From Phenylobacterium kunshanense (lineage in GTDB: Bacteria; Pseudomonadota; Alphaproteobacteria; Caulobacterales; Caulobacteraceae), in NCBI RefSeq assembly GCF_003254525.1, contig NZ_QFYS01000003.1, positions 248,001-312,000 on the forward strand: a stretch of 64,000 bases of DNA. The letters are read 5' to 3'. How positions within the stretch are numbered: the first letter of the stretch is position 1; each line of letters begins with the position of its first letter. Both the position numbers and the translations under genes were made by a program. The notes below the pieces were generated by a model. The model saw nothing but the letters and a program-made list of their open reading frames with translations, was not told where the DNA came from and searched no databases. Positions 1 to 64,000 of this stretch are shown here, one piece after another.

Positions 1-16
1 GCGTTCTTCCAGTCAG

Positions 17-1069
17 TTGAAATGTAAGCACAAAACATTGAAAAAACAAGCTTATTCGCTATCCGTTGCACCTATGATGGACTGGACCGACCGGCACTGC
101 CGGGTCCTGCATCGGATGCTGACGCGCCGGAGCCTGCTCTACACCGAGATGGTCACGACGGGCGCGGTGATGCACGGCGACCGCGAGCGGCTGCTGGGGT
201 TCTCGCCCGTGGAGCATCCTGTGGCGTTGCAGCTCGGCGGGTCCGAGCCGGCGGACCTGGCGGAGGCGGCGCGGATCGGCGAGGCCGAAGGCTATGACGA
301 GATCAACCTGAACGTCGGCTGCCCGTCCGACCGGGTGCAGTCGGGGCGCTTCGGCGCCTGCCTCATGCGCGAGCCCGAGCTGGTGGCCGAGTGCATGGCG
401 GCGATCTCTGCTGCGGTGAAGGTTCCGGCCACGGTGAAGTGCCGGATCGGCGTCGACGACCAGGATCCGGAGGAGAGCCTCTTCCGCCTGGTGGAGCTGT
501 GCGCCAACGCGGGGGTGACCACCTTCGTCGTCCATGCCCGCAAGGCGTGGCTGAAAGGTCTGTCGCCGAAGGAGAACCGGGATATCCCGCCGCTGGACTA
601 TCCGCTCGTCTGGCGGCTTAAGCGCGAGCGGCCAGAGCTGACCATCGTCATCAACGGCGGGATCGCGACCCTGGAGGAGGCCGAGGCCCACCTGGCCAAC
701 GTCGACGGGGTCATGCTGGGCCGCGCGGCCTATCACACGCCACTGGTCCTGGCGGAGGCGGACGCGCGGATCTTCGGCGAGGGCGAGGCGGTCGATCCGT
801 TCGCCGCGGTGGCGGCCTATCGGGACTACGTGGGCTCGGAGCTGGCGCGGGGAACGCACCTGGCGGCCATGACCCGGCACATGCTGGGGCTGTTCCACGG
901 TCGGCCGGGGGCGCGAGCCTGGCGGCGGATCCTCACGGTCGAGGGTGTGAAGGCCGGGGCCGGCCTGGAGGTGATCGACCGCGCGCTGGCGGCGATCGCC
1001 GAACGCGCGGCGTCAGGGCTCGAAGCGCAGGGTGTCGCGGGTGGCCTCGAAGCGGGTGAGGCGGCCTAG
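17..1069 (+). CDS. dusA: tRNA-dihydrouridine synthase DusA
   Basis: FMN-dependent enzyme that reduces uridines in the tRNA D-loop using NADPH. The catalytic cysteine sits in NVGCPS (C102 counted from the first in-frame TTG) and the DusA-type signature HARKAWLKGLSPK lies at residues 173-185, so this is the A subgroup rather than DusB or DusC. About 350 aa, the usual length. The start is uncertain: the frame is open to the left edge of the window, bases 1-75 are A/T-rich and look like promoter DNA, and TTG at 38 is a plausible alternative. Its last 57 bases overlap the 3' end of the convergent protease gene. Confidence 0.93.
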   Translation: MKCKHKTLKKQAYSLSVAPMMDWTDRHCRVLHRMLTRRSLLYTEMVTTGAVMHGDRERLLGFSPVEHPVALQLGGSEPADLAEAARIGEAEGYDEINLNVGCPSDRVQSGRFGACLMREPELVAECMAAISAAVKVPATVKCRIGVDDQDPEESLFRLVELCANAGVTTFVVHARKAWLKGLSPKENRDIPPLDYPLVWRLKRERPELTIVINGGIATLEEAEAHLANVDGVMLGRAAYHTPLVLAEADARIFGEGEAVDPFAAVAAYRDYVGSELARGTHLAAMTRHMLGLFHGRPGARAWRRILTVEGVKAGAGLEVIDRALAAIAERAASGLEAQGVAGGLEAGEAA

Positions 1070-1522
1070 GTAGCTCATCCCGAGGAGCGACACGTCGAGC
1101 CCCTCGGAGACGACCAGGGCCTGGACGTTCTCGAGCTTCGCCCCGTTCACCGAGACCGACGCCAGGGTCACGGCCGACGCGCGGGCGGAGCCGCCCACGG
1201 TCGTCACGTTGTAGCCGGGCTTCAGCGCGGCGACGTCAATGCCGAGGCGCTCGGCGTCCCTTGGCGTGAGGGCCACGGCCGTGGCGCCGGTGTCGACCAG
1301 GAAACGGACGGGCCGGCCGTTGACCTCGGCGTCGGCCCAGAAGTGGCCGTCAGGACCCTTGGCGACCGCGCCGGAGCCGGGTTTCGGCGAGCCGGCCGCG
1401 AAGCCGTCGACGCCGAACCGGGCCATCCGCAGGGGCTCGGGCGTGAGCGTGGCCACGAGGGCCGCGCTCACGATCGCCGACGCGCCCGCCACGACGGCGA
1501 GCCTGCCGAGGGAAGACACCAC
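1013..1522 (-). CDS. retropepsin-like aspartic protease, membrane-anchored (TIGR02281 type)
   Basis: Small clan-AA aspartic protease of 169 aa. An N-terminal hydrophobic helix (about residues 7-27) probably anchors it in the inner membrane with the protease domain in the periplasm. The active-site motif DTGAT is at residues 77-81, and a second hydrophobic element ending LLGMSYL is typical of the family. Such proteins work as homodimers, with one Asp from each chain. Start GTG at 1522 is the longest in-frame choice; an in-frame stop lies just upstream and no clear Shine-Dalgarno is present. A terminator separates it from the two genes upstream on the same strand. The substrate cannot be told from sequence. 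Confidence 0.8.
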   Translation of the reverse strand: MVSSLGRLAVVAGASAIVSAALVATLTPEPLRMARFGVDGFAAGSPKPGSGAVAKGPDGHFWADAEVNGRPVRFLVDTGATAVALTPRDAERLGIDVAALKPGYNVTTVGGSARASAVTLASVSVNGAKLENVQALVVSEGLDVSLLGMSYLGRLTRFEATRDTLRFEP

Positions 1523-1530
1523 ACATCACC

Positions 1531-1554
1531 CAAAAAAAAGCGGCCGTTCGGCCT
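1531..1554 (-). terminator. Rho-independent terminator after the DUF1289 gene
   Basis: Read on the minus strand, GGCCG-AA-CGGCC forms a short GC hairpin followed by GC and eight U residues. It ends the thioesterase-DUF1289 transcript and lies only 9 bases before the protease start, so the protease probably needs readthrough or its own weak start. Confidence 0.65.
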
Positions 1555-1646
1555 GTCTTATGGATGCGACTTTGGGTGGAGTTCGGTTGGTATCCGATGA
1601 AGGATCAGGGTTTCCGAGACCTTGCCGGCCTGCTCGCTGGCGGACC

Positions 1647-1856
1647 TCAGAACATCGCCAGTTTCTCGGGCCGGATCAGGCCGCGGCGGCCGGGGAGTTC
1701 GGCCAGGATCGCGTCGCGCTCCGCCTCGCTGAGGCGGGACCAGGTCGCGACCTCGTTGAGCTTGCGATAGCAGCCCAGGCACAGGCCGCTCTCGCCGTCG
1801 ACGACGCAGACCTTGATGCAGGGGGTCTTGATGGGGGCGGGCGGTGTCGCGGTCAT
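1647..1856 (-). CDS. DUF1289 family protein
   Basis: A 69-aa protein with the DUF1289 cysteine pattern: C13 and C17 (CIKVC), then C26 and C29 (CLGC), followed by the family's W..L.EAERDAILAEL block. The four cysteines suggest a small metal-binding knuckle. The biochemical role of the family is unknown. Its ATG overlaps the stop of the thioesterase gene (ATGA, 1853-1856), so the two are translationally coupled. Confidence 0.85.
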   Translation of the reverse strand: MTATPPAPIKTPCIKVCVVDGESGLCLGCYRKLNEVATWSRLSEAERDAILAELPGRRGLIRPEKLAMF

Positions 1857-2281
1857 CCGGGGATAGCGTAGGTGACGTTGGCCTGGGCCGCCAGCCTGTC
1901 GGGCGCCTCGGTCCAGATGCGGACGTCGCAGATCGCCAGCCGGCGACCCAGGCGCAGCATTTCGGCCTCGGCGTGCATGTCGCCCGGCTGGGCGCCACGC
2001 AGGAAGCTCATGTTGAGCTGCGAGGTGACGGCCATGAGCTGATCGCCGATATGGGCCAGCACCAGCGCATAGGCGGCAGTGTCGGCAAGCGACATCAGGG
2101 TCGGCCCCGAGATCACGCCGCCGGGCCGAAGGACGCCGGGGCGATAGGGCGAAATCACCGTCACACGCCCCGGACCGACCGTCTCGACGCGCGGGAAGCC
2201 CTCGGGCGCCGCGTCCGGGAAGGCGCGGCGGATCAGCGCGTTGACGCCGTCGGCGTCGAGCTTCGGGTTTGGTGCGGCCAT
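1853..2281 (-). CDS. PaaI-type hotdog-fold thioesterase
   Basis: A 142-aa single hotdog domain of the PaaI/YbgC acyl-CoA thioesterase group. The block GGVISGPTLMSLADTAAYAL corresponds to the hotdog central helix, which carries the catalytic Asp in this group (D of LAD). Acyl-CoA hydrolysis is the expected reaction; the natural substrate is unknown. First gene of a two-gene minus-strand operon with the DUF1289 gene. The 171-base upstream region is A/T-rich and likely holds divergent promoters for this gene and the secreted protein at 2453. Confidence 0.82.
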   Translation of the reverse strand: MAAPNPKLDADGVNALIRRAFPDAAPEGFPRVETVGPGRVTVISPYRPGVLRPGGVISGPTLMSLADTAAYALVLAHIGDQLMAVTSQLNMSFLRGAQPGDMHAEAEMLRLGRRLAICDVRIWTEAPDRLAAQANVTYAIPG

Positions 2282-2452
2282 GTCACTTTCTGACCGGTGT
2301 GACCGAAGAATTACAAGATGTTTATGCTCATCTGTAACGCGGCTGTATCATGACTGAATATTAATCCGGGAATACTATTCATTGCAGCTTGTTCATTTGA
2401 GTTGATGCGGGGGTGCGGGCAGCATTCGATCAGTCACCAGGGAGAAGCCCCC

Positions 2453-2791
2453 ATGAAGTTCGCCGCCATTACGCTCATCGCCGCCTCGCTCGCCGCCGGC
2501 TCCGCCTCCGCCGCCTCCAGCAACGTCACCGACGTGGATTTCCTGAAGGCCAACCGCTGCAAGGGGCTTGCGACCTCGATCTCGGGGGTCGTCGACACCG
2601 CTTCGCTGGACAGCTTCATCAAGTCCGAGCGTGCCGGCCGCCACACTTACATCGTCGATCGCGCCGGCGAGGAGTTCAACCGCGCCCGCAAGGAGGCGAA
2701 GAGCCAGGACCGCAAGGAACGGCTGACCGCCGAACTTACCGGCCCGTGCCAAGCCTATCTCGGCGGCTCGTCCAGCGTCGCCAAGCAGTAA
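2453..2791 (+). CDS. small secreted protein, function unknown
   Basis: A 112-aa precursor with a clear Sec signal peptide (residues 1-20, AxA-type end SASAA). The mature part of about 90 aa is hydrophilic, rich in Lys, Arg and Glu in its second half, and has two cysteines (C36 and C99) that could form one disulfide. No family recognised. ATG 2453 was chosen because it starts the signal peptide and follows a good ribosome site (GGGAGAAG). Directly downstream lie three tandem terminator-like repeats. Likely periplasmic; nothing else can be inferred. Confidence 0.75.
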   Translation: MKFAAITLIAASLAAGSASAASSNVTDVDFLKANRCKGLATSISGVVDTASLDSFIKSERAGRHTYIVDRAGEEFNRARKEAKSQDRKERLTAELTGPCQAYLGGSSSVAKQ

Positions 2792-2822
2792 GTTCCCAAG
2801 CCCAACTCCAGGCCCCCCGCCG

Positions 2823-2954
2823 GCGTGTCGCGATCCTGATCGCAGCACGCCTCTTTTTTCTTGAGGTGGCCGTGTCGCGATCCTGATCGCGGCACGCCTC
2901 TTTTTTCTTGAGGTGGCCGTGTCACGATCCTGATCGCGGCACGCCTCTTTTTTT
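2823..2954 (+). repeat. three tandem 47-bp terminator-like repeats
   Basis: Unit 1 at 2825-2871, unit 2 at 2872-2918 and partial unit 3 at 2919-2954 repeat almost exactly. Each holds a hairpin of the form GTG-U-CGCGAU / AUCGCG-G-CAC followed by CC and a U6-U7 run, i.e. an intrinsic terminator. Unit 2 pairs fully (one U-G wobble); units 1 and 3 each have one A/C mismatch, so they have diverged. Together they would insulate the secreted-protein gene from the phospholipase D gene. Confidence 0.85.
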
Positions 2955-3021
2955 GTGCGGAACCCAGCTAGACCATAAGCTTTGTGCAAGCGCGGCCGCA
3001 GTGGGCCGCCGCGAGGGCCTC

Positions 3022-4497
3022 ATGAGCGTGCTGATCCCCGGCAGGACCTGCTGGCGCAAGGAGCGCGCCGACCGGGTCGCGTTCCTGATCGACAACGAGG
3101 CCTATTTCACCGCCCTCTATGAGGCGTTCCAGAAGGCGCGCCGGTCGATCCTGATCCTGGGCTGGGGGTTCGATCCCCGCGCGCGCCTGTTCCCGGACGG
3201 CTACGACGCGCCCAACGACCCGGACGAGGTTGGGCACGTGCTGCTGCGTCTGGCCGCCGAGCGGCCCGAACTCGACATCCGGCTGCTGATCTGGCGCTCG
3301 GCCCTGCCGATCGCGGCCAGCCAGCAGTTCTTCCCGCACAAGGCGCGCCGATGGTTCCACGGCACGCGGATCAAGTTCCGCCTCGACGACCAGGTGCCCT
3401 TCGGAGCCTGCCACCACCAGAAAGTCGTCGTGATCGACGATCGCCTCGCGTTCTGCGGGGGCGGCGACATCAGCATCGACCGCTGGGACACGCCCGGCCA
3501 CCTGCACCACGACCAGCGGCGGATCATGCCCGACCAGGACTATCACCCACCCCGGCACGAGGTGATGGCGATGGTCGACGGCGAGGCCGCCCGCGCGCTG
3601 GGCGACCACTTCCGGGCGCGCTGGGCGAATGGCACCAAGAACGAGCCGATCGAGCCGCCGCCCGACGCCGGGGGCGATCCCTGGCCGGATCACGTGCCGG
3701 CGCATCTGGTCCACACCCAGGTGTCGGTCCAGCGTACCCATCCCGCGTGGCGCAAGCGGACCTGCATCCAGGAGATCCGGGACCTGACCCTCGATTGCAT
3801 CGCGCAGGCGAAGGACGTGATCTACCTGGAGAACCAGTACTTCACCTCGCCAGTGGTCGCCGAGGCCCTCGCAAGACGGCTGGGTGAGCCGGGCGGGCCG
3901 GAGGTGGTGCTGGTCACGACGGGCGCGTCCCCAAGCTGGTTCGACCGGATGACCATGGACCGGGCGCGCGGCGCGATCGTCTGGCGCCTGCGCGCGGCGG
4001 ACATCTTCGGCCGGTTCCGGGCGTTCTATCCGCTGACGACCGGCGGCACGAAGATCATCGTGCACTCCAAGACCAGTGTCTTCGACGACCGCATCGTCCG
4101 CGTCGGCTCGGCCAACATCAACAACCGCTCGTTCGGCTTCGACACCGAGATCGAGCTGGGCGTGGAGGCCGAGGACGAGGAGTCGCGGCTCGCTGTGTCG
4201 GTCCTGCGGGACCGCCTGGTGGGGCACTTCCTGGGCGTGACCGGAGACGCCGTGACCAAGGCGCGAGCCCAGTATGGCGGCTTGGTCCCAGCCATCGACG
4301 ACCTCAACCGCGACGGCCGGCTGGCGCAGATCGATCCGCACCCGCGCTCGGCGGTCGGGGACTTCATCTCCACCTACCACCTGGGCGATCCGGCCGATGT
4401 GGGGGATTCCTGGCTGCCGGTCCGCAGGCGTGAGCGGCTGTTCGATCAGGCCCGGAGCCTGTGCGACGAGCGGAGCGACCCGCGCGCGCGGAACTGA
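3022..4497 (+). CDS. phospholipase D family protein (cardiolipin synthase-like)
   Basis: A 491-aa two-domain PLD superfamily enzyme. The two HxKx4D catalytic motifs are complete: H132-K134-D139 (HHQKVVVID) and H348-K350-D355 (HSKTSVFD), the second followed by the usual GSANINNRS block. The members cleave or transfer phosphodiester head groups of phospholipids. No signal peptide or N-terminal membrane helices are seen, unlike classical Cls, so a cytosolic or peripheral enzyme is likely. ATG 3022 is preferred to upstream in-frame starts because the earlier codons encode non-family sequence overlapping the terminator repeats. It ends 3 bases from the convergent nuclease/phosphatase gene, a pairing suggesting shared lipid metabolism. 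Confidence 0.88.
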   Translation: MSVLIPGRTCWRKERADRVAFLIDNEAYFTALYEAFQKARRSILILGWGFDPRARLFPDGYDAPNDPDEVGHVLLRLAAERPELDIRLLIWRSALPIAASQQFFPHKARRWFHGTRIKFRLDDQVPFGACHHQKVVVIDDRLAFCGGGDISIDRWDTPGHLHHDQRRIMPDQDYHPPRHEVMAMVDGEAARALGDHFRARWANGTKNEPIEPPPDAGGDPWPDHVPAHLVHTQVSVQRTHPAWRKRTCIQEIRDLTLDCIAQAKDVIYLENQYFTSPVVAEALARRLGEPGGPEVVLVTTGASPSWFDRMTMDRARGAIVWRLRAADIFGRFRAFYPLTTGGTKIIVHSKTSVFDDRIVRVGSANINNRSFGFDTEIELGVEAEDEESRLAVSVLRDRLVGHFLGVTGDAVTKARAQYGGLVPAIDDLNRDGRLAQIDPHPRSAVGDFISTYHLGDPADVGDSWLPVRRRERLFDQARSLCDERSDPRARN

Positions 4498-4500
4498 GGC

Positions 4501-5232
4501 TCAGGCGAGCTCGAAATCCATCACCAGCGGCAGGTGGTCGGACGCCACCCGGGCCAGTGGATCGTAGGGGGCGAAGATGTCCTCGACCTCGATGCCGGGG
4601 CTGACGAAGTGGTGGTCGATCCGCAGGACCGGCAGCGGCGAGGGGAACGTCGCGTTGGGCTGCTTGCGCTTGGCGACCCGCCGCGCCGGCAGCAGGCGCT
4701 GGGTCAGGGTGCGGTAGACCACCGAACTCGCCGTCGCATTGAAGTCTCCGGTAAGGATGACCGGCCACTGGCAGTCCTTGTGTTCCAGCCAGGCCGGGCC
4801 GGCGAGGTGCGAGGCCTGGATCTGCTGCTCGCGAGGGACGAGCCCCAGGTGGGTGTTGATGATCTGCAGCGGCCTGCCGCCCACGTCCACCTCGATCCAA
4901 AGGGCGCCGCGCGGCTCCAGCGCCGGCATCCGGGGATAGCCGGGCAGGGGCCCGGACTTCACCTGCCGCTCCGGGAGGGAGGTCAGGATGGCGTCGCCGT
5001 AGCGCTCCTCCTCGACCACGAAGGCTGGATGGAAATGGCACACCATCTCCAGCCGCTCGGCGATCTCGTGCGCCTGATCGACGTTGTTCGTCCGCCGGCG
5101 TCCGACGTCCAGTTCCTGAAGGGCCACGATGTCCGGGTTGAGCGCGGCCAGCACGTCGGCGATCCGCGCCACGTCGAGACGGCGGTCGTTTCCGACGCAG
5201 CGATGCACATTGTAGGTCACGATGCGGGGCAT
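4501..5232 (-). CDS. endonuclease/exonuclease/phosphatase family protein
   Basis: A 243-aa protein of the EEP (DNase I-like) fold. Visible motifs are TYNVH near the N-terminus, LQELD (metal-binding Glu), NTHLG, TGDFNA and the terminal SDHLP with the catalytic His. The fold serves nucleases, phosphoinositide phosphatases and sphingomyelinases; lacking a signal peptide and lying beside a PLD-type enzyme, a phospholipid-related phosphodiesterase is the better guess, but this is inference. Start ATG 5232 fits the family N-terminus (MPRIVTYNVH). Confidence 0.82.
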   Translation of the reverse strand: MPRIVTYNVHRCVGNDRRLDVARIADVLAALNPDIVALQELDVGRRRTNNVDQAHEIAERLEMVCHFHPAFVVEEERYGDAILTSLPERQVKSGPLPGYPRMPALEPRGALWIEVDVGGRPLQIINTHLGLVPREQQIQASHLAGPAWLEHKDCQWPVILTGDFNATASSVVYRTLTQRLLPARRVAKRKQPNATFPSPLPVLRIDHHFVSPGIEVEDIFAPYDPLARVASDHLPLVMDFELA

Positions 5233-5335
5233 GTGATCGGCGGTTTGGAGAGGTTGTGCGGCGAACGCAAGGCGGCATTGGCTATGGCGCCGCTCTTGCT
5301 TTAACGGTTTCATAACCAAAGCGTAGGGAACCGAA

Positions 5336-5713
5336 ATGCTCCACCTGATCGCCATGGCCGCGGCCGCCGTCTCTTCCGCCTCGACGATCCAGGCGGCGCC
5401 GGCCCCCGCGCTGACTCGGGTGGAATGGGTGGCCACGCCCACCGGCCAGGACATCGCCAACGTCTATCCGCCGACCGCCGTGGCCGCGGGCAAGAGCGGG
5501 GCGGTGCTGCTGGACTGCAAGGTCGCCACCGAGGGCTCGCTGGAAGCCTGCCAGGTGGAGATCGAGGACCCGGTCGGCCTGGAGTTCGGCCTCGCGGCGC
5601 TGGAGCTCGCGCCTCTCTTCAAGATGGCCGCCAAGGCCCCCGACGGCTCGGACGTCGCCGGCCGCACCATCCGCATCCCGATCATGTTCCAGATCGTGAC
5701 GACCGGGGATTGA
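5336..5713 (+). CDS. TonB C-terminal-like domain protein, copy 1
   Basis: A 125-aa exported protein with a short N-terminal hydrophobic stretch and one domain resembling the TonB C-terminal fold (P-P-A-V-A-G-K-S-G-A-V-L-L-D-C pattern, closing RTIRIPIMF). No proline-rich spanner, so it is not a full TonB. Two cysteines (in LLDCK and EACQV) could form a disulfide. It is followed 48 bases later by a diverged paralogue with the same pattern, indicating tandem duplication. Function unknown. Confidence 0.7.
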   Translation: MLHLIAMAAAAVSSASTIQAAPAPALTRVEWVATPTGQDIANVYPPTAVAAGKSGAVLLDCKVATEGSLEACQVEIEDPVGLEFGLAALELAPLFKMAAKAPDGSDVAGRTIRIPIMFQIVTTGD

Positions 5714-5761
5714 GGTCGGTCGGGATTCAGCTCTAGGCTTCTCCCCGGGGTTTCCGGGGGA

Positions 5762-6151
5762 ATGGCAATGCTGTCGATGTTGCTGGCCGCGCTGCTGCAG
5801 GGCTCGCCCGAGGCCAATGAACAGGTTTCCGCCGTCGCCCCCGCCTTAGTGACCACGCAGCCTGAATGGCGCAGGCGTCCCACGTGGGCGGACATTGATC
5901 GCGCGTATCCGCGTTCAGCCAAGCGGCGCGGCCTGTCTGGAGCCGCGATTATTGCCTGCCGCGTGAAAAAGGACGGGCTACTGGCAGATTGTGCTGTGGC
6001 CGAGGAGCACCCGCCTCGAGAAGGCTTCGGCAAGGCGGCGATCAAGGTCTCGGAGGCGTTTGAGATGAGGCCGCAGACGAAGAATGGGGCTCCCGTCGAT
6101 GGCGGTACCGTCCGCATCCCGATCCGCTTTCTTCATCCGAACGCGCGTTGA
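5762..6151 (+). CDS. TonB C-terminal-like domain protein, copy 2
   Basis: A 129-aa paralogue of the preceding gene: the paired motifs (W..P..DI...YP..A...G.SGA....C.V..(E/D)G.L..C) line up, ending GTVRIPIRF. It has a short hydrophobic N-terminus and the same two cysteines. Base composition is somewhat less GC-rich than its neighbours. ATG 5762 is used; ATG 5768 is equally possible. The two probably form one transcript. Function unknown. Confidence 0.68.
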   Translation: MAMLSMLLAALLQGSPEANEQVSAVAPALVTTQPEWRRRPTWADIDRAYPRSAKRRGLSGAAIIACRVKKDGLLADCAVAEEHPPREGFGKAAIKVSEAFEMRPQTKNGAPVDGGTVRIPIRFLHPNAR

Positions 6152-6169
6152 GCGCGGCATCCGCTTACG

Positions 6170-6185
6170 TTGACGTTAGCGTCAT
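6170..6185 (+). promoter_or_regulatory. TGACG-N4-CGTCA operator before the acyl-CoA dehydrogenase operon
   Basis: TTGACG-TTAG-CGTCAT is a palindrome with perfect 5-bp arms and 4-bp centre, 79 bases before the dehydrogenase ATG. The same arms and spacing recur before coq4 (57271-57284). It resembles what I recall of LiuR-type (MerR family) operators for acyl-CoA and branched-chain amino acid catabolism; this recollection is unverified. Confidence 0.5.
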
Positions 6186-6263
6186 CTTTTCTCCCGGCAT
6201 CCCCTTGCGTATAGGGTCGGCGCAATCCGATACGGCGTAAGCCGCGCGCAAGGGAGCCTGGCC

Positions 6264-7469
6264 ATGAACCTCGACTTCACCCCCGAAGAAAACGCCTTCC
6301 GCGAAGAGGTCCGGGCCTTCATCCGCGACAACTATCCGGCCGAGCTGCGCAAGGCGCAGGACGAGGGTCGCCCGCTGACCAAGACCGAGTACCTGCTGTG
6401 GCACAAGGTGCTGGCGAAGAAGGGCTGGGTGGCGCCGGGCTGGCCGAAGGAGCTGGGCGGCACGGGCTGGACCCCCACCCAGAAGTACATCTGGTCGGAA
6501 GAGACCGCGAAGGCCGACTGCCTGCCGACCCTGCCGTTCGGCCTGTCGATGCTGGCGCCGGTGCTCTACACGTTCGGCACCGACGAGCAGAAGCAGAAGT
6601 TCCTGCCGGGCATCTACAACGGCGACGTCTGGTGGTGCCAGGGCTACTCCGAGCCGGGAGCCGGCTCCGACCTCGCCAGCCTGAAGACCCGCGCCGAGCG
6701 CGTGAAGGGCGACGACGGCAAGGAATACTACATCGTCAACGGCCAGAAGACGTGGACGACCCTCGGCCAGCATGCCGACTGGGGCTTCTTCCTGGTCCGC
6801 ACCGACCCTGACGCCAAGCCGCAGTCGGGCATCTCGTTCCTGCTGATCGACATGAAGACGCCGGGCATCACCGTGCGCCCGATCATCACCCTGGAAGGCG
6901 GCCACGAGGTCAACGACGTCTTCCTCGACAATGTGAAGGTGCCGGTCGAGAACCGCATCTTCCACGAGAACCAGGGCTGGACCTGCGCCAAGGCGCTGCT
7001 CGCCCACGAGCGGACCGGGATCGCTGGCGTCGCCCGCTCGAAGCGCAACCTGGAAAAGCTGCGGACCATCGCGAACACCGAGCGCTCGGACACCGGCTCG
7101 GCCTTGCTGGCCGACGCCTTCTTCCGCCGCAAGGTGGCCGAGCTGGAAATCGACCTGACCGCGCTGGAGTTCACCGAGCTGCGCACCCTGGCCGGCGAGT
7201 CGAGCGGCAAGGGCCCTGGCCCGGAAAGCTCGATCCTGAAGATCAAGGGCACCGAGATCCAGCAGCGCCTGCAGGAGCTGGCGCTGGAGGCGGTGGGCCA
7301 TTACGGCGCCCCGTTCCTGCGCGACATCGCCGCCTCGAACGAGACCGTCGGCCCCGACTACGCCGACGGTTCGGCGGGCGAGATGTTCAACGGCCGCAAG
7401 ACGTCGATCTACGGCGGCTCGAACGAGATCCAGCGCAACATCATCTCGAAGATGGTGCTGGGCCTCTGA
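6264..7469 (+). CDS. acyl-CoA dehydrogenase, large subunit (PimC-like)
   Basis: A 401-aa flavoprotein that introduces the alpha-beta double bond in acyl-CoA substrates and passes electrons to ETF. It carries the acyl-CoA dehydrogenase signatures WWCQGYSEPGAGSDLASLKT (FAD/substrate contact region) and a C-terminal YGGSNEIQRNI block. The sequence has the style of the PimC (pimeloyl-CoA dehydrogenase large) group, whose partner PimD is a separate small subunit; a matching PimD-like gene lies at 7937, interrupted here by a DUF559 cassette. The natural chain length is not readable from sequence. The palindromic operator at 6170 probably controls it. Confidence 0.9.
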   Translation: MNLDFTPEENAFREEVRAFIRDNYPAELRKAQDEGRPLTKTEYLLWHKVLAKKGWVAPGWPKELGGTGWTPTQKYIWSEETAKADCLPTLPFGLSMLAPVLYTFGTDEQKQKFLPGIYNGDVWWCQGYSEPGAGSDLASLKTRAERVKGDDGKEYYIVNGQKTWTTLGQHADWGFFLVRTDPDAKPQSGISFLLIDMKTPGITVRPIITLEGGHEVNDVFLDNVKVPVENRIFHENQGWTCAKALLAHERTGIAGVARSKRNLEKLRTIANTERSDTGSALLADAFFRRKVAELEIDLTALEFTELRTLAGESSGKGPGPESSILKIKGTEIQQRLQELALEAVGHYGAPFLRDIAASNETVGPDYADGSAGEMFNGRKTSIYGGSNEIQRNIISKMVLGL

Positions 7470-7484
7470 TCGCAATAGCTGAGG

Positions 7485-7526
7485 GCTCCCCTCCCCCTTG
7501 CGGGGAGGGGCCGGGGGTGGGGGTGT
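7485..7526 (+). repeat. left inverted-repeat arm of the DUF559 cassette
   Basis: G/C-tract repeat matching the reverse complement of 7878-7919 at 41 of 42 positions. Internally CCCCTCCCC and GGGGAGGGG form a 9-bp hairpin with a 5-nt loop. From general knowledge, repeats of this look are dispersed in many alphaproteobacterial genomes. Confidence 0.88.
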
Positions 7527-7930
7527 TGGAGCGAGCGCCTGGAGCAATCCACAAGTCGGACCGCGCTGATCGCGCGGCGCGACGCATGCGGCGCGTCCCC
7601 ACCTACGCCGAGCGCGATCTCTGGAAGGTCCTCCGCAAGACCGACCTCCATTTTCGCCGCCAGGTCCCCTTGGGCTCATACATCGTCGACTTCGCCTGCC
7701 ATGACGCTCGACTGATCGTCGAACTCGATGGCGGCATCCACGACCTTCCATCCGTGGCTGCCCGCGACCTTGACCGTGAGGCATGGCTGACAGGCCGCGG
7801 ATACAGGGTTATGCGGTTCAGCAACAACGAGCATCCCGAAGACGTCGTGCGGGTGATCCTGGAACGGATCAGCGCCGACACCCCCACCCCCGACCCCTCC
7901 CCGCAAGGGGGAGGGGAGCAGAAGGAGTAG
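7517..7930 (+). CDS. DUF559 domain endonuclease-like protein
   Basis: DUF559 proteins share the PD-(D/E)XK-like fold of very-short-patch repair endonucleases. Here the core is FRRQVPLGSYIVDFACHDA followed by the ELDG active-site block, with Asp and Glu positions intact, then GYRVMRFSNN. The longest frame is 137 aa from GTG 7517, which lies inside the left repeat; TTG 7526 or ATG 7586 are alternatives, and the conserved RRMRRVPTYAERDLW block means the start must be near or before 7586. The C-terminal tail TPTPDPSPQGGG is encoded by the right repeat arm and is probably not functional. Its stop overlaps the ribosome site of the downstream dehydrogenase gene. Confidence 0.82.
   Translation: MGVLERAPGAIHKSDRADRAARRMRRVPTYAERDLWKVLRKTDLHFRRQVPLGSYIVDFACHDARLIVELDGGIHDLPSVAARDLDREAWLTGRGYRVMRFSNNEHPEDVVRVILERISADTPTPDPSPQGGGEQKE
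7878..7919 (+). repeat. right inverted-repeat arm of the DUF559 cassette
   Basis: Reverse complement of 7485-7526 with one mismatch. It is read through by the DUF559 frame as a PTPDPSPQGGG-type tail and abuts the Shine-Dalgarno AGAAGGAG (7920-7927) of the next gene. It contains the same 9-bp internal hairpin. Confidence 0.88.
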
Positions 7931-7936
7931 ACCCGC

Positions 7937-9079
7937 GTGGATTTCAGCTTCACCGAAGAACAGTCGATGCTCCGTGACACGGTCGCGGCGTACCTGGCGG
8001 ACCACTACGACTTCGACAAGCGCCGGGCCGTGGTGACCAAGGAGCCGGGCTGGCGTCCCGACGTATGGAAGGCCTTCGCCGAGGAGCTGGGCATCCTGGG
8101 CGCGCCGTTCTCGGAAGATCTGGGCGGCCTGGGCGGCGGCGCCATCGAGAACATGATCGTCATGGAGGAGTTCGGTAAGGCGCTGGTCGTCGAGCCGTAC
8201 CTGGGCACGGTGGTGATCGGCGGCGGCTTCCTGAAGCACTCGGGTCATGCCGGCGCGGCAGACCTGATCGGCGGCATCATCGGCGGCCAGAACATCTTCG
8301 CGTTCGCCTACGCCGAGCCCAAGGGTCGCTACAACCTGGCCGCCCTCGAGACGACGGCCAAGAAGGACGGCGCCGGCTGGGTCCTGAACGGCCACAAGGC
8401 CGTGGTGATCGGCGCGCCGTTCGCCACCCACCTGATCGTCACCGCCCGCACCTCGGGCGGTCCGCGAGATGCGAACGGCGTCTCGGTGTTCATCGTGGAG
8501 AAGGGCGCCAAGGGCGTCACGACCCGGGACTATCCGACCGTCGATGGCAACCGCGCGTCGGAAGTCTACTTCGAGAACGTGTCGCTGGGCGCCGACGCCC
8601 TGGTCGGCCCGGCCGACGGCGGCCTGCCGCTGGTCGAGAAGGTGGTGGACGAGGCGATCGTCGCCACCTGCGCCGAGGCCTGCGGCGTCCTGCGCCGCCT
8701 GCAGGAAGGCACCGTGGAGTACACCAAGCAGCGCAAGCAGTTCGGCGTGCCGATCAGCTCGTTCCAGGTGCTGCAGCACCGCATGGTCGACATGTTCATC
8801 AACCTCGAGCAGTCGATCTCCATGACCTACATGGCCACCATCAAGGTCACCGACGACGCTGAGCGCGCGAAGGCCGCCTCGGCCGCCAAGGTGCAGATCG
8901 GCAAGGCCTGCAAGTTCGTCGGCCAGAACGCCATCCAGCTGCACGGCGGCATGGGCATGACCGACGAAATGGCCATCGGCCACTACTTCAAGCGCGCGAC
9001 CATGATCGAGAGCGCTTTCGGTTCGGTCGATCACCATCTGGCCCGCTACGAGGGCCTCTCGCTGGGCAAGGCGGCCTAA
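7937..9079 (+). CDS. acyl-CoA dehydrogenase, small subunit (PimD-like)
   Basis: A 380-aa acyl-CoA dehydrogenase family protein starting at GTG 7937 behind a strong ribosome site. The N-terminus (MDFSFTEEQSMLRDTV, then YDFDKRR) and the segment VDEAIVATCAEACGVL are of the PimD small-subunit type, and QLHGGMGMTDE near the C-terminus is the family's FAD/substrate motif. Paired with the large subunit at 6264 it would form a heteromeric dehydrogenase feeding ETF. The pair is split only by the DUF559 cassette. A strong terminator follows. Confidence 0.9.
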   Translation: MDFSFTEEQSMLRDTVAAYLADHYDFDKRRAVVTKEPGWRPDVWKAFAEELGILGAPFSEDLGGLGGGAIENMIVMEEFGKALVVEPYLGTVVIGGGFLKHSGHAGAADLIGGIIGGQNIFAFAYAEPKGRYNLAALETTAKKDGAGWVLNGHKAVVIGAPFATHLIVTARTSGGPRDANGVSVFIVEKGAKGVTTRDYPTVDGNRASEVYFENVSLGADALVGPADGGLPLVEKVVDEAIVATCAEACGVLRRLQEGTVEYTKQRKQFGVPISSFQVLQHRMVDMFINLEQSISMTYMATIKVTDDAERAKAASAAKVQIGKACKFVGQNAIQLHGGMGMTDEMAIGHYFKRATMIESAFGSVDHHLARYEGLSLGKAA

Positions 9080-9102
9080 GCCGCCTCACCGCGTCGAATT
9101 GG

Positions 9103-9135
9103 GCGGCCGCCGGCAGAGATGCTGGCGGCCGTTTT
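9103..9135 (+). terminator. terminator of the acyl-CoA dehydrogenase operon
   Basis: CGGCCGCCGGC (9103-9113) pairs with GCTGGCGGCCG (9121-9131) in an 11-bp stem with one G-U pair and a 7-nt loop, followed by TTTTCGTTT. It lies 24 bases after the dehydrogenase stop and just before the end of the convergent phosphatase gene. Confidence 0.8.
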
Positions 9136-9146
9136 CGTTTCGGGCC

Positions 9147-9749
9147 TCAGCGCCAGGCGGCCAGCGCCGCCGCCGGCTCCTCCATCGCCCGCCAGCTCCG
9201 CCGCAGCGCCAGGGGCCCGCGCTCCAGGACCAGGTAGCAGCCGCCGCCGGCGTGGCCGGGGCGATCCTCGGTCCCGATCGTCACATCCTGCAGATGGGCG
9301 GTAAGCAGGGCGCCGACGCCGCCGTGCGAGACCACCAGCACCACGCCGTCGGGGCTGCCCGCATCGACGCCGCCCATGGCCGAGACGATGCGGTCCTGGG
9401 CGTGTCGGGCGGTCTCCCAGCCGCGCACGCTAACCTCGGGGTTCTCGAAGAACTGGTCGACGACTTCCCAGAACTCGGGCGGGGCGATGTAGCCGGTGGC
9501 GCTGCGATCGTTCTCGGCCAGGCCCTCGTCCACGTGGTGCGGCGCGCCCAGCCGGTCGGCGAGGATCGCGGCGCCGTCCAGCGCCTTCTGTTCATCGCTG
9601 GACCAGACGGCCGCCACGGAGCGCCCGGCCAGCGCGTGAGCGAAGGTCTCCATCCGTGCTCGGCCAACCGCCGACAGGGGCCAGCGGGGCACGGGGACGG
9701 CCGGATCGATGACCACCTCCGGGTGGGTGATGAAGATGATCGCGTTCAT
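9147..9749 (-). CDS. histidine phosphatase family protein (divergent RHG motif)
   Basis: A 200-aa protein of the phosphoglycerate mutase-like fold. Family features are the WSSDEQKALDGAAILADRLG segment (usual S.E.RA..TA position) and VVSHGGVGALL with the second catalytic His. The first motif, normally RHG, reads ITHPEVV, so the nucleophilic His is preserved (H in THP) but its flanking Arg/Gly are not. Phosphatase activity on an unknown substrate is plausible. Start ATG 9747-9749 gives the standard N-terminus. It is divergent from the DUF3052 gene across 48 bases. Confidence 0.78.
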   Translation of the reverse strand: MNAIIFITHPEVVIDPAVPVPRWPLSAVGRARMETFAHALAGRSVAAVWSSDEQKALDGAAILADRLGAPHHVDEGLAENDRSATGYIAPPEFWEVVDQFFENPEVSVRGWETARHAQDRIVSAMGGVDAGSPDGVVLVVSHGGVGALLTAHLQDVTIGTEDRPGHAGGGCYLVLERGPLALRRSWRAMEEPAAALAAWR

Positions 9750-9797
9750 GCGGCCTGTCGGGTTGTCCGAAACATCCGGCTGCGCCACAGCTTTGCG

Positions 9798-10391
9798 ATG
9801 GGCAAGGAGATTCACACGACCGGCGTCTTCGCCGACGGCCCCGACGAGGGGCGGCTGCAATGGGAGGCGCCGAAGCTGGTTTTCCGTGGCCGCGAACGGC
9901 GGGTCTGGTCGGGGGAGGGGCTGAAGGGCCTCCGCGCCGATGCGGGTGACCTCGTGCTGGCCGACGGGTCGCGTGTCCATCTCGGCGAGGTTCAGGCCGC
10001 CCGTTGGGCGGACGCCATCGCCAATCCCAAGGGTCGGCTCGACAAGCTGGGCGTGAAGCCGGGCATGCGGGTGTGTGTGCTGGAGGTGGAAGACGGTGCT
10101 TTCCCGGCCGAGCTCGCTGAGCGTGACGCCGCGCCCATAGACGACCTCTCCGGACTTGACCTGCTGTTCTATGGCGCCGACAGCGTGGAGGCGCTGGGCC
10201 GGATAGAGACGCTGGTCCCCGCGCTCGCCGAGAAGGGGGCGCTCTGGGTGGTGTCGCGCAAGGGGAAGGCGGCGACGGTCAGGGACGTGGACGTCATGGC
10301 CGCGGCCAAGTCCTTTGGGCTCGTCGACAACAAGGTGGTCGGGTTCTCCGAGACGCTGACCGCCCTGCGGTTCGTTCGTCGGCGCGTCTAG
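9798..10391 (+). CDS. DUF3052-like protein with N-terminal extra domain
   Basis: A 197-aa protein. Its second half matches the DUF3052 pattern as I know it: KLGVKPGMRVCVLEV, then a hydrophobic LLFYGADS strand, LAEKGALWVVSRKGK, and the ending FGLVDNKVVGFSETLTALRF. Function of the family is unknown. The first 80 residues form a separate small domain rich in beta-type sequence. ATG 9798 is chosen because it starts the first conserved stretch; a longer frame exists upstream but overlaps the divergent gene. Confidence 0.65.
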   Translation: MGKEIHTTGVFADGPDEGRLQWEAPKLVFRGRERRVWSGEGLKGLRADAGDLVLADGSRVHLGEVQAARWADAIANPKGRLDKLGVKPGMRVCVLEVEDGAFPAELAERDAAPIDDLSGLDLLFYGADSVEALGRIETLVPALAEKGALWVVSRKGKAATVRDVDVMAAAKSFGLVDNKVVGFSETLTALRFVRRRV

Positions 10392-10453
10392 CGAGCGGCG
10401 GTTTCTTCCGGTCGAAGCTTGTCGCCGACGCCGGGCCAAACTAACCGGTGTTC

Positions 10454-11347
10454 ATGTCCCCCCGTGACTTCGCGCTGCTGTTGGCGATGTGCCTGGTCTG
10501 GGCCGTCAACAATGTGCTGTCGAAGCATGTGGTGAGCGGCCTGGACGTGCCGCCGCTGTTCTATGCGGCGGCACGGTTCGTGATCGTCGCAGCGTGCACC
10601 TTCCCGTTCCTCTGGCCTGCGCCGAAGCCCCTGTGGCGGCTGGTGGCCGTGGCCCTGCTGATGGGCGGGGGCAACTTCGCGCTGATGTTCGTGGGCCTGA
10701 AGATGTCCACCGCGTCGTCCGCGGCGGTGGTCCTGCAGCTCGGCATGCCGATGACCACCCTGCTGTCGGTGCTGATGCTCGGCGAGAAGATTCGCTGGCG
10801 TCGCGGTCTCGGCATCGCGCTGACGTTCGCCGGGGCGATGACCGTGATGTGGGATCCGCACGGCTTCTCGATTTCCACAGGGCTGCTGTTCGTCGCCGCG
10901 GCGGCCTTCATGGGCTCGATGGGCGCGGTGCTGATGAAGCAGATGGAAGGCGTGAAGCCGCTGACCTACCAGGCGTGGGTGGGCTGGACGTCGGTCTGGC
11001 CGCTGGCCGCGCTGTCGTTCTGGCTGGAGCCGGGCGCCCCGGCCAAGGCGGTGGCGGCAGGCTGGCCGTTCTGGGGGGCGGTCGTCTTCTCGGCCCTGGT
11101 CGTCAGTCTGGTGGCGCACACCGTCTACTACTGGCTGATCCAGCGCTATGAGGCGAACCTGATCTCGGCGTTGACCCTGATGACGCCGCTGGCCACCATC
11201 GGTCTGGGCGTCGCGGTGATGGGCGACCCGTTCGGGCCGCGCATGATCATCGGCAGCGCCGTCGCGCTCACGGGCGTGCTCATCATCGTGCTGCGCGGCA
11301 ACCAGGTGATGCCGATGCTGCTGGCCATCCGGAACCGCGACCAATGA
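10454..11347 (+). CDS. DMT superfamily transporter (two EamA domains)
   Basis: Integral inner-membrane protein of 297 aa with about ten hydrophobic helices arranged as two EamA repeats. The first repeat begins at ALLLAMCLVWAVNNVLSKHV and the second near residue 150. Members export amino acids, purines or other metabolites; no substrate can be assigned. ATG 10454 is preferred over GTG 10448. Its stop overlaps the ATG of the amidase gene (ATGA at 11344), so the two are co-translated, hinting at an envelope-related cargo, which is inference. Confidence 0.85.
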   Translation: MSPRDFALLLAMCLVWAVNNVLSKHVVSGLDVPPLFYAAARFVIVAACTFPFLWPAPKPLWRLVAVALLMGGGNFALMFVGLKMSTASSAAVVLQLGMPMTTLLSVLMLGEKIRWRRGLGIALTFAGAMTVMWDPHGFSISTGLLFVAAAAFMGSMGAVLMKQMEGVKPLTYQAWVGWTSVWPLAALSFWLEPGAPAKAVAAGWPFWGAVVFSALVVSLVAHTVYYWLIQRYEANLISALTLMTPLATIGLGVAVMGDPFGPRMIIGSAVALTGVLIIVLRGNQVMPMLLAIRNRDQ

Positions 11348-12063
11348 CCTTCATCGAGGCCCCGTCTCCCAACTTCGATCCCCGGACGGCGCCCCCGAGC
11401 ATCCTGGTGCTGCACTACACAGGCATGAAGACGGGGGAGGAGGCCATCGCCCGGCTGCGGGACCCCGAGGCGAAGGTGTCCTCGCATTATGTCGTTGAGG
11501 AAGACGGCCGCATCTTCCGGCTCGTGCCCGAGGAGCGCCGGGCCTGGCATGCCGGCGTCTCGTACTGGCGCGGCCGGCGCAACGTGAACGGCGACTCCAT
11601 CGGCATCGAGATCGTCAATCCCGGGCACGAGTTCGGTTACCGCGCCTTTCCCGAGGCGCAGGTCGCGGCGGTGATCGCGCTGGTGGGAGATATCCGCAGC
11701 CGCTGGGACATCGAGGACCGCGACATCGTCGGCCACTCCGACGTGGCGCCGAACCGCAAGGACGACCCGGGCGAGCTGTTCCCCTGGAAGCGGCTGGCCG
11801 AGGCCGGGCATGGCCTGTGGGTCGAGGCGCCGCCGGCGCCGGGCGAGCCGATCGGGGAGGGCGAGGAAGGCGCGGCCGTGTTCGCCCTGCAGGCAGGCTT
11901 CACGCGGCTGGGTTACGACCTGCCGCCGTCTGGCAAGTTCGACGCCGACACCACGGCGGTGGTGCGGGCGTTCCAGCGGCACTGGCGGCCCGAGCGGGTT
12001 GACGGGATCGCCGACGGCGAGACTCGTGCGCGGCTGATCGCTCTGCTGCGAACTGGCGGCTGA
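11344..12063 (+). CDS. N-acetylmuramoyl-L-alanine amidase (Amidase_2 plus peptidoglycan-binding domain)
   Basis: A 239-aa cell-wall hydrolase/recycling enzyme of the AmpD/AmiD type that cleaves the amide bond between MurNAc (or anhydroMurNAc) and L-Ala. The Zn-site motifs are visible: LVLHYTG near residue 25, and GHSDVAPNRKDDPGELFPW near 135-155. Residues about 175-236 are a PG_binding_1 domain (VFALQAGFTRLGYDLPPSGKF). No signal peptide is apparent, which favours a cytoplasmic AmpD-like recycling role or an unusual export. It overlaps the transporter stop by 4 nt. Confidence 0.88.
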   Translation: MTFIEAPSPNFDPRTAPPSILVLHYTGMKTGEEAIARLRDPEAKVSSHYVVEEDGRIFRLVPEERRAWHAGVSYWRGRRNVNGDSIGIEIVNPGHEFGYRAFPEAQVAAVIALVGDIRSRWDIEDRDIVGHSDVAPNRKDDPGELFPWKRLAEAGHGLWVEAPPAPGEPIGEGEEGAAVFALQAGFTRLGYDLPPSGKFDADTTAVVRAFQRHWRPERVDGIADGETRARLIALLRTGG

Positions 12064-12208
12064 GGGCGCACGATTACAGCTATGGCGTGCCGGGACGCCT
12101 GCGGCTCCCCAACCAGGCGAACGAGCTTGGGCGGAACCCGATCGGGTGTTGAATGTCCAGGATGGTTAAGGGGGTGGTGCTGCCCAGTTCCATCTGTGGA
12201 GGTGCTAC

Positions 12209-12874
12209 ATGAAATTTTCGAACGTGGCGCTGTGCGCCGCCCTGGCCTTGGGCGTGTCGGCGACGGCGAATGCCGGCGTCATCATCGCCCCGGTTTCCGG
12301 CGTGATCGACTCGGGCGGGCCCGGCTACGGGCCGATATCCGAGACCTTCGACCAATCCGGCCTGTCCGTGACCTACACGCCGGGCGTCACCGACTTCGAC
12401 ACCTACATGGCGGGCAATCCGCAGCACAGCTATGTGTTCTCCGGCAACGAGTGGTTCAGCAACCAGGGTGCGACCAGCGCCCAGGTCACCTATGACTTCG
12501 GATCGGTGGTGCAGATCGACGCGTTCGCGCTCTGGCACGAGGACGCCTCGGGCTTCACGCGCTTCGCTCTCTCGGGCGACGCCAACCCGAACTTCCTTTT
12601 CGGAAGCCCGGCCAACAGCCTGCTCAACAACGACTACGGCCCGCAGGTGTTCGCCTTCGCCCAGAGTATTTCGACTCGTTACCTGACCCTGGCCATGGAC
12701 GGCTGCCCGCAAGCTGGCGACGCCAGCTTCAATGCCTGCGCCATCGGGGAGGTCGCTTTCCGGAGCGCTGGCGGCGGCGGTGTCGTGCCTGAACCGTCGA
12801 CCTGGGCGATCATGATCCTCGGCTTCGGCGCTGCCGGCGCGATGCTTCGACGCCGGACGACCGTCGTCGCCTGA
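12209..12874 (+). CDS. PEPxxWA-CTERM sorting domain protein
   Basis: A 221-aa exported protein. Signal peptide at residues 1-22 (ending TANAG), a beta-rich mature domain of unknown function, and a C-terminal sorting signal: PEPSTWAIMILGFGAAG, with the hydrophobic helix and a terminal RRR cluster. This is the alphaproteobacterial PEPxxWA variant, which implies processing by an exosortase encoded elsewhere and surface or exopolysaccharide association. Two cysteines (C176, C186 region) may form a disulfide. Single-gene unit with its own terminator at 12890. Confidence 0.87.
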   Translation: MKFSNVALCAALALGVSATANAGVIIAPVSGVIDSGGPGYGPISETFDQSGLSVTYTPGVTDFDTYMAGNPQHSYVFSGNEWFSNQGATSAQVTYDFGSVVQIDAFALWHEDASGFTRFALSGDANPNFLFGSPANSLLNNDYGPQVFAFAQSISTRYLTLAMDGCPQAGDASFNACAIGEVAFRSAGGGGVVPEPSTWAIMILGFGAAGAMLRRRTTVVA

Positions 12875-12889
12875 CCCTCGAAGACTGGA

Positions 12890-12911
12890 CGCTCCGCCGT
12901 GAGGCGGGGCG
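12890..12911 (+). terminator. terminator-like hairpin after the PEP-CTERM gene
   Basis: CGCTCCGCC (12890-12898) pairs with GGCGGGGCG (12903-12911) in a 9-bp stem with one T-G pair and a GTGA loop. The following T content is low (TTCCTGC), so termination may be partial. Confidence 0.55.
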
Positions 12912-12956
12912 TTCCTGCGCTTGACCCCGGCGTCGCGCGCGCCCACTTTCCGCCCG

Positions 12957-13349
<393 letters not shown>

Positions 13350-13400
13350 CCACTTCTCCCCAAAGACTGCGGCGCGCTGACGCGGCTGAAGACTGCTGAA

Positions 13401-13449
13401 TTAACCAGTTCTCTGTACGTTCTGTGGATAACTGCTGTTTCTTAACCAT
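13401..13449 (+). promoter_or_regulatory. two CtrA half-sites upstream of mraZ
   Basis: TTAACCAG at 13401-13408 and the canonical 8-mer TTAACCAT at 13442-13449 match the CtrA half-site. They lie 150-200 bases before mraZ in an A/T-rich stretch. Binding is inferred from motif only. Confidence 0.45.
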
Positions 13450-13484
13450 AAACCTTGTCCAGCCCCCTGAATTCACGAGAAGTG

Positions 13485-13528
13485 CCCATTCAGTGTCATT
13501 GAAACCCATTTGGTCCCATGTTAACCCA
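13485..13528 (-). promoter_or_regulatory. MraZ operator: 10-bp-phased TGGG boxes
   Basis: On the minus strand TGGG occurs at 13528-13525, 13518-13515, 13508-13505 and 13488-13485, with a degenerate TGAC at 13498-13495: five boxes at an exact 10-bp period. MraZ is known to bind TGGGN direct repeats spaced by 5 nt and to repress its own operon. The boxes lie 75-118 bases before mraZ. Confidence 0.75.
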
Positions 13529-13602
13529 ATAACCATTCGCCAATCCGAGCGGTGGGTCGGGCGCGGGCTCGGGGATTTGGCGGAGGGAGGGCCTGGGGCG
13601 AG

Positions 13603-14070
13603 ATGTTTCTCTCGACCTTCGAGAAGCAGCTGGACTCGAAGCGGCGCATCGTCGTGCCGCAGGAGTTCCGCGCGGCGGTCTCGGGCCCCTTTGACGGCGT
13701 CTTCTGCTTCCCCTCGATCGAGGCCGACTGCCTGGAAGGCGGCGGCAAGGCGCTGTTCGATCGCTACAACGGGGTGATCGAGGAGCTGGACTTCGGCGAT
13801 CCGCTGCGGACCGCGCTGGAGACCTCGATCCTGGGCGGCATGGCCAAGCTGTCATTCGACACCGCCGGCCGGATCACCCTGCCGGAAACCCTCTGCGAGA
13901 TGTTCGGTCTCAGCGACTGGGTGACGGTCGTGGGGCTGGGCGATCGGTTCCAGATCTGGGAACGCGGCGCATTCAACGCCTATCGCGCCGCCCAGCGCGA
14001 CGCGGCTCGCCAGGGTCTGGCGCAACTCCGGGCGCAGCAGCGCGCGGCTCGGCTGGGAGGTGCGGCGTGA
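13603..14070 (+). CDS. mraZ: transcriptional regulator / division-cluster protein MraZ
   Basis: First gene of the division and cell-wall operon, 155 aa. Two AbrB/SpoVT-like repeats are visible, starting [22 protein letters not shown] and, in the second half, [15 protein letters not shown] with the conserved DxxGRxxLP motif. MraZ forms ring oligomers and represses its own operon; the phased TGGG boxes just upstream fit this. ATG 13603 starts the family N-terminus and follows a GGAGGGAGG ribosome site, so longer starts are rejected. Its stop overlaps the GTG of rsmH. Confidence 0.95.
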
Positions 14071-15011
14071 ACGCGGCCTCGAATCAGTCTCATGTTTCGG
14101 TCCTGCTCGATGAAGTGATCGAGAACCTGGCCTGCGGGCCGGGCGATATCGTCATCGACGGGACCTTTGGCGCGGGGGGCTACTCCCGCGCCATTCTCGC
14201 GACGGGCGCGAAGGTCGTGGCGTTTGACCGCGACCCTACGGTGCGTCGCTTCGCTGCGGGATTTCCGGAAGACCGCTTCCGCCTTGTGGAGGCGCGATTC
14301 TCGGAAATGGACGCAGTGCTGGGCGAGGGTCACGCCGACGGCGTGGCCCTCGACCTCGGCGTTTCCTCCATGCAGATCGATCAGGCCGAGCGCGGCTTCT
14401 CGTTCATGCAGGATGGGCCGCTGGACATGCGGATGGGCAGCGACGGTCCCACGGCGGCCGACCTCGTCAACACGGCCGAGCAGGAGGAGCTGGCCCGCAT
14501 CCTCTTCGTCTATGGCGAGGAGCGCGAGAGCCGCCGGGTGGCCCGGGCGATCGTGAAGCGCCGCGCCGAGCAGCCTTTCACCCGCACTCTCGAGCTGGCC
14601 GAGTTCGTCGAGCAGGCGCTGGGCGGCCGGCGTGGCGCGAAGATCCATCCAGCGACCCGGACCTTCCAGGGCCTCCGCATCGCCGTGAACGACGAACTGG
14701 GCGAGCTCGAGGCCGGGCTGGTCGCGGCCGAGCGGGTGCTGAAAGCCGGCGGTCGGCTCTGCGTCGTCACGTTCCATTCGCTCGAAGACAGAATCGTCAA
14801 AAGCTTCCTCAGCGTGCGCGCAGGCCGGACACCGGCCGGATCGCGCCATGCGCCGCCGGTCGAGCAGGGGGCCGCGCCGAGCTTCCGCCTGCTCTTCAAC
14901 GGCGCCCAGGGCCCGTCCGAGGCGGAGATCCGCGCCAACCCCCGCGCCCGTTCGGCGAAGCTGAGGGCGGCCGTGCGCACCGACGCGCCGGTCTGGAGGG
15001 CGGCGGCATGA
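14067..15011 (+). CDS. rsmH: 16S rRNA m4C1402 methyltransferase RsmH (MraW)
   Basis: A 314-aa SAM-dependent enzyme that N4-methylates C1402 in the ribosomal P site. The SAM-binding motif is [13 protein letters not shown] (about residues 35-47), followed by [20 protein letters not shown] and the C-terminal [13 protein letters not shown] signature. Starts with GTG 14067 overlapping the mraZ stop and ends in an ATGA overlap with ftsL. Confidence 0.96.
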
Positions 15012-15472
15012 GCGTGTTCACCCGCAAGGTGCGGGGCTTCCGCCTGCTGGACCTCGTCGGCGTCGGCCTGCTGGTGACTCTCATCCTGGGTGTCTATCTC
15101 GCCAAGACCATGGCCGGCCGCGAGCGCGCGGAAATCGCCAAGGTCGAGCGGCAGATCAAGGCTGAGAAGGCGCGCATCCGCCTGCTGCAGGCCGAGGTGG
15201 CGCACCTGGAGCAGCCCGGCCGCATCGAGCGCCTGGCGGTGACCTATCTGAAGATGGAGCCGGTCTACGTTCAGCGCGAGGCCACCGTCGACCAGATCGT
15301 GGATCTTGCCCGCGCCGGTCCCCCGCCGAAATACAAGGCCCCGTCCGCCGTCGCCGCCATGGTGAGCGGCGCCGGTCATGTCCCCGGCGTGCCGCCGCCC
15401 CCGCCGGCCATCGCCAATCCCGTCCGGGTCGCGCAGGCCGAGCCTCCGCCGAAGCCCGGGGCGGCGCCATGA
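15008..15472 (+). CDS. ftsL: cell division protein FtsL
   Basis: Bitopic divisome protein, 154 aa. A short basic N-terminus is followed by one membrane helix (about residues 15-33, [17 protein letters not shown]) and a charged heptad-like coiled coil (about 38-75) ending [11 protein letters not shown], the usual FtsL/DivIC signature. The tail from residue 98 is long and proline/alanine-rich, unlike the short E. coli protein. FtsL with FtsB and FtsQ activates FtsWI. Overlaps both neighbours by ATGA. Confidence 0.93.
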
Positions 15473-17229
15473 GCCTGGGCCAGCAGACATTCTCCCGTCT
15501 GGGCCTGCCGCGCTGGCTGATCGAGCGGATGTGGGGCCTGGAGCACGCGTTTGAACGGGCCCGTGCATCGGGGCGCGCCGAGGACGACACGCGCCTGCGC
15601 ATCTTCTTCGTCCTGGCGCTGTTCTGCCTCGGCTTCCTCACCCTGGCCATCGGCGCGACCCGGGCGGCCCTCTTCTCCGACGCCAGGGGCGGGGTCGGCG
15701 GCGCGCCGCTGGGCGCCTCTCGCGCCGACCTGGTGGACCGCAATGGCCGCCTGCTGGCCGCGGACCTGCTGCACTACGGTCTCTACGTGGACCCGCGCGA
15801 GATCTGGGACACGGCGGAGACCCGCCGGGCCCTGCTGACGACGCTGCCTGATCTGGATCCGGCCCGGCTGGAGCGGGCCCTGCGCGGCAATCGGCGCATC
15901 TTCGTGCTGGGCGCCCTGACGCCGGCTGACCGCAACCGCGTCCATGCGCTGGGCCTGCCGGGCGTGACCTTCGAACCCGAACAGCGTCGGGTCTATCCGC
16001 TTGGGCCGACGGCCGCGCACGTGATCGGGTTCGCGGACGCGGGCGGCGAGGGCGTCGCCGGCGTCGAGGCGGCCTTCAACGACGAAGTCCGGGGCCTGGC
16101 CCGCAACGGGGGCGTTCTGCCGCTCTCCATCGACCTTCGGGTGCAGGGCGCCCTGGAGGACGAGCTGTGGAAGGCCGTCGCCGAGTTCAAGCCGGTAGGC
16201 GCCGTGGGTCTCGTGACCGACATCCACACGGGAGAAATCCTGGGGATGGCGAGCTGGCCGGTCTATGATCCGAACAAGCCCGGCAAGGCGGGCGTCTACG
16301 CCCAGACGAACCGCGCCGCGGCGACGGTGTTCGAGATGGGCTCGACCTTCAAGGGCTTCACGGTCGCCATCGGCCTCGATGCCGGGATCGCCACGCCCGA
16401 GACGACGTTCGACGCGCGAGAGCCGTACAAGCTCGGCTATCGGACGATCAACGACTACCACGCCGCCCGCAAGGTGCTGACGCTGGTGGAGGTGTTCCAG
16501 CATTCGTCCAACATCGGCACCGCCAAGCTTGGCGTGGGCATCGGCCCCGAGCGGATGGGCAAGTATTTCAATGGCCTGGGCCTGACTTCGCCGGCCAAGG
16601 TGGAACTCATCGAGAGCGCCCGCCCGCTGACCCCGAAGGTGTGGAACGAAGACGCGGTGGCCTCCACCTCGTTCGGGCATGGGATCAATGTCAGCCCGCT
16701 GGCCCTGGCGCGCGCCTACGGTGCGGTGCTCAACGGCGGCAAGCTGATCCCCCTCACGGTCCGCAAGCTGGAACCCGGCGCCAAGGTCGATGGTCCCCGG
16801 GTGATGAGTGAGCGCACCTCGCTGCAGATGCTGTCGATCATGCGCGCCAATGTCGCCGGCGAGGCCGGCAGCGGCCGCTCGGCGAACATCCCGGGCCTTG
16901 CGGTGGGCGGCAAGACGGGCACCGGCGAGAAGTACGACCCGGCGATCCGCGGCTACAACCACCAGCGGCAGGTCTCCTCGTTCGCGGCGGTCTTCCCGAC
17001 CCATGGCCCGATCGACACCAAGCGCTACTTTGTGCTGGTCCTGCTGGACGAGCCGCGAGGCACGGCGGCCTCGGCGGGCTATGCCACCGGCGGCTGGGTC
17101 GCCGCGCCGGCCGCGGGCCGGGTGATCGAGCGCATCGCACCGTTCCTGGGCGTGAACCGGCGTCCGGAACTGGCCCAGGCCATCCCGGTGGACATGGGCG
17201 ACGTCGAAGCCATGGGCGAAGGCCGATGA
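15469..17229 (+). CDS. ftsI: septal peptidoglycan transpeptidase FtsI (PBP3)
   Basis: Class B penicillin-binding protein, 586 aa, that crosslinks septal peptidoglycan in a complex with FtsW. One membrane helix near residues 45-68 anchors it. The catalytic motifs are complete: S292-T-F-K295, S346-S-N348 and K482-T-G484. The order of anchor, pedestal and transpeptidase domain is standard and the length is normal. ATGA overlaps join it to ftsL and murE. Confidence 0.96.
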   Translation: MSLGQQTFSRLGLPRWLIERMWGLEHAFERARASGRAEDDTRLRIFFVLALFCLGFLTLAIGATRAALFSDARGGVGGAPLGASRADLVDRNGRLLAADLLHYGLYVDPREIWDTAETRRALLTTLPDLDPARLERALRGNRRIFVLGALTPADRNRVHALGLPGVTFEPEQRRVYPLGPTAAHVIGFADAGGEGVAGVEAAFNDEVRGLARNGGVLPLSIDLRVQGALEDELWKAVAEFKPVGAVGLVTDIHTGEILGMASWPVYDPNKPGKAGVYAQTNRAAATVFEMGSTFKGFTVAIGLDAGIATPETTFDAREPYKLGYRTINDYHAARKVLTLVEVFQHSSNIGTAKLGVGIGPERMGKYFNGLGLTSPAKVELIESARPLTPKVWNEDAVASTSFGHGINVSPLALARAYGAVLNGGKLIPLTVRKLEPGAKVDGPRVMSERTSLQMLSIMRANVAGEAGSGRSANIPGLAVGGKTGTGEKYDPAIRGYNHQRQVSSFAAVFPTHGPIDTKRYFVLVLLDEPRGTAASAGYATGGWVAAPAAGRVIERIAPFLGVNRRPELAQAIPVDMGDVEAMGEGR

Positions 17230-18680
17230 GCGTCCGCCTGACCCGTCTCGTGAAACGAGATTTCGGGACTGATCCCGAGATCACCGGCGTCACGGCCGAC
17301 AGCCGCAAGGTGAAGCCCGGCTTCCTGTTCGCGGCCCTGCCGGGCTCGAAGGTCGACGGCGCCGTCTTCGCCCAGAAGGCCGTCGAGGCCGGAGCGGCGG
17401 CGGTGATCGCCGACCAGGACCTGAACCTCTCCGTCCCGACCGTGGTCTGCCGCGACCCCCGCCGCGGCTACGCCCTGGCCGCCGCCAACTTCTGGGGCCG
17501 ACAGCCGCAGACCTGCGTGGCGGTGACGGGGACCAACGGCAAGACCTCGGTCGCCAACTTCTGCCGCCAGATGTTCGCCGGCGCGGGCCACGTCTCGGCC
17601 AGCATGGGCACCCTAGGACTGACCGTCTCGCGCCCGGACGGGACCCACGACCAGATCACGCCGCCGGGCCTCACCACGCCCGACGCGGGCGACGTGGCCG
17701 AGCTGCTGATGCGGATCAGTCAGCTCGGCGTGACCCACTTCGCCATGGAGGCGAGCTCGCACGGGATCGACCAGCGTCGGCTGGACGGGGTGCGCCTGGC
17801 GGCGGCGGGGTTCCTGAACCTCACCCAGGACCACCTCGACTACCACGGCGCCATGGACGCCTACATGCGGGCCAAGCTGCGGCTGTTCGAACAGCTCATG
17901 CCCCGCGGCGCAACGGCGGTGCTGAACGCCGACAGCGACGCCTTCCCGTTCTTCGCCGCCGCCTCGGTGGTGTCCGGCCAGCGGGTGATGAGCGTGGGCG
18001 AGACCGGCCAGGCGCTGAAGCTGGTGGAGCGTACCCTGCTGCCGGATGGCCAGCGGCTGTCGATCCGCGCCGACGATCGGATGTGGGACGTGCGCCTGCC
18101 GCTGGCGGGAGGCTTCCAGGCCTCCAACGCGCTGGTGGCCGCGGGCCTTTGCCGGGCTGCGGGCTTGAGCTGGGAGGCGACCTTTGCGGGTCTTGAGGCG
18201 CTGACCGGGGCGCCGGGCCGGCTGCAGCGCGTGGGCGTGGGCCCTCGCGGGGGTGAGGCCTATGTGGACTACGCCCACACGCCAGATGGGCTGGAGACCG
18301 TACTGCTGGCCCTGCGCCCGCACGTGCGGGGCCGGCTGATCGTGGTGTTCGGCGCGGGCGGCGATCGCGACAGGGGCAAGCGCCCGCTGATGGGGCAGGT
18401 GGCGGTCAACCTCGCGGATGTGGCTATCGTCACCGACGACAATCCGCGCTCCGAGGTTCCGGCGGCGATCCGCGCGGATGTGCTGGCCGGCGCCCCTGGC
18501 GCGAAGGAGATCGGCGATCGCCGTGAGGCGATCCGCGCCGCGGCGGACATGCTGCGGGACGGCGACATCCTGGTGGTGGCCGGCAAGGGCCACGAGCAGG
18601 GCCAGATCGTGGGCGACGTGGTCCACCCCTTCGACGACGTGCAGGAGACGGCCAAGGCGCTGGAGCTGGTCCATGGCTGA
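17226..18680 (+). CDS. murE: UDP-MurNAc-tripeptide synthetase (meso-diaminopimelate adding) MurE
   Basis: Cytoplasmic Mur ligase, 484 aa, that adds meso-diaminopimelate to UDP-MurNAc-L-Ala-D-Glu. The ATP-binding loop is TGTNGKTS (K106). The DNPR motif at residues 405-408 specifies meso-DAP rather than lysine. Overlaps ftsI by 4 nt and murF by 8 nt. Confidence 0.96.
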   Translation: MSVRLTRLVKRDFGTDPEITGVTADSRKVKPGFLFAALPGSKVDGAVFAQKAVEAGAAAVIADQDLNLSVPTVVCRDPRRGYALAAANFWGRQPQTCVAVTGTNGKTSVANFCRQMFAGAGHVSASMGTLGLTVSRPDGTHDQITPPGLTTPDAGDVAELLMRISQLGVTHFAMEASSHGIDQRRLDGVRLAAAGFLNLTQDHLDYHGAMDAYMRAKLRLFEQLMPRGATAVLNADSDAFPFFAAASVVSGQRVMSVGETGQALKLVERTLLPDGQRLSIRADDRMWDVRLPLAGGFQASNALVAAGLCRAAGLSWEATFAGLEALTGAPGRLQRVGVGPRGGEAYVDYAHTPDGLETVLLALRPHVRGRLIVVFGAGGDRDRGKRPLMGQVAVNLADVAIVTDDNPRSEVPAAIRADVLAGAPGAKEIGDRREAIRAAADMLRDGDILVVAGKGHEQGQIVGDVVHPFDDVQETAKALELVHG

Positions 18681-20070
18681 TGCGACCGTCCCGCTCTGGA
18701 CATCGGACGAAATCGCCAGGGCGACAGGCGGGGCGGCGAGCGGACGGTTCACGGCGGGGGGCGTGTCGATCGACACCCGCAGCCTGGAGCCTGGCGATCT
18801 GTTCGTGGCGCTGGCCGGCGTCCGGGACGGCCACGAGTTCGTCGCCCAGGCGATGGCGAACGGGGCGGCCGGTGCGCTGGTCTCGCGGGATGTCGGGACG
18901 CCGGCGGTAAAGGTCTCCGACACCCTGGCGGCCCTGGAAAAGCTCGGCCTCGCGGCCCGCGAGCGCGCGGTGAAGGCGCGGCGCGGCGCCGTAACCGGCT
19001 CGGTGGGCAAGACCTCGGTGACCCAGGCGATCATGGCTGGCCTCAAGCTGGCCGGGCCGGCGCACTCGTCGGTGAAGAGCTACAACAACCACATTGGCGT
19101 GCCGCTGACCCTGGCCCGGATGCCGGCGGCGACCGAACGGGCGGTGTTCGAGATCGGCATGAACCACGCCGATGAGATCCGGCCGCTGACGCGGATGGTC
19201 CGGCCCCACGTCGTGGTGGTGACCACCGTCGGGCCGGTGCACACCGAGAATTTCCCGGACGGGGAGACCGGCGTCGCCCGCGCCAAGGCGGAGATCTTCG
19301 AGGGGCTGGAGCCCGGCGGTGTCGCCATCCTCAACGCCGACAACCGCTGGTTCGAGCTGCTGGCCGGCGAAGCACGCAAGGCTGGCGCGAAGGTGCTGAG
19401 TTTCGGAACCGGCGAGGCGTGCGACGCCCGGTTGATCGATTTCCAGGTTCCGGCAGGCCACGCGGTGATCCAGGCGCGCCTGCACGGCAAGGCGCTGGAT
19501 TTCCCGATCCTGCAGACCGGCCTGCACTGGGGCCTCAACAGCATGGCCGTGCTGCTGATGCTGGAGGCGCTGAACGTCGACCTCGACAGGTCGCTGGCGG
19601 CGCTGGGCTCATTCGAGCCCCTGGCCGGCCGTGGGGCGGAAAGCACGGTCGCGATGCCCGGCGGCGCCTACACGCTGATCGACGAGAGCTACAACGCCAA
19701 CCCGATCTCCATGGCCTCGGCCATCCGCACCCTGGGCGCCCGGACGACCGCCGGACGGCGGATCGTCGCCCTGACCGACATGCTGGAGCTGGGCCCCGAT
19801 GCCCTCGCCTTCCACGCCGGCCTGGCCGAGCCGCTGGAGGCTGCGTCAATCGACCTCGTCTTCTGCGCCGGTCCTCTGATGAAATCCCTCTGGGACGCCC
19901 TTCCGCCGACTCGGCGCGGCGGCTACGCCGAAACGGCGGCGGAGCTCGCGCCGCAGGTCGTCCGAGCCGCAGAGCCCGGCGACGTGGTGATGGTGAAGGG
20001 GTCGAACGGGTCGAAGGCCGGGCTGATCGCCCAGGCCCTGCTCGCGCGCGATCCCGGGGAGGCGCGCTGA
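18673..20070 (+). CDS. murF: UDP-MurNAc-tripeptide--D-Ala-D-Ala ligase MurF
   Basis: Adds the D-Ala-D-Ala dipeptide made by Ddl to complete the UDP-MurNAc-pentapeptide. 465 aa. P-loop TGSVGKTS with K113; [12 protein letters not shown] and [11 protein letters not shown] are MurF hallmarks. ATG 18673 is chosen because the family N-terminus (W..DEIA.ATGG) begins there; it overlaps murE by 8 nt and shares one base with the mraY start. Confidence 0.96.
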
Positions 20071-21179
20071 TGTTCTACTGGCTGTATCTGGCGTTCGCCT
20101 CGACGCACTACGTGCCCGTCCTCAACCTCTTGAAGTACCAGACGACCCGGACGGGGCTCGCGATCGTGACCGCGCAGTTCGTGGTCGTGCTCATGGGATC
20201 CCGCTTCATCCGCTGGATGCAGGCCAAGCAGGGCAAGGGCCAGCCGATCCGCGCCGAGGGCATCGAGCGCCACGTGATCGAGAAAGCCGGCACCCCCACA
20301 ATGGGCGGGGTGATGATCCTTGCCGGCCTGTTCGCCGGCACGCTGCTGTGGGCGGACCTGTCGAGCGTCTATGTCTGGGCCGTGCTGCTCGTCACCGGCG
20401 GCTATGGCCTGCTGGGCTTCACCGACGACTACGCCAAGGTCACCAAGCAATCGACGGCTGGCGTATCGGGCAAGGTGCGCCTTGTGCTGGAGGTGGCCAT
20501 CGCGATGGCGGCCATCACCCTGATCATCGTCATGGCGCCCAAGCCGCCCCAGAATCCGGAACTCCTGACCTCGGTGACCTTCCCGATCTTCAAGCAGTAC
20601 TTCATCGATCTCTCGTGGGGCTATCTGCTCTTCGGGGCCTTCATCATCGTCGGGGCGGCGAACGCCGTGAACTTCACCGACGGTCTCGACGGCCTGGCGA
20701 CCGTGCCGGTGATGATCGCCGCCGCCGCCTATGGGCTCATCGCCTATCTGGTCGGGAACTTCGTTTTCTCGAACTACCTGCAGCTCCATTTCGTCCCCGG
20801 GGTGGGCGAACTGGCGGTGTTCTGCGGGGCGGTGCTCGGCGCCGGCCTGGGCTTCCTCTGGTACAACGCCCCGCCGGCGAAGATCTTCATGGGCGACACC
20901 GGCTCGCTGGCGCTGGGCGGCGCCGTGGGCGCGATCGCCGTGGCGACGCGGCACGAGATCGTGCTCGGGATCATCGGCGGCCTGTTCGTGGCCGAGACCC
21001 TGTCGGTGATCATCCAGGTCTTCTGGTTCAAGCGCACGGGCCGCCGGATCTTCCTGATGGCGCCGGTGCACCATCACTTCGAGAAGCTGGGCTGGTCGGA
21101 ATCCACCGTGGTGATCCGGTTCTGGATCGTGGCGGTCATGCTGGCGCTGCTTGGCCTCGCCACCTTGAAACTGCGCTAG
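20070..21179 (+). CDS. mraY: phospho-MurNAc-pentapeptide transferase MraY
   Basis: Polytopic inner-membrane enzyme, 369 aa with about ten helices, transferring phospho-MurNAc-pentapeptide to undecaprenyl phosphate to make lipid I. Signatures: [19 protein letters not shown] (metal-binding aspartates), [13 protein letters not shown] and the cytoplasmic APVHHHFE histidine cluster. Starts at ATG 20070 within TGATG, sharing the A of the murF stop. Confidence 0.97.
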
Positions 21180-21198
21180 GGAGGGCGGTCGGCGCGTC

Positions 21199-22614
21199 AT
21201 GATCCCGGTCCGCGGCTTCGAAGGGAAGACCGTCGCCGTGTTCGGTCTGGCCCGCACGGGCCTGGCCGCGGCGCGCGCCCTCCTGGCCGGCGGGGCCAAG
21301 GTGGCGCTGTGGGACGACAAGCCCGCGACGCGGGAGGCCGCGGCCGCCGAGGGGTTCCAACTCACCGATCTGACCGCCGCCGACTGGTCGCAATTCGACG
21401 CCCTGATGCTGTCCCCGGGCGTGCCGCTGACGCATCCCAAGCCGCACTGGACGGTGGAGAAGGCGAAGACCGCCGGCGTCGAGATCCTCGGTGACATCGA
21501 GCTCTTCGCCCGGACCGTGAACGCGGCCCCCGAGCACAAGCGGCCTAAGGTGGTGGCGATCACGGGCACCAACGGCAAGTCCACGACCACGGCCCTGATC
21601 GGCCACATCTGCCGCGAGGCCGGCCGTGACACCCGGGTCGGCGGCAACATCGGTCTGGGCGTCCTCAGCCTCGACGACATGCACGGCGGCGCCGTCTACG
21701 TCCTGGAGCTGTCGTCGTATCAGCTCGACCTGACCACGAGCCTGAAGGCCGACGTGGCGGTGATCCTCAACATCTCGCCCGATCATCTGGAGCGGCACGG
21801 GACGATGGAGAACTACGTCGCGGCCAAGCGGCGGATACTGCTCAACCAGGGGAAGGGCGACACCGCGGTCATCGGCGTCGACGATGCCTGCGGCCAGCGG
21901 ATCTGCACCGAGATCACGGCCGCGAACTGTCGGACCATCGTGCCGATCTCGGCCAGCAAGGCCATGAGCCGCGGGATCTACGCGCTGGATGGCCTGCTCT
22001 ACGACGCCTCGGGAGACCGCGCCGCCGAGGTGGCCGACCTGAAGCGCGCCCGCTCGCTGCCGGGCCGCCACAACTGGCAGAACGCCGCCGCGGCGTTCGC
22101 CGCTGCCAAGGGACTGGGCATCGATCCAGCGGTTGCGGCCCGGGCGCTGATGACCTTCCCCGGCCTTGCCCACCGCATGGAGACGGTCGCCCTGATCGGT
22201 CGGGTGCGCTTCGTGAACGACAGCAAGGCGACCAACGCGGACGCCGCGCGCCAGGCCCTGTCCAGCTATCCGCAGGTCTACTGGATCGCGGGCGGCCAGC
22301 CGAAGACCGGCGGCATCGACGACCTGGCCGACCTCTTTCCGCGCGTGACCAAGGCCTATCTGGTGGGCGAGGCGGAGGACGCGTTCGCCAGCACGCTGGA
22401 GGGCAAAGCCCCGGCGGTGAAGTGCGGAACCATCGAGGCCGCTGCCCGGGCCGCCTATGCCGACGCCGCCGCGAGCGGCAAGGACGCCATCGTCCTGCTG
22501 TCGCCCGCCTGCGCCTCGTTCGACCAGTTCGCGGATTTCGAACAGCGCGGCGAGGCCTTCCGCGCCGCCGCCCAGGCGATCGCCGCCGGCCGCACGACGG
22601 AGGGGGCCATATGA
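21199..22614 (+). CDS. murD: UDP-MurNAc-L-alanine--D-glutamate ligase MurD
   Basis: Cytoplasmic Mur ligase, 471 aa, adding D-Glu. N-terminal UDP-binding Rossmann motif (VFGLARTGLAAARAL), ATP-binding loop TGTNGKST with K127, and LSSYQLD plus LNISPDHLERHG blocks typical of MurD. It follows mraY by 19 bases and overlaps ftsW by ATGA. Confidence 0.96.
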   Translation: MIPVRGFEGKTVAVFGLARTGLAAARALLAGGAKVALWDDKPATREAAAAEGFQLTDLTAADWSQFDALMLSPGVPLTHPKPHWTVEKAKTAGVEILGDIELFARTVNAAPEHKRPKVVAITGTNGKSTTTALIGHICREAGRDTRVGGNIGLGVLSLDDMHGGAVYVLELSSYQLDLTTSLKADVAVILNISPDHLERHGTMENYVAAKRRILLNQGKGDTAVIGVDDACGQRICTEITAANCRTIVPISASKAMSRGIYALDGLLYDASGDRAAEVADLKRARSLPGRHNWQNAAAAFAAAKGLGIDPAVAARALMTFPGLAHRMETVALIGRVRFVNDSKATNADAARQALSSYPQVYWIAGGQPKTGGIDDLADLFPRVTKAYLVGEAEDAFASTLEGKAPAVKCGTIEAAARAAYADAAASGKDAIVLLSPACASFDQFADFEQRGEAFRAAAQAIAAGRTTEGAI

Positions 22615-23786
22615 AGCCGGTCAGCCACGCTCACGCCTTCGCCCGCTCCGACCGCTCCCCGCTGGGCGTCTGGTGGTGGACGGTCGACCGCTGGATGCTG
22701 GGCGTCGTGGCCCTGCTGATCGGCATCGGCGTCCTGATGTCGTTCGCCGCCAGCCCGGCGGCTGCGGCGCGGATGAACATCGGCGATCCGTTCCACTTCG
22801 CGGTCCGGCAGTGCGTCTTCGCGGGCGCGGCCGCCTTCGTGCTGCTGACCATCTCGATGCTGGACGTGAAGGGCGTGCGCCGCGCGGCGTTCTTCATCTG
22901 GCTGTTCGCCATCGCGGTGATGATCGCCCTGCCGTTCATCGGACACAGCGCCAAGGGAGCGACCCGCTGGCTGCAGTTCGGCAGCTTCACCTTCCAGCCG
23001 TCGGAGTACATGAAACCGGCGCTGATCATCCTCGTGGCCTGGATGTTCGCCGAGGGTCAGAAGGGCCAGGGCGTTCCGGGGGTTTCGATCGCCTTCGGGC
23101 TCTATGCGATCTCCGTCGGGCTCTTGCTGATCCAGCCGGACGTGGGGCAGACGGTGCTGATTACCGTGGCCTTCGGGGCGGCCTTCTGGATGGCGGGCGT
23201 GCCGATGTCGTGGGTGATGCTGCTCGGGGCGACGGCCATTGCCGGCCTGTCCTCGACCTATTTCCTGTTCCCGCACGTGGCCAGCCGCGTCGACCGCTTC
23301 CTCAGCCCGGACAAGGCCGACACCCACCAGGTGGACCGCGCGGCCGAGGCCATCTCCGCCGGCGGCTTCTTCGGGCGCGGCCCGGGGGAGGGCGTGATGA
23401 AGCGCCACGTGCCCGATCTGCACACCGACTTCATCTATTCGGTCGGCGCGGAGGAGTATGGCCTGATCTTCAGCCTGCTGCTGGTCGCGCTGTTCGGCTT
23501 CGTCGTGGTCCGCGGCCTCTATCGCGCCATGAAGCTGAGCGATCCGTTCGAGCAGGTGGCGGCCGCGGGGCTGTTCGTGCTCGTGGGGCAGCAGGCGATC
23601 ATCAACGTGGCCGTGAATCTGAACCTGATCCCGACCAAGGGGATGACGCTGCCCTTCATCAGCTATGGCGGCTCGTCGATGCTGGCCATGGGCCTGACCA
23701 TGGGCCTTGCCCTGGCGCTGACGCGGCGCCGGCCGGGCGCCTACACCCCCACCGAAGGCCTCGCCAAGGCCGGCGCGTACGCTTAG
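22611..23786 (+). CDS. ftsW: septal peptidoglycan glycosyltransferase FtsW
   Basis: SEDS-family polymerase, 391 aa with about ten membrane helices, that polymerises lipid II at the septum with FtsI. Motifs: ATRWLQFGSFTFQPSE, LIQPDVGQTVL, DFIYSVGAEEYGL (the aspartate region needed for polymerase activity) and LPFISYGGSSM. ATG 22611 in an ATGA overlap with murD is preferred to upstream frames. Confidence 0.95.
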   Translation: MKPVSHAHAFARSDRSPLGVWWWTVDRWMLGVVALLIGIGVLMSFAASPAAAARMNIGDPFHFAVRQCVFAGAAAFVLLTISMLDVKGVRRAAFFIWLFAIAVMIALPFIGHSAKGATRWLQFGSFTFQPSEYMKPALIILVAWMFAEGQKGQGVPGVSIAFGLYAISVGLLLIQPDVGQTVLITVAFGAAFWMAGVPMSWVMLLGATAIAGLSSTYFLFPHVASRVDRFLSPDKADTHQVDRAAEAISAGGFFGRGPGEGVMKRHVPDLHTDFIYSVGAEEYGLIFSLLLVALFGFVVVRGLYRAMKLSDPFEQVAAAGLFVLVGQQAIINVAVNLNLIPTKGMTLPFISYGGSSMLAMGLTMGLALALTRRRPGAYTPTEGLAKAGAYA

Positions 23787-23799
23787 AGGCGCCAGACCC

Positions 23800-24897
23800 A
23801 TGCGCAAGATCGCCGTCGTCGCCGCCGGAGGAACCGGTGGACATCTGTTTCCCGCCCAGGCGCTGGCCGAGGCGCTGATCGCGCGCGGCTGGGGCATCCT
23901 GCTGGCCTCGGACGAGCGCGTCGCCGGCCTGGCCCAGGATTTCCCCGCCGAACGCCGCATCGGCCTTTCCGCCGCCACCTTCAAGCCTGGCGACCCGGTG
24001 GGGATGCTTCGTGCCGGTCTCGCCGTGACGCGCGGGGCGCTGCAGGCGCGGGCGGTCTTCCGCGAGGTCGGCCCGGATGTGGTGGTGGGCTTCGGCGGCT
24101 ATCCGTCGGCGCCTGCGCTGGTGGCCGCGATCATGGACCGCCGTCCGACCGTCATCCACGAGCAGAACGCGGTGATGGGCCGGGCCAATCGGTTCCTCGC
24201 GCCGCATGTGAAGACGGTGGCCTGCGCGTTCCCGACGCTCGCGAAGGCGCCGAAGGGCGTGGCCGAGCGGGCGAAGGTGGTGGGCAATCCTGTGCGCCCG
24301 CCGATCCGGGCGTTGGCGGAGCTGCCCTACGTCGCGCCAGAGCCCGATGGACAGATCCGCCTGCTGGTCACCGGCGGAAGCCAGGGCGCCCGGCTGCTGT
24401 CGGAACTGGTGCCGGAAGCCATCAAGGCCCTGCCTGAAGACCTGCGCCGCCGGCTGGTGGTCCAGCAGCAGACCCGGGCCGAAAGCATGAACACCGCCCG
24501 CCGGGCCTATCGCGACGCCCTGGTGGACGCGGAGATCGCGCCCTTCTTCCGCGACATCGCCGGGCGCCTTCGCGATGCGCACCTGGTGATCGGCCGATCG
24601 GGCGCGGGCAGCGTCTGCGAGTTCGCCGTGGCGGGCAAACCGTCGATCCTGGTCCCTTTGGCCATCGCCATCGACGACGACCAGGGCCAGAACGCCAAGC
24701 TGCTCGCGGACGTGGGCGGCGCCGAGGTGGCGCGGGAGCACCAGCTCACCGTCGACAGCCTGGCCAAGGCGCTGGAGACGTTGCTGAACAACCCGGCGCG
24801 CCTGGCCCGCATGGCGGCGGCGGCCCGCTCGGTCGCCATTCCCGACGCCGCCGAGCGCCTTGCCGACGTCGTCGAGGAGACGGCGGCCAAGCGCTGA
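23800..24897 (+). CDS. murG: lipid II synthase MurG (GlcNAc transferase)
   Basis: Peripheral inner-membrane GT28 glycosyltransferase, 365 aa, adding GlcNAc to lipid I. N-terminal AAGGTGGHLFPAQAL loop, GFGGYPS, HEQNAVMG, and the C-terminal GGSQGARLLSELVPEA donor-binding motif are all present. It follows ftsW by 13 bases; a stem-loop separates it from murC. Confidence 0.97.
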   Translation: MRKIAVVAAGGTGGHLFPAQALAEALIARGWGILLASDERVAGLAQDFPAERRIGLSAATFKPGDPVGMLRAGLAVTRGALQARAVFREVGPDVVVGFGGYPSAPALVAAIMDRRPTVIHEQNAVMGRANRFLAPHVKTVACAFPTLAKAPKGVAERAKVVGNPVRPPIRALAELPYVAPEPDGQIRLLVTGGSQGARLLSELVPEAIKALPEDLRRRLVVQQQTRAESMNTARRAYRDALVDAEIAPFFRDIAGRLRDAHLVIGRSGAGSVCEFAVAGKPSILVPLAIAIDDDQGQNAKLLADVGGAEVAREHQLTVDSLAKALETLLNNPARLARMAAAARSVAIPDAAERLADVVEETAAKR

Positions 24898-24932
24898 GGA
24901 CGCGCCCCTTCCGCAACGCCGGGAAGCGTCCT
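24897..24932 (+). other. stem-loop between murG and murC
   Basis: AGGACGC (24897-24903) pairs with GCGTCCT (24926-24932), with further inner pairing of TTCCG and CGGGAA. There is no U-tract. It occupies most of the 46-base gap and ends 11 bases before the murC ATG, so it may tune murC translation or mRNA stability. Confidence 0.45.
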
Positions 24933-24943
24933 AGGACTGCGAC

Positions 24944-26365
24944 ATGAACCGTCGTCCAGTCCCCTTCGAGATCGGCCCCGTGCACTTCATCGGCATCGGG
25001 GGCATCGGCATGAGCGGCATCGCCGAGATCATGATGCGCACCGGCTATACGGTGCAGGGCTCGGACGCAAAGGCCAGCGCCAACACCGAGCGGCTTGAAA
25101 AGCTGGGCGCGAAGATCTTCATCGGCCACGACCCGGCGAACGTCGAGGGGGCCTATGCGGTCGTCTATTCCACGGCCGTGAAGCCCGATAATCCGGAGAT
25201 GGTCGCCGCTCGGGAGAAGCGGCTGCCGCTCGTTCGCCGGGCAGAGATGCTGGCCGAGCTGATGCGGCTCCAGTTTTCGGTGGCTGTGGGCGGCACGCAC
25301 GGGAAGACGACCACCACCTCGATGATCGCCTCCCTTCTGGACGCCGGCGGCCTGGACCCCACGGTGGTCAACGGCGGCATCATCAACGCCTACGGGACCA
25401 ATGCGAAGGTCGGCTCTGGCGACTGGATCGTGGTGGAGGCGGACGAGAGCGACGGCACCTTCCTGAAGCTGAAGTCCACCTGTGCGGTCGTCACAAACAT
25501 CGACCCCGAGCACCTCGACCACTACGGCGAGTTCGAGGCCGTGAAAAAGGCCTTCCGCGACTTCGTGGAGAACATCCCGTTCTACGGCTTCGCGGCGATC
25601 TGCACCGATCACCCCGAGGTGCTGGCCATGGCCTCGCGGGTCGAGAACCGCCGCCTGGTCACCTATGGCGTCAATCCGCAGGCCGAGGTGCGGGCCGAGA
25701 ACATCCGCATGGGCCCGGACGGCGCACGCTATGACGCGGTGATCCGGCCCCGTGAGGGCGAACCTCTGCGCTACGCCGACCTGCACCTCCCGATGGCCGG
25801 CCACCACAATGTGCTGAACTCCCTGGCCGCCGTGGCGGTGGCCCGTGAGCTCGGCCTGGATGAGGCTGCGATCCGCAAGGGTCTGGCCGAGTTCGGCGGC
25901 GTGAAGCGGCGCTTCACCACCACCGGCGTGGCGAACGGGGTCCGGGTCGTCGACGACTATGGCCATCACCCGGTGGAGATCGCCTCGGTGCTCAAGGCCG
26001 CCCGCGCGGTGACCGAGGGCAAGGTCGTCGCCGTGGTGCAGCCGCACCGCTACACCCGCCTGCGCGACCTGTTCGACGAGTTCAGCGCCTGTTTCGCCGA
26101 CGCCGACGTGGTGCTGGTGGCCGACGTCTATGCCGCGGGCGAACAGCCGATCGAGGGCGTCAGCAAGGACAGCCTGGTGGACGGCCTGCGCCGCTACGGC
26201 CACCGCCGGGCGCTGCCGCTGGGCTCGCCGGCTGAGCTGGCGGCGCTGGTGAAGGCCGAGACCGCGCCGGGCGACCTCGTGGTGCTGCTGGGCGCCGGCG
26301 ACATCACGAGCTGGGCTTACGCCCTGCCGGGAGAGCTGGAAGCCCTGGGCAAGGCGGGCGCATGA
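24944..26365 (+). CDS. murC: UDP-MurNAc--L-alanine ligase MurC
   Basis: First Mur ligase of the pathway, 473 aa. N-terminal [17 protein letters not shown] Rossmann motif, ATP loop [10 protein letters not shown] with K121, EADESDGTF and DYGHHPVEI blocks. Standard length. Ends in an ATGA overlap with murB. Position after murG is the usual dcw order. Confidence 0.97.
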
Positions 26366-27267
26366 CGGACTGGAGGGACAACCTCCCGCCGGTGCGCGGC
26401 AAGCTGCTGCGCGACGAGCCGCTGGGGCCGTTCACCTGGTTCCGGGTCGGTGGGGCGGCCGAGCTACTCTTCCTACCGGCCGACTCCGAGGATCTTGCCA
26501 CGTTCCTGAAGGCGTTGCCGGCCGAGGTTCCGGTGACGGTCCTGGGCGTGGGCTCCAACGTCATCATTCGCGACGGCGGCGTGCCCGGGGCGGTGATCCG
26601 CCTCGTGGGGCGCGCCTTCGCGGGCGTGGAGGCGGACCCGCAGACCCAGCGCATCGTGGCCGGTTCGGCCGCCCTGGACGCCCAGGTCGCCCGCGCCGCG
26701 GCCAAGGCGGGGATCGCCGGCCTCGAGTTCTATGCCGGCATCCCGGGCACGATCGGCGGCGCCCTGACCATGAACGCCGGCTGCTACGGTTCCGAAACCA
26801 AGGATGTGCTGGTCTCCGCCTGGGGCTACGATCGCTCCGGAACGCGGCGGGAGCTGGCGTTGGCGGATTTTGGCTACACCTACCGGCATTCCGAGGCGCC
26901 GGCCGACATCATCTGGATCGAGGCCGTCTATCAGGGGCGTCCCGACGACCCTCAGGCCGTACAGGCCCGTATCGACGAGATCACCGCACGTCGCGAGACG
27001 ACCCAGCCGATCCGCGAGAAGACCGGGGGCTCGACCTTCAAGAACCCGCCGGGCCATTCCTCCTGGAAGCTCGTGGACGAGGCAGGCTGGCGCGGAAAGC
27101 CTTATGGTGGAGCGATGTTCTCGCCGCTGCATTCCAACTTCATGATCAACACGGGAACCGCCACTGCCGCCGACCTGGAGGGCCTGGGCGAGGCGGTGCG
27201 TGCGGACGTGAAGGCAAGGACGGGCATCGATCTCCACTGGGAGATCAAAAGGATCGGGAAGCGCTAG
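26362..27267 (+). CDS. murB: UDP-N-acetylenolpyruvoylglucosamine reductase MurB
   Basis: FAD-dependent reductase, 301 aa, making UDP-MurNAc from the enolpyruvyl intermediate. FAD-binding [14 protein letters not shown] and [18 protein letters not shown], and catalytic-region GGSTFKNP and HSNFMIN are present. In most relatives ddl follows directly; here a phosphatase gene abuts it with no gap. Confidence 0.96.
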
Positions 27268-27816
27268 ATGACCCAGGCGGCCCTCATCCTTGTGCGTCAC
27301 GGGCGGCCGAAGATCGATCCCGACACGCCGGCCACCGGCTGGCCGCTGTGCCCCGAGGGGCGCGAGGCGGTGGAGCGGCTGGCGGAGCGGCTCCTGGCCT
27401 ACGCGCCGACCCGCATCGTCGCCAGCCCGGAGCCGAAGGCCACGGAGACCGCCGAGATCATCGCCGTCCGTCTGGGCCTCAAGGTCGAGCTCGACGCCGG
27501 CCTTCACGAACACAAGCGCCAGCACCGGGCCTTCGGCACCGAGCAGGAATTCCGCGACAGCGTGGCGGCGGTGTTCGCCCGACCGGCCGAGGCCGTCCAC
27601 GGCGGTGAGACAGCGCACGAAGCCGCGGAACGGATCGCCGCCGCCTTGGCGAAGCACGACGGCCAGCCGCTGGTGGCGGTGACGCACGGCACAGTCCTCA
27701 GCCTCTACCTCGCCGAGCGCCTGGGCTGCGACGCCCACGACCTCTGGCGCAGCCTGCACATGCCCGACGCCTTCGTGCTGGACGCCGAGGGCGGGCTGAT
27801 CGAACGGATCAGCTAG
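27268..27816 (+). CDS. histidine phosphatase family protein
   Basis: A 182-aa phosphoglycerate mutase-like protein with an intact first motif LVRHGRPK (catalytic His near residue 10), the SPEPKATETAEIIA segment and the second His in VAVTHGTVLSLYL. Starts on the base after the murB stop, so it is probably translated from the division operon mRNA. Small phosphatases of this type act on sugar phosphates, nucleotides or phosphoproteins; nothing in the sequence picks one. The gene is not normally part of dcw clusters. Confidence 0.83.
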   Translation: MTQAALILVRHGRPKIDPDTPATGWPLCPEGREAVERLAERLLAYAPTRIVASPEPKATETAEIIAVRLGLKVELDAGLHEHKRQHRAFGTEQEFRDSVAAVFARPAEAVHGGETAHEAAERIAAALAKHDGQPLVAVTHGTVLSLYLAERLGCDAHDLWRSLHMPDAFVLDAEGGLIERIS

Positions 27817-28244
27817 GCCGCCGAGGGCAGCATCCGCTCTGCGGCCACAAGGCGGGCGCTAGCCGTCCCCCGCGCGACCAGGGTCCCCGACAGATCCATC
27901 AGGCGACCTTCCAGGAAGGCGATGCTCTTGCCGGCCTGCACCACCTGCCCCTCGCCGTAGAGCGGCCCGGGTCGGGCGGGCGACAGGAAGCTCACGTGCA
28001 GGTCGATGGTGGGCGTGAAGACGCGGCCCTCGCCATAGATGAACATCGCCGGGCCCATGGTGTCGTCCAGCATGGCCGCCAGGAAGCCGCCCTGGATGAA
28101 GCCGGCGGGGTTGGCGAACTCGGGGCGCCCCTCGAAGCGGACCCGTATCCAGCCGTCGGCCGGACGGGCATCGACGACGTCCCAGCCCAACAACTCGGCG
28201 CAGGGCGGGCGGGGCAGACCGTCGAGGGCGGTTGGAACGGGCAT
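27813..28244 (-). CDS. PaaI family thioesterase
   Basis: A 143-aa hotdog-fold protein. The block NPAGFIQGGFLAAMLDDTMGPAMF corresponds to the central hotdog helix with the catalytic Asp, and SFLSPARPG is the second conserved strand. Acyl-CoA hydrolysis is expected. It runs opposite to the surrounding division genes and overlaps the end of the phosphatase gene by 4 bases. ATG 28244 gives the usual length. Confidence 0.82.
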   Translation of the reverse strand: MPVPTALDGLPRPPCAELLGWDVVDARPADGWIRVRFEGRPEFANPAGFIQGGFLAAMLDDTMGPAMFIYGEGRVFTPTIDLHVSFLSPARPGPLYGEGQVVQAGKSIAFLEGRLMDLSGTLVARGTASARLVAAERMLPSAA

Positions 28245-28346
28245 CGAGGCCTCCTCTTCGCCTCGAACCTTGGCGCCAGACTGCTGACAGCATGCTGGCA
28301 GGAGCCGCAGCTTGACGGGACTCGGGCGGGATGGGACCGGCAAGTC

Positions 28347-29717
28347 ATGAAGCGCCTGTCCATCGCCATCGCCGCCGCGACCCTCGCCATCGCCGCTCCC
28401 GCCGCCGCCCAGGACCTTGCGGGAGGCGCCGCCGCCGTCCGCGACAAGGCGCTCACCGACCAGACCGCCTGGAGTATCGCCGAGTCCCTGACCACCGAAG
28501 TCGGCCCGCGGATGGTCGGCTCCCAGGGCATGGAACGGGCTCGCGACTGGGCGGTGGCGAAGCTGAAGGCGCTCGGTTTCGAGAACGTCCGGGTGGAGTC
28601 GTTCACGACGCCGGCGTGGTCGCGTGGCGCGGAATCCGTGGAGGTGGTGGCCCCATGGCCGGTGAAGCTCCACGTTCTCGGCCTGGGCGGGTCGGTCTCT
28701 ACCCCTGCGGGCGGGATCACCGCGCCAATCGCTGTCTTCACCAGCTACCAGACCATGCTGGACCAGCCTCCGGGCGCCCTGGCCGGCAAGATCGCCGTGG
28801 TCACCCAGCGCATGGGGCGGACCCAGGACGGCTCGGGCTATGGCGCCATCGGACCCCAGCGCTGGACCGGAGCGGCCGAGGCGGCCAAGCGGGGCGCCGT
28901 TGGCTACCTGATGCGCTCGCTCTCCACCGACGACACGCGCCTGCCGCACACGGGCGGCGGGGCGCCGGCGGGCATTCCGGCCGCCGCGCTGTCGACGCCG
29001 GACGCGGACCTCTTGGAGAACATGGCCCGTCGCGGCCAGCCGGTGACCGTGCGCATGGCCATGACGTCCAGCGTGAACCCGAAGGCCCAGGCCTGGAATA
29101 TCTCGGGCGAGATCAGGGGCCGGGAGGCGCCGGACGAGGTCATCGTGATCGGCGGACACCTCGACAGCTGGGATCCGGGGACGGGCGCCGTGGACGACGC
29201 CGCCGGCATCGCCATCACCACGGCAGCGGCGAAGCTGGTCGCCCAGGCGGGCCCGCCGCGCCGGACCATCCGCGTCGTCATGTGGGGCTCGGAGGAGCAG
29301 GGCGGTTCGTCCGAAGCCTATGCCGCCGCCCACAAGGACGAGGCGGCGAAGATCGTTGTCGCGGGCGAAAGCGACTCCGGCGCCGGGCGCATCTGGAGCG
29401 TCAGTCTTCCGAAGGCTGGGGCCGACCACGCCGCCATGAAGGCGTTCCGCACGAGCCTCGCGCCACTGAAGGTCGGCGTGAGCCCAGAGCCGCCGGCGTT
29501 CGGCGGGGCCGACATCCGCGGCATCATCGGCCTCGGTGCGCCGTTCGTGGACTTCAACCAGGACGCCAGCCGCTACTTCGACCTGCACCACTCGGCCGAC
29601 GATACGCTGGACAAGATCGACCCCGCCGAATTGGCCCAGAACGTGGCCGTCTGGGCGAGCTTCCTCCACACCGTGGCCAATTCGGACGTGGAGTTCCGGA
29701 CAAAACCCGCGCCTTAG
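28347..29717 (+). CDS. secreted M28 family metallopeptidase
   Basis: A 456-aa zinc aminopeptidase/carboxypeptidase precursor. Signal peptide at 1-21 (PAAAQ), a PA-type inserted domain in the middle (around residues 110-220), then the M28 core with Zn ligands recognisable in GGHLDSWDPG, AVDDAAG, GSEEQGG, AGESDSGAG and the late LHHSADDTLDKI. Likely periplasmic or secreted, degrading peptides for nutrition. ATG 28347 starts the signal peptide. It sits between murB and ddl without any evident link to cell division. Confidence 0.88.
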   Translation: MKRLSIAIAAATLAIAAPAAAQDLAGGAAAVRDKALTDQTAWSIAESLTTEVGPRMVGSQGMERARDWAVAKLKALGFENVRVESFTTPAWSRGAESVEVVAPWPVKLHVLGLGGSVSTPAGGITAPIAVFTSYQTMLDQPPGALAGKIAVVTQRMGRTQDGSGYGAIGPQRWTGAAEAAKRGAVGYLMRSLSTDDTRLPHTGGGAPAGIPAAALSTPDADLLENMARRGQPVTVRMAMTSSVNPKAQAWNISGEIRGREAPDEVIVIGGHLDSWDPGTGAVDDAAGIAITTAAAKLVAQAGPPRRTIRVVMWGSEEQGGSSEAYAAAHKDEAAKIVVAGESDSGAGRIWSVSLPKAGADHAAMKAFRTSLAPLKVGVSPEPPAFGGADIRGIIGLGAPFVDFNQDASRYFDLHHSADDTLDKIDPAELAQNVAVWASFLHTVANSDVEFRTKPAP

Positions 29718-29795
29718 GACGGTGGTGCGACGAGAGAACGCGTGCAACTGGGCCGTCGTCGCACTTAAGTTTCGGCCGAGTGAGGATTTAGGGCC

Positions 29796-31073
29796 ATGCC
29801 CGACGGAGCCGCCAAGGCGCACCTCTACAAGCCGAAGTTGGCCAGCACCCTGAAAGAGGGGTACGGCCTCGGCGACCTGCGCGCCGACGCGATGGCGGGC
29901 CTCACCGTGGCGATCCTGGCGCTGCCGCTATCGATGGCCATCGCGGTAGCGTCGGGCGTGTCGCCGGCGCAGGGGCTCTACACCGCCATCATCGGTGGCT
30001 TCCTGGTCTCCGCGCTCGGGGGCAGCCGCTTCCAGATCGGCGGGCCGGCGGGCGCCTTCATCGTGCTGGTCTCGGCCACCGTGGCCAAGTTCGGGCTATC
30101 GGGCCTTGCGCTCACGGTGATGCTGTCGGGCCTGATGCTGGCGCTGCTCGGCGCGCTGCGGCTCGGACGCTTCATCCGCTACATTCCGCACCCTGTGACG
30201 GTGGGCTTCACCGCCGGGATCGCGGTCACCATTCTCGCAAGCCAGATCAAGGACCTGGCGGGCCTGAAGCTCTCGGGCGCCGAGCCCGGCCCGGTCCTGC
30301 CCAAGATCATGGCCCTTGCCGACGCGGCGGGGACGCTGAACCCCGCGGCCCTGGCCCTTGGCCTCGGGACCGCGGCGGTGATCCTCGTCATGCGCCGCCT
30401 GCGGCCGACCTGGCCTGGAATGCTGGTGGCGGTCGTCGCGGCCACGGTGGTCGCCACCCTGATCCACATGCCGGTCGAGACCATCGGCAGCCGCTTCGGC
30501 GGCATCCCCAGCGGCCTGCCGGCTCCAAAGCTGCCGACGGTCTCTCTCGACCTGCTGGTGGCGATCTTCCCGGCCGCGCTGTCGTTTACGCTCCTGGGCG
30601 GGCTCGAGAGCCTGCTGTCGGCCAAGGTCGCCGATGGCATGACCGGCCGCGTCCACCGCTCGAACATGGAACTGGTCGCCCAGGGCCTCGCCAATGTCGC
30701 TTCGGCGATCTTCGGCGGCATCGCGGTGACCGGCACGATCGCCCGGACGGCCACCAATATCCGCGCCGGCGCCCACACCCCCATCGCCGGCATGCTGCAT
30801 GCGGCGTTCCTGCTGGCGTTCATGATGCTGGCGGCGCCCCTGGCCAGCTATGTGCCGCTGGCCGCCCTCGCGGGCCTGCTCGTGGTGGTCGCCTGGAACA
30901 TGGCGGAGAAGGAAGAGTTCGCCAGCCTGCTGCGGAACTGGCGCGCTGCGGTCGTCCTGCTGGCCACCTTCGGCCTGACCGTCGTGCATGACCTCATGGC
31001 CGGCATCGCCGCGGGCTGCGGATTGGCCGCGATCTTCTGGGCTGCGTCGAAGCTGCATCGAAAGCTGACTTGA
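29796..31073 (+). CDS. SulP family anion transporter lacking the STAS domain
   Basis: Inner-membrane SLC26/SulP carrier, 425 aa with 12-14 hydrophobic segments. The family core motifs are present (ALPLSMAIAVASGVSPAQGLYTAI, GGPAGAFIVL, GFTAGIAVTI, TGTIARTATNIRAGAHTPIAG). Typical members have about 550 aa and a cytoplasmic STAS domain after the last helix; this protein stops at KLHRKLT right after the membrane domain, with no STAS coding sequence downstream. Substrate could be sulfate, bicarbonate or a dicarboxylate. Confidence 0.86.
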   Translation: MPDGAAKAHLYKPKLASTLKEGYGLGDLRADAMAGLTVAILALPLSMAIAVASGVSPAQGLYTAIIGGFLVSALGGSRFQIGGPAGAFIVLVSATVAKFGLSGLALTVMLSGLMLALLGALRLGRFIRYIPHPVTVGFTAGIAVTILASQIKDLAGLKLSGAEPGPVLPKIMALADAAGTLNPAALALGLGTAAVILVMRRLRPTWPGMLVAVVAATVVATLIHMPVETIGSRFGGIPSGLPAPKLPTVSLDLLVAIFPAALSFTLLGGLESLLSAKVADGMTGRVHRSNMELVAQGLANVASAIFGGIAVTGTIARTATNIRAGAHTPIAGMLHAAFLLAFMMLAAPLASYVPLAALAGLLVVVAWNMAEKEEFASLLRNWRAAVVLLATFGLTVVHDLMAGIAAGCGLAAIFWAASKLHRKLT

Positions 31074-31133
31074 CCCAAGGCGGCCCGTCCGCCACCCGGC
31101 GGGGGTCGTTCTCCCCGCTGCATCGAGTCGCCC

Positions 31134-32111
31134 ATGGCCGCCCCCCTTTCCGGACACCACATCGCCGTCCTCATGGGCGGGCTGTCTTCCGAGCGCGAGG
31201 TGAGCCTCGTATCGGGCCGCGAATGCGCCGACGCCCTGGAGCGGCTGGGGGCCCAGGTCAGCCGAGTCGACGCCGGCCGAGACATTGCCGAGGTCCTGAC
31301 GCGCCTTAAGCCGGACGTCTGCTTCAACGCCCTTCATGGCGCCTGGGGTGAGGACGGCTGCGTCCAGGGCGTGCTGGAGACCCTGGGCGTGCCCTACACC
31401 CATTGCGGCGTGCTGGCCTCGGCGCTCGCCATGGACAAGGCCAAGGCCAAGGCGGTGCTGGCGGCGGCCGGCGTCGCCGTGCCGGGCGGGGGGCTCTTCA
31501 ACCGGTTCGACGTGGCCCGTGACCACGTGCTGCCGCCGCCCTACGTGGTGAAGCCCAACGCGGAAGGATCGTCGGTCGGCGTGTTCCTGGTCTTCGATGG
31601 CGCGAATCGCCCGCCGCAGGAGGTCGTGGCCCCCGGCTGGACCTTCGGCGAGGAGGTCATGGTCGAGCCCTACATCGCCGGCCTGGAGCTGGCGGTGGGC
31701 GTCATGGACGGCAAGGCCATGACCGTTACCGAGATCGTGCCGAAAACCGCCTTCTACGACTACGAGGCCAAGTACGGGGAAGGCGGCTCCGAGCACATCG
31801 TGCCCGCCCGAATTCCGCTTCATGCGATTGAAAAGGCGAAGAAACTTTCCGAGATGGCGCACGCCGCCCTAGGTTGCCGAGGCGTTACCAGGTCGGACCT
31901 CCGTTATGACGATGTTAACGACGTTTTGGTCCTACTGGAGGTCAACACCCAGCCCGGCATGACGCCCACGTCTCTGGTTCCTGAGCAGGCCGCGGCGGGC
32001 GGGGTGGATTTCGACCGGTTGGTGCTCTGGATTGTGGAGGACGCTTATGCCCGCGGCGGAGCGGGGGGGATCGCGAGTCGCGGCGAAACCTCGGGCCAAG
32101 GCGCCCGCTAG
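31134..32111 (+). CDS. ddl: D-alanine--D-alanine ligase
   Basis: ATP-grasp enzyme, 325 aa, making D-Ala-D-Ala for MurF. Signatures: [37 protein letters not shown], and [20 protein letters not shown]. Between about 31815 and 31935 codon use shifts to rare A/T-ending codons, suggesting an embedded promoter for ftsQA. The ftsQ start lies inside its last 65 bases. Confidence 0.96.
31815..31930 (+). promoter_or_regulatory. probable ftsQA promoter region inside ddl
   Basis: Within ddl the codons CTT, ATT, GAA, AAA, CTT, then CGT, TAT, GAT, GTT, GTT, TTG, CTA cluster, unlike the C/G-ending codons around them. The stretch holds TTAACGACGTTTTGG (31915-31929), a TTAA-N7-TTGG near-match to a CtrA box, 118 bases before ftsQ. 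In Caulobacter a CtrA-activated promoter serves ftsQA. Confidence 0.4.
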
Positions 32112-32949
32112 TCCGGCCAGGCGCCCGAAGGCGGCGGAGGCGGGCGGCGGCGGCCTCCGGCTCTCCCCGAAACAGACTCTTCTCATCGCCGCCGGGGTCA
32201 TCACCGTGGCGCTGGCCGCCGTCCTGACGACGGGCGAGCGAGGCGCTGAGCTGGCCCACGTGATCGGGTCCACGGTCGATGGCAAGTTCGGTGAAGCCGG
32301 CTTCCGGCTGACCTCGGTCCACGTGCAGGGCGCGTCGGAGATGGCGACCCCGGACATCGTCCGCGCCGCGGGCGTGTACAAGGACGCGCCTCTGCTGGGC
32401 ATGGACCTGGAGGCTCTGCGCGCCCGGGTGGAGCAGGTGGGCTGGGTGGAGGAGGCGCGAGTCGTCCGCCTTCTGCCCGACACCCTGATGATCTCGGTGA
32501 AGGAGCGCCGCCAGCTCGCCGTCTGGCAGCACAACGGCCGGAGCGTGGTCATCGACGACAAGGGCCGGCGCATCCCCGAGGCCGATCCGGCGCGCTTCAC
32601 CGGCCTGCCTCTCGTGGTGGGCGCGGGCGGCGACCGCCATGCCGGCGAGATCCTGCCGGTCCTGGCCCAGCGGCCGAAGTTGATGGCGCGCATGGAAGCC
32701 CTGGTGCGTGTCGACGACCGCCGCTGGGATCTGCGCCTGAAGGACGGTTCGCTGATCCAGCTTCCGGCTGTCGACGAAGAGCAGGCGCTGATCCAGCTTG
32801 AGCAACTCGACCTGCGCTCGCGGATCCTCGAGCTGGGTTTCGAGCGCATCGATCTCCGCAATCCCGACGTCGTAGCCGTCCGGCCTCGCGCGCCGGTCAC
32901 TGCCGCCACCACCACTCCGCCCGGCGAGCCGCTCGCCAGCGGGGTGTAA
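32047..32949 (+). CDS. ftsQ: cell division protein FtsQ
   Basis: Bitopic divisome protein, 300 aa. A long basic, Ala/Pro-rich cytoplasmic N-terminus (to about residue 35), one membrane helix (about 40-60), then a POTRA domain starting [14 protein letters not shown] and the FtsQ beta domain ([10 protein letters not shown] onward). It recruits FtsB-FtsL. ATG 32047, preceded by GGAGG, is taken; it overlaps ddl by 65 bases. Confidence 0.92.
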
Positions 32950-32970
32950 CGAACAACAAGAGTCCGCCGC

Positions 32971-34317
32971 ATGCTCAAGACCGCCGCCCGCCCGAAGGCC
33001 GAAGCCGCGAAGAAGGACAGCCGCGAAGGGCTGAAGGCCGCCCTCGCGCCGCCGAAGGTGGTGGCCGCGGTGGACCTCGGCGCCTCGAAGGTGGCCTGCT
33101 TCATCATGAAACCGGACGGCGTCCGGCGTGGCGACCGGACCCTCACCACCTGCGGTGTCGGCTATGTGCAGTCGCGGGGCGTCCGGGGCGGCGCGATCGT
33201 GGATCTGGATGAGGCCTCCGCGGCCATAGCCCAGGCGGTCGAGCGCGCCGAGAACGTCGCCGGCGTGAACGTGCAGGGCGTGACCATCTCCACCGCCGGT
33301 GGACAGCTCACGTCCAGCCGGGTGCAGGGCCGCGTCTCCATCGGCGCCCGCCCGATCGCGGACAACGACCTCGTGCGCGCCATCCAGAACGCGCTGGCGC
33401 AGATCAAGCTGCCGGGTCGCCGTGCGATCCACATCGTGCCGATCGCCTGGGCGGTCGATGGCCAGGGCGGCGTGCGCGACCCCCGCGCGATGTTCGGCAA
33501 GACCCTGGGCGTCGAACTGCTGGTGGTCTCGGTCGCCGAGACGGTCTTCAACACCCTGGGCGCGTGTGTCGAGCGGGCCCACCTCCAGCTCGAAGGCGTC
33601 GTTGCCGCGCCGTTCGTGTCCGCGCTCGCCGCGCTGGAGGAGGACGAGATGGACCTCGGGTCCGTCTGCATCGACATGGGCGGTGGCTCGACCTCGGCCT
33701 CGGTGTTCCGGGGCGGCAGCCTGGTGCATGTGGAGACGGTGCCGGTCGGCGGCCATCACGTGACACAGGACATCGCCCGCGGCCTTTCCACCTCCATCGC
33801 CGGCGCCGAGCGGATCAAGACCCTGCACGGCTCGGCCATCGCCTCGGCCAACGAGGACCGCGAGATGATCGAGGCCCCGCCGCGCGGCGACGATCCGGGC
33901 GCCGGTCCGGTCGTGGCGCCCCGCAGCCTGCTGAAGGGGATCATCGCCCCCCGCGTGGAAGAGACGCTGGAACTGCTGCGCGATCGGCTGAAGTCGGCCG
34001 GCGCGCCCATCGAGCCGGGCGCGGGCCTGGTCCTGACCGGCGGCGCGAGCCAGCTCGCCGGCGTCCGCGAAGTGGCGGTGCGGGTGTTCGACCGTCCGGT
34101 GCGCCTGGGCCGTCCGCGCCGCGTGCCGCACCTGGCCGACGCCGCCTCGGGCCCGGCCTTCACGGCCGCGGCTGGCATCCTGCACCGTGCCGCCTTCGGC
34201 CCGCGCGAAGCCGTCTCGCCCAAGCAGCTCGCCTCGTCGAAGCTGCGCCGCGAGCCGCTCGACCCGCGCGCCAACCCGGTCGCCAAGGCGGCCGCCTGGC
34301 TGCGGGACAATCTGTAG
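32971..34317 (+). CDS. ftsA: cell division protein FtsA
   Basis: Actin-like ATPase that tethers FtsZ to the membrane, 448 aa. Actin-fold motifs: VAAVDLGASKVACFI (phosphate 1), VCIDMGGGSTSASVF (phosphate 2) and VLTGGASQLAGV (adenosine). The C-terminal NPVAKAAAWLRDNL is the amphipathic membrane-targeting helix. The N-terminus carries about 28 extra lysine/alanine-rich residues before the actin fold. A GANTC site (32960-32964) lies just before the start. ftsZ is not next; a receptor/phytase pair intervenes. Confidence 0.95.
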   Translation: MLKTAARPKAEAAKKDSREGLKAALAPPKVVAAVDLGASKVACFIMKPDGVRRGDRTLTTCGVGYVQSRGVRGGAIVDLDEASAAIAQAVERAENVAGVNVQGVTISTAGGQLTSSRVQGRVSIGARPIADNDLVRAIQNALAQIKLPGRRAIHIVPIAWAVDGQGGVRDPRAMFGKTLGVELLVVSVAETVFNTLGACVERAHLQLEGVVAAPFVSALAALEEDEMDLGSVCIDMGGGSTSASVFRGGSLVHVETVPVGGHHVTQDIARGLSTSIAGAERIKTLHGSAIASANEDREMIEAPPRGDDPGAGPVVAPRSLLKGIIAPRVEETLELLRDRLKSAGAPIEPGAGLVLTGGASQLAGVREVAVRVFDRPVRLGRPRRVPHLADAASGPAFTAAAGILHRAAFGPREAVSPKQLASSKLRREPLDPRANPVAKAAAWLRDNL

Positions 34318-34329
34318 CGGTCAGACCTG

Positions 34330-34366
34330 GCGACGGGGGGCCGTGGCGACGCTCGGCCCCCGTCGC
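34330..34366 (+). terminator. hairpin between ftsA and the convergent TonB receptor gene
   Basis: GCGACGGGGGGCC (34330-34342) pairs with GGCCCCCGTCGC (34355-34366) in a 12-bp stem with one bulged G. It sits 12 bases after the ftsA stop and 8 before the receptor stop, so it can end transcripts from both sides; no U-tract on either strand. Confidence 0.6.
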
Positions 34367-34374
34367 AGGCCGAC

Positions 34375-36645
34375 TCAGAACGTCGCCCTAGCGACGAGCT
34401 GGAAGACCGGCCCGGCCTCTTCCCGCTCGAGCTCGTACTCGTCGAAGTCGCGCGAGCGCTGGTCGGCGATGGTCGTGAACTTGTTGAAGGTTTCCTTCTT
34501 CTTGCTGTCGAGCAGGTTCGTGCCCGTCAGGCGGACGACGTAGCGCTCGCCGAACCGCTTCTCGACGAAGATCTCCAGGTCGGCGCCGTAGGTGGTGGTG
34601 ACCTCCTCGCCGACCACGCGGCCGAAGGCCTTGCCCTGCTTGCGGTAGGTGGCGCCGAAGGCGGCGGCCCAGTCCGGCAGGTCCTGGATGAAGCCGACGT
34701 TGAAGACGTACTTGGCCTGGTCGTTGAACCGCCGCGAACCGAACTCGTCGTCCACGTCGCTGTCCAGCCACGAGTAGTTCAGGAACACGCCGGTGTCGTC
34801 CAACCCGAAGGCCGACAGCGAGGTGGAGAGGTCGAACTCGACACCCCAGACCGAGCCGTCACCGGTGTTGCGCGGCTGGAGCACGAACGTGCCGGCGCCC
34901 TCGCTGCCCACCTGGCCGGTGCTGGCGACTTCGATGAGGTCCTTCACGTCCCGGTAGAAGACGTTGACGCCCGCGACGCCGCGCGAGCCGAGGCGGCGCT
35001 CGAAGCCCACGTCGATGCCCCAGGCCGTCTCGGGCTTCAGGTTCGGATTGCCGAGCAGGTCGTTGTCGCCCAGCTCGGCCTCGAGCAGGGCGGGAGACAG
35101 GAAGTCGAAGTTCGGCCGACGGACGGTGCGCGCCACCGACACCTTGACCCGGTCGTCGGCGCTCAGGTTCCAGCGCAGGTGCGCCGAGGGCAGCAGGAAG
35201 CTGTAGTCGTTGTCGACCTTTCGCGAGGCGGCGGGGGCCGTGGCGTCCTCGATGGTGGTGTCGGTGTTTTCCCAGCGCAGGCCGGCCTCCCAGACCATCG
35301 GGCCGTCGCCGCCTGACACCATGACGAACGGGTCGATCCGGCGCTCCTCGATGGCGTTCAGGCCACCGACGACGGCGACCAGCGGGCCGTAGGCGCCAAG
35401 CGCGGGCCGGGTAGCAGGCGGGTTCGGGATGGTGACCCGGTTGCGAACCGCTGAGATGTCGGTGTCGCGGTTCTTTTCCGAAGCCTGGACGCCGAACTCC
35501 AGCTTCGCGGCGCCGATGTCCCGCTTGTGCGACAGCTCCCCGGAAACCTCCTTGTCCTTCAACCGCGTGCGGGTGAGGTCGCCCGTGAAGCGGTCGTCGT
35601 CAGGGAAGGGGCGGGTGTCGCGGAGGTATTCGTACTCCTCCTCGATCTCGTCCTGGTCATCGCTCAGCTCGGCGTAGCCCAGCTTGAACCGGGTCTTGCC
35701 GCCCGCCATGTTCCGTTCGTACTTGGCCTGAAGCGCCCAGTTGTCGGTCTGGATGTCGACGTTGTTGTCGTTGTAGGTGAGGAAGTCAGCGTCGCCGACG
35801 CGCCCGCCGCGGTACTCGTAGGAATCCTCATCCTCCAGGCGGTCGGTGCGGACGAAGTAGCCCGACAGCTTGAGCGTCGAGTCCTCCATCTGCACGTCGT
35901 AGCTGGCGTTCAGCGAGTAGTCCTCGCCGTTGCGCTTGTCCGACTGGATCTCGATGTTATCGAGCGTGCCGCCCGGCTCGTCGAAGCGTTGGCTGAACTT
36001 CTGTTTCGGGTTGCGGCGTCCCTGGTAGTTGGCCCCGATCACCATGCGGCCAGGCCCGACAGGAGCGGAGAAGACGCCACCGACAGTTTCGCGGACGCGG
36101 TCGTCGCTGAACATGAGGGCGCCGGCCCGGACGTAGCCGCCGTCAAAGGTGTAGCCGTCGCGCAGGACGATGTTGAGCGCGCCCGCCATGGCGTCGCCGC
36201 TGCGATTGGCCGAGGATGAGCGGACCACCTCGACCCGCTCGATCAGCTCGGCGGGGATGCGGTCGACGAAGAACGATCGGTCGACACCGGCGCCCGGCAC
36301 CCGCTCGCCGTTGATCAGGATCTGGGTGTAGCCGGGGTCGAGGCCGCGCAGACGAGCGCCGTCCGACTCCAGGACGTCCGACAGGAACGCCACGCTGGGA
36401 ACGCGCTTCATGGCGTCGCCCGCGGTCAGCGGTTCGAAGCGCTGGAAGTATTCCAGGTCGTACGAGAGCGTCGGCGCCGCCTCGTCCGTGCGGTTACGGA
36501 ACGTGATCTCGCCGGTGACCACCAGTTCCTCGACCGTCTTGGTGCGGTCGGCCTCGGCGTCGGCGACCGCATCCGCGGCCCGGGCCTGAGCAGCGGCCAG
36601 CAGCGTCGCCATGGACGCCACGGCGAAGAGCGCCGTCTTTTTCAT
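34375..36645 (-). CDS. TonB-dependent outer-membrane receptor
   Basis: A 756-aa outer-membrane receptor precursor. Signal peptide 1-23 (ARAAD), TonB-box-like VEELVVTG near residues 38-45, plug domain (about 60-170, LRGLDPGYTQILINGERVP and VEVVRSSSANRSGDAMAGALNIVLRDG) and a 22-stranded barrel ending in the terminal Phe (LVARATF). The ligand cannot be read directly, but the divergent partner is a beta-propeller phytase, which suggests uptake linked to phytate or its products. It separates ftsA from ftsZ on the opposite strand. Confidence 0.92.
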   Translation of the reverse strand: MKKTALFAVASMATLLAAAQARAADAVADAEADRTKTVEELVVTGEITFRNRTDEAAPTLSYDLEYFQRFEPLTAGDAMKRVPSVAFLSDVLESDGARLRGLDPGYTQILINGERVPGAGVDRSFFVDRIPAELIERVEVVRSSSANRSGDAMAGALNIVLRDGYTFDGGYVRAGALMFSDDRVRETVGGVFSAPVGPGRMVIGANYQGRRNPKQKFSQRFDEPGGTLDNIEIQSDKRNGEDYSLNASYDVQMEDSTLKLSGYFVRTDRLEDEDSYEYRGGRVGDADFLTYNDNNVDIQTDNWALQAKYERNMAGGKTRFKLGYAELSDDQDEIEEEYEYLRDTRPFPDDDRFTGDLTRTRLKDKEVSGELSHKRDIGAAKLEFGVQASEKNRDTDISAVRNRVTIPNPPATRPALGAYGPLVAVVGGLNAIEERRIDPFVMVSGGDGPMVWEAGLRWENTDTTIEDATAPAASRKVDNDYSFLLPSAHLRWNLSADDRVKVSVARTVRRPNFDFLSPALLEAELGDNDLLGNPNLKPETAWGIDVGFERRLGSRGVAGVNVFYRDVKDLIEVASTGQVGSEGAGTFVLQPRNTGDGSVWGVEFDLSTSLSAFGLDDTGVFLNYSWLDSDVDDEFGSRRFNDQAKYVFNVGFIQDLPDWAAAFGATYRKQGKAFGRVVGEEVTTTYGADLEIFVEKRFGERYVVRLTGTNLLDSKKKETFNKFTTIADQRSRDFDEYELEREEAGPVFQLVARATF

Positions 36646-36737
36646 GATCTATCCCCGAGTTGGGCCGATTGACGAGAGAACTCGGCCACGCCTATTCGGG
36701 ACTGCGGATTAGTTTCAGAGCACTTCGGGAGCCAGTG

Positions 36738-37823
36738 ATGTTTCGTAGGCAGTTAAGCGACAGTTTTGTGACGCTCGCTAGCGCCGCGTTACTTCTAAGT
36801 TCCTGTGCTTCATTCGAGGCAGTTTCAGACTCGCCGAAGATGGCGGTCGGCGCGGGAACGCCGGTCGTCGCCGCCGCCGAAACCCCGCCCGTGGGGACCA
36901 CTGCGGCCGACGCCGCCGATGACCCGGCCATCTGGACCGATCCCGCCGACCGGACCCGCGGCGTCATCATCGGCACCGACAAGAAGTCCGGCCTCTACGT
37001 CTATGACCTCGCCGGTCGGCAGACGCAGTATCTGCCCGGCGGTCTGCCCAACAACGTGGACCTTCGCGAAGGCTTCGCGACGCCGCAGGGCGCACGCGTC
37101 CTGGTGGCGGCGTCCGACCGTGGACGGCCCGGCGCGGGGGCGGCGCTGTTCCTGCTCGACCCGGCCACGCTGAAGCTGGAGTTCTGGGCCGCGATCCCGG
37201 TGGCTCTGGCCGAGCCCTATGGCCTGTGCATGGCGCGCCGGGGCGACGACTTTCTGGTGATCGTGAACGGGACCGACGGGCAGGTGCGGCAGCTCCGCGT
37301 CGCCATGGGGCCGGATGGAAAGCCGGCGGTCGCGGAGGAGCGCCGGTTCGCCGTGCCGACCCAGCCCGAAGGCTGTGTCGCCGACGAGGCGCGGGGCCGT
37401 CTCTACCTGGGCGAGGAGGGCGCCGGAGTCTGGCGGTTCGACCTGGGCGCGGGCCCGGCGAAGGGTGAGCTGTTCGCGAAGGCTCCGAGCGCGATGCTGA
37501 CGCCCGACGTCGAAGGACTGGCGCTCATCGAGGACGCGGCCGGCGCCTGGCTCATCGCGTCCAGCCAGGGTGATTCGGCCTTCGCGGTGTGGAAGGTCGA
37601 TGGCGCGGAGCCCCTCTATCGCGGCCGCTTCAGCGTGATCGCCGCCAATGGGGTCGACGCGGTCACGGGCACCGACGGCGTCGCCGCGCTCGGCGGCGTG
37701 GTCGGCGGCTTCCCCGAGGGTCTGGTCGTCATGCAGGACGACGTGGACGAGGGACCGGCCGGCGCGCGCCAGAACTTCAAGCTGGTGGACTGGCGGGAGG
37801 TCCGTCGCGCCCTGGGTCTATGA
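36738..37823 (+). CDS. beta-propeller phytase, lipoprotein
   Basis: A 361-aa enzyme of the BPP family, which releases phosphate from phytate using calcium. The diagnostic N-terminal blade motif DDPAIWTDPADRTRGVIIGT is followed by DKKSGLYVYDLAG, and later blades carry GTDGQVRQL, EGCVADEARGRLYLGEE and DVEGLAL. A lipobox (LLLSSC, Cys about residue 23) follows a signal sequence when ATG 36738 is used, which supports that start. Probably an envelope lipoprotein. Divergent from the TonB receptor across 92 bases, a pairing reported for BPP phytases in related bacteria. Confidence 0.9.
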   Translation: MFRRQLSDSFVTLASAALLLSSCASFEAVSDSPKMAVGAGTPVVAAAETPPVGTTAADAADDPAIWTDPADRTRGVIIGTDKKSGLYVYDLAGRQTQYLPGGLPNNVDLREGFATPQGARVLVAASDRGRPGAGAALFLLDPATLKLEFWAAIPVALAEPYGLCMARRGDDFLVIVNGTDGQVRQLRVAMGPDGKPAVAEERRFAVPTQPEGCVADEARGRLYLGEEGAGVWRFDLGAGPAKGELFAKAPSAMLTPDVEGLALIEDAAGAWLIASSQGDSAFAVWKVDGAEPLYRGRFSVIAANGVDAVTGTDGVAALGGVVGGFPEGLVVMQDDVDEGPAGARQNFKLVDWREVRRALGL

Positions 37824-37857
37824 GCGGCGGGGGTTGACGACCGGCTGGCCGGAGCGT

Positions 37858-37980
37858 GAGTCCCGATGCCGCAGCGTTACTGTCGATTCGCTTCGCTTTC
37901 CTTGGGGACAGTCTCGAAAAACTTGTCCGGCGAAGCTCGAACCCGTCCCGACTCACAGTATGCGGTTAACCCTCGATTAA
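37858..37980 (+). promoter_or_regulatory. ftsZ control region: three GANTC sites and a perfect CtrA box
   Basis: GANTC methylation sites lie at 37858 (GAGTC), 37885 (GATTC) and 37950 (GACTC). At 37966-37980 TTAA-CCCTCGA-TTAA, followed by C, matches the full CtrA consensus TTAA-N7-TTAAC. In Caulobacter crescentus CtrA represses ftsZ and CcrM methylation at GANTC affects its expression. The box lies about 100 bases before the ftsZ ATG. Confidence 0.8.
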
Positions 37981-38078
37981 CGGTGTGGGCGCGTACTTAA
38001 CGCATCGTTACTCGGGCGCTTCGGGCAAGGGGACGCCAGGGGCGACAGACCGCAAATCCGGGAAGGACAGGACGTCCA

Positions 38079-39563
38079 ATGGCCATCTCTTTGTCGGCGC
38101 CTCGCGCTACCGAACTCAAGCCTCGCATCGTTGTGTTCGGCATCGGCGGGGCCGGCGGCAACGCGGTCAACAACATGATCGAGGCCGGCCTGGAGGGCGT
38201 TGAGTTCGTCGTCGGCAACACCGACGCCCAGCAGCTCCAGTTCGCCAAGACCGATCGCCGCATCCAGCTCGGCGTACAGGTGACGCAGGGCCTCGGCGCC
38301 GGCGCCCATCCCGAGGTCGGCATGAGCGCGGCCGAGGAAAGCATCCCGGAGATCGGCGAGCACCTCGACGGCGCCCACATGGTCTTCATCACCGCCGGCA
38401 TGGGCGGCGGCACCGGCACCGGCGCGGCCCCGATCATCGCCAAGTGCGCCCGCGAACGCGGCATCCTGACCGTGGGTGTGGTGACCAAGCCGTTCCACTT
38501 CGAAGGCCGTCACCGGATGCGCCTGGCGGACTCGGGCATCAGCGAGCTGCAGCGCTACGTCGACACCCTGATCGTCATCCCGAACCAGAATCTGTTCCGC
38601 GTCGCCAACGAGCGGACCACCTTCGCCGAAGCCTTCGGCATGGCCGACCAGGTCCTGCACTCGGGCGTGCGCTCGATCACCGACCTGATGGTGCTGCCGG
38701 GCCTGATCAACCTCGACTTCGCCGACGTCCGCACGGTCATGACCGAGATGGGCAAGGCGATGATGGGCACGGGCGAGGCGGCCGGCGACGACCGTGCGCT
38801 GATGGCCGCCCAGAACGCGATCCAGAACCCGCTGCTGGACGAAGTCTCGCTGAAGGGCGCCAAGGCCGTGCTGGTCAATGTGACCGGCGGCCTGGACATG
38901 ACCCTGCTGGAAGTCGACGAGGCGGCCAACGCCATCGCCGAGCAGGTCGACCCGGAAGCCAACATCATCTTCGGCGCCGCCTTCGATCCCACGCTGGACG
39001 GCAAGGTCCGGGTGTCGGTCGTCGCCACCGGCATGGACGGCGCCTCGATCGCCGCCATCGAGCCGAAACTGGAGCGCCGGTCGCTCCAGGTGGAACCGCT
39101 GCGCGCCGCGGTGACGCCGCGCGCCGCCGAAGCCGCCGCGCAGCCGGTCGCCGAGCCCGTGGCCGCCGAGGCGGCGGAGCCCGAGGCCTTGGCGCGCGAG
39201 GAGGAACAGCCGGACATCTTCTCGGCCCCCGCGCCGGAACCCGTCGTTGCAGAAGCCGCGCCGGTCGCGCCTGTGGCGCGGATCGTCGACCCTGAAGTCG
39301 CCGAGGAAGGCGACGCGCCCCTGTTCGCCGAGCCGGCCTTCGAGCCGCGCAAGCCGCGGGGCGGGTTCCTCAGCATCTTCGGAGGCCGGCCGCGCTACGA
39401 CTCGACGCCGGCCGCCGCGCCCGCTCCCCAGCCCGTCGCACGCGCCACGGCCGCGCCGGTCCGTGGCGGCGCCCAGCCGCTGGAGGCCCAACTCCCGGCG
39501 GACGAGGCCGACCAGAACGAGGATCTGGAGATCCCGTCGTTCCTGCGACGCCTCGCCAACTAA
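38079..39563 (+). CDS. ftsZ: cell division GTPase FtsZ
   Basis: Tubulin-like GTPase that forms the Z-ring, 494 aa. GTP-binding [13 protein letters not shown] and the tubulin signature [10 protein letters not shown] (about residues 108-117) are intact. After the globular core (to about 320) comes a long Ala/Pro/Glu-rich linker of about 155 aa, as in Caulobacter, and the conserved C-terminal peptide [11 protein letters not shown] that binds FtsA. Transcribed from its own promoter region, not from ftsA. Confidence 0.98.
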
Positions 39564-39610
39564 TCGTCGCGAAATCGTCACCCTGACGGCGGGCGTCACC
39601 TGCTAGGAAT

Positions 39611-39640
39611 CCTCCCGGAGCCATCTCCGGGAGGTTTTCC
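39611..39640 (+). terminator. ftsZ terminator overlapping the next gene's ribosome site
   Basis: CCTCCCGGAG (39611-39620) pairs with CTCCGGGAGG (39625-39634) around CCAT, followed by TTTTCC. It is a terminator 47 bases after ftsZ. The GGGAGG of the 3' arm is also the only Shine-Dalgarno for the ATG at 39641, so readthrough transcripts would have it hidden in the stem. Confidence 0.75.
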
Positions 39641-39859
39641 ATGAGTGGTCAGCGCATCATCTGGGTCTCGCCATTGGCCGACGGCTGGGCCGTGTTCTGC
39701 GCGGGTTTCGAGCCCTTGGTGTTTCGCTCAGGCGCCCGCGCCGAAGCCCAGGCGAGGCGGCTGGCCAACTGCCTCGCTGGCCTTGGCCGCACCGTTCGTG
39801 TCCGTGTCCTGGACCGCGCTCGGAATCTCGCCGGAGACCAGCTTTATCCCGCCGTGTGA
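39641..39859 (+). CDS. small protein of unknown function (72 aa)
   Basis: A 72-aa protein with a beta-beta-helix-beta look: IWVSPLADGWAVFCAGFEPLVFRSGARAEAQARRLANCLAGL then RVRVLD. The pattern resembles small DUF2188-like proteins, in which a trailing helix follows a W-containing strand pair, but the match is by eye. Coding quality (C/G third positions) is good. Its ribosome site lies in the ftsZ terminator stem. Function unknown. Confidence 0.6.
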   Translation: MSGQRIIWVSPLADGWAVFCAGFEPLVFRSGARAEAQARRLANCLAGLGRTVRVRVLDRARNLAGDQLYPAV

Positions 39860-39916
39860 GCCGTTGGCGCCACACTGGAAAAGCACGGAAAATCAAAGGC
39901 GATCCGGCGCGTTCTG

Positions 39917-39932
39917 TTAACGCAGGGTGAAC
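39917..39932 (+). promoter_or_regulatory. near-consensus CtrA box upstream of lpxC
   Basis: TTAA-CGCAGGG-TGAAC differs from TTAA-N7-TTAAC at one base. It is in the 182-base A/T-richer gap before lpxC, about 110 bases from the start codon. Function inferred from the motif only. Confidence 0.35.
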
Positions 39933-40041
39933 CGAAACATTGCGAAACACGAAGTGCTTTGCTGCGTTGCATCAAGCGGCTTAGCCAGCGCGTTGGGGGC
40001 GAGGGTCGGCAACGCGCCGCGTATCGCAGGAAGGTCTACCT

Positions 40042-40929
40042 TTGGCCGGGTTCCAACACACCGTCAGATCTCCGGCGCTGTTCGCCGGCGTCGGCGTCCA
40101 CACGGGGGAATACACCCGCGTCTCCGTGCGCCCGGCGGGCGCGGATGCGGGGATCACCTTCGTGCGCACCGATGTCCGCGATCGCGACAATCAGATTCGG
40201 GTGACCGGCGAGGCGGTCTGCAAGACCCAGCTCGGCACCGTCATCGGCAACGCCGACGGCGTCACGGTCTCCACGATCGAACACCTGATGGCCGCCTTCG
40301 CCATGCTGGGCGTCGACAACGCGGTGGTCGAGCTCGACGGGCCCGAGATGCCGATCATGGACGGGTCGTCGGTGGCCTTCGTGCGGCTGCTGGACCGTGC
40401 CGGACTGCGGCCGCAGGAGGCGCCCCGCCGCTTCATCGAGATCCTGAAGACCGTCGAGGTCGTCGAGGGCGACAAGCGCGCGGCGCTGAAGCCGGCCGAT
40501 GGGTTCGAGGTCGCGTTCGAGATCCGCTTCGACACCGCCGCGATCGGCCGCCAGGCCATCGACATGGCGATGGACGAGCAGGCGTTCCGTGACGAGCTCG
40601 CCGATTGCCGGACCTTCGGCTTCCTCCGCGAGGTCGAAGCCCTGCGCGCCATGGGGCTCGCCCGCGGCGGGTCGATGGAGAACTGCGTCGTCATCGACGG
40701 CGACCGGGTGCTGAACCCGGAAGGCCTGCGCCGTCCGGACGAGTTCGTGCGCCACAAGGCCCTGGACGCCATCGGCGACCTCTACGTGCTCGGCGCTCCG
40801 ATCCTGGGCCGCTTCGAGGGCGTGCTGGCCGGCCACGGCCTGAACAACGCCCTGGTCCGCGCCCTCCTGGCCCGGCCGGACGCCTGGCGTGTGGTCACCC
40901 TCGCCGAGGACCTGCGCGAGGCCGTCTAA
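40042..40929 (+). CDS. lpxC: UDP-3-O-acyl-N-acetylglucosamine deacetylase LpxC
   Basis: Zinc deacetylase, 295 aa, first committed step of lipid A synthesis. Zinc ligands are H81 (TIEHLMAAF), H238 and D242 (RHKALDAIGDL); catalytic H265 is in GHGLNN. The start is TTG 40042, giving MAGFQHTV and preceded by AGGAAGG at good spacing; no better ATG is available. Follows ftsZ as in most alphaproteobacteria. Confidence 0.95.
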   Translation: MAGFQHTVRSPALFAGVGVHTGEYTRVSVRPAGADAGITFVRTDVRDRDNQIRVTGEAVCKTQLGTVIGNADGVTVSTIEHLMAAFAMLGVDNAVVELDGPEMPIMDGSSVAFVRLLDRAGLRPQEAPRRFIEILKTVEVVEGDKRAALKPADGFEVAFEIRFDTAAIGRQAIDMAMDEQAFRDELADCRTFGFLREVEALRAMGLARGGSMENCVVIDGDRVLNPEGLRRPDEFVRHKALDAIGDLYVLGAPILGRFEGVLAGHGLNNALVRALLARPDAWRVVTLAEDLREAV

Positions 40930-40930
40930 G

Positions 40931-40962
40931 TTCTTGCGAGTCGTTTGCAAGAATGAGCTAAT
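40931..40962 (+). promoter_or_regulatory. inverted repeat overlapping a candidate promoter
   Basis: TTCTTGC (40931-40937) and GCAAGAA (40947-40953) are perfect arms. TTGCGA (40934-40939) with GCTAAT (40957-40962) gives a 17-bp-spaced -35/-10 pair overlapping the repeat, a layout typical of a repressor-controlled promoter for the gene at 40984. A GANTC (GAGTC) lies in the spacer. Confidence 0.5.
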
Positions 40963-40983
40963 GCGCGGCAGGGAGACCTGCTG

Positions 40984-41595
40984 ATGCCCACTGACGCCGC
41001 CGCCCAACTGGATACGCTCTACACGCCGCCGCACCCGGTGACGGTGGCCAAGTGCCTGGACCACGTGGACCCGCACGGTCGTCGCTTCATCGCGCTCTCG
41101 CCCTTCGCGGCCCTGGCGACCGTCGGGTCGAACGGGACTGTCGACGTCTCGCCGCGGGGCGGGGGGCCGGGCTTCATCCGCGTCTCGGAAGACGGGAAGA
41201 GCCTGCTGATGCCGGACCGGCCGGGCAACAACCGCCTGGATTCGCTGCGTAACATCGCCGACGGGTCGGGAGAGGTCGGGCTGATGTTCATGATCCCCGG
41301 CGTCGACGACATCTATCGGGTGAACGGGCCGGCCGAGCTCGTGGTCGACGACGCGCTGGCGGCCACCTTCGCGGAGTTCGGCAAGGTCCCGAAGTCGCTG
41401 CTGCGGATCACGGTCCGAGAGGCCTATCTGCACTGCCCCAAGGCGCTGATGCGGGCCGACCTCTGGGGCGACAGCCACCGCGTCGACCGGTCCGAGCTGC
41501 CGACATTGACGGAAATGGTGGCTGATCAGATCGGCGTCGCCTTGCGCGCCAAGACCCACGCCGAGGAGGTCGAGGGCCTGAGGGAGACGCTCTAG
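40984..41595 (+). CDS. pyridoxamine 5'-phosphate oxidase family protein (MSMEG_1061-like)
   Basis: A 203-aa split-barrel flavin-binding protein. The block FAALATVGSNGTVDVSPRGGGPGF followed by LMPDRPGNNRLDSLRNI is characteristic of this subgroup. Members bind FMN or F420-like cofactors and have uncertain substrates; a true PdxH role is unlikely given the missing PdxH C-terminal signature. Preceded by an inverted-repeat promoter; it interrupts the lpxC-bamD order. Confidence 0.8.
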   Translation: MPTDAAAQLDTLYTPPHPVTVAKCLDHVDPHGRRFIALSPFAALATVGSNGTVDVSPRGGGPGFIRVSEDGKSLLMPDRPGNNRLDSLRNIADGSGEVGLMFMIPGVDDIYRVNGPAELVVDDALAATFAEFGKVPKSLLRITVREAYLHCPKALMRADLWGDSHRVDRSELPTLTEMVADQIGVALRAKTHAEEVEGLRETL

Positions 41596-41684
41596 CTTTC
41601 GCCGCCTGCCGTTTGCTCGCCACAGTCGGTGGTGTAGAAGCGACTCTCCCGCGTGGGGGCGCGCGCGTTGGTCTTGAGGTGAAG

Positions 41685-42689
41685 GTGTCTTCGGTCCGAA
41701 CTGCTACCCGGGTGGTCCTTGTCGCCACCACCTGCGCTCTCGCCCTGTCCGCCTGCGCCAGCAACAAGAAGGACAAGCCGCGCCTCGCCTACGAGGAACG
41801 GCCGGTGGAGCTGCTGTACGCCACCGGCGCGGACCGGCTGGACCGGCGCCAGTGGAACCAGGCGGTGAACTACTTCCAGGAAGTGGAGCGCCAGCACCCC
41901 TATTCGGAGTGGTCGCGCCGCGCGATCCTGATGCAGGCCTACGCCCACTACCAGGGCAACGACTACGCCGAGGCGATCGGCGATGCGGACCGCTTCATTT
42001 CGCTGTATCCCGGCAATCCGACGGCCGCCTACGCCCACTACATCAAGGCCATCTGCTACTTCGAACAGATCGTCGACGTGAACCGCGACCAGGCCGCCAC
42101 CGGCCAGGCGCTGGCGGCCCTGCGTGACGTGGTCCAGCGCTACCCGCGGACGGAATACGCCGCTGACGCGCGCCTGAAGATCGACATGGTCAACGACCAG
42201 CTGGCCGGCAAGGAAATGACCATCGGCCGCTGGTATCTGCGAAACGGCGACACGCTGGCCGCGGTCGGCCGGTTCAAGACGGTCATCGACCGCTATCAGA
42301 CGACCAGCCACACGCCGGAGGCGTTGCACCGCCTGGTGGAGGGCTACCTGACCCTCGGCCTGGTCGAGGAGGCCAAGCGCAACGGCGCAGTGCTCGGCTA
42401 CAACTATCCGGGCGATCCCTGGTATGCCGATGCCTACAGGCTGCTGACCTCGAAGGGGCTGCGGCCGGCCGTGGAGCCGAAGGCCGACGGCGGGCGCGGA
42501 ATCCTGCGACTGCCGTTCACGCGCGACAAGCAGCGCACCCTTGAGCCGCCGCAGGCCGAGGATCCCAACGCGGCGGTTGCGGCCAGCAAGCGCACGAAGA
42601 AGCGCAAGCTGTTCAGCTGGCCCATGGGCGGCGGCAAGGACCCGACGCCGGCGTCCGACGCCAGCGCCACCGTTCCCGAGCCGAAGTAG
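41685..42689 (+). CDS. bamD: outer membrane assembly lipoprotein BamD
   Basis: Lipoprotein subunit of the BAM complex, 334 aa from GTG 41685. Signal peptide with lipobox LSAC (Cys about residue 24), then TPR-like repeats: ADRLDRRQWNQAVNYFQEVERQHPYSEW, DADRFISLYPGN, LRDVVQRYPRTEYA and FKTVIDRYQTT, the BamD/ComL pattern. The C-terminal 70 aa are a lysine/proline-rich extension. GTG 41679 and GTG 41685 are both possible; the latter has GAGG at 5-nt spacing. Order lpxC-bamD-recN-ligA is typical. Confidence 0.92.
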   Translation: MSSVRTATRVVLVATTCALALSACASNKKDKPRLAYEERPVELLYATGADRLDRRQWNQAVNYFQEVERQHPYSEWSRRAILMQAYAHYQGNDYAEAIGDADRFISLYPGNPTAAYAHYIKAICYFEQIVDVNRDQAATGQALAALRDVVQRYPRTEYAADARLKIDMVNDQLAGKEMTIGRWYLRNGDTLAAVGRFKTVIDRYQTTSHTPEALHRLVEGYLTLGLVEEAKRNGAVLGYNYPGDPWYADAYRLLTSKGLRPAVEPKADGGRGILRLPFTRDKQRTLEPPQAEDPNAAVAASKRTKKRKLFSWPMGGGKDPTPASDASATVPEPK

Positions 42690-42720
42690 GGGCGGGCGGA
42701 ACAAACCCTGTCCGCGCCCC
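42689..42720 (+). terminator. terminator-like hairpin after bamD
   Basis: GGGGCG-(GG)-CGGA (42689-42700) pairs with TCCG-CGCCCC (42711-42720) with a two-base bulge and 10-nt loop; only two T residues follow. It overlaps the bamD stop. Termination may be partial. Confidence 0.45.
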
Positions 42721-42757
42721 TTCAACCGCAGCCGATTCCGTACGATCTTCCAAGACG

Positions 42758-44473
42758 ATGCTGATCGGCCTGCAGATCCGGGACATTGTGCTGATCGAGG
42801 CCCTGGACCTGTCCATCGGGCCGGGCCTTACCGCGCTCACCGGCGAGACCGGGGCCGGCAAGTCGATCATCCTTGACGCCCTTGGCTTGGCGACCGGGGC
42901 GCGCGGCGATGCGGGCCTGGTGCGCCGGGGCGCCGCCCAGGCCATGGCCACGGCGGTCTTCGCGCCGTCCCCCGACCATTCCGTGTGGGATCTCCTGGAA
43001 GAGAAGGGGCTCGCCTACGCCCGCGACGAGGATCTTGTGCTCCGTCGCACGCTCAGCGCCGACGGTCGCAGCCGGGCCTTCGTGAACGACCAGGCGACCG
43101 GCGTCGGTGTCCTGAAGGAGCTGGGCGAGGCGCTGCTGGAAGTGCACGGCCAGCATGAGACGGTCGGACTGCTCGACGCGCGCACCCACCGTCCGCTCCT
43201 CGACGCCTATGGCGATCTGGCGCGCCAGTCGGGCGTGGTGGCGGAGGCCTGGAGGGCCTGGCGGCAGGCGCGGGAACGGGCGGACGCCCTGCGGGCCGAG
43301 GCTGCGCGTTCCGCCGCGGAGATCGAGGAGCTCACGTTCCGCTTGTCCGAACTCGACCGTCTCGATCCGCGCGAGGGCGAGGAGACCGAGCTGGCGGAGC
43401 AACGGGCGATCCTGGGGGCGGCCGAGAAGGCCCTCGCCGATATCGCCAGCGCGCGGGACGTGTTCGACGGCCTTGGCGCCCGCGTAGCCTCGGCGATCCG
43501 CGCGCTCGAACGCGCCCGCGAGCGGGCGGTGACGGCAGGCGCCGCGGCCGATGGCGCCGCCGTGACCCGCCTGGCGGCGGCTTCCGAAGCGCTGGACCGC
43601 GTGCTTGTCGAGGCCGGGGAGGCCGAGGCCGCCGTCGATTCCGCCGCCTCGGCTTTCGACTTCGAGCCCGACCGGCTGGAGAAGACCGAGGAACGGCTGT
43701 TCGACCTTCGCGGCCTCGCCCGCAAGCTGAACGTCGCCGTGGAAGAGCTTCCCGTCCTTCGTGTCCGCTTCGCCGAGCGGCTTCGCGCCGTGGAGTCCGC
43801 CGAGGACTCGTTGAAGGCCGCCGAGGCTGAGGTGACTTCGGCGCGCGCCGGCTACCTGGCCGCCGCCGCCGCCCTGACCGAAGCCCGACGCGCGGCTGGC
43901 GAGCGCCTGGCGACCGCGGTGATGGCGGAGCTCGCCCCGCTCAAGCTGGAGAAGGCGCGCTTCCGCGTCGCCGTCGAGCCCCTGGGCGAAGACCGCGCCG
44001 GCTCTTCAGGGCTCGATCGTGTGGCGTTCGAGATCGCCACCAACCCCGGCGCGCCGTTCGGCGATCTGGGCGCCATCGCCTCGGGGGGCGAGCTGGCGCG
44101 TTTCGCCCTGGCGCTGAAGGCGGCCCTGGCCGGCCGCGGCTCTGGACCCCAGCCGCTGATGATCTTTGACGAGGTGGACCAGGGCGTCGGCGGCGCCGTG
44201 GCGGACGCCGTGGGCTTGCGCCTGAAGCGCCTCGCCGCGCCCAGGGACGGGCGTATGGGCGCCCAGGTGCTGGTGGTGACCCACAGTCCCCAGGTGGCCG
44301 CCCGTGCGGAGGCTCACTGGCGCATCACCAAGGCGGGCGATTCCGAACGCATCCGGACCGCGGTCGAGGTGCTGAGCCCGGCCGACCGCGAGGAAGAGAT
44401 CGCGCGCATGCTCGCCGGCGCGCAGATCACCGACGCCGCCCGCGCGGCCGCCCGCGCCCTGATCGGCGCCTGA
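42758..44473 (+). CDS. recN: DNA repair protein RecN
   Basis: SMC-like ATPase of double-strand break repair, 571 aa. Walker A GETGAGKS at residues 29-36, coiled-coil arms (about 150-350, rich in Ala/Glu/Arg), the signature FGDLGAIASGGELARFALALK and Walker B PLMIFDEVDQGVGG, then VVTHSPQVAA. Standard length and position between bamD and ligA. Confidence 0.96.
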   Translation: MLIGLQIRDIVLIEALDLSIGPGLTALTGETGAGKSIILDALGLATGARGDAGLVRRGAAQAMATAVFAPSPDHSVWDLLEEKGLAYARDEDLVLRRTLSADGRSRAFVNDQATGVGVLKELGEALLEVHGQHETVGLLDARTHRPLLDAYGDLARQSGVVAEAWRAWRQARERADALRAEAARSAAEIEELTFRLSELDRLDPREGEETELAEQRAILGAAEKALADIASARDVFDGLGARVASAIRALERARERAVTAGAAADGAAVTRLAAASEALDRVLVEAGEAEAAVDSAASAFDFEPDRLEKTEERLFDLRGLARKLNVAVEELPVLRVRFAERLRAVESAEDSLKAAEAEVTSARAGYLAAAAALTEARRAAGERLATAVMAELAPLKLEKARFRVAVEPLGEDRAGSSGLDRVAFEIATNPGAPFGDLGAIASGGELARFALALKAALAGRGSGPQPLMIFDEVDQGVGGAVADAVGLRLKRLAAPRDGRMGAQVLVVTHSPQVAARAEAHWRITKAGDSERIRTAVEVLSPADREEEIARMLAGAQITDAARAAARALIGA

Positions 44474-44474
44474 G

Positions 44475-48235
<3,761 letters not shown>

Positions 48236-48239
<4 letters not shown>

Positions 48240-48712
48240 CGCTTTTTCGGCGGCGCCTTCAGCTCGGCGCAGCCATCCGGCTCCTGGGTCCACATCAGGT
48301 GGGCGATGCGCCAGGCGCCCTCGATCTTGACCATGTCGAAGACGTCGATGCCGCAGTGTGTCGTCTTGCCGTTCAGGCGGAACTCATAGGGCGCCCAGAC
48401 CACGGCCATCGGGCCCCGGCGCATGACCAGGGGATCCCATACTCGCTCATCCAGACCCGGCTGGCCACCGACGCTGTCGGCCCATTCCCTGCCGACGTAG
48501 CGCCGCAACTGTACGCCTTCAGGCCGAACCCTCTGAGCAGTCAGGGCGGCATCGTCCACCAGGATCGCCTTCAAGGTCGCCGTGTCCTGGGCGCGCATCG
48601 CGCCGAAGAAGCGCTCGATTTGCGCCACGATGGCGGCATCCTCCGCGTCCGCCGCCACCGCGGGCATTGCGCAGCCCAACGCCAGCGCCGCGCCCAGAAT
48701 GAATCGCCGCAT
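48236..48712 (-). CDS. secreted NTF2-like (SnoaL fold) protein
   Basis: A 158-aa exported protein: signal peptide 1-20 (AVAAD), then an NTF2-like cone fold (AIVAQIERFFGAMRAQDTATLKAILVDDAAL ... VFDMVKIEGAWRIAHLMWT). Such domains can bind small hydrophobic ligands or be enzymes; none is implied. It is one of two NTF2-like genes in tandem on this strand. Its TAG overlaps the stop of the methyltransferase-like gene within CTAG. Confidence 0.78.
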
Positions 48713-48759
48713 CGCGTGCCTCCTGCTGGGGCCAGGAGACACGGTCTGCGCGCCACGGT

Positions 48760-49227
48760 CTATCCGATCGGATAGGCGCGGACGACGCGCAGCTTCCAGG
48801 CGCCGGCCTCCCGCGCGGCCAGCGAGACGTTGTTGAAGCGGCGAACGACCTTCCAGGTCCCGTCGGCCTGGCGCGCCTCCACTCGGACCAGGACGTCCGT
48901 GAAGGCGGTGTCGGGGGAGATGAGTTGCAGGCTGCGGATCTCGCTCACATGGCGCAGGTCGCCGACGCGGCCCGCGAACGCCCGCTGGAAGTAGGCCTGC
49001 ACGCTCTCGCGCCCTTGCTGCTCGCCGCCGGCGCCGCCGACCCACAGGCTCGCGTCGGTCGCGTAGTAGGTAGCCATGCGGGCCGCATCCTTGGCGTCCC
49101 AGGCCGCGTCCGCCGCAGCGCCGAGCTGGCGTAAGGCGACGTCGTCCGCGGGGGAGGGCGGCGCGGCGAGCGCGGCCGTGGCGGTCGCCATCCAGGTCAG
49201 GGCGGCAAGCAGGGGAAGTCGCATCAT
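48760..49227 (-). CDS. secreted NTF2-like protein (SgcJ/EcaC type)
   Basis: A 155-aa exported protein: signal peptide 1-20 (AALAA), then QLGAAADAAWDAKDAARMATYYATDASLW and GRESVQAYFQRAFAG, the NTF2-like SgcJ/EcaC pattern, closing WKLRVVRAYPIG. Paralogous in fold, not obviously in sequence, to the neighbour downstream (47 bases). ATG 49227 or 49224 start the signal peptide. Function unknown. Confidence 0.76.
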   Translation of the reverse strand: MMRLPLLAALTWMATATAALAAPPSPADDVALRQLGAAADAAWDAKDAARMATYYATDASLWVGGAGGEQQGRESVQAYFQRAFAGRVGDLRHVSEIRSLQLISPDTAFTDVLVRVEARQADGTWKVVRRFNNVSLAAREAGAWKLRVVRAYPIG

Positions 49228-49344
49228 CTGTCTCCATGACGTCGGCGCGGTCGCCGGCGGCGGGCTGATGACGCGAGCGAGGGGCTCCACGCAAAGGCGC
49301 TTTCGCGACGTCCCGAGTCGCTTCGCGAACGGCGTTCGCGGAAA

Positions 49345-50085
49345 TCAGGCGATCAGGCCGGCCTCACGGACGGCCAGGGCATAGGTCCGGCTGACCGGGA
49401 CGCGAAGGTCGGCGCGAAGAACGAGAACATGGCGATCCCCGTCACGCTCGACCCGCTCGACCGCGTCCTTCGCCACCCACCATGACCGATGGGTCTGGAC
49501 GCCGGCGTCGCCGAGTTCGCGTACGGCGTCCGAGAAGCGGTGATGGATCAGGGCGTCGCCACTCGCCGTGTGGACGCGCAGGTAGTGGTCTTCGGCGCTG
49601 AGCGCGATGATCGGGCCGGTAAGCGCCGGCGGCAGGCTGCGGGCGAAGCTGACGATCTCCACGGGCGCTGGGGTCGGCCTGCGGCGGCGATGCTGCAGCA
49701 GGATCAACGGAACGAAGAAGCCGAGCGCGATCACGGCCACACTGCCGTAGGTTTCCATCAGCGATCGCGGCGTCAGCACCCCGCCGACGCGGAGCAGCCC
49801 CTCCACATAGGCGACCTCGAAGGTCGTCGGGACGGCGGCGGCCAGCGCCGCGAGGCTCGACTGGAGCCACAGCGGGATGCGCAGGAAGGCCGGACTACGC
49901 CGCAGCGCCGCGAATACGGCGGCGGCCTGGAGCCACATCAGGACCGTCAGGCCGATCCAGTAGCCGTAGCGCTCCATTGGCGTCAGGTCGCCGTAGGTGC
50001 CGAACGGACCGAGCAGGCCGAGCGCTGCGCCGGCGACCAGGGCCGCGGCCGCGCCGGTCAGCCAGGCGCGTCCGCCCTCGTTCAA
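49345..50085 (-). CDS. membrane-bound LytTR transcription regulator
   Basis: A 246-aa protein with four membrane helices (about residues 8-27, 42-60, 75-92, 112-130) and a C-terminal cytoplasmic LytTR DNA-binding domain (about 150-240: ALSAEDHYLRVHTASGDALIHHRFSDA, then HRSWWVAKDAVERV). LytTR regulators bind direct repeats; with no receiver domain this one probably senses an envelope signal through its membrane part. ATGA overlap with the methyltransferase upstream makes it the third gene of a pepP-methyltransferase-lytTR operon. Confidence 0.85.
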   Translation of the reverse strand: MNEGGRAWLTGAAAALVAGAALGLLGPFGTYGDLTPMERYGYWIGLTVLMWLQAAAVFAALRRSPAFLRIPLWLQSSLAALAAAVPTTFEVAYVEGLLRVGGVLTPRSLMETYGSVAVIALGFFVPLILLQHRRRRPTPAPVEIVSFARSLPPALTGPIIALSAEDHYLRVHTASGDALIHHRFSDAVRELGDAGVQTHRSWWVAKDAVERVERDGDRHVLVLRADLRVPVSRTYALAVREAGLIA

Positions 50086-50921
50086 GCCGGCGCCCGCGCC
50101 GTGACGATCCAGGTCGCCGAGTCCAGCTTAACGCCGTCGGGACCTTCGTGGGCGGCGAGCGCATCACGGACGGCCGAGACCACCGCATCGCGCTGGTCCG
50201 GGTTCTCACGCAGGAGCGCGCCGAGGGGGCCGACCTTGAGCGCGACGTTCAGAGCGTCCTGCAGTCCGCCCCCACCGATCTTCTCGTTGTGGGGCGCGAT
50301 CGCGATGTCGTCGAACCCGGCTGCGGCGAGGATTCCGCGAACCCGCTCGGCGTCTGCGAACGCGAAGGGGCCGGGCGCGCCCGGTTCCGGCGGAGCCGGG
50401 GGCGTGCCGACCAGGGGCAGGGCGGCCTGCATCGGCAGGACCATGATCGGGTTCTCGCTCGGCGCCTGCCAGCACACGAAGGCCAGTCGCCCACCCGGCT
50501 TCAGCGCACGGCGAAGGTTTGTGAACGCCGCAACCGGGTCGGCGAAGAACATCACCCCGAAACGCGAGAACACTGCGTCGAAAGCGCCCGGCTCGAAGGA
50601 GAAGGTCTGGGCGTCGGCCTGTTCGAAGCGCAGGTTGGCGCGCCCCTCCGCCCGCCGCCGCGCGGCGTCCAGCAGCGGCTGCGAGACGTCGACGCCGAGA
50701 ACTGACCCCCGCGGGCCGACGGCGTCGGCAAGCGCCAGCGACGTCGCGCCGGCGCCGCAGCCCACGTCGAGGACCCGGGCGCCGTCCAGGGCCAACTCGC
50801 TCATCACGCGCCGGCCCAGCGGTTCGAGCTGGCGGTCGAGTGGCGTCTGGAACTCGACCCACGTGGGTCCGGCTTGCTCATTCCAATAGGTCGCCTGGGC
50901 GGCGTTGGGAGCCTCGCTCAT
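50082..50921 (-). CDS. class I SAM-dependent methyltransferase
   Basis: A 279-aa methyltransferase of the UbiE/Methyltransf_11 type. SAM-binding motif VLDVGCGAGATSLALAD near residue 50, acidic loop VLGVDVSQPLL, and FSRFGVMFFADP. Specificity is not evident; small-molecule methylation is likely. It shares TGATG with the aminopeptidase stop and ATGA with lytTR, so it is co-translated with both. Confidence 0.85.
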   Translation of the reverse strand: MSEAPNAAQATYWNEQAGPTWVEFQTPLDRQLEPLGRRVMSELALDGARVLDVGCGAGATSLALADAVGPRGSVLGVDVSQPLLDAARRRAEGRANLRFEQADAQTFSFEPGAFDAVFSRFGVMFFADPVAAFTNLRRALKPGGRLAFVCWQAPSENPIMVLPMQAALPLVGTPPAPPEPGAPGPFAFADAERVRGILAAAGFDDIAIAPHNEKIGGGGLQDALNVALKVGPLGALLRENPDQRDAVVSAVRDALAAHEGPDGVKLDSATWIVTARAPA

Positions 50922-52744
50922 CAGATCGGCCTCGTCACATCGTTCAGCCAGGCGCGCACCTCGGGCTCCACCTGCGGCCCGATCACCTCGCGCACGCGGG
51001 CGTGGTAGGCGTCGAGCTGCGCCCGCTCGTCGGCGGTCAGCATCTCGGCGACGATCAGGCGTCGGTCGATCGGCGCGAGGGTCAGGGTCTCGAAGCCGTG
51101 CATGGGCCGCTCGCCGCCCGGGATCGGCGTCGCCTCGGTGACCACCTGCAGGTTCTCGATGCGGATGCCGTAGCCGCCTTCCTTGTAGTAGCCGGGCTCG
51201 TTCGACAGGATCATGCCCGGCTTCAGCGCCACGCTGTTCGGCGCCTTCGAGATCCGTTGCGGACCCTCGTGGACGCCAAGGTAGCTGCCGACGCCGTGAC
51301 CGGTGCCGTGGTCGTAGTCCAGCCCGCGCATCCACAGCGCCGCGCGCGCCAGGACGTCGATCGCCGAACCGGTCGTGCCGGCCGGGAAGCGGATCGCGGC
51401 CAGGGCGAGGTTGCCCTTGAGCACCAGGGTGAAGCGCTCGCGCATCTCCTGGCTCGGCTCGCCAATGGCGACCGTGCGCGTGATGTCGGTGGTGCCGTCC
51501 AGGTACTGGGCCCCGGAGTCGACCAGCAGGAGCGAGCCTTGTTCCGCCCGCTTGTTGAGGCGTTCGGTCGGCCGATAGTGGACGATGGCGCCGTTCGACG
51601 CCGCGCCGGCGATGGTGTCGAACGACAGGTCCTTCAGCGCGCCGGTGGCTTCGCGGAACGCTTCCAGCCTGGATACGGCGGTGATTTCGTCCGGCGGGTT
51701 CGTCTGCCCTTCGGTCGCCAGCCAGTGCAGGAACCGGGTCACCGCGGCGCCATCGCGGGCGTGGGCCTTGCGGCTGCCCTCGATCTCCACGGCGTTCTTG
51801 CAGGCGCGGGGCAGGGCGCAGGGGTCGTCGCCGCGGATCACCTTGGCGCCCTCGGCCTGCAGCGTATCGAAGTACCAGGCCGACGACTGGGCCGGGTCGA
51901 CCAGCACCGCCTTGCCCTTCAGCTCGGCCAGGGCCTGAGGCAGGTCGTCGGGCGTCTCCAGCCGCACCTGGTTGCCTAGCCAGGCGGGCAACTCGGGCGT
52001 CACCTTCACCGGGTCGATGAACAGCCGAGCCGTCCCGTCCCTGGCCAGGATCGCCTGCGCCAGCGGCAGGGGCGAGCGGATGACGTCGCCGCCGCGGATG
52101 TTGAATAGCCAGGCGATGGACGACGGCGCCGTCAGCACGGCGGCGTCCGCGCCCTTCTCCCCCACGGCCGCGCCCACCCGCGCGCGCTTCGCGGCCGAAT
52201 CTTCACCCGAGTATTCGGCGGGATGGGGAACGACCGGCGCCGTCGGTTGCGGCGGCCGCGCCTTGCCCCAGGCGCGGTCCAGCGGGTTGTCGTTCACCGG
52301 CAGGAGTTCGGCGCCCGCCTTCGCGGCGGCTTCCTTCAGGCGGGCCAGGGCGTCGGGGCTGTGCAGCCGCGGGTCGTAGCCGATCCTTTGTCCACGCCCT
52401 GCGGCCGCTTCGAGATAGGCTGGCACGCCGCCCTCCACGAGGTCGCGGATCTCGAACATCTGGCTGTCCACCTGGTCGCGGACCTGCAGGGTGTAGCGGC
52501 CGTCCACGAAGACGGCGGCCTTGTCCTTCAGGATCACGGCGGCGCCGGCCGAGCCGGTGAAGCCGGTGGCCCAGGCGAGGCGGTCGTTGGCGGCGGGCAG
52601 GTATTCGTTCTGGTGCTCGTCCTCGTGCGGCACGAGGAAGCCGTCCAGGCCCTGCTCGGCCATGGCCTGGCGGATCAGCGGCACGTGTCGCGGCCCGAAG
52701 GCGCGCTCGGTGGTCTCATCGAAGGTCTGACGCATGGGCGGCAT
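50921..52744 (-). CDS. Xaa-Pro aminopeptidase (M24B, long form)
   Basis: Cytoplasmic metallopeptidase removing N-terminal residues before proline, 607 aa. Two creatinase-like N-domains (about 1-310) precede the M24 catalytic domain with metal ligands recognisable in LVDSGAQYLDGTTDITRT (two Asp), GTGHGVGSYLGVHEGP (His), SNEPGYY (Glu) and RIENLQ (Glu). ATG 52744 is chosen because GGAAGG lies 6 bases upstream; ATG 52735 is an alternative. Three-domain length as in eukaryote-like AMPP. Confidence 0.92.
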   Translation of the reverse strand: MPPMRQTFDETTERAFGPRHVPLIRQAMAEQGLDGFLVPHEDEHQNEYLPAANDRLAWATGFTGSAGAAVILKDKAAVFVDGRYTLQVRDQVDSQMFEIRDLVEGGVPAYLEAAAGRGQRIGYDPRLHSPDALARLKEAAAKAGAELLPVNDNPLDRAWGKARPPQPTAPVVPHPAEYSGEDSAAKRARVGAAVGEKGADAAVLTAPSSIAWLFNIRGGDVIRSPLPLAQAILARDGTARLFIDPVKVTPELPAWLGNQVRLETPDDLPQALAELKGKAVLVDPAQSSAWYFDTLQAEGAKVIRGDDPCALPRACKNAVEIEGSRKAHARDGAAVTRFLHWLATEGQTNPPDEITAVSRLEAFREATGALKDLSFDTIAGAASNGAIVHYRPTERLNKRAEQGSLLLVDSGAQYLDGTTDITRTVAIGEPSQEMRERFTLVLKGNLALAAIRFPAGTTGSAIDVLARAALWMRGLDYDHGTGHGVGSYLGVHEGPQRISKAPNSVALKPGMILSNEPGYYKEGGYGIRIENLQVVTEATPIPGGERPMHGFETLTLAPIDRRLIVAEMLTADERAQLDAYHARVREVIGPQVEPEVRAWLNDVTRPI

Positions 52745-52839
52745 GTAAGCCCTTCCGGCGAGCGGGGCAAAGGGGCCGGGGATACGCAATTATACCCGGG
52801 CAAAATTGACCAGGCCCGTCGCTGACGCTATGTAGCGGC

Positions 52840-53184
52840 ATGGACAAGCAGGCCCGCCGAAACGTCGCGCGCGACTACAAGGAAAAAGCCCCTAACGCGG
52901 GCGTCTATGCGCTGGAGTGCTCGACCACGGGCCAGGTCTGGGTCGGCGGCGCGCGCAACCTCTCGGGGCAGCAGAACCGGCACCTGTTCGGCCTGCGGAA
53001 CGGCGGGCACATGAACCGCGAGATGCAGGCGGCCTGGATCGCGCACGGCGAGGCGGGGTTCAGCTTCCGGGTGCTGGAGACCCTGGACACCGAGGAGATG
53101 ACGCCCCTGGGCATCGCCGACCTGGTGAAGACCCGCGAGCGCCACTGGCTGGACGCGCTGGGCGCGCGGAAGGTCGCCGGCTAG
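52840..53184 (+). CDS. GIY-YIG nuclease family protein (divergent)
   Basis: A 114-aa single-domain protein. The GIY strand reads [21 protein letters not shown], so YIG is changed to WVG, then [27 protein letters not shown] matches the helix-strand part of the small alphaproteobacterial group. Nuclease activity is possible but unproven given the altered motifs. It is isolated: preceded by the divergent aminopeptidase promoter and overlapping prmA by 4 bases at the 3' end. Confidence 0.75.
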
Positions 53185-54047
53185 GCCCGCTTCAGCACCA
53201 GGGTCGCCCAGGCGTCGCGGTGCAGGCGGCGGACGAGACGGAAGCCCTTCGACATGTAGGCCGCCAGCACGCGGCGCTCCTGCGTCCGGAGCAAGCCCGA
53301 AAGGATCGCGATCCCGCCCGGCTTCAGGGCGAGCTTGATGTCCTGCGATAGCGCGACCAGAGGCGGCGCCAGGATGTTGGCGAAGACCAGGTCGTAGGGC
53401 CCCTCGGCGCGCACCTTCTGGTCGTTCAGGCCGCTGGCGTGGACGAAGCGGGCGTCGCACTGGTTCAGCGCCGCGTTCTCGTTGGCGATGCGGACGGAGG
53501 GGGCGTCGATGTCGGTGCCGACGGCGATGCGCGAGCCCGTCCGGGCGGCGGCGATGGCCAGCACGCCCGTGCCGCAGCCGACGTCCAGCACACGCTCGAA
53601 CCGCTGGGCCTTGAGCAGGTCGTGGAACGCCTGCAGGCAGCCGACGGTGGTGCCGTGGTGGCCGGTGCCGAAGGCCGCGCCGGCCTCGATCCGCAGGTTC
53701 ACCGTGCTGGCGGGTGCGAGCCCCTTGTCGTGCGCCCCGTACACGAAGAAGCGGCCCGCGCGCACCGGCGGCAGGCCCGACAGCGCCATGGCCAGCCAGT
53801 CGGCGTCGGCCAGTTTTTCCACGACGGTCCGGAGCTCGGGATAGCCCTTCAGGATCTCGACGGCTGCGGCCCGTTCGTCGGGGTCGTTCGGAAAGGCGTC
53901 GATGCGCCAGACGTCGCGCTCCTCGTCCTCCTCCAGGATCGAGAAGGTGACGGCCTCGGTCGCGAGGTTGTTCTCGATCGCCTCGGCGGCGGCCTCGGCG
54001 ACGGTGCGGGGACCGCGGGCGATGATCTGGACGGCTTCGTCGCTCAT
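53181..54047 (-). CDS. prmA: ribosomal protein L11 methyltransferase PrmA
   Basis: Trimethylates ribosomal protein L11. 288 aa: N-terminal substrate-binding domain (about 1-115), then SAM-binding [19 protein letters not shown], the acidic [16 protein letters not shown] block and the post-motif [10 protein letters not shown] (NPPY-like region of PrmA). Conventional length. It follows the small membrane-protein gene by 44 bases on the same strand. Confidence 0.93.
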
Positions 54048-54091
54048 GGGGCGCAGCCTCTAGCGGGGCGGCGCGCGAAAGGCGAGGGCGA

Positions 54092-54562
54092 TCAGCCGAG
54101 GTCGCTGTCTTCCGGTGCGTCGGGCGGCGGCGGCAGATCGGACTCGTAGACCACGCCGCCGGCGTCGGAGGGGTAGCGGGGCGGCGCGTGCGGCTCGTCG
54201 CGCCAGGCCGCATGGGTCACTCGGGCGGGAAGCTGCGCCGGCGAAGTGTAGACGGCGACATTCGACTCTGGCGCGGGCGAGGGTTCGTCCGCGGCCGCCA
54301 TGATCCGTGGTTCCGCCGCCCGGATGTAGTCGGTTCCGATCACGTAGTCCGGTGTCCGGCCCGCGTAGCGGCCCAGGCCCGGATCTGCGATGGCCTGCGT
54401 CGGTCTCGGACCGCCGCCGGCCACGAGCTGCTGCGGGCCGAGGATCTCAGGATCGTGCAGGTTCGGCCGCAGGCCGGCGCCCATCAGCAGGCCAGCCACC
54501 GCGGCGATGGCGGCGCCAGGCAGGACGATCCTCGCGTCGTGCGACTTGAAGGGACTTTCCAT
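54092..54562 (-). CDS. hypothetical single-pass membrane protein
   Basis: A 156-aa protein with one N-terminal hydrophobic helix (IVLPGAAIAAVAGLLMGAGL, about residues 12-31) and a long Pro/Ala/Asp-rich, low-complexity tail predicted to be periplasmic and disordered. ATG 54562 is used instead of an upstream TTG. No family recognised. It lies between the helicase gene (46 bases) and prmA. Confidence 0.65.
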   Translation of the reverse strand: MESPFKSHDARIVLPGAAIAAVAGLLMGAGLRPNLHDPEILGPQQLVAGGGPRPTQAIADPGLGRYAGRTPDYVIGTDYIRAAEPRIMAAADEPSPAPESNVAVYTSPAQLPARVTHAAWRDEPHAPPRYPSDAGGVVYESDLPPPPDAPEDSDLG

Positions 54563-54607
54563 CGCCGCCAAAGCGCGCGGCGCGGAAGTTGGTTTCAGCC
54601 GGCGGGG

Positions 54608-56935
54608 TCAGGCCTTCTCGACGAAGCTGTCGATCACCTTCTTCTCGCCCGCCTTGTCGAAGCTGACGGTGAGCTTGTTGCCTTCGACGCCCTTCACCGA
54701 CCCGTAGCCGAACTTCAGGTGGAAGACCCGGTCGCCGCGCTTGTAGGCGCTGGCGGCGGAGGATTCCGACACGGCCACCAGCCGGCCGTCGCCCTCGATC
54801 ACCGCCTGCCGCCCCGGATGGGTGCCGCGGTACTGGTTGGCCTGGGCCCGCCGCCAGCCGGGCGAGGAGTAGCCGCCGCCGAAGTCCGGATCGTTGTCCC
54901 ACCGGCTGCCGTGCTGCTGCATCCCCGGCCCGCCGCCGTAGTAGCCCGTCTCGGAGCTGGCCTCGACGTTGGCCGGCGGCAGTTCGTCGACGAAGCGGCT
55001 GGGGAGCTGGCTGGTCCAGCGACCATAGACCTGGCGGTTGGCGGCGAAGCTGATCCGAGCCTCCTGCCGGGCGCGGGTGATGCCCACGTAGGCGAGGCGG
55101 CGTTCCTCCTCCAGGCCCTTCTCGCCCTTCTCGTCCATGCTGCGCTGGGACGGGAAGACGCCTTCCTCCCAGCCGGGCAGGAAGACCAGCGGGAACTCCA
55201 GGCCCTTGGCCTGGTGCAGGGTCATGATCTGCACCGAGTCTGCCTGCGGCCCGCGCTCCAGGTCCATGACCAGCGAGACGTGCTCCAGATAGGCCTGCAG
55301 GTCGTCGTAGCCGCCCATCGACTGGACGAGTTCCTTCAGGTTCTCCAGCCGGCCCTGCGCCTGGGGCGATTTGTCGAGCTTGAGGGCGTCGGTGTAGCCG
55401 CTCTCCTCCAGCACAGTCTCCATCAAGCGGGCGTGGTGGATGTGCTCGGCCTGGCCGCGCCAGCGATCGAGGTCGCGCAGGAAGTTGGCCAGCGCCGTGC
55501 GGGTGCGGGCCGGCAGCTCGTCGGTCAGCACGATCTGCCGCGCCGCATGGCTGGCGGGCACGCCGTTCAGCCGGGCGATCTGCAGCAGCTTCTGCACCGT
55601 GGTGTCGCCGATGCCGCGCTTGGGCGTGTTGACGATGCGCTCGAAGGCCAGGTCGTCGTCCTCGGACTGGATCAGGCGCAGGTAGGCGATCGCGTCGCGG
55701 ATCTCGGCCCGTTCGAAGAAGCGCGGGCCGCCGATGACCACGTACGGGATCTGGAGCAGGACGAACCGCTCCTCGAACGCCCGCATCTGGAACGAGGCCC
55801 GCACCAGGATGGCGATGTCGCGATAGGCGCGGCCCGCTCGCTTGGCGCGCTCCACCTCGTCGGCGATCAGCCGGCTCTCGGCCTCGCCGTCCCAGACGCC
55901 GCGGACGATGACCTTCTCGCCCCCCTCGGCCTCGGTCCACAGGGTCTTGCCCAGGCGGCTCTTGTTGGTGGCGATCAGGCCCGCCGCGGCCGCCAGGATG
56001 TGGCTGGTGGAACGGTAGTTGCGTTCCAGCCGCACCACCTTGGCGCCCGGGAAATCACGCTCGAAGCGCAGGATGTTGTCCACCTCCGCGCCGCGCCAGC
56101 CATAGATCGACTGGTCGTCGTCGCCCACGCAGCAGAGGTTCTGGCTCTTCTGCGCCAGCAGGCGCAGCCACAGGTACTGGGCGACGTTGGTGTCCTGGTA
56201 CTCGTCCACCAGCAGGTAGCGGAACCGGTTGTGGTACTCGGCCAGGACGTCGGGCTGGCTGGTGAAGATCGTGATGTTGTGCAGCAACAGGTCGCCGAAG
56301 TCGCAGGCGTTCAGGATGCGCAGCCGCTCCTGATAGAGGCGGTACAGCGCCTGGCCCTTGCCGTTGGCGAAGGCGCCGTTCTCGGCCGGCAGCAGCTGGT
56401 CGGGACGCCAGCCGCGGTTCTTCCAGTGGTCGATCAGCCCGGCCAGCATCTTCGCCGGCCAGCGCTTGGAATCGATGTTCTCGGCCTCGAGGATCTGTTT
56501 GAGCAGGCGCTCCTGATCGTCGGTGTCGAGGATCGTGTAGTTCGACTTCAGCCCCACCAGTTCGGCGTGGCGGCGCAGGATCTGGGCGGCGATGGAGTGG
56601 AAGGTCCCCAGCCAGCGCAGGCCCTCAGCGGACGGGCCGATGATGTGGGTGATCCGCTCGCGCATCTCGCGCGCGGCCTTGTTGGTGAAGGTGACCGCCA
56701 GCAGCTCCCACGGCCGCGCCCGGCCGCTGGCCAGGATGTGCGCCAGCCGCGTGGTCAGCACCCGCGTCTTGCCCGTGCCCGCGCCCGCCAGCACCAGCAC
56801 CGGGCCTTCGATCGCCTCGACCGCCGCGCGCTGCTCGGGATTCAGCCCCTCGAGGTAGTCGGCCGGCCGCGCGTCGGCGCGGGCCAGGTCCGAAATGCGC
56901 GGGGCGGGCAGGGAGCTGTCGGATTCGAAGGACAT
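54608..56935 (-). CDS. uvrD: ATP-dependent DNA helicase UvrD/PcrA
   Basis: Superfamily 1A 3'-5' helicase, 775 aa, for nucleotide-excision and mismatch repair. Motif Q plus Walker A at residues 31-57 (LNPEQRAAVEA ... AGAGTGKT), LLVDEYQDTN (motif II), VGDDDQSIYGWRGA (III), ITRARQEARI (VI). The C-terminal segment FHLKFGYGSVKGVEGNKLTV is the Tudor-like RNA-polymerase-binding domain of UvrD/PcrA. UvrD versus PcrA naming is arbitrary here. Confidence 0.94.
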   Translation of the reverse strand: MSFESDSSLPAPRISDLARADARPADYLEGLNPEQRAAVEAIEGPVLVLAGAGTGKTRVLTTRLAHILASGRARPWELLAVTFTNKAAREMRERITHIIGPSAEGLRWLGTFHSIAAQILRRHAELVGLKSNYTILDTDDQERLLKQILEAENIDSKRWPAKMLAGLIDHWKNRGWRPDQLLPAENGAFANGKGQALYRLYQERLRILNACDFGDLLLHNITIFTSQPDVLAEYHNRFRYLLVDEYQDTNVAQYLWLRLLAQKSQNLCCVGDDDQSIYGWRGAEVDNILRFERDFPGAKVVRLERNYRSTSHILAAAAGLIATNKSRLGKTLWTEAEGGEKVIVRGVWDGEAESRLIADEVERAKRAGRAYRDIAILVRASFQMRAFEERFVLLQIPYVVIGGPRFFERAEIRDAIAYLRLIQSEDDDLAFERIVNTPKRGIGDTTVQKLLQIARLNGVPASHAARQIVLTDELPARTRTALANFLRDLDRWRGQAEHIHHARLMETVLEESGYTDALKLDKSPQAQGRLENLKELVQSMGGYDDLQAYLEHVSLVMDLERGPQADSVQIMTLHQAKGLEFPLVFLPGWEEGVFPSQRSMDEKGEKGLEEERRLAYVGITRARQEARISFAANRQVYGRWTSQLPSRFVDELPPANVEASSETGYYGGGPGMQQHGSRWDNDPDFGGGYSSPGWRRAQANQYRGTHPGRQAVIEGDGRLVAVSESSAASAYKRGDRVFHLKFGYGSVKGVEGNKLTVSFDKAGEKKVIDSFVEKA

Positions 56936-57005
56936 CGGGGTTCTTTTAGCATGTGACGCCGCCCGAGGTAGTCCGATGTTCGCGCTGCGTTCCGCGTGCG
57001 GCGAT

Positions 57006-57215
57006 TCAGCCCTGAGCGTGCTTCAGCGCCGCCACGCGGCAGGCCGAGGCGAGGGGGCGTTCGCCGCGGGCGCGGTCGATGCTCACGATGAGCTGCGCCA
57101 GGCTGGTCCCGCGCTCGGCCGCCATCCCATCGAGCACGGCCCAGAACTCCGGCTCCAGCGCGATCGAGGTCGCGTGGCCCGACAGGAGGACGGAGCGCTT
57201 CTTCAGGAGAGCCAT
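57006..57215 (-). CDS. ribbon-helix-helix protein (RHH_4 type)
   Basis: A 69-aa predicted DNA-binding protein: KKRSVLLSGHATSIALEPEFWAVL (strand and helix 1) then AAERGTSLAQLIVSID (helix 2), matching the RHH_4 pattern common in alphaproteobacteria. Such proteins dimerise through the N-terminal strand and often repress. It faces coq4 across 107 bases that contain a perfect 14-bp palindrome, a possible autoregulatory or coq4 operator. Confidence 0.8.
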   Translation of the reverse strand: MALLKKRSVLLSGHATSIALEPEFWAVLDGMAAERGTSLAQLIVSIDRARGERPLASACRVAALKHAQG

Positions 57216-57270
57216 CTGCGCGCGTGTTTACGGTGCGGTGAGGCTGGCGCGCTAGACCCTTGTCAAAAGG

Positions 57271-57284
57271 TGACGCATGCGTCA
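57271..57284 (+). promoter_or_regulatory. perfect 14-bp palindrome between the RHH gene and coq4
   Basis: TGACGCATGCGTCA reads the same on both strands; its arms TGACG and CGTCA are separated by 4 bp, exactly as at 6171-6184. TTGTCA (57260-57265) and TTTAAT (57285-57290) could form a 19-bp-spaced promoter around it, the spacing MerR-family regulators use. Confidence 0.55.
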
Positions 57285-57322
57285 TTTAATCTATACGCTG
57301 TTTACATAGGGTTCCTCCGCCG

Positions 57323-58081
57323 ATGGCCATGACTGCCGACGCCGCCGATTTCCGTCCCCGGCCGGTCTCCACCAAGCTGGACTGGGCGCACGCGCTGAAG
57401 TCGCTGAAACGCCTCCTGGCCGACAAGGAGGACACCCGGCAGGTCTTCGAGATCATGCGCGCGCTGAACGGCGCCTCGACGGCGAAGGGCTACCAGCGCC
57501 TGCTCGCCACCGAGGAGGGCGGCCGGATGGCCTATGAGCGTCAGGAGTTCGCGCAGAGGCTGATGGACGACGCCTGGCTGGACAGCTTCGCGCCGGGCAC
57601 CGTGGGCGCCGCCTATCGCGACTTCATCCGCGCCGAGAACCTGTCGGCCGAGGGGCTGGCGATGGTCAGCCGCGACGGCATGGAGGACGTCGACCAGAAG
57701 CACCCCTACGCCTGGTTCGGCCGCCGGACCCGCGACGTGCACGACATCTGGCACATTCTGTCAGGCTATCACCGCGACGGCCTGGGCGAAGCCTGCCTCG
57801 TGGCCTCCTCCTACGCCCAGACCCGGGGCCTCGGCTGGGCCTTGATCGCCCTGGGCGCCGCCAGCCGAGCCCGCAAGGACAGGAGCCAGCCCTACGTGAA
57901 GGCGATCTGGCAGGGCTACCAGCGTGGCAAGGCGGCCAAGTGGCTGCTGGGCGAGGACTACGAACGCCTGATGGCCGAGCCGCTTGATGCCGCGCGCAAG
58001 CGCCTCGGGATCACGCCGCCGACCATCTACGACGCCATCCCGGCGAACGTGCGCGACGAGGCGGTGCCCAAGGCTGCCTAG
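57323..58081 (+). CDS. Coq4 family protein (ubiquinone biosynthesis)
   Basis: A 252-aa protein with the Coq4 zinc motif H140-D-I-W-H144 followed by SGYHRDGLGE. Coq4 in eukaryotes scaffolds the Q-biosynthesis complex and has been linked to C1 decarboxylation/hydroxylation of the ring; bacterial members are found in some alphaproteobacteria. Start ATG 57323 or 57329. The upstream palindrome matches that before the acyl-CoA dehydrogenase operon, whose electrons enter the quinone pool. It ends sharing CTAG with the opposite DUF4169 gene. Confidence 0.87.
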   Translation: MAMTADAADFRPRPVSTKLDWAHALKSLKRLLADKEDTRQVFEIMRALNGASTAKGYQRLLATEEGGRMAYERQEFAQRLMDDAWLDSFAPGTVGAAYRDFIRAENLSAEGLAMVSRDGMEDVDQKHPYAWFGRRTRDVHDIWHILSGYHRDGLGEACLVASSYAQTRGLGWALIALGAASRARKDRSQPYVKAIWQGYQRGKAAKWLLGEDYERLMAEPLDAARKRLGITPPTIYDAIPANVRDEAVPKAA

Positions 58082-58254
58082 TCTTCGCGCTTCTTGCCGT
58101 CGAGATCGCGGCGGGCGCGCTCGGCCTCGAGCTTGGAGGTGGCGGTCTCGGCCTTCGGGCGGCCGAACCGGACCCGGTTCTGAGCCGCCCTGGTCTTGTC
58201 TTCCGCGCGGGCCTTGGCCTTGCGGGCCTTGTTGAGGTTGACGACCTCGGCCAT
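58078..58254 (-). CDS. DUF4169 family protein (58 aa)
   Basis: A short gene encoding MAEVVNLNKARKAKARAEDK as its first 20 residues, continuing NRVRFGRPKAE and ending ELDG-like DLDGKKRED. This is the DUF4169 pattern: tiny, highly charged and probably helical. Function unknown. It follows the aminotransferase start region on the opposite side and its TAG overlaps the coq4 TAG within CTAG. Confidence 0.82.
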   Translation of the reverse strand: MAEVVNLNKARKAKARAEDKTRAAQNRVRFGRPKAETATSKLEAERARRDLDGKKRED

Positions 58255-58265
58255 GCGCCGGACGC

Positions 58266-60783
<2,518 letters not shown>

Positions 60784-60827
60784 GCCGCGTCTCCGGAATG
60801 TTTCAGCTTCGCCATCTCATCCGTCAT

Positions 60828-60845
60828 GTTGCGTAAAAACGCAAC
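60828..60845 (+). promoter_or_regulatory. inverted repeat between the RTX and TMEM64 genes
   Basis: GTTGCGT-AAAA-ACGCAAC is a perfect 7-bp inverted repeat with a 4-bp centre in the 138-base divergent region, 45 bases from the RTX start and 77 from the other. It looks like an operator for a dimeric regulator. Confidence 0.5.
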
Positions 60846-60921
60846 TTACAAAAACGACAGCTTGGCGGTCGGCGCCCGCGCCTTGACCCGGCCGCATTGG
60901 CGGGCGACCCCTGCGCCGACG

Positions 60922-61638
60922 ATGCGCCGGCTGTTCGACTTCCTCTCCAACATGGACGCCCAGGCGTGGCGGACGCTGGGCGTCTCGTTCGTGTTGTTCG
61001 GCGGGGTCGGTCTGGTCTTCTTCTTCGGGGCCCAGCTTCTCGGCTTCGACGGCGAGCGGACTCTGGAAAGCTGGCTGGGTGCGGCCCGAGGGCCGTGGTC
61101 ACTGCCGGTGGCGGTGGCGGCCTTCGCGGCCCTGGCGTTCGTGGGCACGCCGCAGATCGTGCTAATTGCGGCGGCGGTGGTGGCCTTCGGGCCGATGTGG
61201 GGCGCGACCTACAGCTGGATCGGGACCATGGTTTCGGCCCTGGTCGGCTTCTGGCTCGGACGCACCGCCGGAGCTAGCGCCCTGGAGCGGTTCTCGGGCG
61301 AGGGCGTGCGGCGTTTCATGCAGCACGTGGGCGAGAACGGGTTCCTGGCCAGCCTGATCGTGCGGTTGGTGCCGTCCGCGCCGTTCATCGTGGTCAACAT
61401 GGCGGCGGGCGTCACGCCGATGCGGGCCCGGGACTTCGTGGCTGGCACCGCCATCGGCATCGTGCCGAAGATCGCGCTCACCGCTTTCGCGGGCGCGTCC
61501 ATCGTGCAGATGATGCGGGGCGAGATCGGCCGGCACGGGCTCGCGATCGCCATAGTGGCCGCGATCTGGCTGGGCCTCGGCTGGTTTGCGCGCGGCTGGC
61601 TGCGGTCCCGCACCGAACGGGGAAGGAGCGAGGGATGA
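60922..61638 (+). CDS. TVP38/TMEM64 (DedA-related) membrane protein
   Basis: Inner-membrane protein, 238 aa with about six helices. The family core is visible: FVGTPQIVLIAAAVVAFGPMWGATYSWIGT, LGRTAGASALERFSG, and LIVRLVPSAPFIVVNMAAGVTPMRARDFVAGTAIGI-type sequence. DedA-like proteins translocate lipids or couple to the proton gradient; here the substrate is unknown. ATG 60922 is used. ATGA overlap with the GST gene. Confidence 0.87.
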   Translation: MRRLFDFLSNMDAQAWRTLGVSFVLFGGVGLVFFFGAQLLGFDGERTLESWLGAARGPWSLPVAVAAFAALAFVGTPQIVLIAAAVVAFGPMWGATYSWIGTMVSALVGFWLGRTAGASALERFSGEGVRRFMQHVGENGFLASLIVRLVPSAPFIVVNMAAGVTPMRARDFVAGTAIGIVPKIALTAFAGASIVQMMRGEIGRHGLAIAIVAAIWLGLGWFARGWLRSRTERGRSEG

Positions 61639-62264
61639 TCAAGCTATTCTATTCGCCGGGCTCGTGCTCGCGCGCCTCGCACATCGCGCTGGAGGAGGCG
61701 GGGGCCACCTACGAAGCGGTCCGTGTCGACACCGCCAGGGGTGATCAGCGCAAGCCTGAGTACCTGGCCGTCAATCCGAAGGGCAGGGTGCCGGCCCTGG
61801 TCACCGACCGCGGCGTGCTGACCGAGACGCCAGCGATCCTGGCCTGGATCGCCCAGGTATTCCCCGAGACGGGTCTGGCGCCGACCGACCCCTGGGAGTT
61901 TGCCCAGGCCCAGTCGTTCAACAGCTACCTCGCATCGACAGTGCACGTGGCTCACGCGCATGGCCGGCGCGGGTCTCGCTGGGCCGACGACGACGCTTCG
62001 TTCGCCGACATGCGCCGTAAGGTGCCGGAGACGATGGCCGCCTGCGCCCGGCTCATCGAGGACGAGATGCTGAAGGGGCCGTGGGTGCTGGGAGACCGGT
62101 TCTCGGTCTGTGACGGCTACCTCTTCACGGTCGCTGGCTGGCTGGAGGGCGACGGCGTCGACATCAAGCGGTTCCCGAAACTCCATGCCCACTTCGAGCT
62201 GGTCCGAGGCCGCGACGCCGTGCGCAAGGTTCTTGCCGCCGAAGCGGCGCAACGCCACGCCTGA
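61635..62264 (+). CDS. glutathione S-transferase family protein
   Basis: A 209-aa cytosolic GST. Thioredoxin-like N-domain (LFYSPGSCSRASHIALEEAGATYE, with the Ser/Cys active-site region, NPKGRVPALV cis-Pro loop and LTETPAILAWIAQ), then an all-helical C-domain ending PWVLGDRFSVCDGYLFTVAGWLEG, typical of beta-class proteins. Conjugates or reduces electrophiles. Co-translated with the TMEM64 gene. Confidence 0.9.
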   Translation: MIKLFYSPGSCSRASHIALEEAGATYEAVRVDTARGDQRKPEYLAVNPKGRVPALVTDRGVLTETPAILAWIAQVFPETGLAPTDPWEFAQAQSFNSYLASTVHVAHAHGRRGSRWADDDASFADMRRKVPETMAACARLIEDEMLKGPWVLGDRFSVCDGYLFTVAGWLEGDGVDIKRFPKLHAHFELVRGRDAVRKVLAAEAAQRHA

Positions 62265-62279
62265 CGCAAGATACTTGCG
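62265..62279 (+). promoter_or_regulatory. short palindrome just before the leu leader
   Basis: CGCAAG-ATA-CTTGCG, immediately after the GST stop. It may be a weak terminator without U-tract or an operator overlapping a TTGCGG -35 element for the leuL-leuA transcript. Confidence 0.4.
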
Positions 62280-62310
62280 GCGCGGGAGCCATTTCGATAC
62301 AGACGCCGCC

Positions 62311-62379
62311 ATGCGCACGCGGCTCGACAGCCTGCTTCTTCTCTCGCTGGGGCTTAGCCGCCCCTGGGCGCCTCTCTAG
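62311..62379 (+). CDS. leuL: leu operon leader peptide
   Basis: A 22-codon frame, MRTRLDSLLLLSLGLSRPWA then PL, with eight leucines, four in a row. It ends 83 bases before leuA. Such leucine-rich peptides sense charged tRNA-Leu by ribosome stalling and control leuA by attenuation. There is no Shine-Dalgarno; with GATACA at 62296-62301 as -10 the start codon would lie within a few bases of the transcript start, i.e. leaderless translation, which is common in Caulobacter. The frame and composition are directly seen; the mechanism is inferred from other proteobacteria. Confidence 0.78.
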   Translation: MRTRLDSLLLLSLGLSRPWAPL

Positions 62380-62398
62380 GCACGCGCACGTTCGCGGC

Positions 62399-62431
62399 CG
62401 GGCGTTCAGGGGGCTTCTCGACCTCCGCCCG
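62399..62431 (+). promoter_or_regulatory. candidate leu attenuator hairpin
   Basis: CGGGCG (62399-62404) pairs with CGCCCG (62426-62431). An upstream CGCCC..GGGCG element inside the leader-peptide frame (around 62360-62370) could pair alternatively. No U-run follows, so the fold may act on leuA translation rather than as a classical terminator. AGACTGAAA is directly repeated at 62433 and 62452 before the leuA ATG. Confidence 0.45.
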
Positions 62432-62462
62432 CAGACTGAAATCCCGCGAAGAGACTGAAAAA

Positions 62463-64000
62463 ATGACTGTTTCCGTATCCAACGCCGCTTCCGAGCGCGA
62501 CCGCGTCATCATCTTCGACACCACCATGCGCGACGGCGAGCAGTCGCCCGGCGCCTCGATGTCGCACGAAGAGAAGCTGGAGCTGGCCAAGATCCTCGAG
62601 GACATGAAGGTCGACGTGATCGAGGCGGGCTTCCCGATCGCCTCGAACGGCGACTTCGAGGCCGTCCGCGCCATCTCGCAGATCGTCACCGAGAGCGTGG
62701 TGTGCGGCCTGGCCCGCGCCGGCGCCGCCGACATCGAACGCTGCGCCGAGGCGATCAAGCCGGCCAAGCGCGGCCGCATCCACACCTTCATCTCCACCAG
62801 CCCGGTCCACATGAAGTGGAAGCTGCAGATGGAGCCCGAGCAGGTGTTGGAGATGGTGACCCGCTCGGTCGGCCATGCCCGCAACTTCACCGACGACGTG
62901 GAATGGTCGGCCGAGGACGCCACCCGCACCGAGCGCGACTTCCTGCTGCGGTGCGTGGAGGCGGCCATCAAGGCCGGCGCCACCACGATCAACCTGCCCG
63001 ACACGGTGGGCTACACCTATCCGTCGGAATACGCCGACCTGTTCCGCGACGTGATCGCCAATGTGCCGGGCGCGGACAAGGTGATCTTCTCCACCCACTG
63101 CCACAACGACCTGGGGCTGGCGGTCGCCAACTCCATCGCCGGCGTCCAGGGCGGCGCCCGCCAGATCGAGTGCGCGATCAACGGCATCGGCGAGCGGGCC
63201 GGCAACGCGGCGCTGGAAGAGATCGTCATGGCGCTGAAGGTCCGTGGCGACCGGCTGCCGTTCATGACCGGCGTCGAGACCCAGCACATCACCCGCGCCA
63301 GCCGCTACGTCTCGGCGATCACGGGCTTCCCGGTCCAGTTCAACAAGGCGATCGTCGGCAAGAACGCCTTCGCGCACGAGAGCGGCATCCACCAGGACGG
63401 GATGCTGAAGAACGCCGAGACCTACGAGATCATGAAGCCCGAGGACGTGGGCCAGATCGAGTCCAACCTGGTCATGGGCAAGCACTCGGGCCGCCACGCC
63501 TTCCGCGAGAAGCTGAAGGACCTGGGCTACGAGCTGGGCCAGAACGCCCTGAACGAGGCGTTCCAGCGCTTCAAGGACCTGGCCGACAAGAAGAAGCACG
63601 TCTTCGACGATGACATCATCGCCCTGGTCGACGACGCCCTGGCCAGCTCGGCCGACAAGGTCCAGGTCAAGCACCTGCGCGTCATCGCCGGCACCGAGGG
63701 GCCGCAGGAGGCCTTCCTGACCGTCACCATCGACGGCGAGGAGAAGAGCGCCAACGCCACTGGCGACGGTCCGGTCGACGCGGTGTTCAACGCCATCCAC
63801 GCCGTGGTGCCGCACGAGGCGATCCTGCGCCTGTTCCAGGTGCACGCGGTCACCGAGGGCACCGACGCCCAGGCCCAGGTCTCGGTGCGGCTGGAGGAAG
63901 ATGGCCGGATCGCCACCGGCTCGGCCGCCGACACCGACACCCTGACGGCGTCCGCCAAGGCCTATGTGAACGCCCTCAACAACCTCTTCGCCCGCAAGGA
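62463..64000 (+). CDS. leuA: 2-isopropylmalate synthase LeuA (3' end beyond window)
   Basis: First enzyme of leucine synthesis: acetyl-CoA plus 2-oxoisovalerate to 2-isopropylmalate. 512 residues are visible with no stop before the window end. HMGL-like catalytic TIM barrel with DTTMRDGEQSPG (residues 19-30, metal- and acid-binding Asp/Arg), STHCHNDLGLA (HxH metal ligands), NGIGERAGNAALEE and HESGIHQDGMLKN; the C-terminal regulatory (leucine feedback) domain begins near residue 400 (VKHLRVIAGTEGPQEAFLTV). ATG 62463 follows the leuL leader; its ribosome site (GAAGAG) is weak. Confidence 0.96.
   Translation, partial: MTVSVSNAASERDRVIIFDTTMRDGEQSPGASMSHEEKLELAKILEDMKVDVIEAGFPIASNGDFEAVRAISQIVTESVVCGLARAGAADIERCAEAIKPAKRGRIHTFISTSPVHMKWKLQMEPEQVLEMVTRSVGHARNFTDDVEWSAEDATRTERDFLLRCVEAAIKAGATTINLPDTVGYTYPSEYADLFRDVIANVPGADKVIFSTHCHNDLGLAVANSIAGVQGGARQIECAINGIGERAGNAALEEIVMALKVRGDRLPFMTGVETQHITRASRYVSAITGFPVQFNKAIVGKNAFAHESGIHQDGMLKNAETYEIMKPEDVGQIESNLVMGKHSGRHAFREKLKDLGYELGQNALNEAFQRFKDLADKKKHVFDDDIIALVDDALASSADKVQVKHLRVIAGTEGPQEAFLTVTIDGEEKSANATGDGPVDAVFNAIHAVVPHEAILRLFQVHAVTEGTDAQAQVSVRLEEDGRIATGSAADTDTLTASAKAYVNALNNLFARK

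Follow-up and report, generated by a model that had tools for sequence, protein, structure and literature searches.

A DUF559 nuclease gene bracketed by inverted hairpin repeats, a probable member of a REPIN/RAYT-like system

A 435-bp unit lying between two acyl-CoA dehydrogenase genes of Phenylobacterium kunshanense is probably a nuclease-bearing member of a REPIN/RAYT-like system, the putative partner of the repeats being a DUF559 nuclease. In the genomes surveyed, DUF559 genes were associated with flanking repeats that were gene-specific and uniform in polarity, gene-less repeats were dispersed as doublets and co-occurred with the gene, whole units were duplicated, and the gene had conserved catalytic residues and was under selection. 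We infer that the DUF559 protein binds and cuts the repeats and catalyzes their spread, with repair-based copying as the route. REP-like palindromes rank with the most frequent repeats in bacterial genomes, and the widely distributed DUF559 carries the label “domain of unknown function”; their association provides a candidate enzyme for the repeats and a candidate function for the domain. No link between DUF559 and such repeats was found in the open-access literature searched.

Structure of the unit at pimC-pimD

The window (the whole stretch of DNA analyzed, 64,000 nucleotides) contained the following features at this locus:

6264..7469, + strand: upstream host gene, acyl-CoA dehydrogenase (PimC-like), with Pfam Acyl-CoA_dh domains
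7485..7919, + strand: whole unit, repeat-DUF559-inverted repeat, 435 bp
7485..7525, + strand: left (upstream) repeat, with hairpin CCCCTCCCCCTTGCGGGGAGGGG at 7488-7510 outermost and a G-rich tail at 7511-7525 towards the gene
7517..7930, + strand: DUF559 (PF04480) nuclease gene, 137 aa, listed start GTG 7517
7879..7919, - strand: right (downstream) repeat, with the tail at 7879-7893 inner and hairpin CCCCTCCCCGCAAGGGGGAGGGG at 7894-7916 outer
7920-7927: ribosome site AGAAGGAG of the PimD-like gene, within the final DUF559 codons
7937..9079, + strand: downstream host gene, acyl-CoA dehydrogenase (PimD-like), with Pfam Acyl-CoA_dh domains

The inverted arms of the unit (7485-7532 and 7872-7919) were 48 nt long, 94% complementary, and spaced 339 nt apart, and each comprised an outer hairpin with a 9-bp stem and an inner G-rich tail, CCGGGGGTGGGGGTG. 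A 32-nt core of the repeat had two matches in the window compared with none in 100 shuffles. These arms, together with a match to the PF04480 profile of 109 bits against a cut-off of 20.6 (E=1e-31), bore out the initial annotation of a DUF559 gene between near-perfect inverted repeats. The exact fit into the intergenic gap that it had also described held only in part: the unit sits between both dehydrogenase genes, but the DUF559 start codon falls within the left repeat, and the final DUF559 codons cross the right repeat (TPTPDPSPQGGGE), with the ORF ending at 7930 within the ribosome site of the downstream gene. Alignment to the starts at loci L119 and L136 made GTG 7523, rather than GTG 7517, the more likely start of the gene. 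The scattered repeats mentioned in the annotation were present in relatives, with up to 35 copies of the window type, but a search of the unit's own genome (G000, ≤3 mismatches) found no copies beyond the two arms.

No domain besides DUF559 was found in the 137-aa protein, the predicted structure of which (pLDDT 84.8) ends with the catalytic domain. The model matched NGO0050 (3hrl), the catalytic domain of I-Bth0305I (3r3p), and Vsr (1cw0), with 3r3p being the second-best solved fold (E=5e-5, TMt 0.72); the fold is predicted to be Vsr-like PD-(D/E)XK, close to the EDxHD homing endonucleases. Residues E32, D58, E69, D71, H75, and D84 were invariant in 20 diverse relatives. The sole characterized DUF559 protein, Caulobacter VsrA, causes an SOS response in cells without ScmA methylation and has been interpreted as a mismatch-repair nuclease (PMC12907096); this VsrA-dependent response is consistent with DUF559 being an active nuclease.

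An old insertion with repeated losses

In the pimC-pimD gap of 30 relatives, the unit was present in nine, counting the window genome. One copy had an internal deletion (L127), one locus retained a remnant made up of the gene end and the right repeat (L139), and several relatives had short, clean gaps of 38 to 61 bp, so that the empty sites expected for an inserted element were found in close relatives. The DUF559 proteins at this site formed one clade (support 82/56; 80% of bootstrap trees) with a median dN/dS of 0.21 among the orthologues, implying that the window copy goes back to a single old insertion that has since passed down vertically, evolved under purifying selection, and been lost several times. 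The unit has apparently been functionally kept while no longer spreading in its own strain. A recent insertion at pimC-pimD was rejected on the basis of the single clade, the dN/dS value, the deleted copy, and the remnant. The right repeat had 31 of 36 columns invariant in nine orthologues despite a divergence of about 50% at their synonymous sites, which suggests that the DNA itself is constrained.

Several further arrangements were seen around this locus and its gene family. A solo window-type repeat (G088:C1:2610220-2610255), probably the remnant of a lost unit, was located directly upstream of the PimD gene of its genome, and a gap at L130 without DUF559 contained an inverted pair of another repeat (CATCCCGGCGAATGCCGGGACCCAGAT). 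No flanking repeat pair was present in the clade sister to the pimC-pimD proteins (L091, L102, L104, and L110), the members of which are possibly domesticated; despite this, scattered copies of the repeat were present in at least G020 and G088.

Association of DUF559 genes with gene-specific repeats

In the genus, the same 13-kb stretches supplied the 60 DUF559 genes examined and the 283 control ORFs, and a flank match was defined as an alignment score of ≥20 between the two 250-bp flanks. Among the DUF559 genes, which were the best-scoring matches on longer contigs and not a strictly random sample, 48 (80%) had matching repeats in either orientation (73% inverted), compared with 1 of the 283 controls; about 20% had no flanking repeat pair. 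When flanks were swapped between different DUF559 genes, only 5% matched, indicating that each gene owns its repeat variant. The polarity was uniform: each of the 39 inverted pairs that could be classified had the hairpin outer and the tail towards the gene.

The initial annotation had proposed flank enrichment of DUF559 genes in the clade as a test; the association held there and recurred outside the clade. Matching repeats were found for 22 of 30 DUF559 genes in a class sample with one genome per family and for 15 of 28 in a phylum sample, compared with 3 of 114 controls for both samples. In named records from other groups, including cyanobacteria, Chitinophagaceae, Anaerolineae, Margulisbacteria, and Armatimonadetes, 20 of 34 DUF559 genes had repeats (controls, 1 of 66), a count that may lean slightly towards repeats because one of the six search peptides was repeat-encoded. 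The repeat sequences differed greatly from group to group and often carried a second hairpin between the first hairpin and the tail. Protein and repeat distances were correlated (Mantel rho 0.24, p=0.0008, n=26), with no protein pair exceeding 65% identity; this and the other p-value below are optimistic, given the kinship among the genomes and genes counted.

Individual genomes contained up to 11 DUF559 genes at scattered positions. At Azospirillum plasmid loci, a repeat pair was upstream of DUF559, with mostly none downstream, so that these loci provided no clear example. In Sinorhizobium meliloti Ak57 (L281), nearly identical doublets flanked the gene on both sides (inverted score, 102), and the doublet occurred at at least 22 further places in the same replicon.

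Dispersed doublets and their co-occurrence with DUF559

Across 100 genomes of the genus, two repeat types derived from the flanks of DUF559 genes reached maxima of 97 and 101 copies per genome, respectively; reversed-pattern controls gave no matches for one type and few for the other. The dispersed cognate repeats were mostly inverted doublets with ends about 60 to 100 bp apart. All 53 close pairs of these two types in four genomes were tail-inward, the geometry of the gene-bearing unit. The spacing in these pairs was mostly about 90 bp; some pairs were spaced at 190 to 216 bp and enclosed a CGTC-like dimer, and two, spaced at 426 to 433 bp, enclosed DUF559. The window type had 31 copies in G032, 35 in G033, and 13 in G060; its close pairs were tail-inward doublets in 26 of 26 cases, and its reversed-pattern control gave 0.

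Repeats were present in 49 of the 61 genomes with DUF559 and in 9 of the 39 without it, and repeat copy number was correlated with DUF559 number over the 100 genomes (rho 0.62). Of the 12 genomes in which the pimC-pimD gap holds a DUF559 gene, at least 10 had further copies of the window type, compared with 8 of 88 others (p=1e-7), a conservative count, since copies at the locus itself were excluded. Four genomes (G036, G057, G079, and G084) contained 15 to 61 repeat copies and no detected DUF559 gene, as if the repeats had outlived their partner or the gene had been missed.

Signs of mobility

Whole units were found at two unrelated sites in each of two genomes, 88.3% alike over 506 bp in G094 and 93.8% alike over 595 bp in G081, and in both cases the similarity stopped at the outer hairpins. 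When the flanks of G050 doublets were joined, they matched relatives without a break (e.g., G001:C96, 424 bp at 80%), so these sites are empty in the relatives. A doublet carried by S. meliloti 1021 was missing from the corresponding site of strains K101 and LMB1, the junction being remodelled. Exact empty junctions could not be read in Phenylobacterium, whose relatives had 75 to 80% identity, or in Sinorhizobium, whose sites were too remodelled; the genus comparison used one genome per species, in which fresh insertions are unreadable. No target-site duplication was found at 20 doublets, with direct repeats at the ends averaging 1.7 bp compared with 1.62 ± 0.21 bp in shuffles.

Y1 (RAYT) transposases were rejected as the movers of these repeats. 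Y1 genes were present in only 20 of the 100 genus genomes, and none (PF01797) was found in the window genome. Of the 36 genomes with abundant DUF559-type repeats, 25 lacked Y1 genes, and Y1 presence was weakly correlated with the repeats (rho 0.30). Most Y1/RAYT-like genes of the genus (L331, L333 to L336, L338 to L344, and L351) had inverted GGTGACAC-type ends, unlike the DUF559 repeats; these ends were detected by the same flank method and served as its positive control.

Relation to known systems

The initial annotation had compared the unit with RAYT/REP systems, and the likeness extended to every structural feature tested and stopped at the enzyme family and the GTAG tag. In REPtrons, as here, the gene lies inside inverted palindromic repeats, doublets are inverted and about 60 to 110 bp apart, the repeat class is gene-specific, and singlets and genomes without the partner are known (PMC3116915, PMC3733652). 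The RAYT enzyme, however, is an HUH tyrosine transposase, whereas DUF559 is a predicted PD-(D/E)XK nuclease; the GTAG tag at the hairpin base of REPs had no consistent counterpart here, with GGTAGG present in some other DUF559 repeats; and the second hairpin before the tail distinguishes many DUF559 repeats. The EDxHD homing endonucleases (I-Bth0305I, 3r3p; PMC3943268) share the predicted catalytic fold, the acidic/His active-site pattern, and a mobile gene unit, but they have an extended DNA-binding region that is absent from the 137-aa DUF559 protein, and the DUF559 unit is outside any intron or intein and is bracketed by hairpin repeats that also occur alone. Vsr and the “Vsr-like” DUF559 proteins (1cw0; NGO0050, 3hrl; Caulobacter VsrA) have the same fold and family; Vsr has an FxH half-motif in place of the ExD of the window protein, and the repeat bracket is particular to the present unit. 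No methyltransferase gene was seen beside the window DUF559 gene.

CGTC-tagged REPs are also alphaproteobacterial palindromic doublets without a RAYT, and according to Di Nocera and colleagues they have no dedicated transposase (PMC3733652). They are set apart from the DUF559 repeats, by the description in that survey, by their CGTC tag, an 8- to 9-bp stem starting with AT, their loop, and a CCA tail. A partnership of DUF559 with CGTC-REPs proper was unsupported, the CGTC-like dimers being nested in DUF559 units rather than beside them. At seven G050 loci (L205, L208, L211, L215, L220, L224, and L227), dimers of the CATCCCGG...GGGACCCA type were nested mid-doublet at a near-constant position, as if the center of the DUF559-type doublet were their preferred target. 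The Sinorhizobium doublets presumably resemble the RIME-like mosaic repeats in being hairpin-tail units; many S. meliloti plasmid doublets differ in being old and common to strains.

Proposed mechanism and alternative explanations

In the proposed mechanism, the nuclease would recognize its own folded hairpin and tail, either as a single strand or as an extruded cruciform, and would cut at the repeat or at the target, after which host repair would fill the break with a copy of the doublet or of the entire unit. A gene-less pair of ends about 60 to 100 bp apart would be the non-autonomous form that multiplies in the genome. Since a lone nuclease of such a fold is unable to join strands, host functions are assumed, and repair copying, as in homing, would be likelier than cut-and-paste; it would also account for spread without target-site duplication. 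Evidence against a DUF559-driven system consisted of the four repeat-rich genomes without detected DUF559, the roughly one-fifth of DUF559 genes without a repeat pair, sister clade included, and the reading of VsrA as a mismatch-repair nuclease (PMC12907096).

That reading leads to an alternative in which DUF559 is a host Vsr-type repair nuclease and the repeats, with no role in mobility, either prefer its neighborhood or serve as processed autoregulatory hairpins or terminators. The VsrA-mediated SOS response on loss of ScmA methylation (PMC12907096) and the purifying selection on DUF559 agree with such a role, and conservation of the flanking repeat at the nucleotide level would also suit autoregulation. 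We consider it unlikely, however, given that the repeats match their particular DUF559 gene (5% after swapping), that duplicated whole units have the hairpins as their borders, and that dispersed copy number follows DUF559, which itself occurs at up to 11 scattered places per genome. It is rather improbable, too, that DUF559 is cargo trapped between non-autonomous ends that are moved by RAYT/Y1 or another enzyme: the repeat-rich genomes without DUF559 and the weak Y1 correlation (rho 0.30) fit this explanation, but 25 of the 36 repeat-rich genomes had no Y1 gene, Y1 genes have GGTGACAC-type ends of their own, and DUF559 recurs in the bracket across phyla, with protein and repeat co-diverging.

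Homing in the strict sense, in which the nuclease cuts an empty allele, allelic repair copies the gene in, the hairpins are mere ends, and the doublets are unrelated debris, would be consistent with the rank of the EDxHD homing endonuclease I-Bth0305I as second-best solved fold, with the site-conserved copy at pimC-pimD, and with the lack of target-site duplication; it is made very unlikely by the ends and polarity that doublets share with the gene-bearing unit and by whole units at unrelated sites within one genome. The repeats are low-complexity C/G runs, which would favor a chance or composition artefact of GC-rich DNA, but this explanation has almost no probability left and was rejected by control ORFs (1/283 and 3/114), by shifting the intervals, by swapping the flanks, and by reversing the patterns (0 or few); moreover, the pattern was also found among cyanobacteria and Chitinophagaceae, where the sequences differ.

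Wider implications

An entire superfamily of REP-like palindromes is without a known partner enzyme according to one survey, and the question of the missing transposase of CGTC-REPs is a gap of the same kind, the DUF559 repeats differing from those families as described (PMC3733652). On the nuclease-centered reading, a process akin to transposition may proceed with no transposase to join strands, and Caulobacter VsrA, the DUF559 protein linked to DNA damage, could be interpreted in another way. The broadest form of the proposal stands at about even chances: DUF559 would be a second, phylum-spanning class of REP-mobilizing enzyme, unrelated to RAYTs, that spreads doublets and genes by hairpin-directed cleavage and repair copying, and it would explain many of the orphan palindromes of the CCTCTCCC type found in, among others, alphaproteobacteria, cyanobacteria, and Bacteroidota.

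In a separate observation, several mitoribosome proteins of Toxoplasma had folds matching the structural model of the window protein (m539ea1339f1a), suggesting that Vsr-like folds may have been recruited into that mitoribosome.
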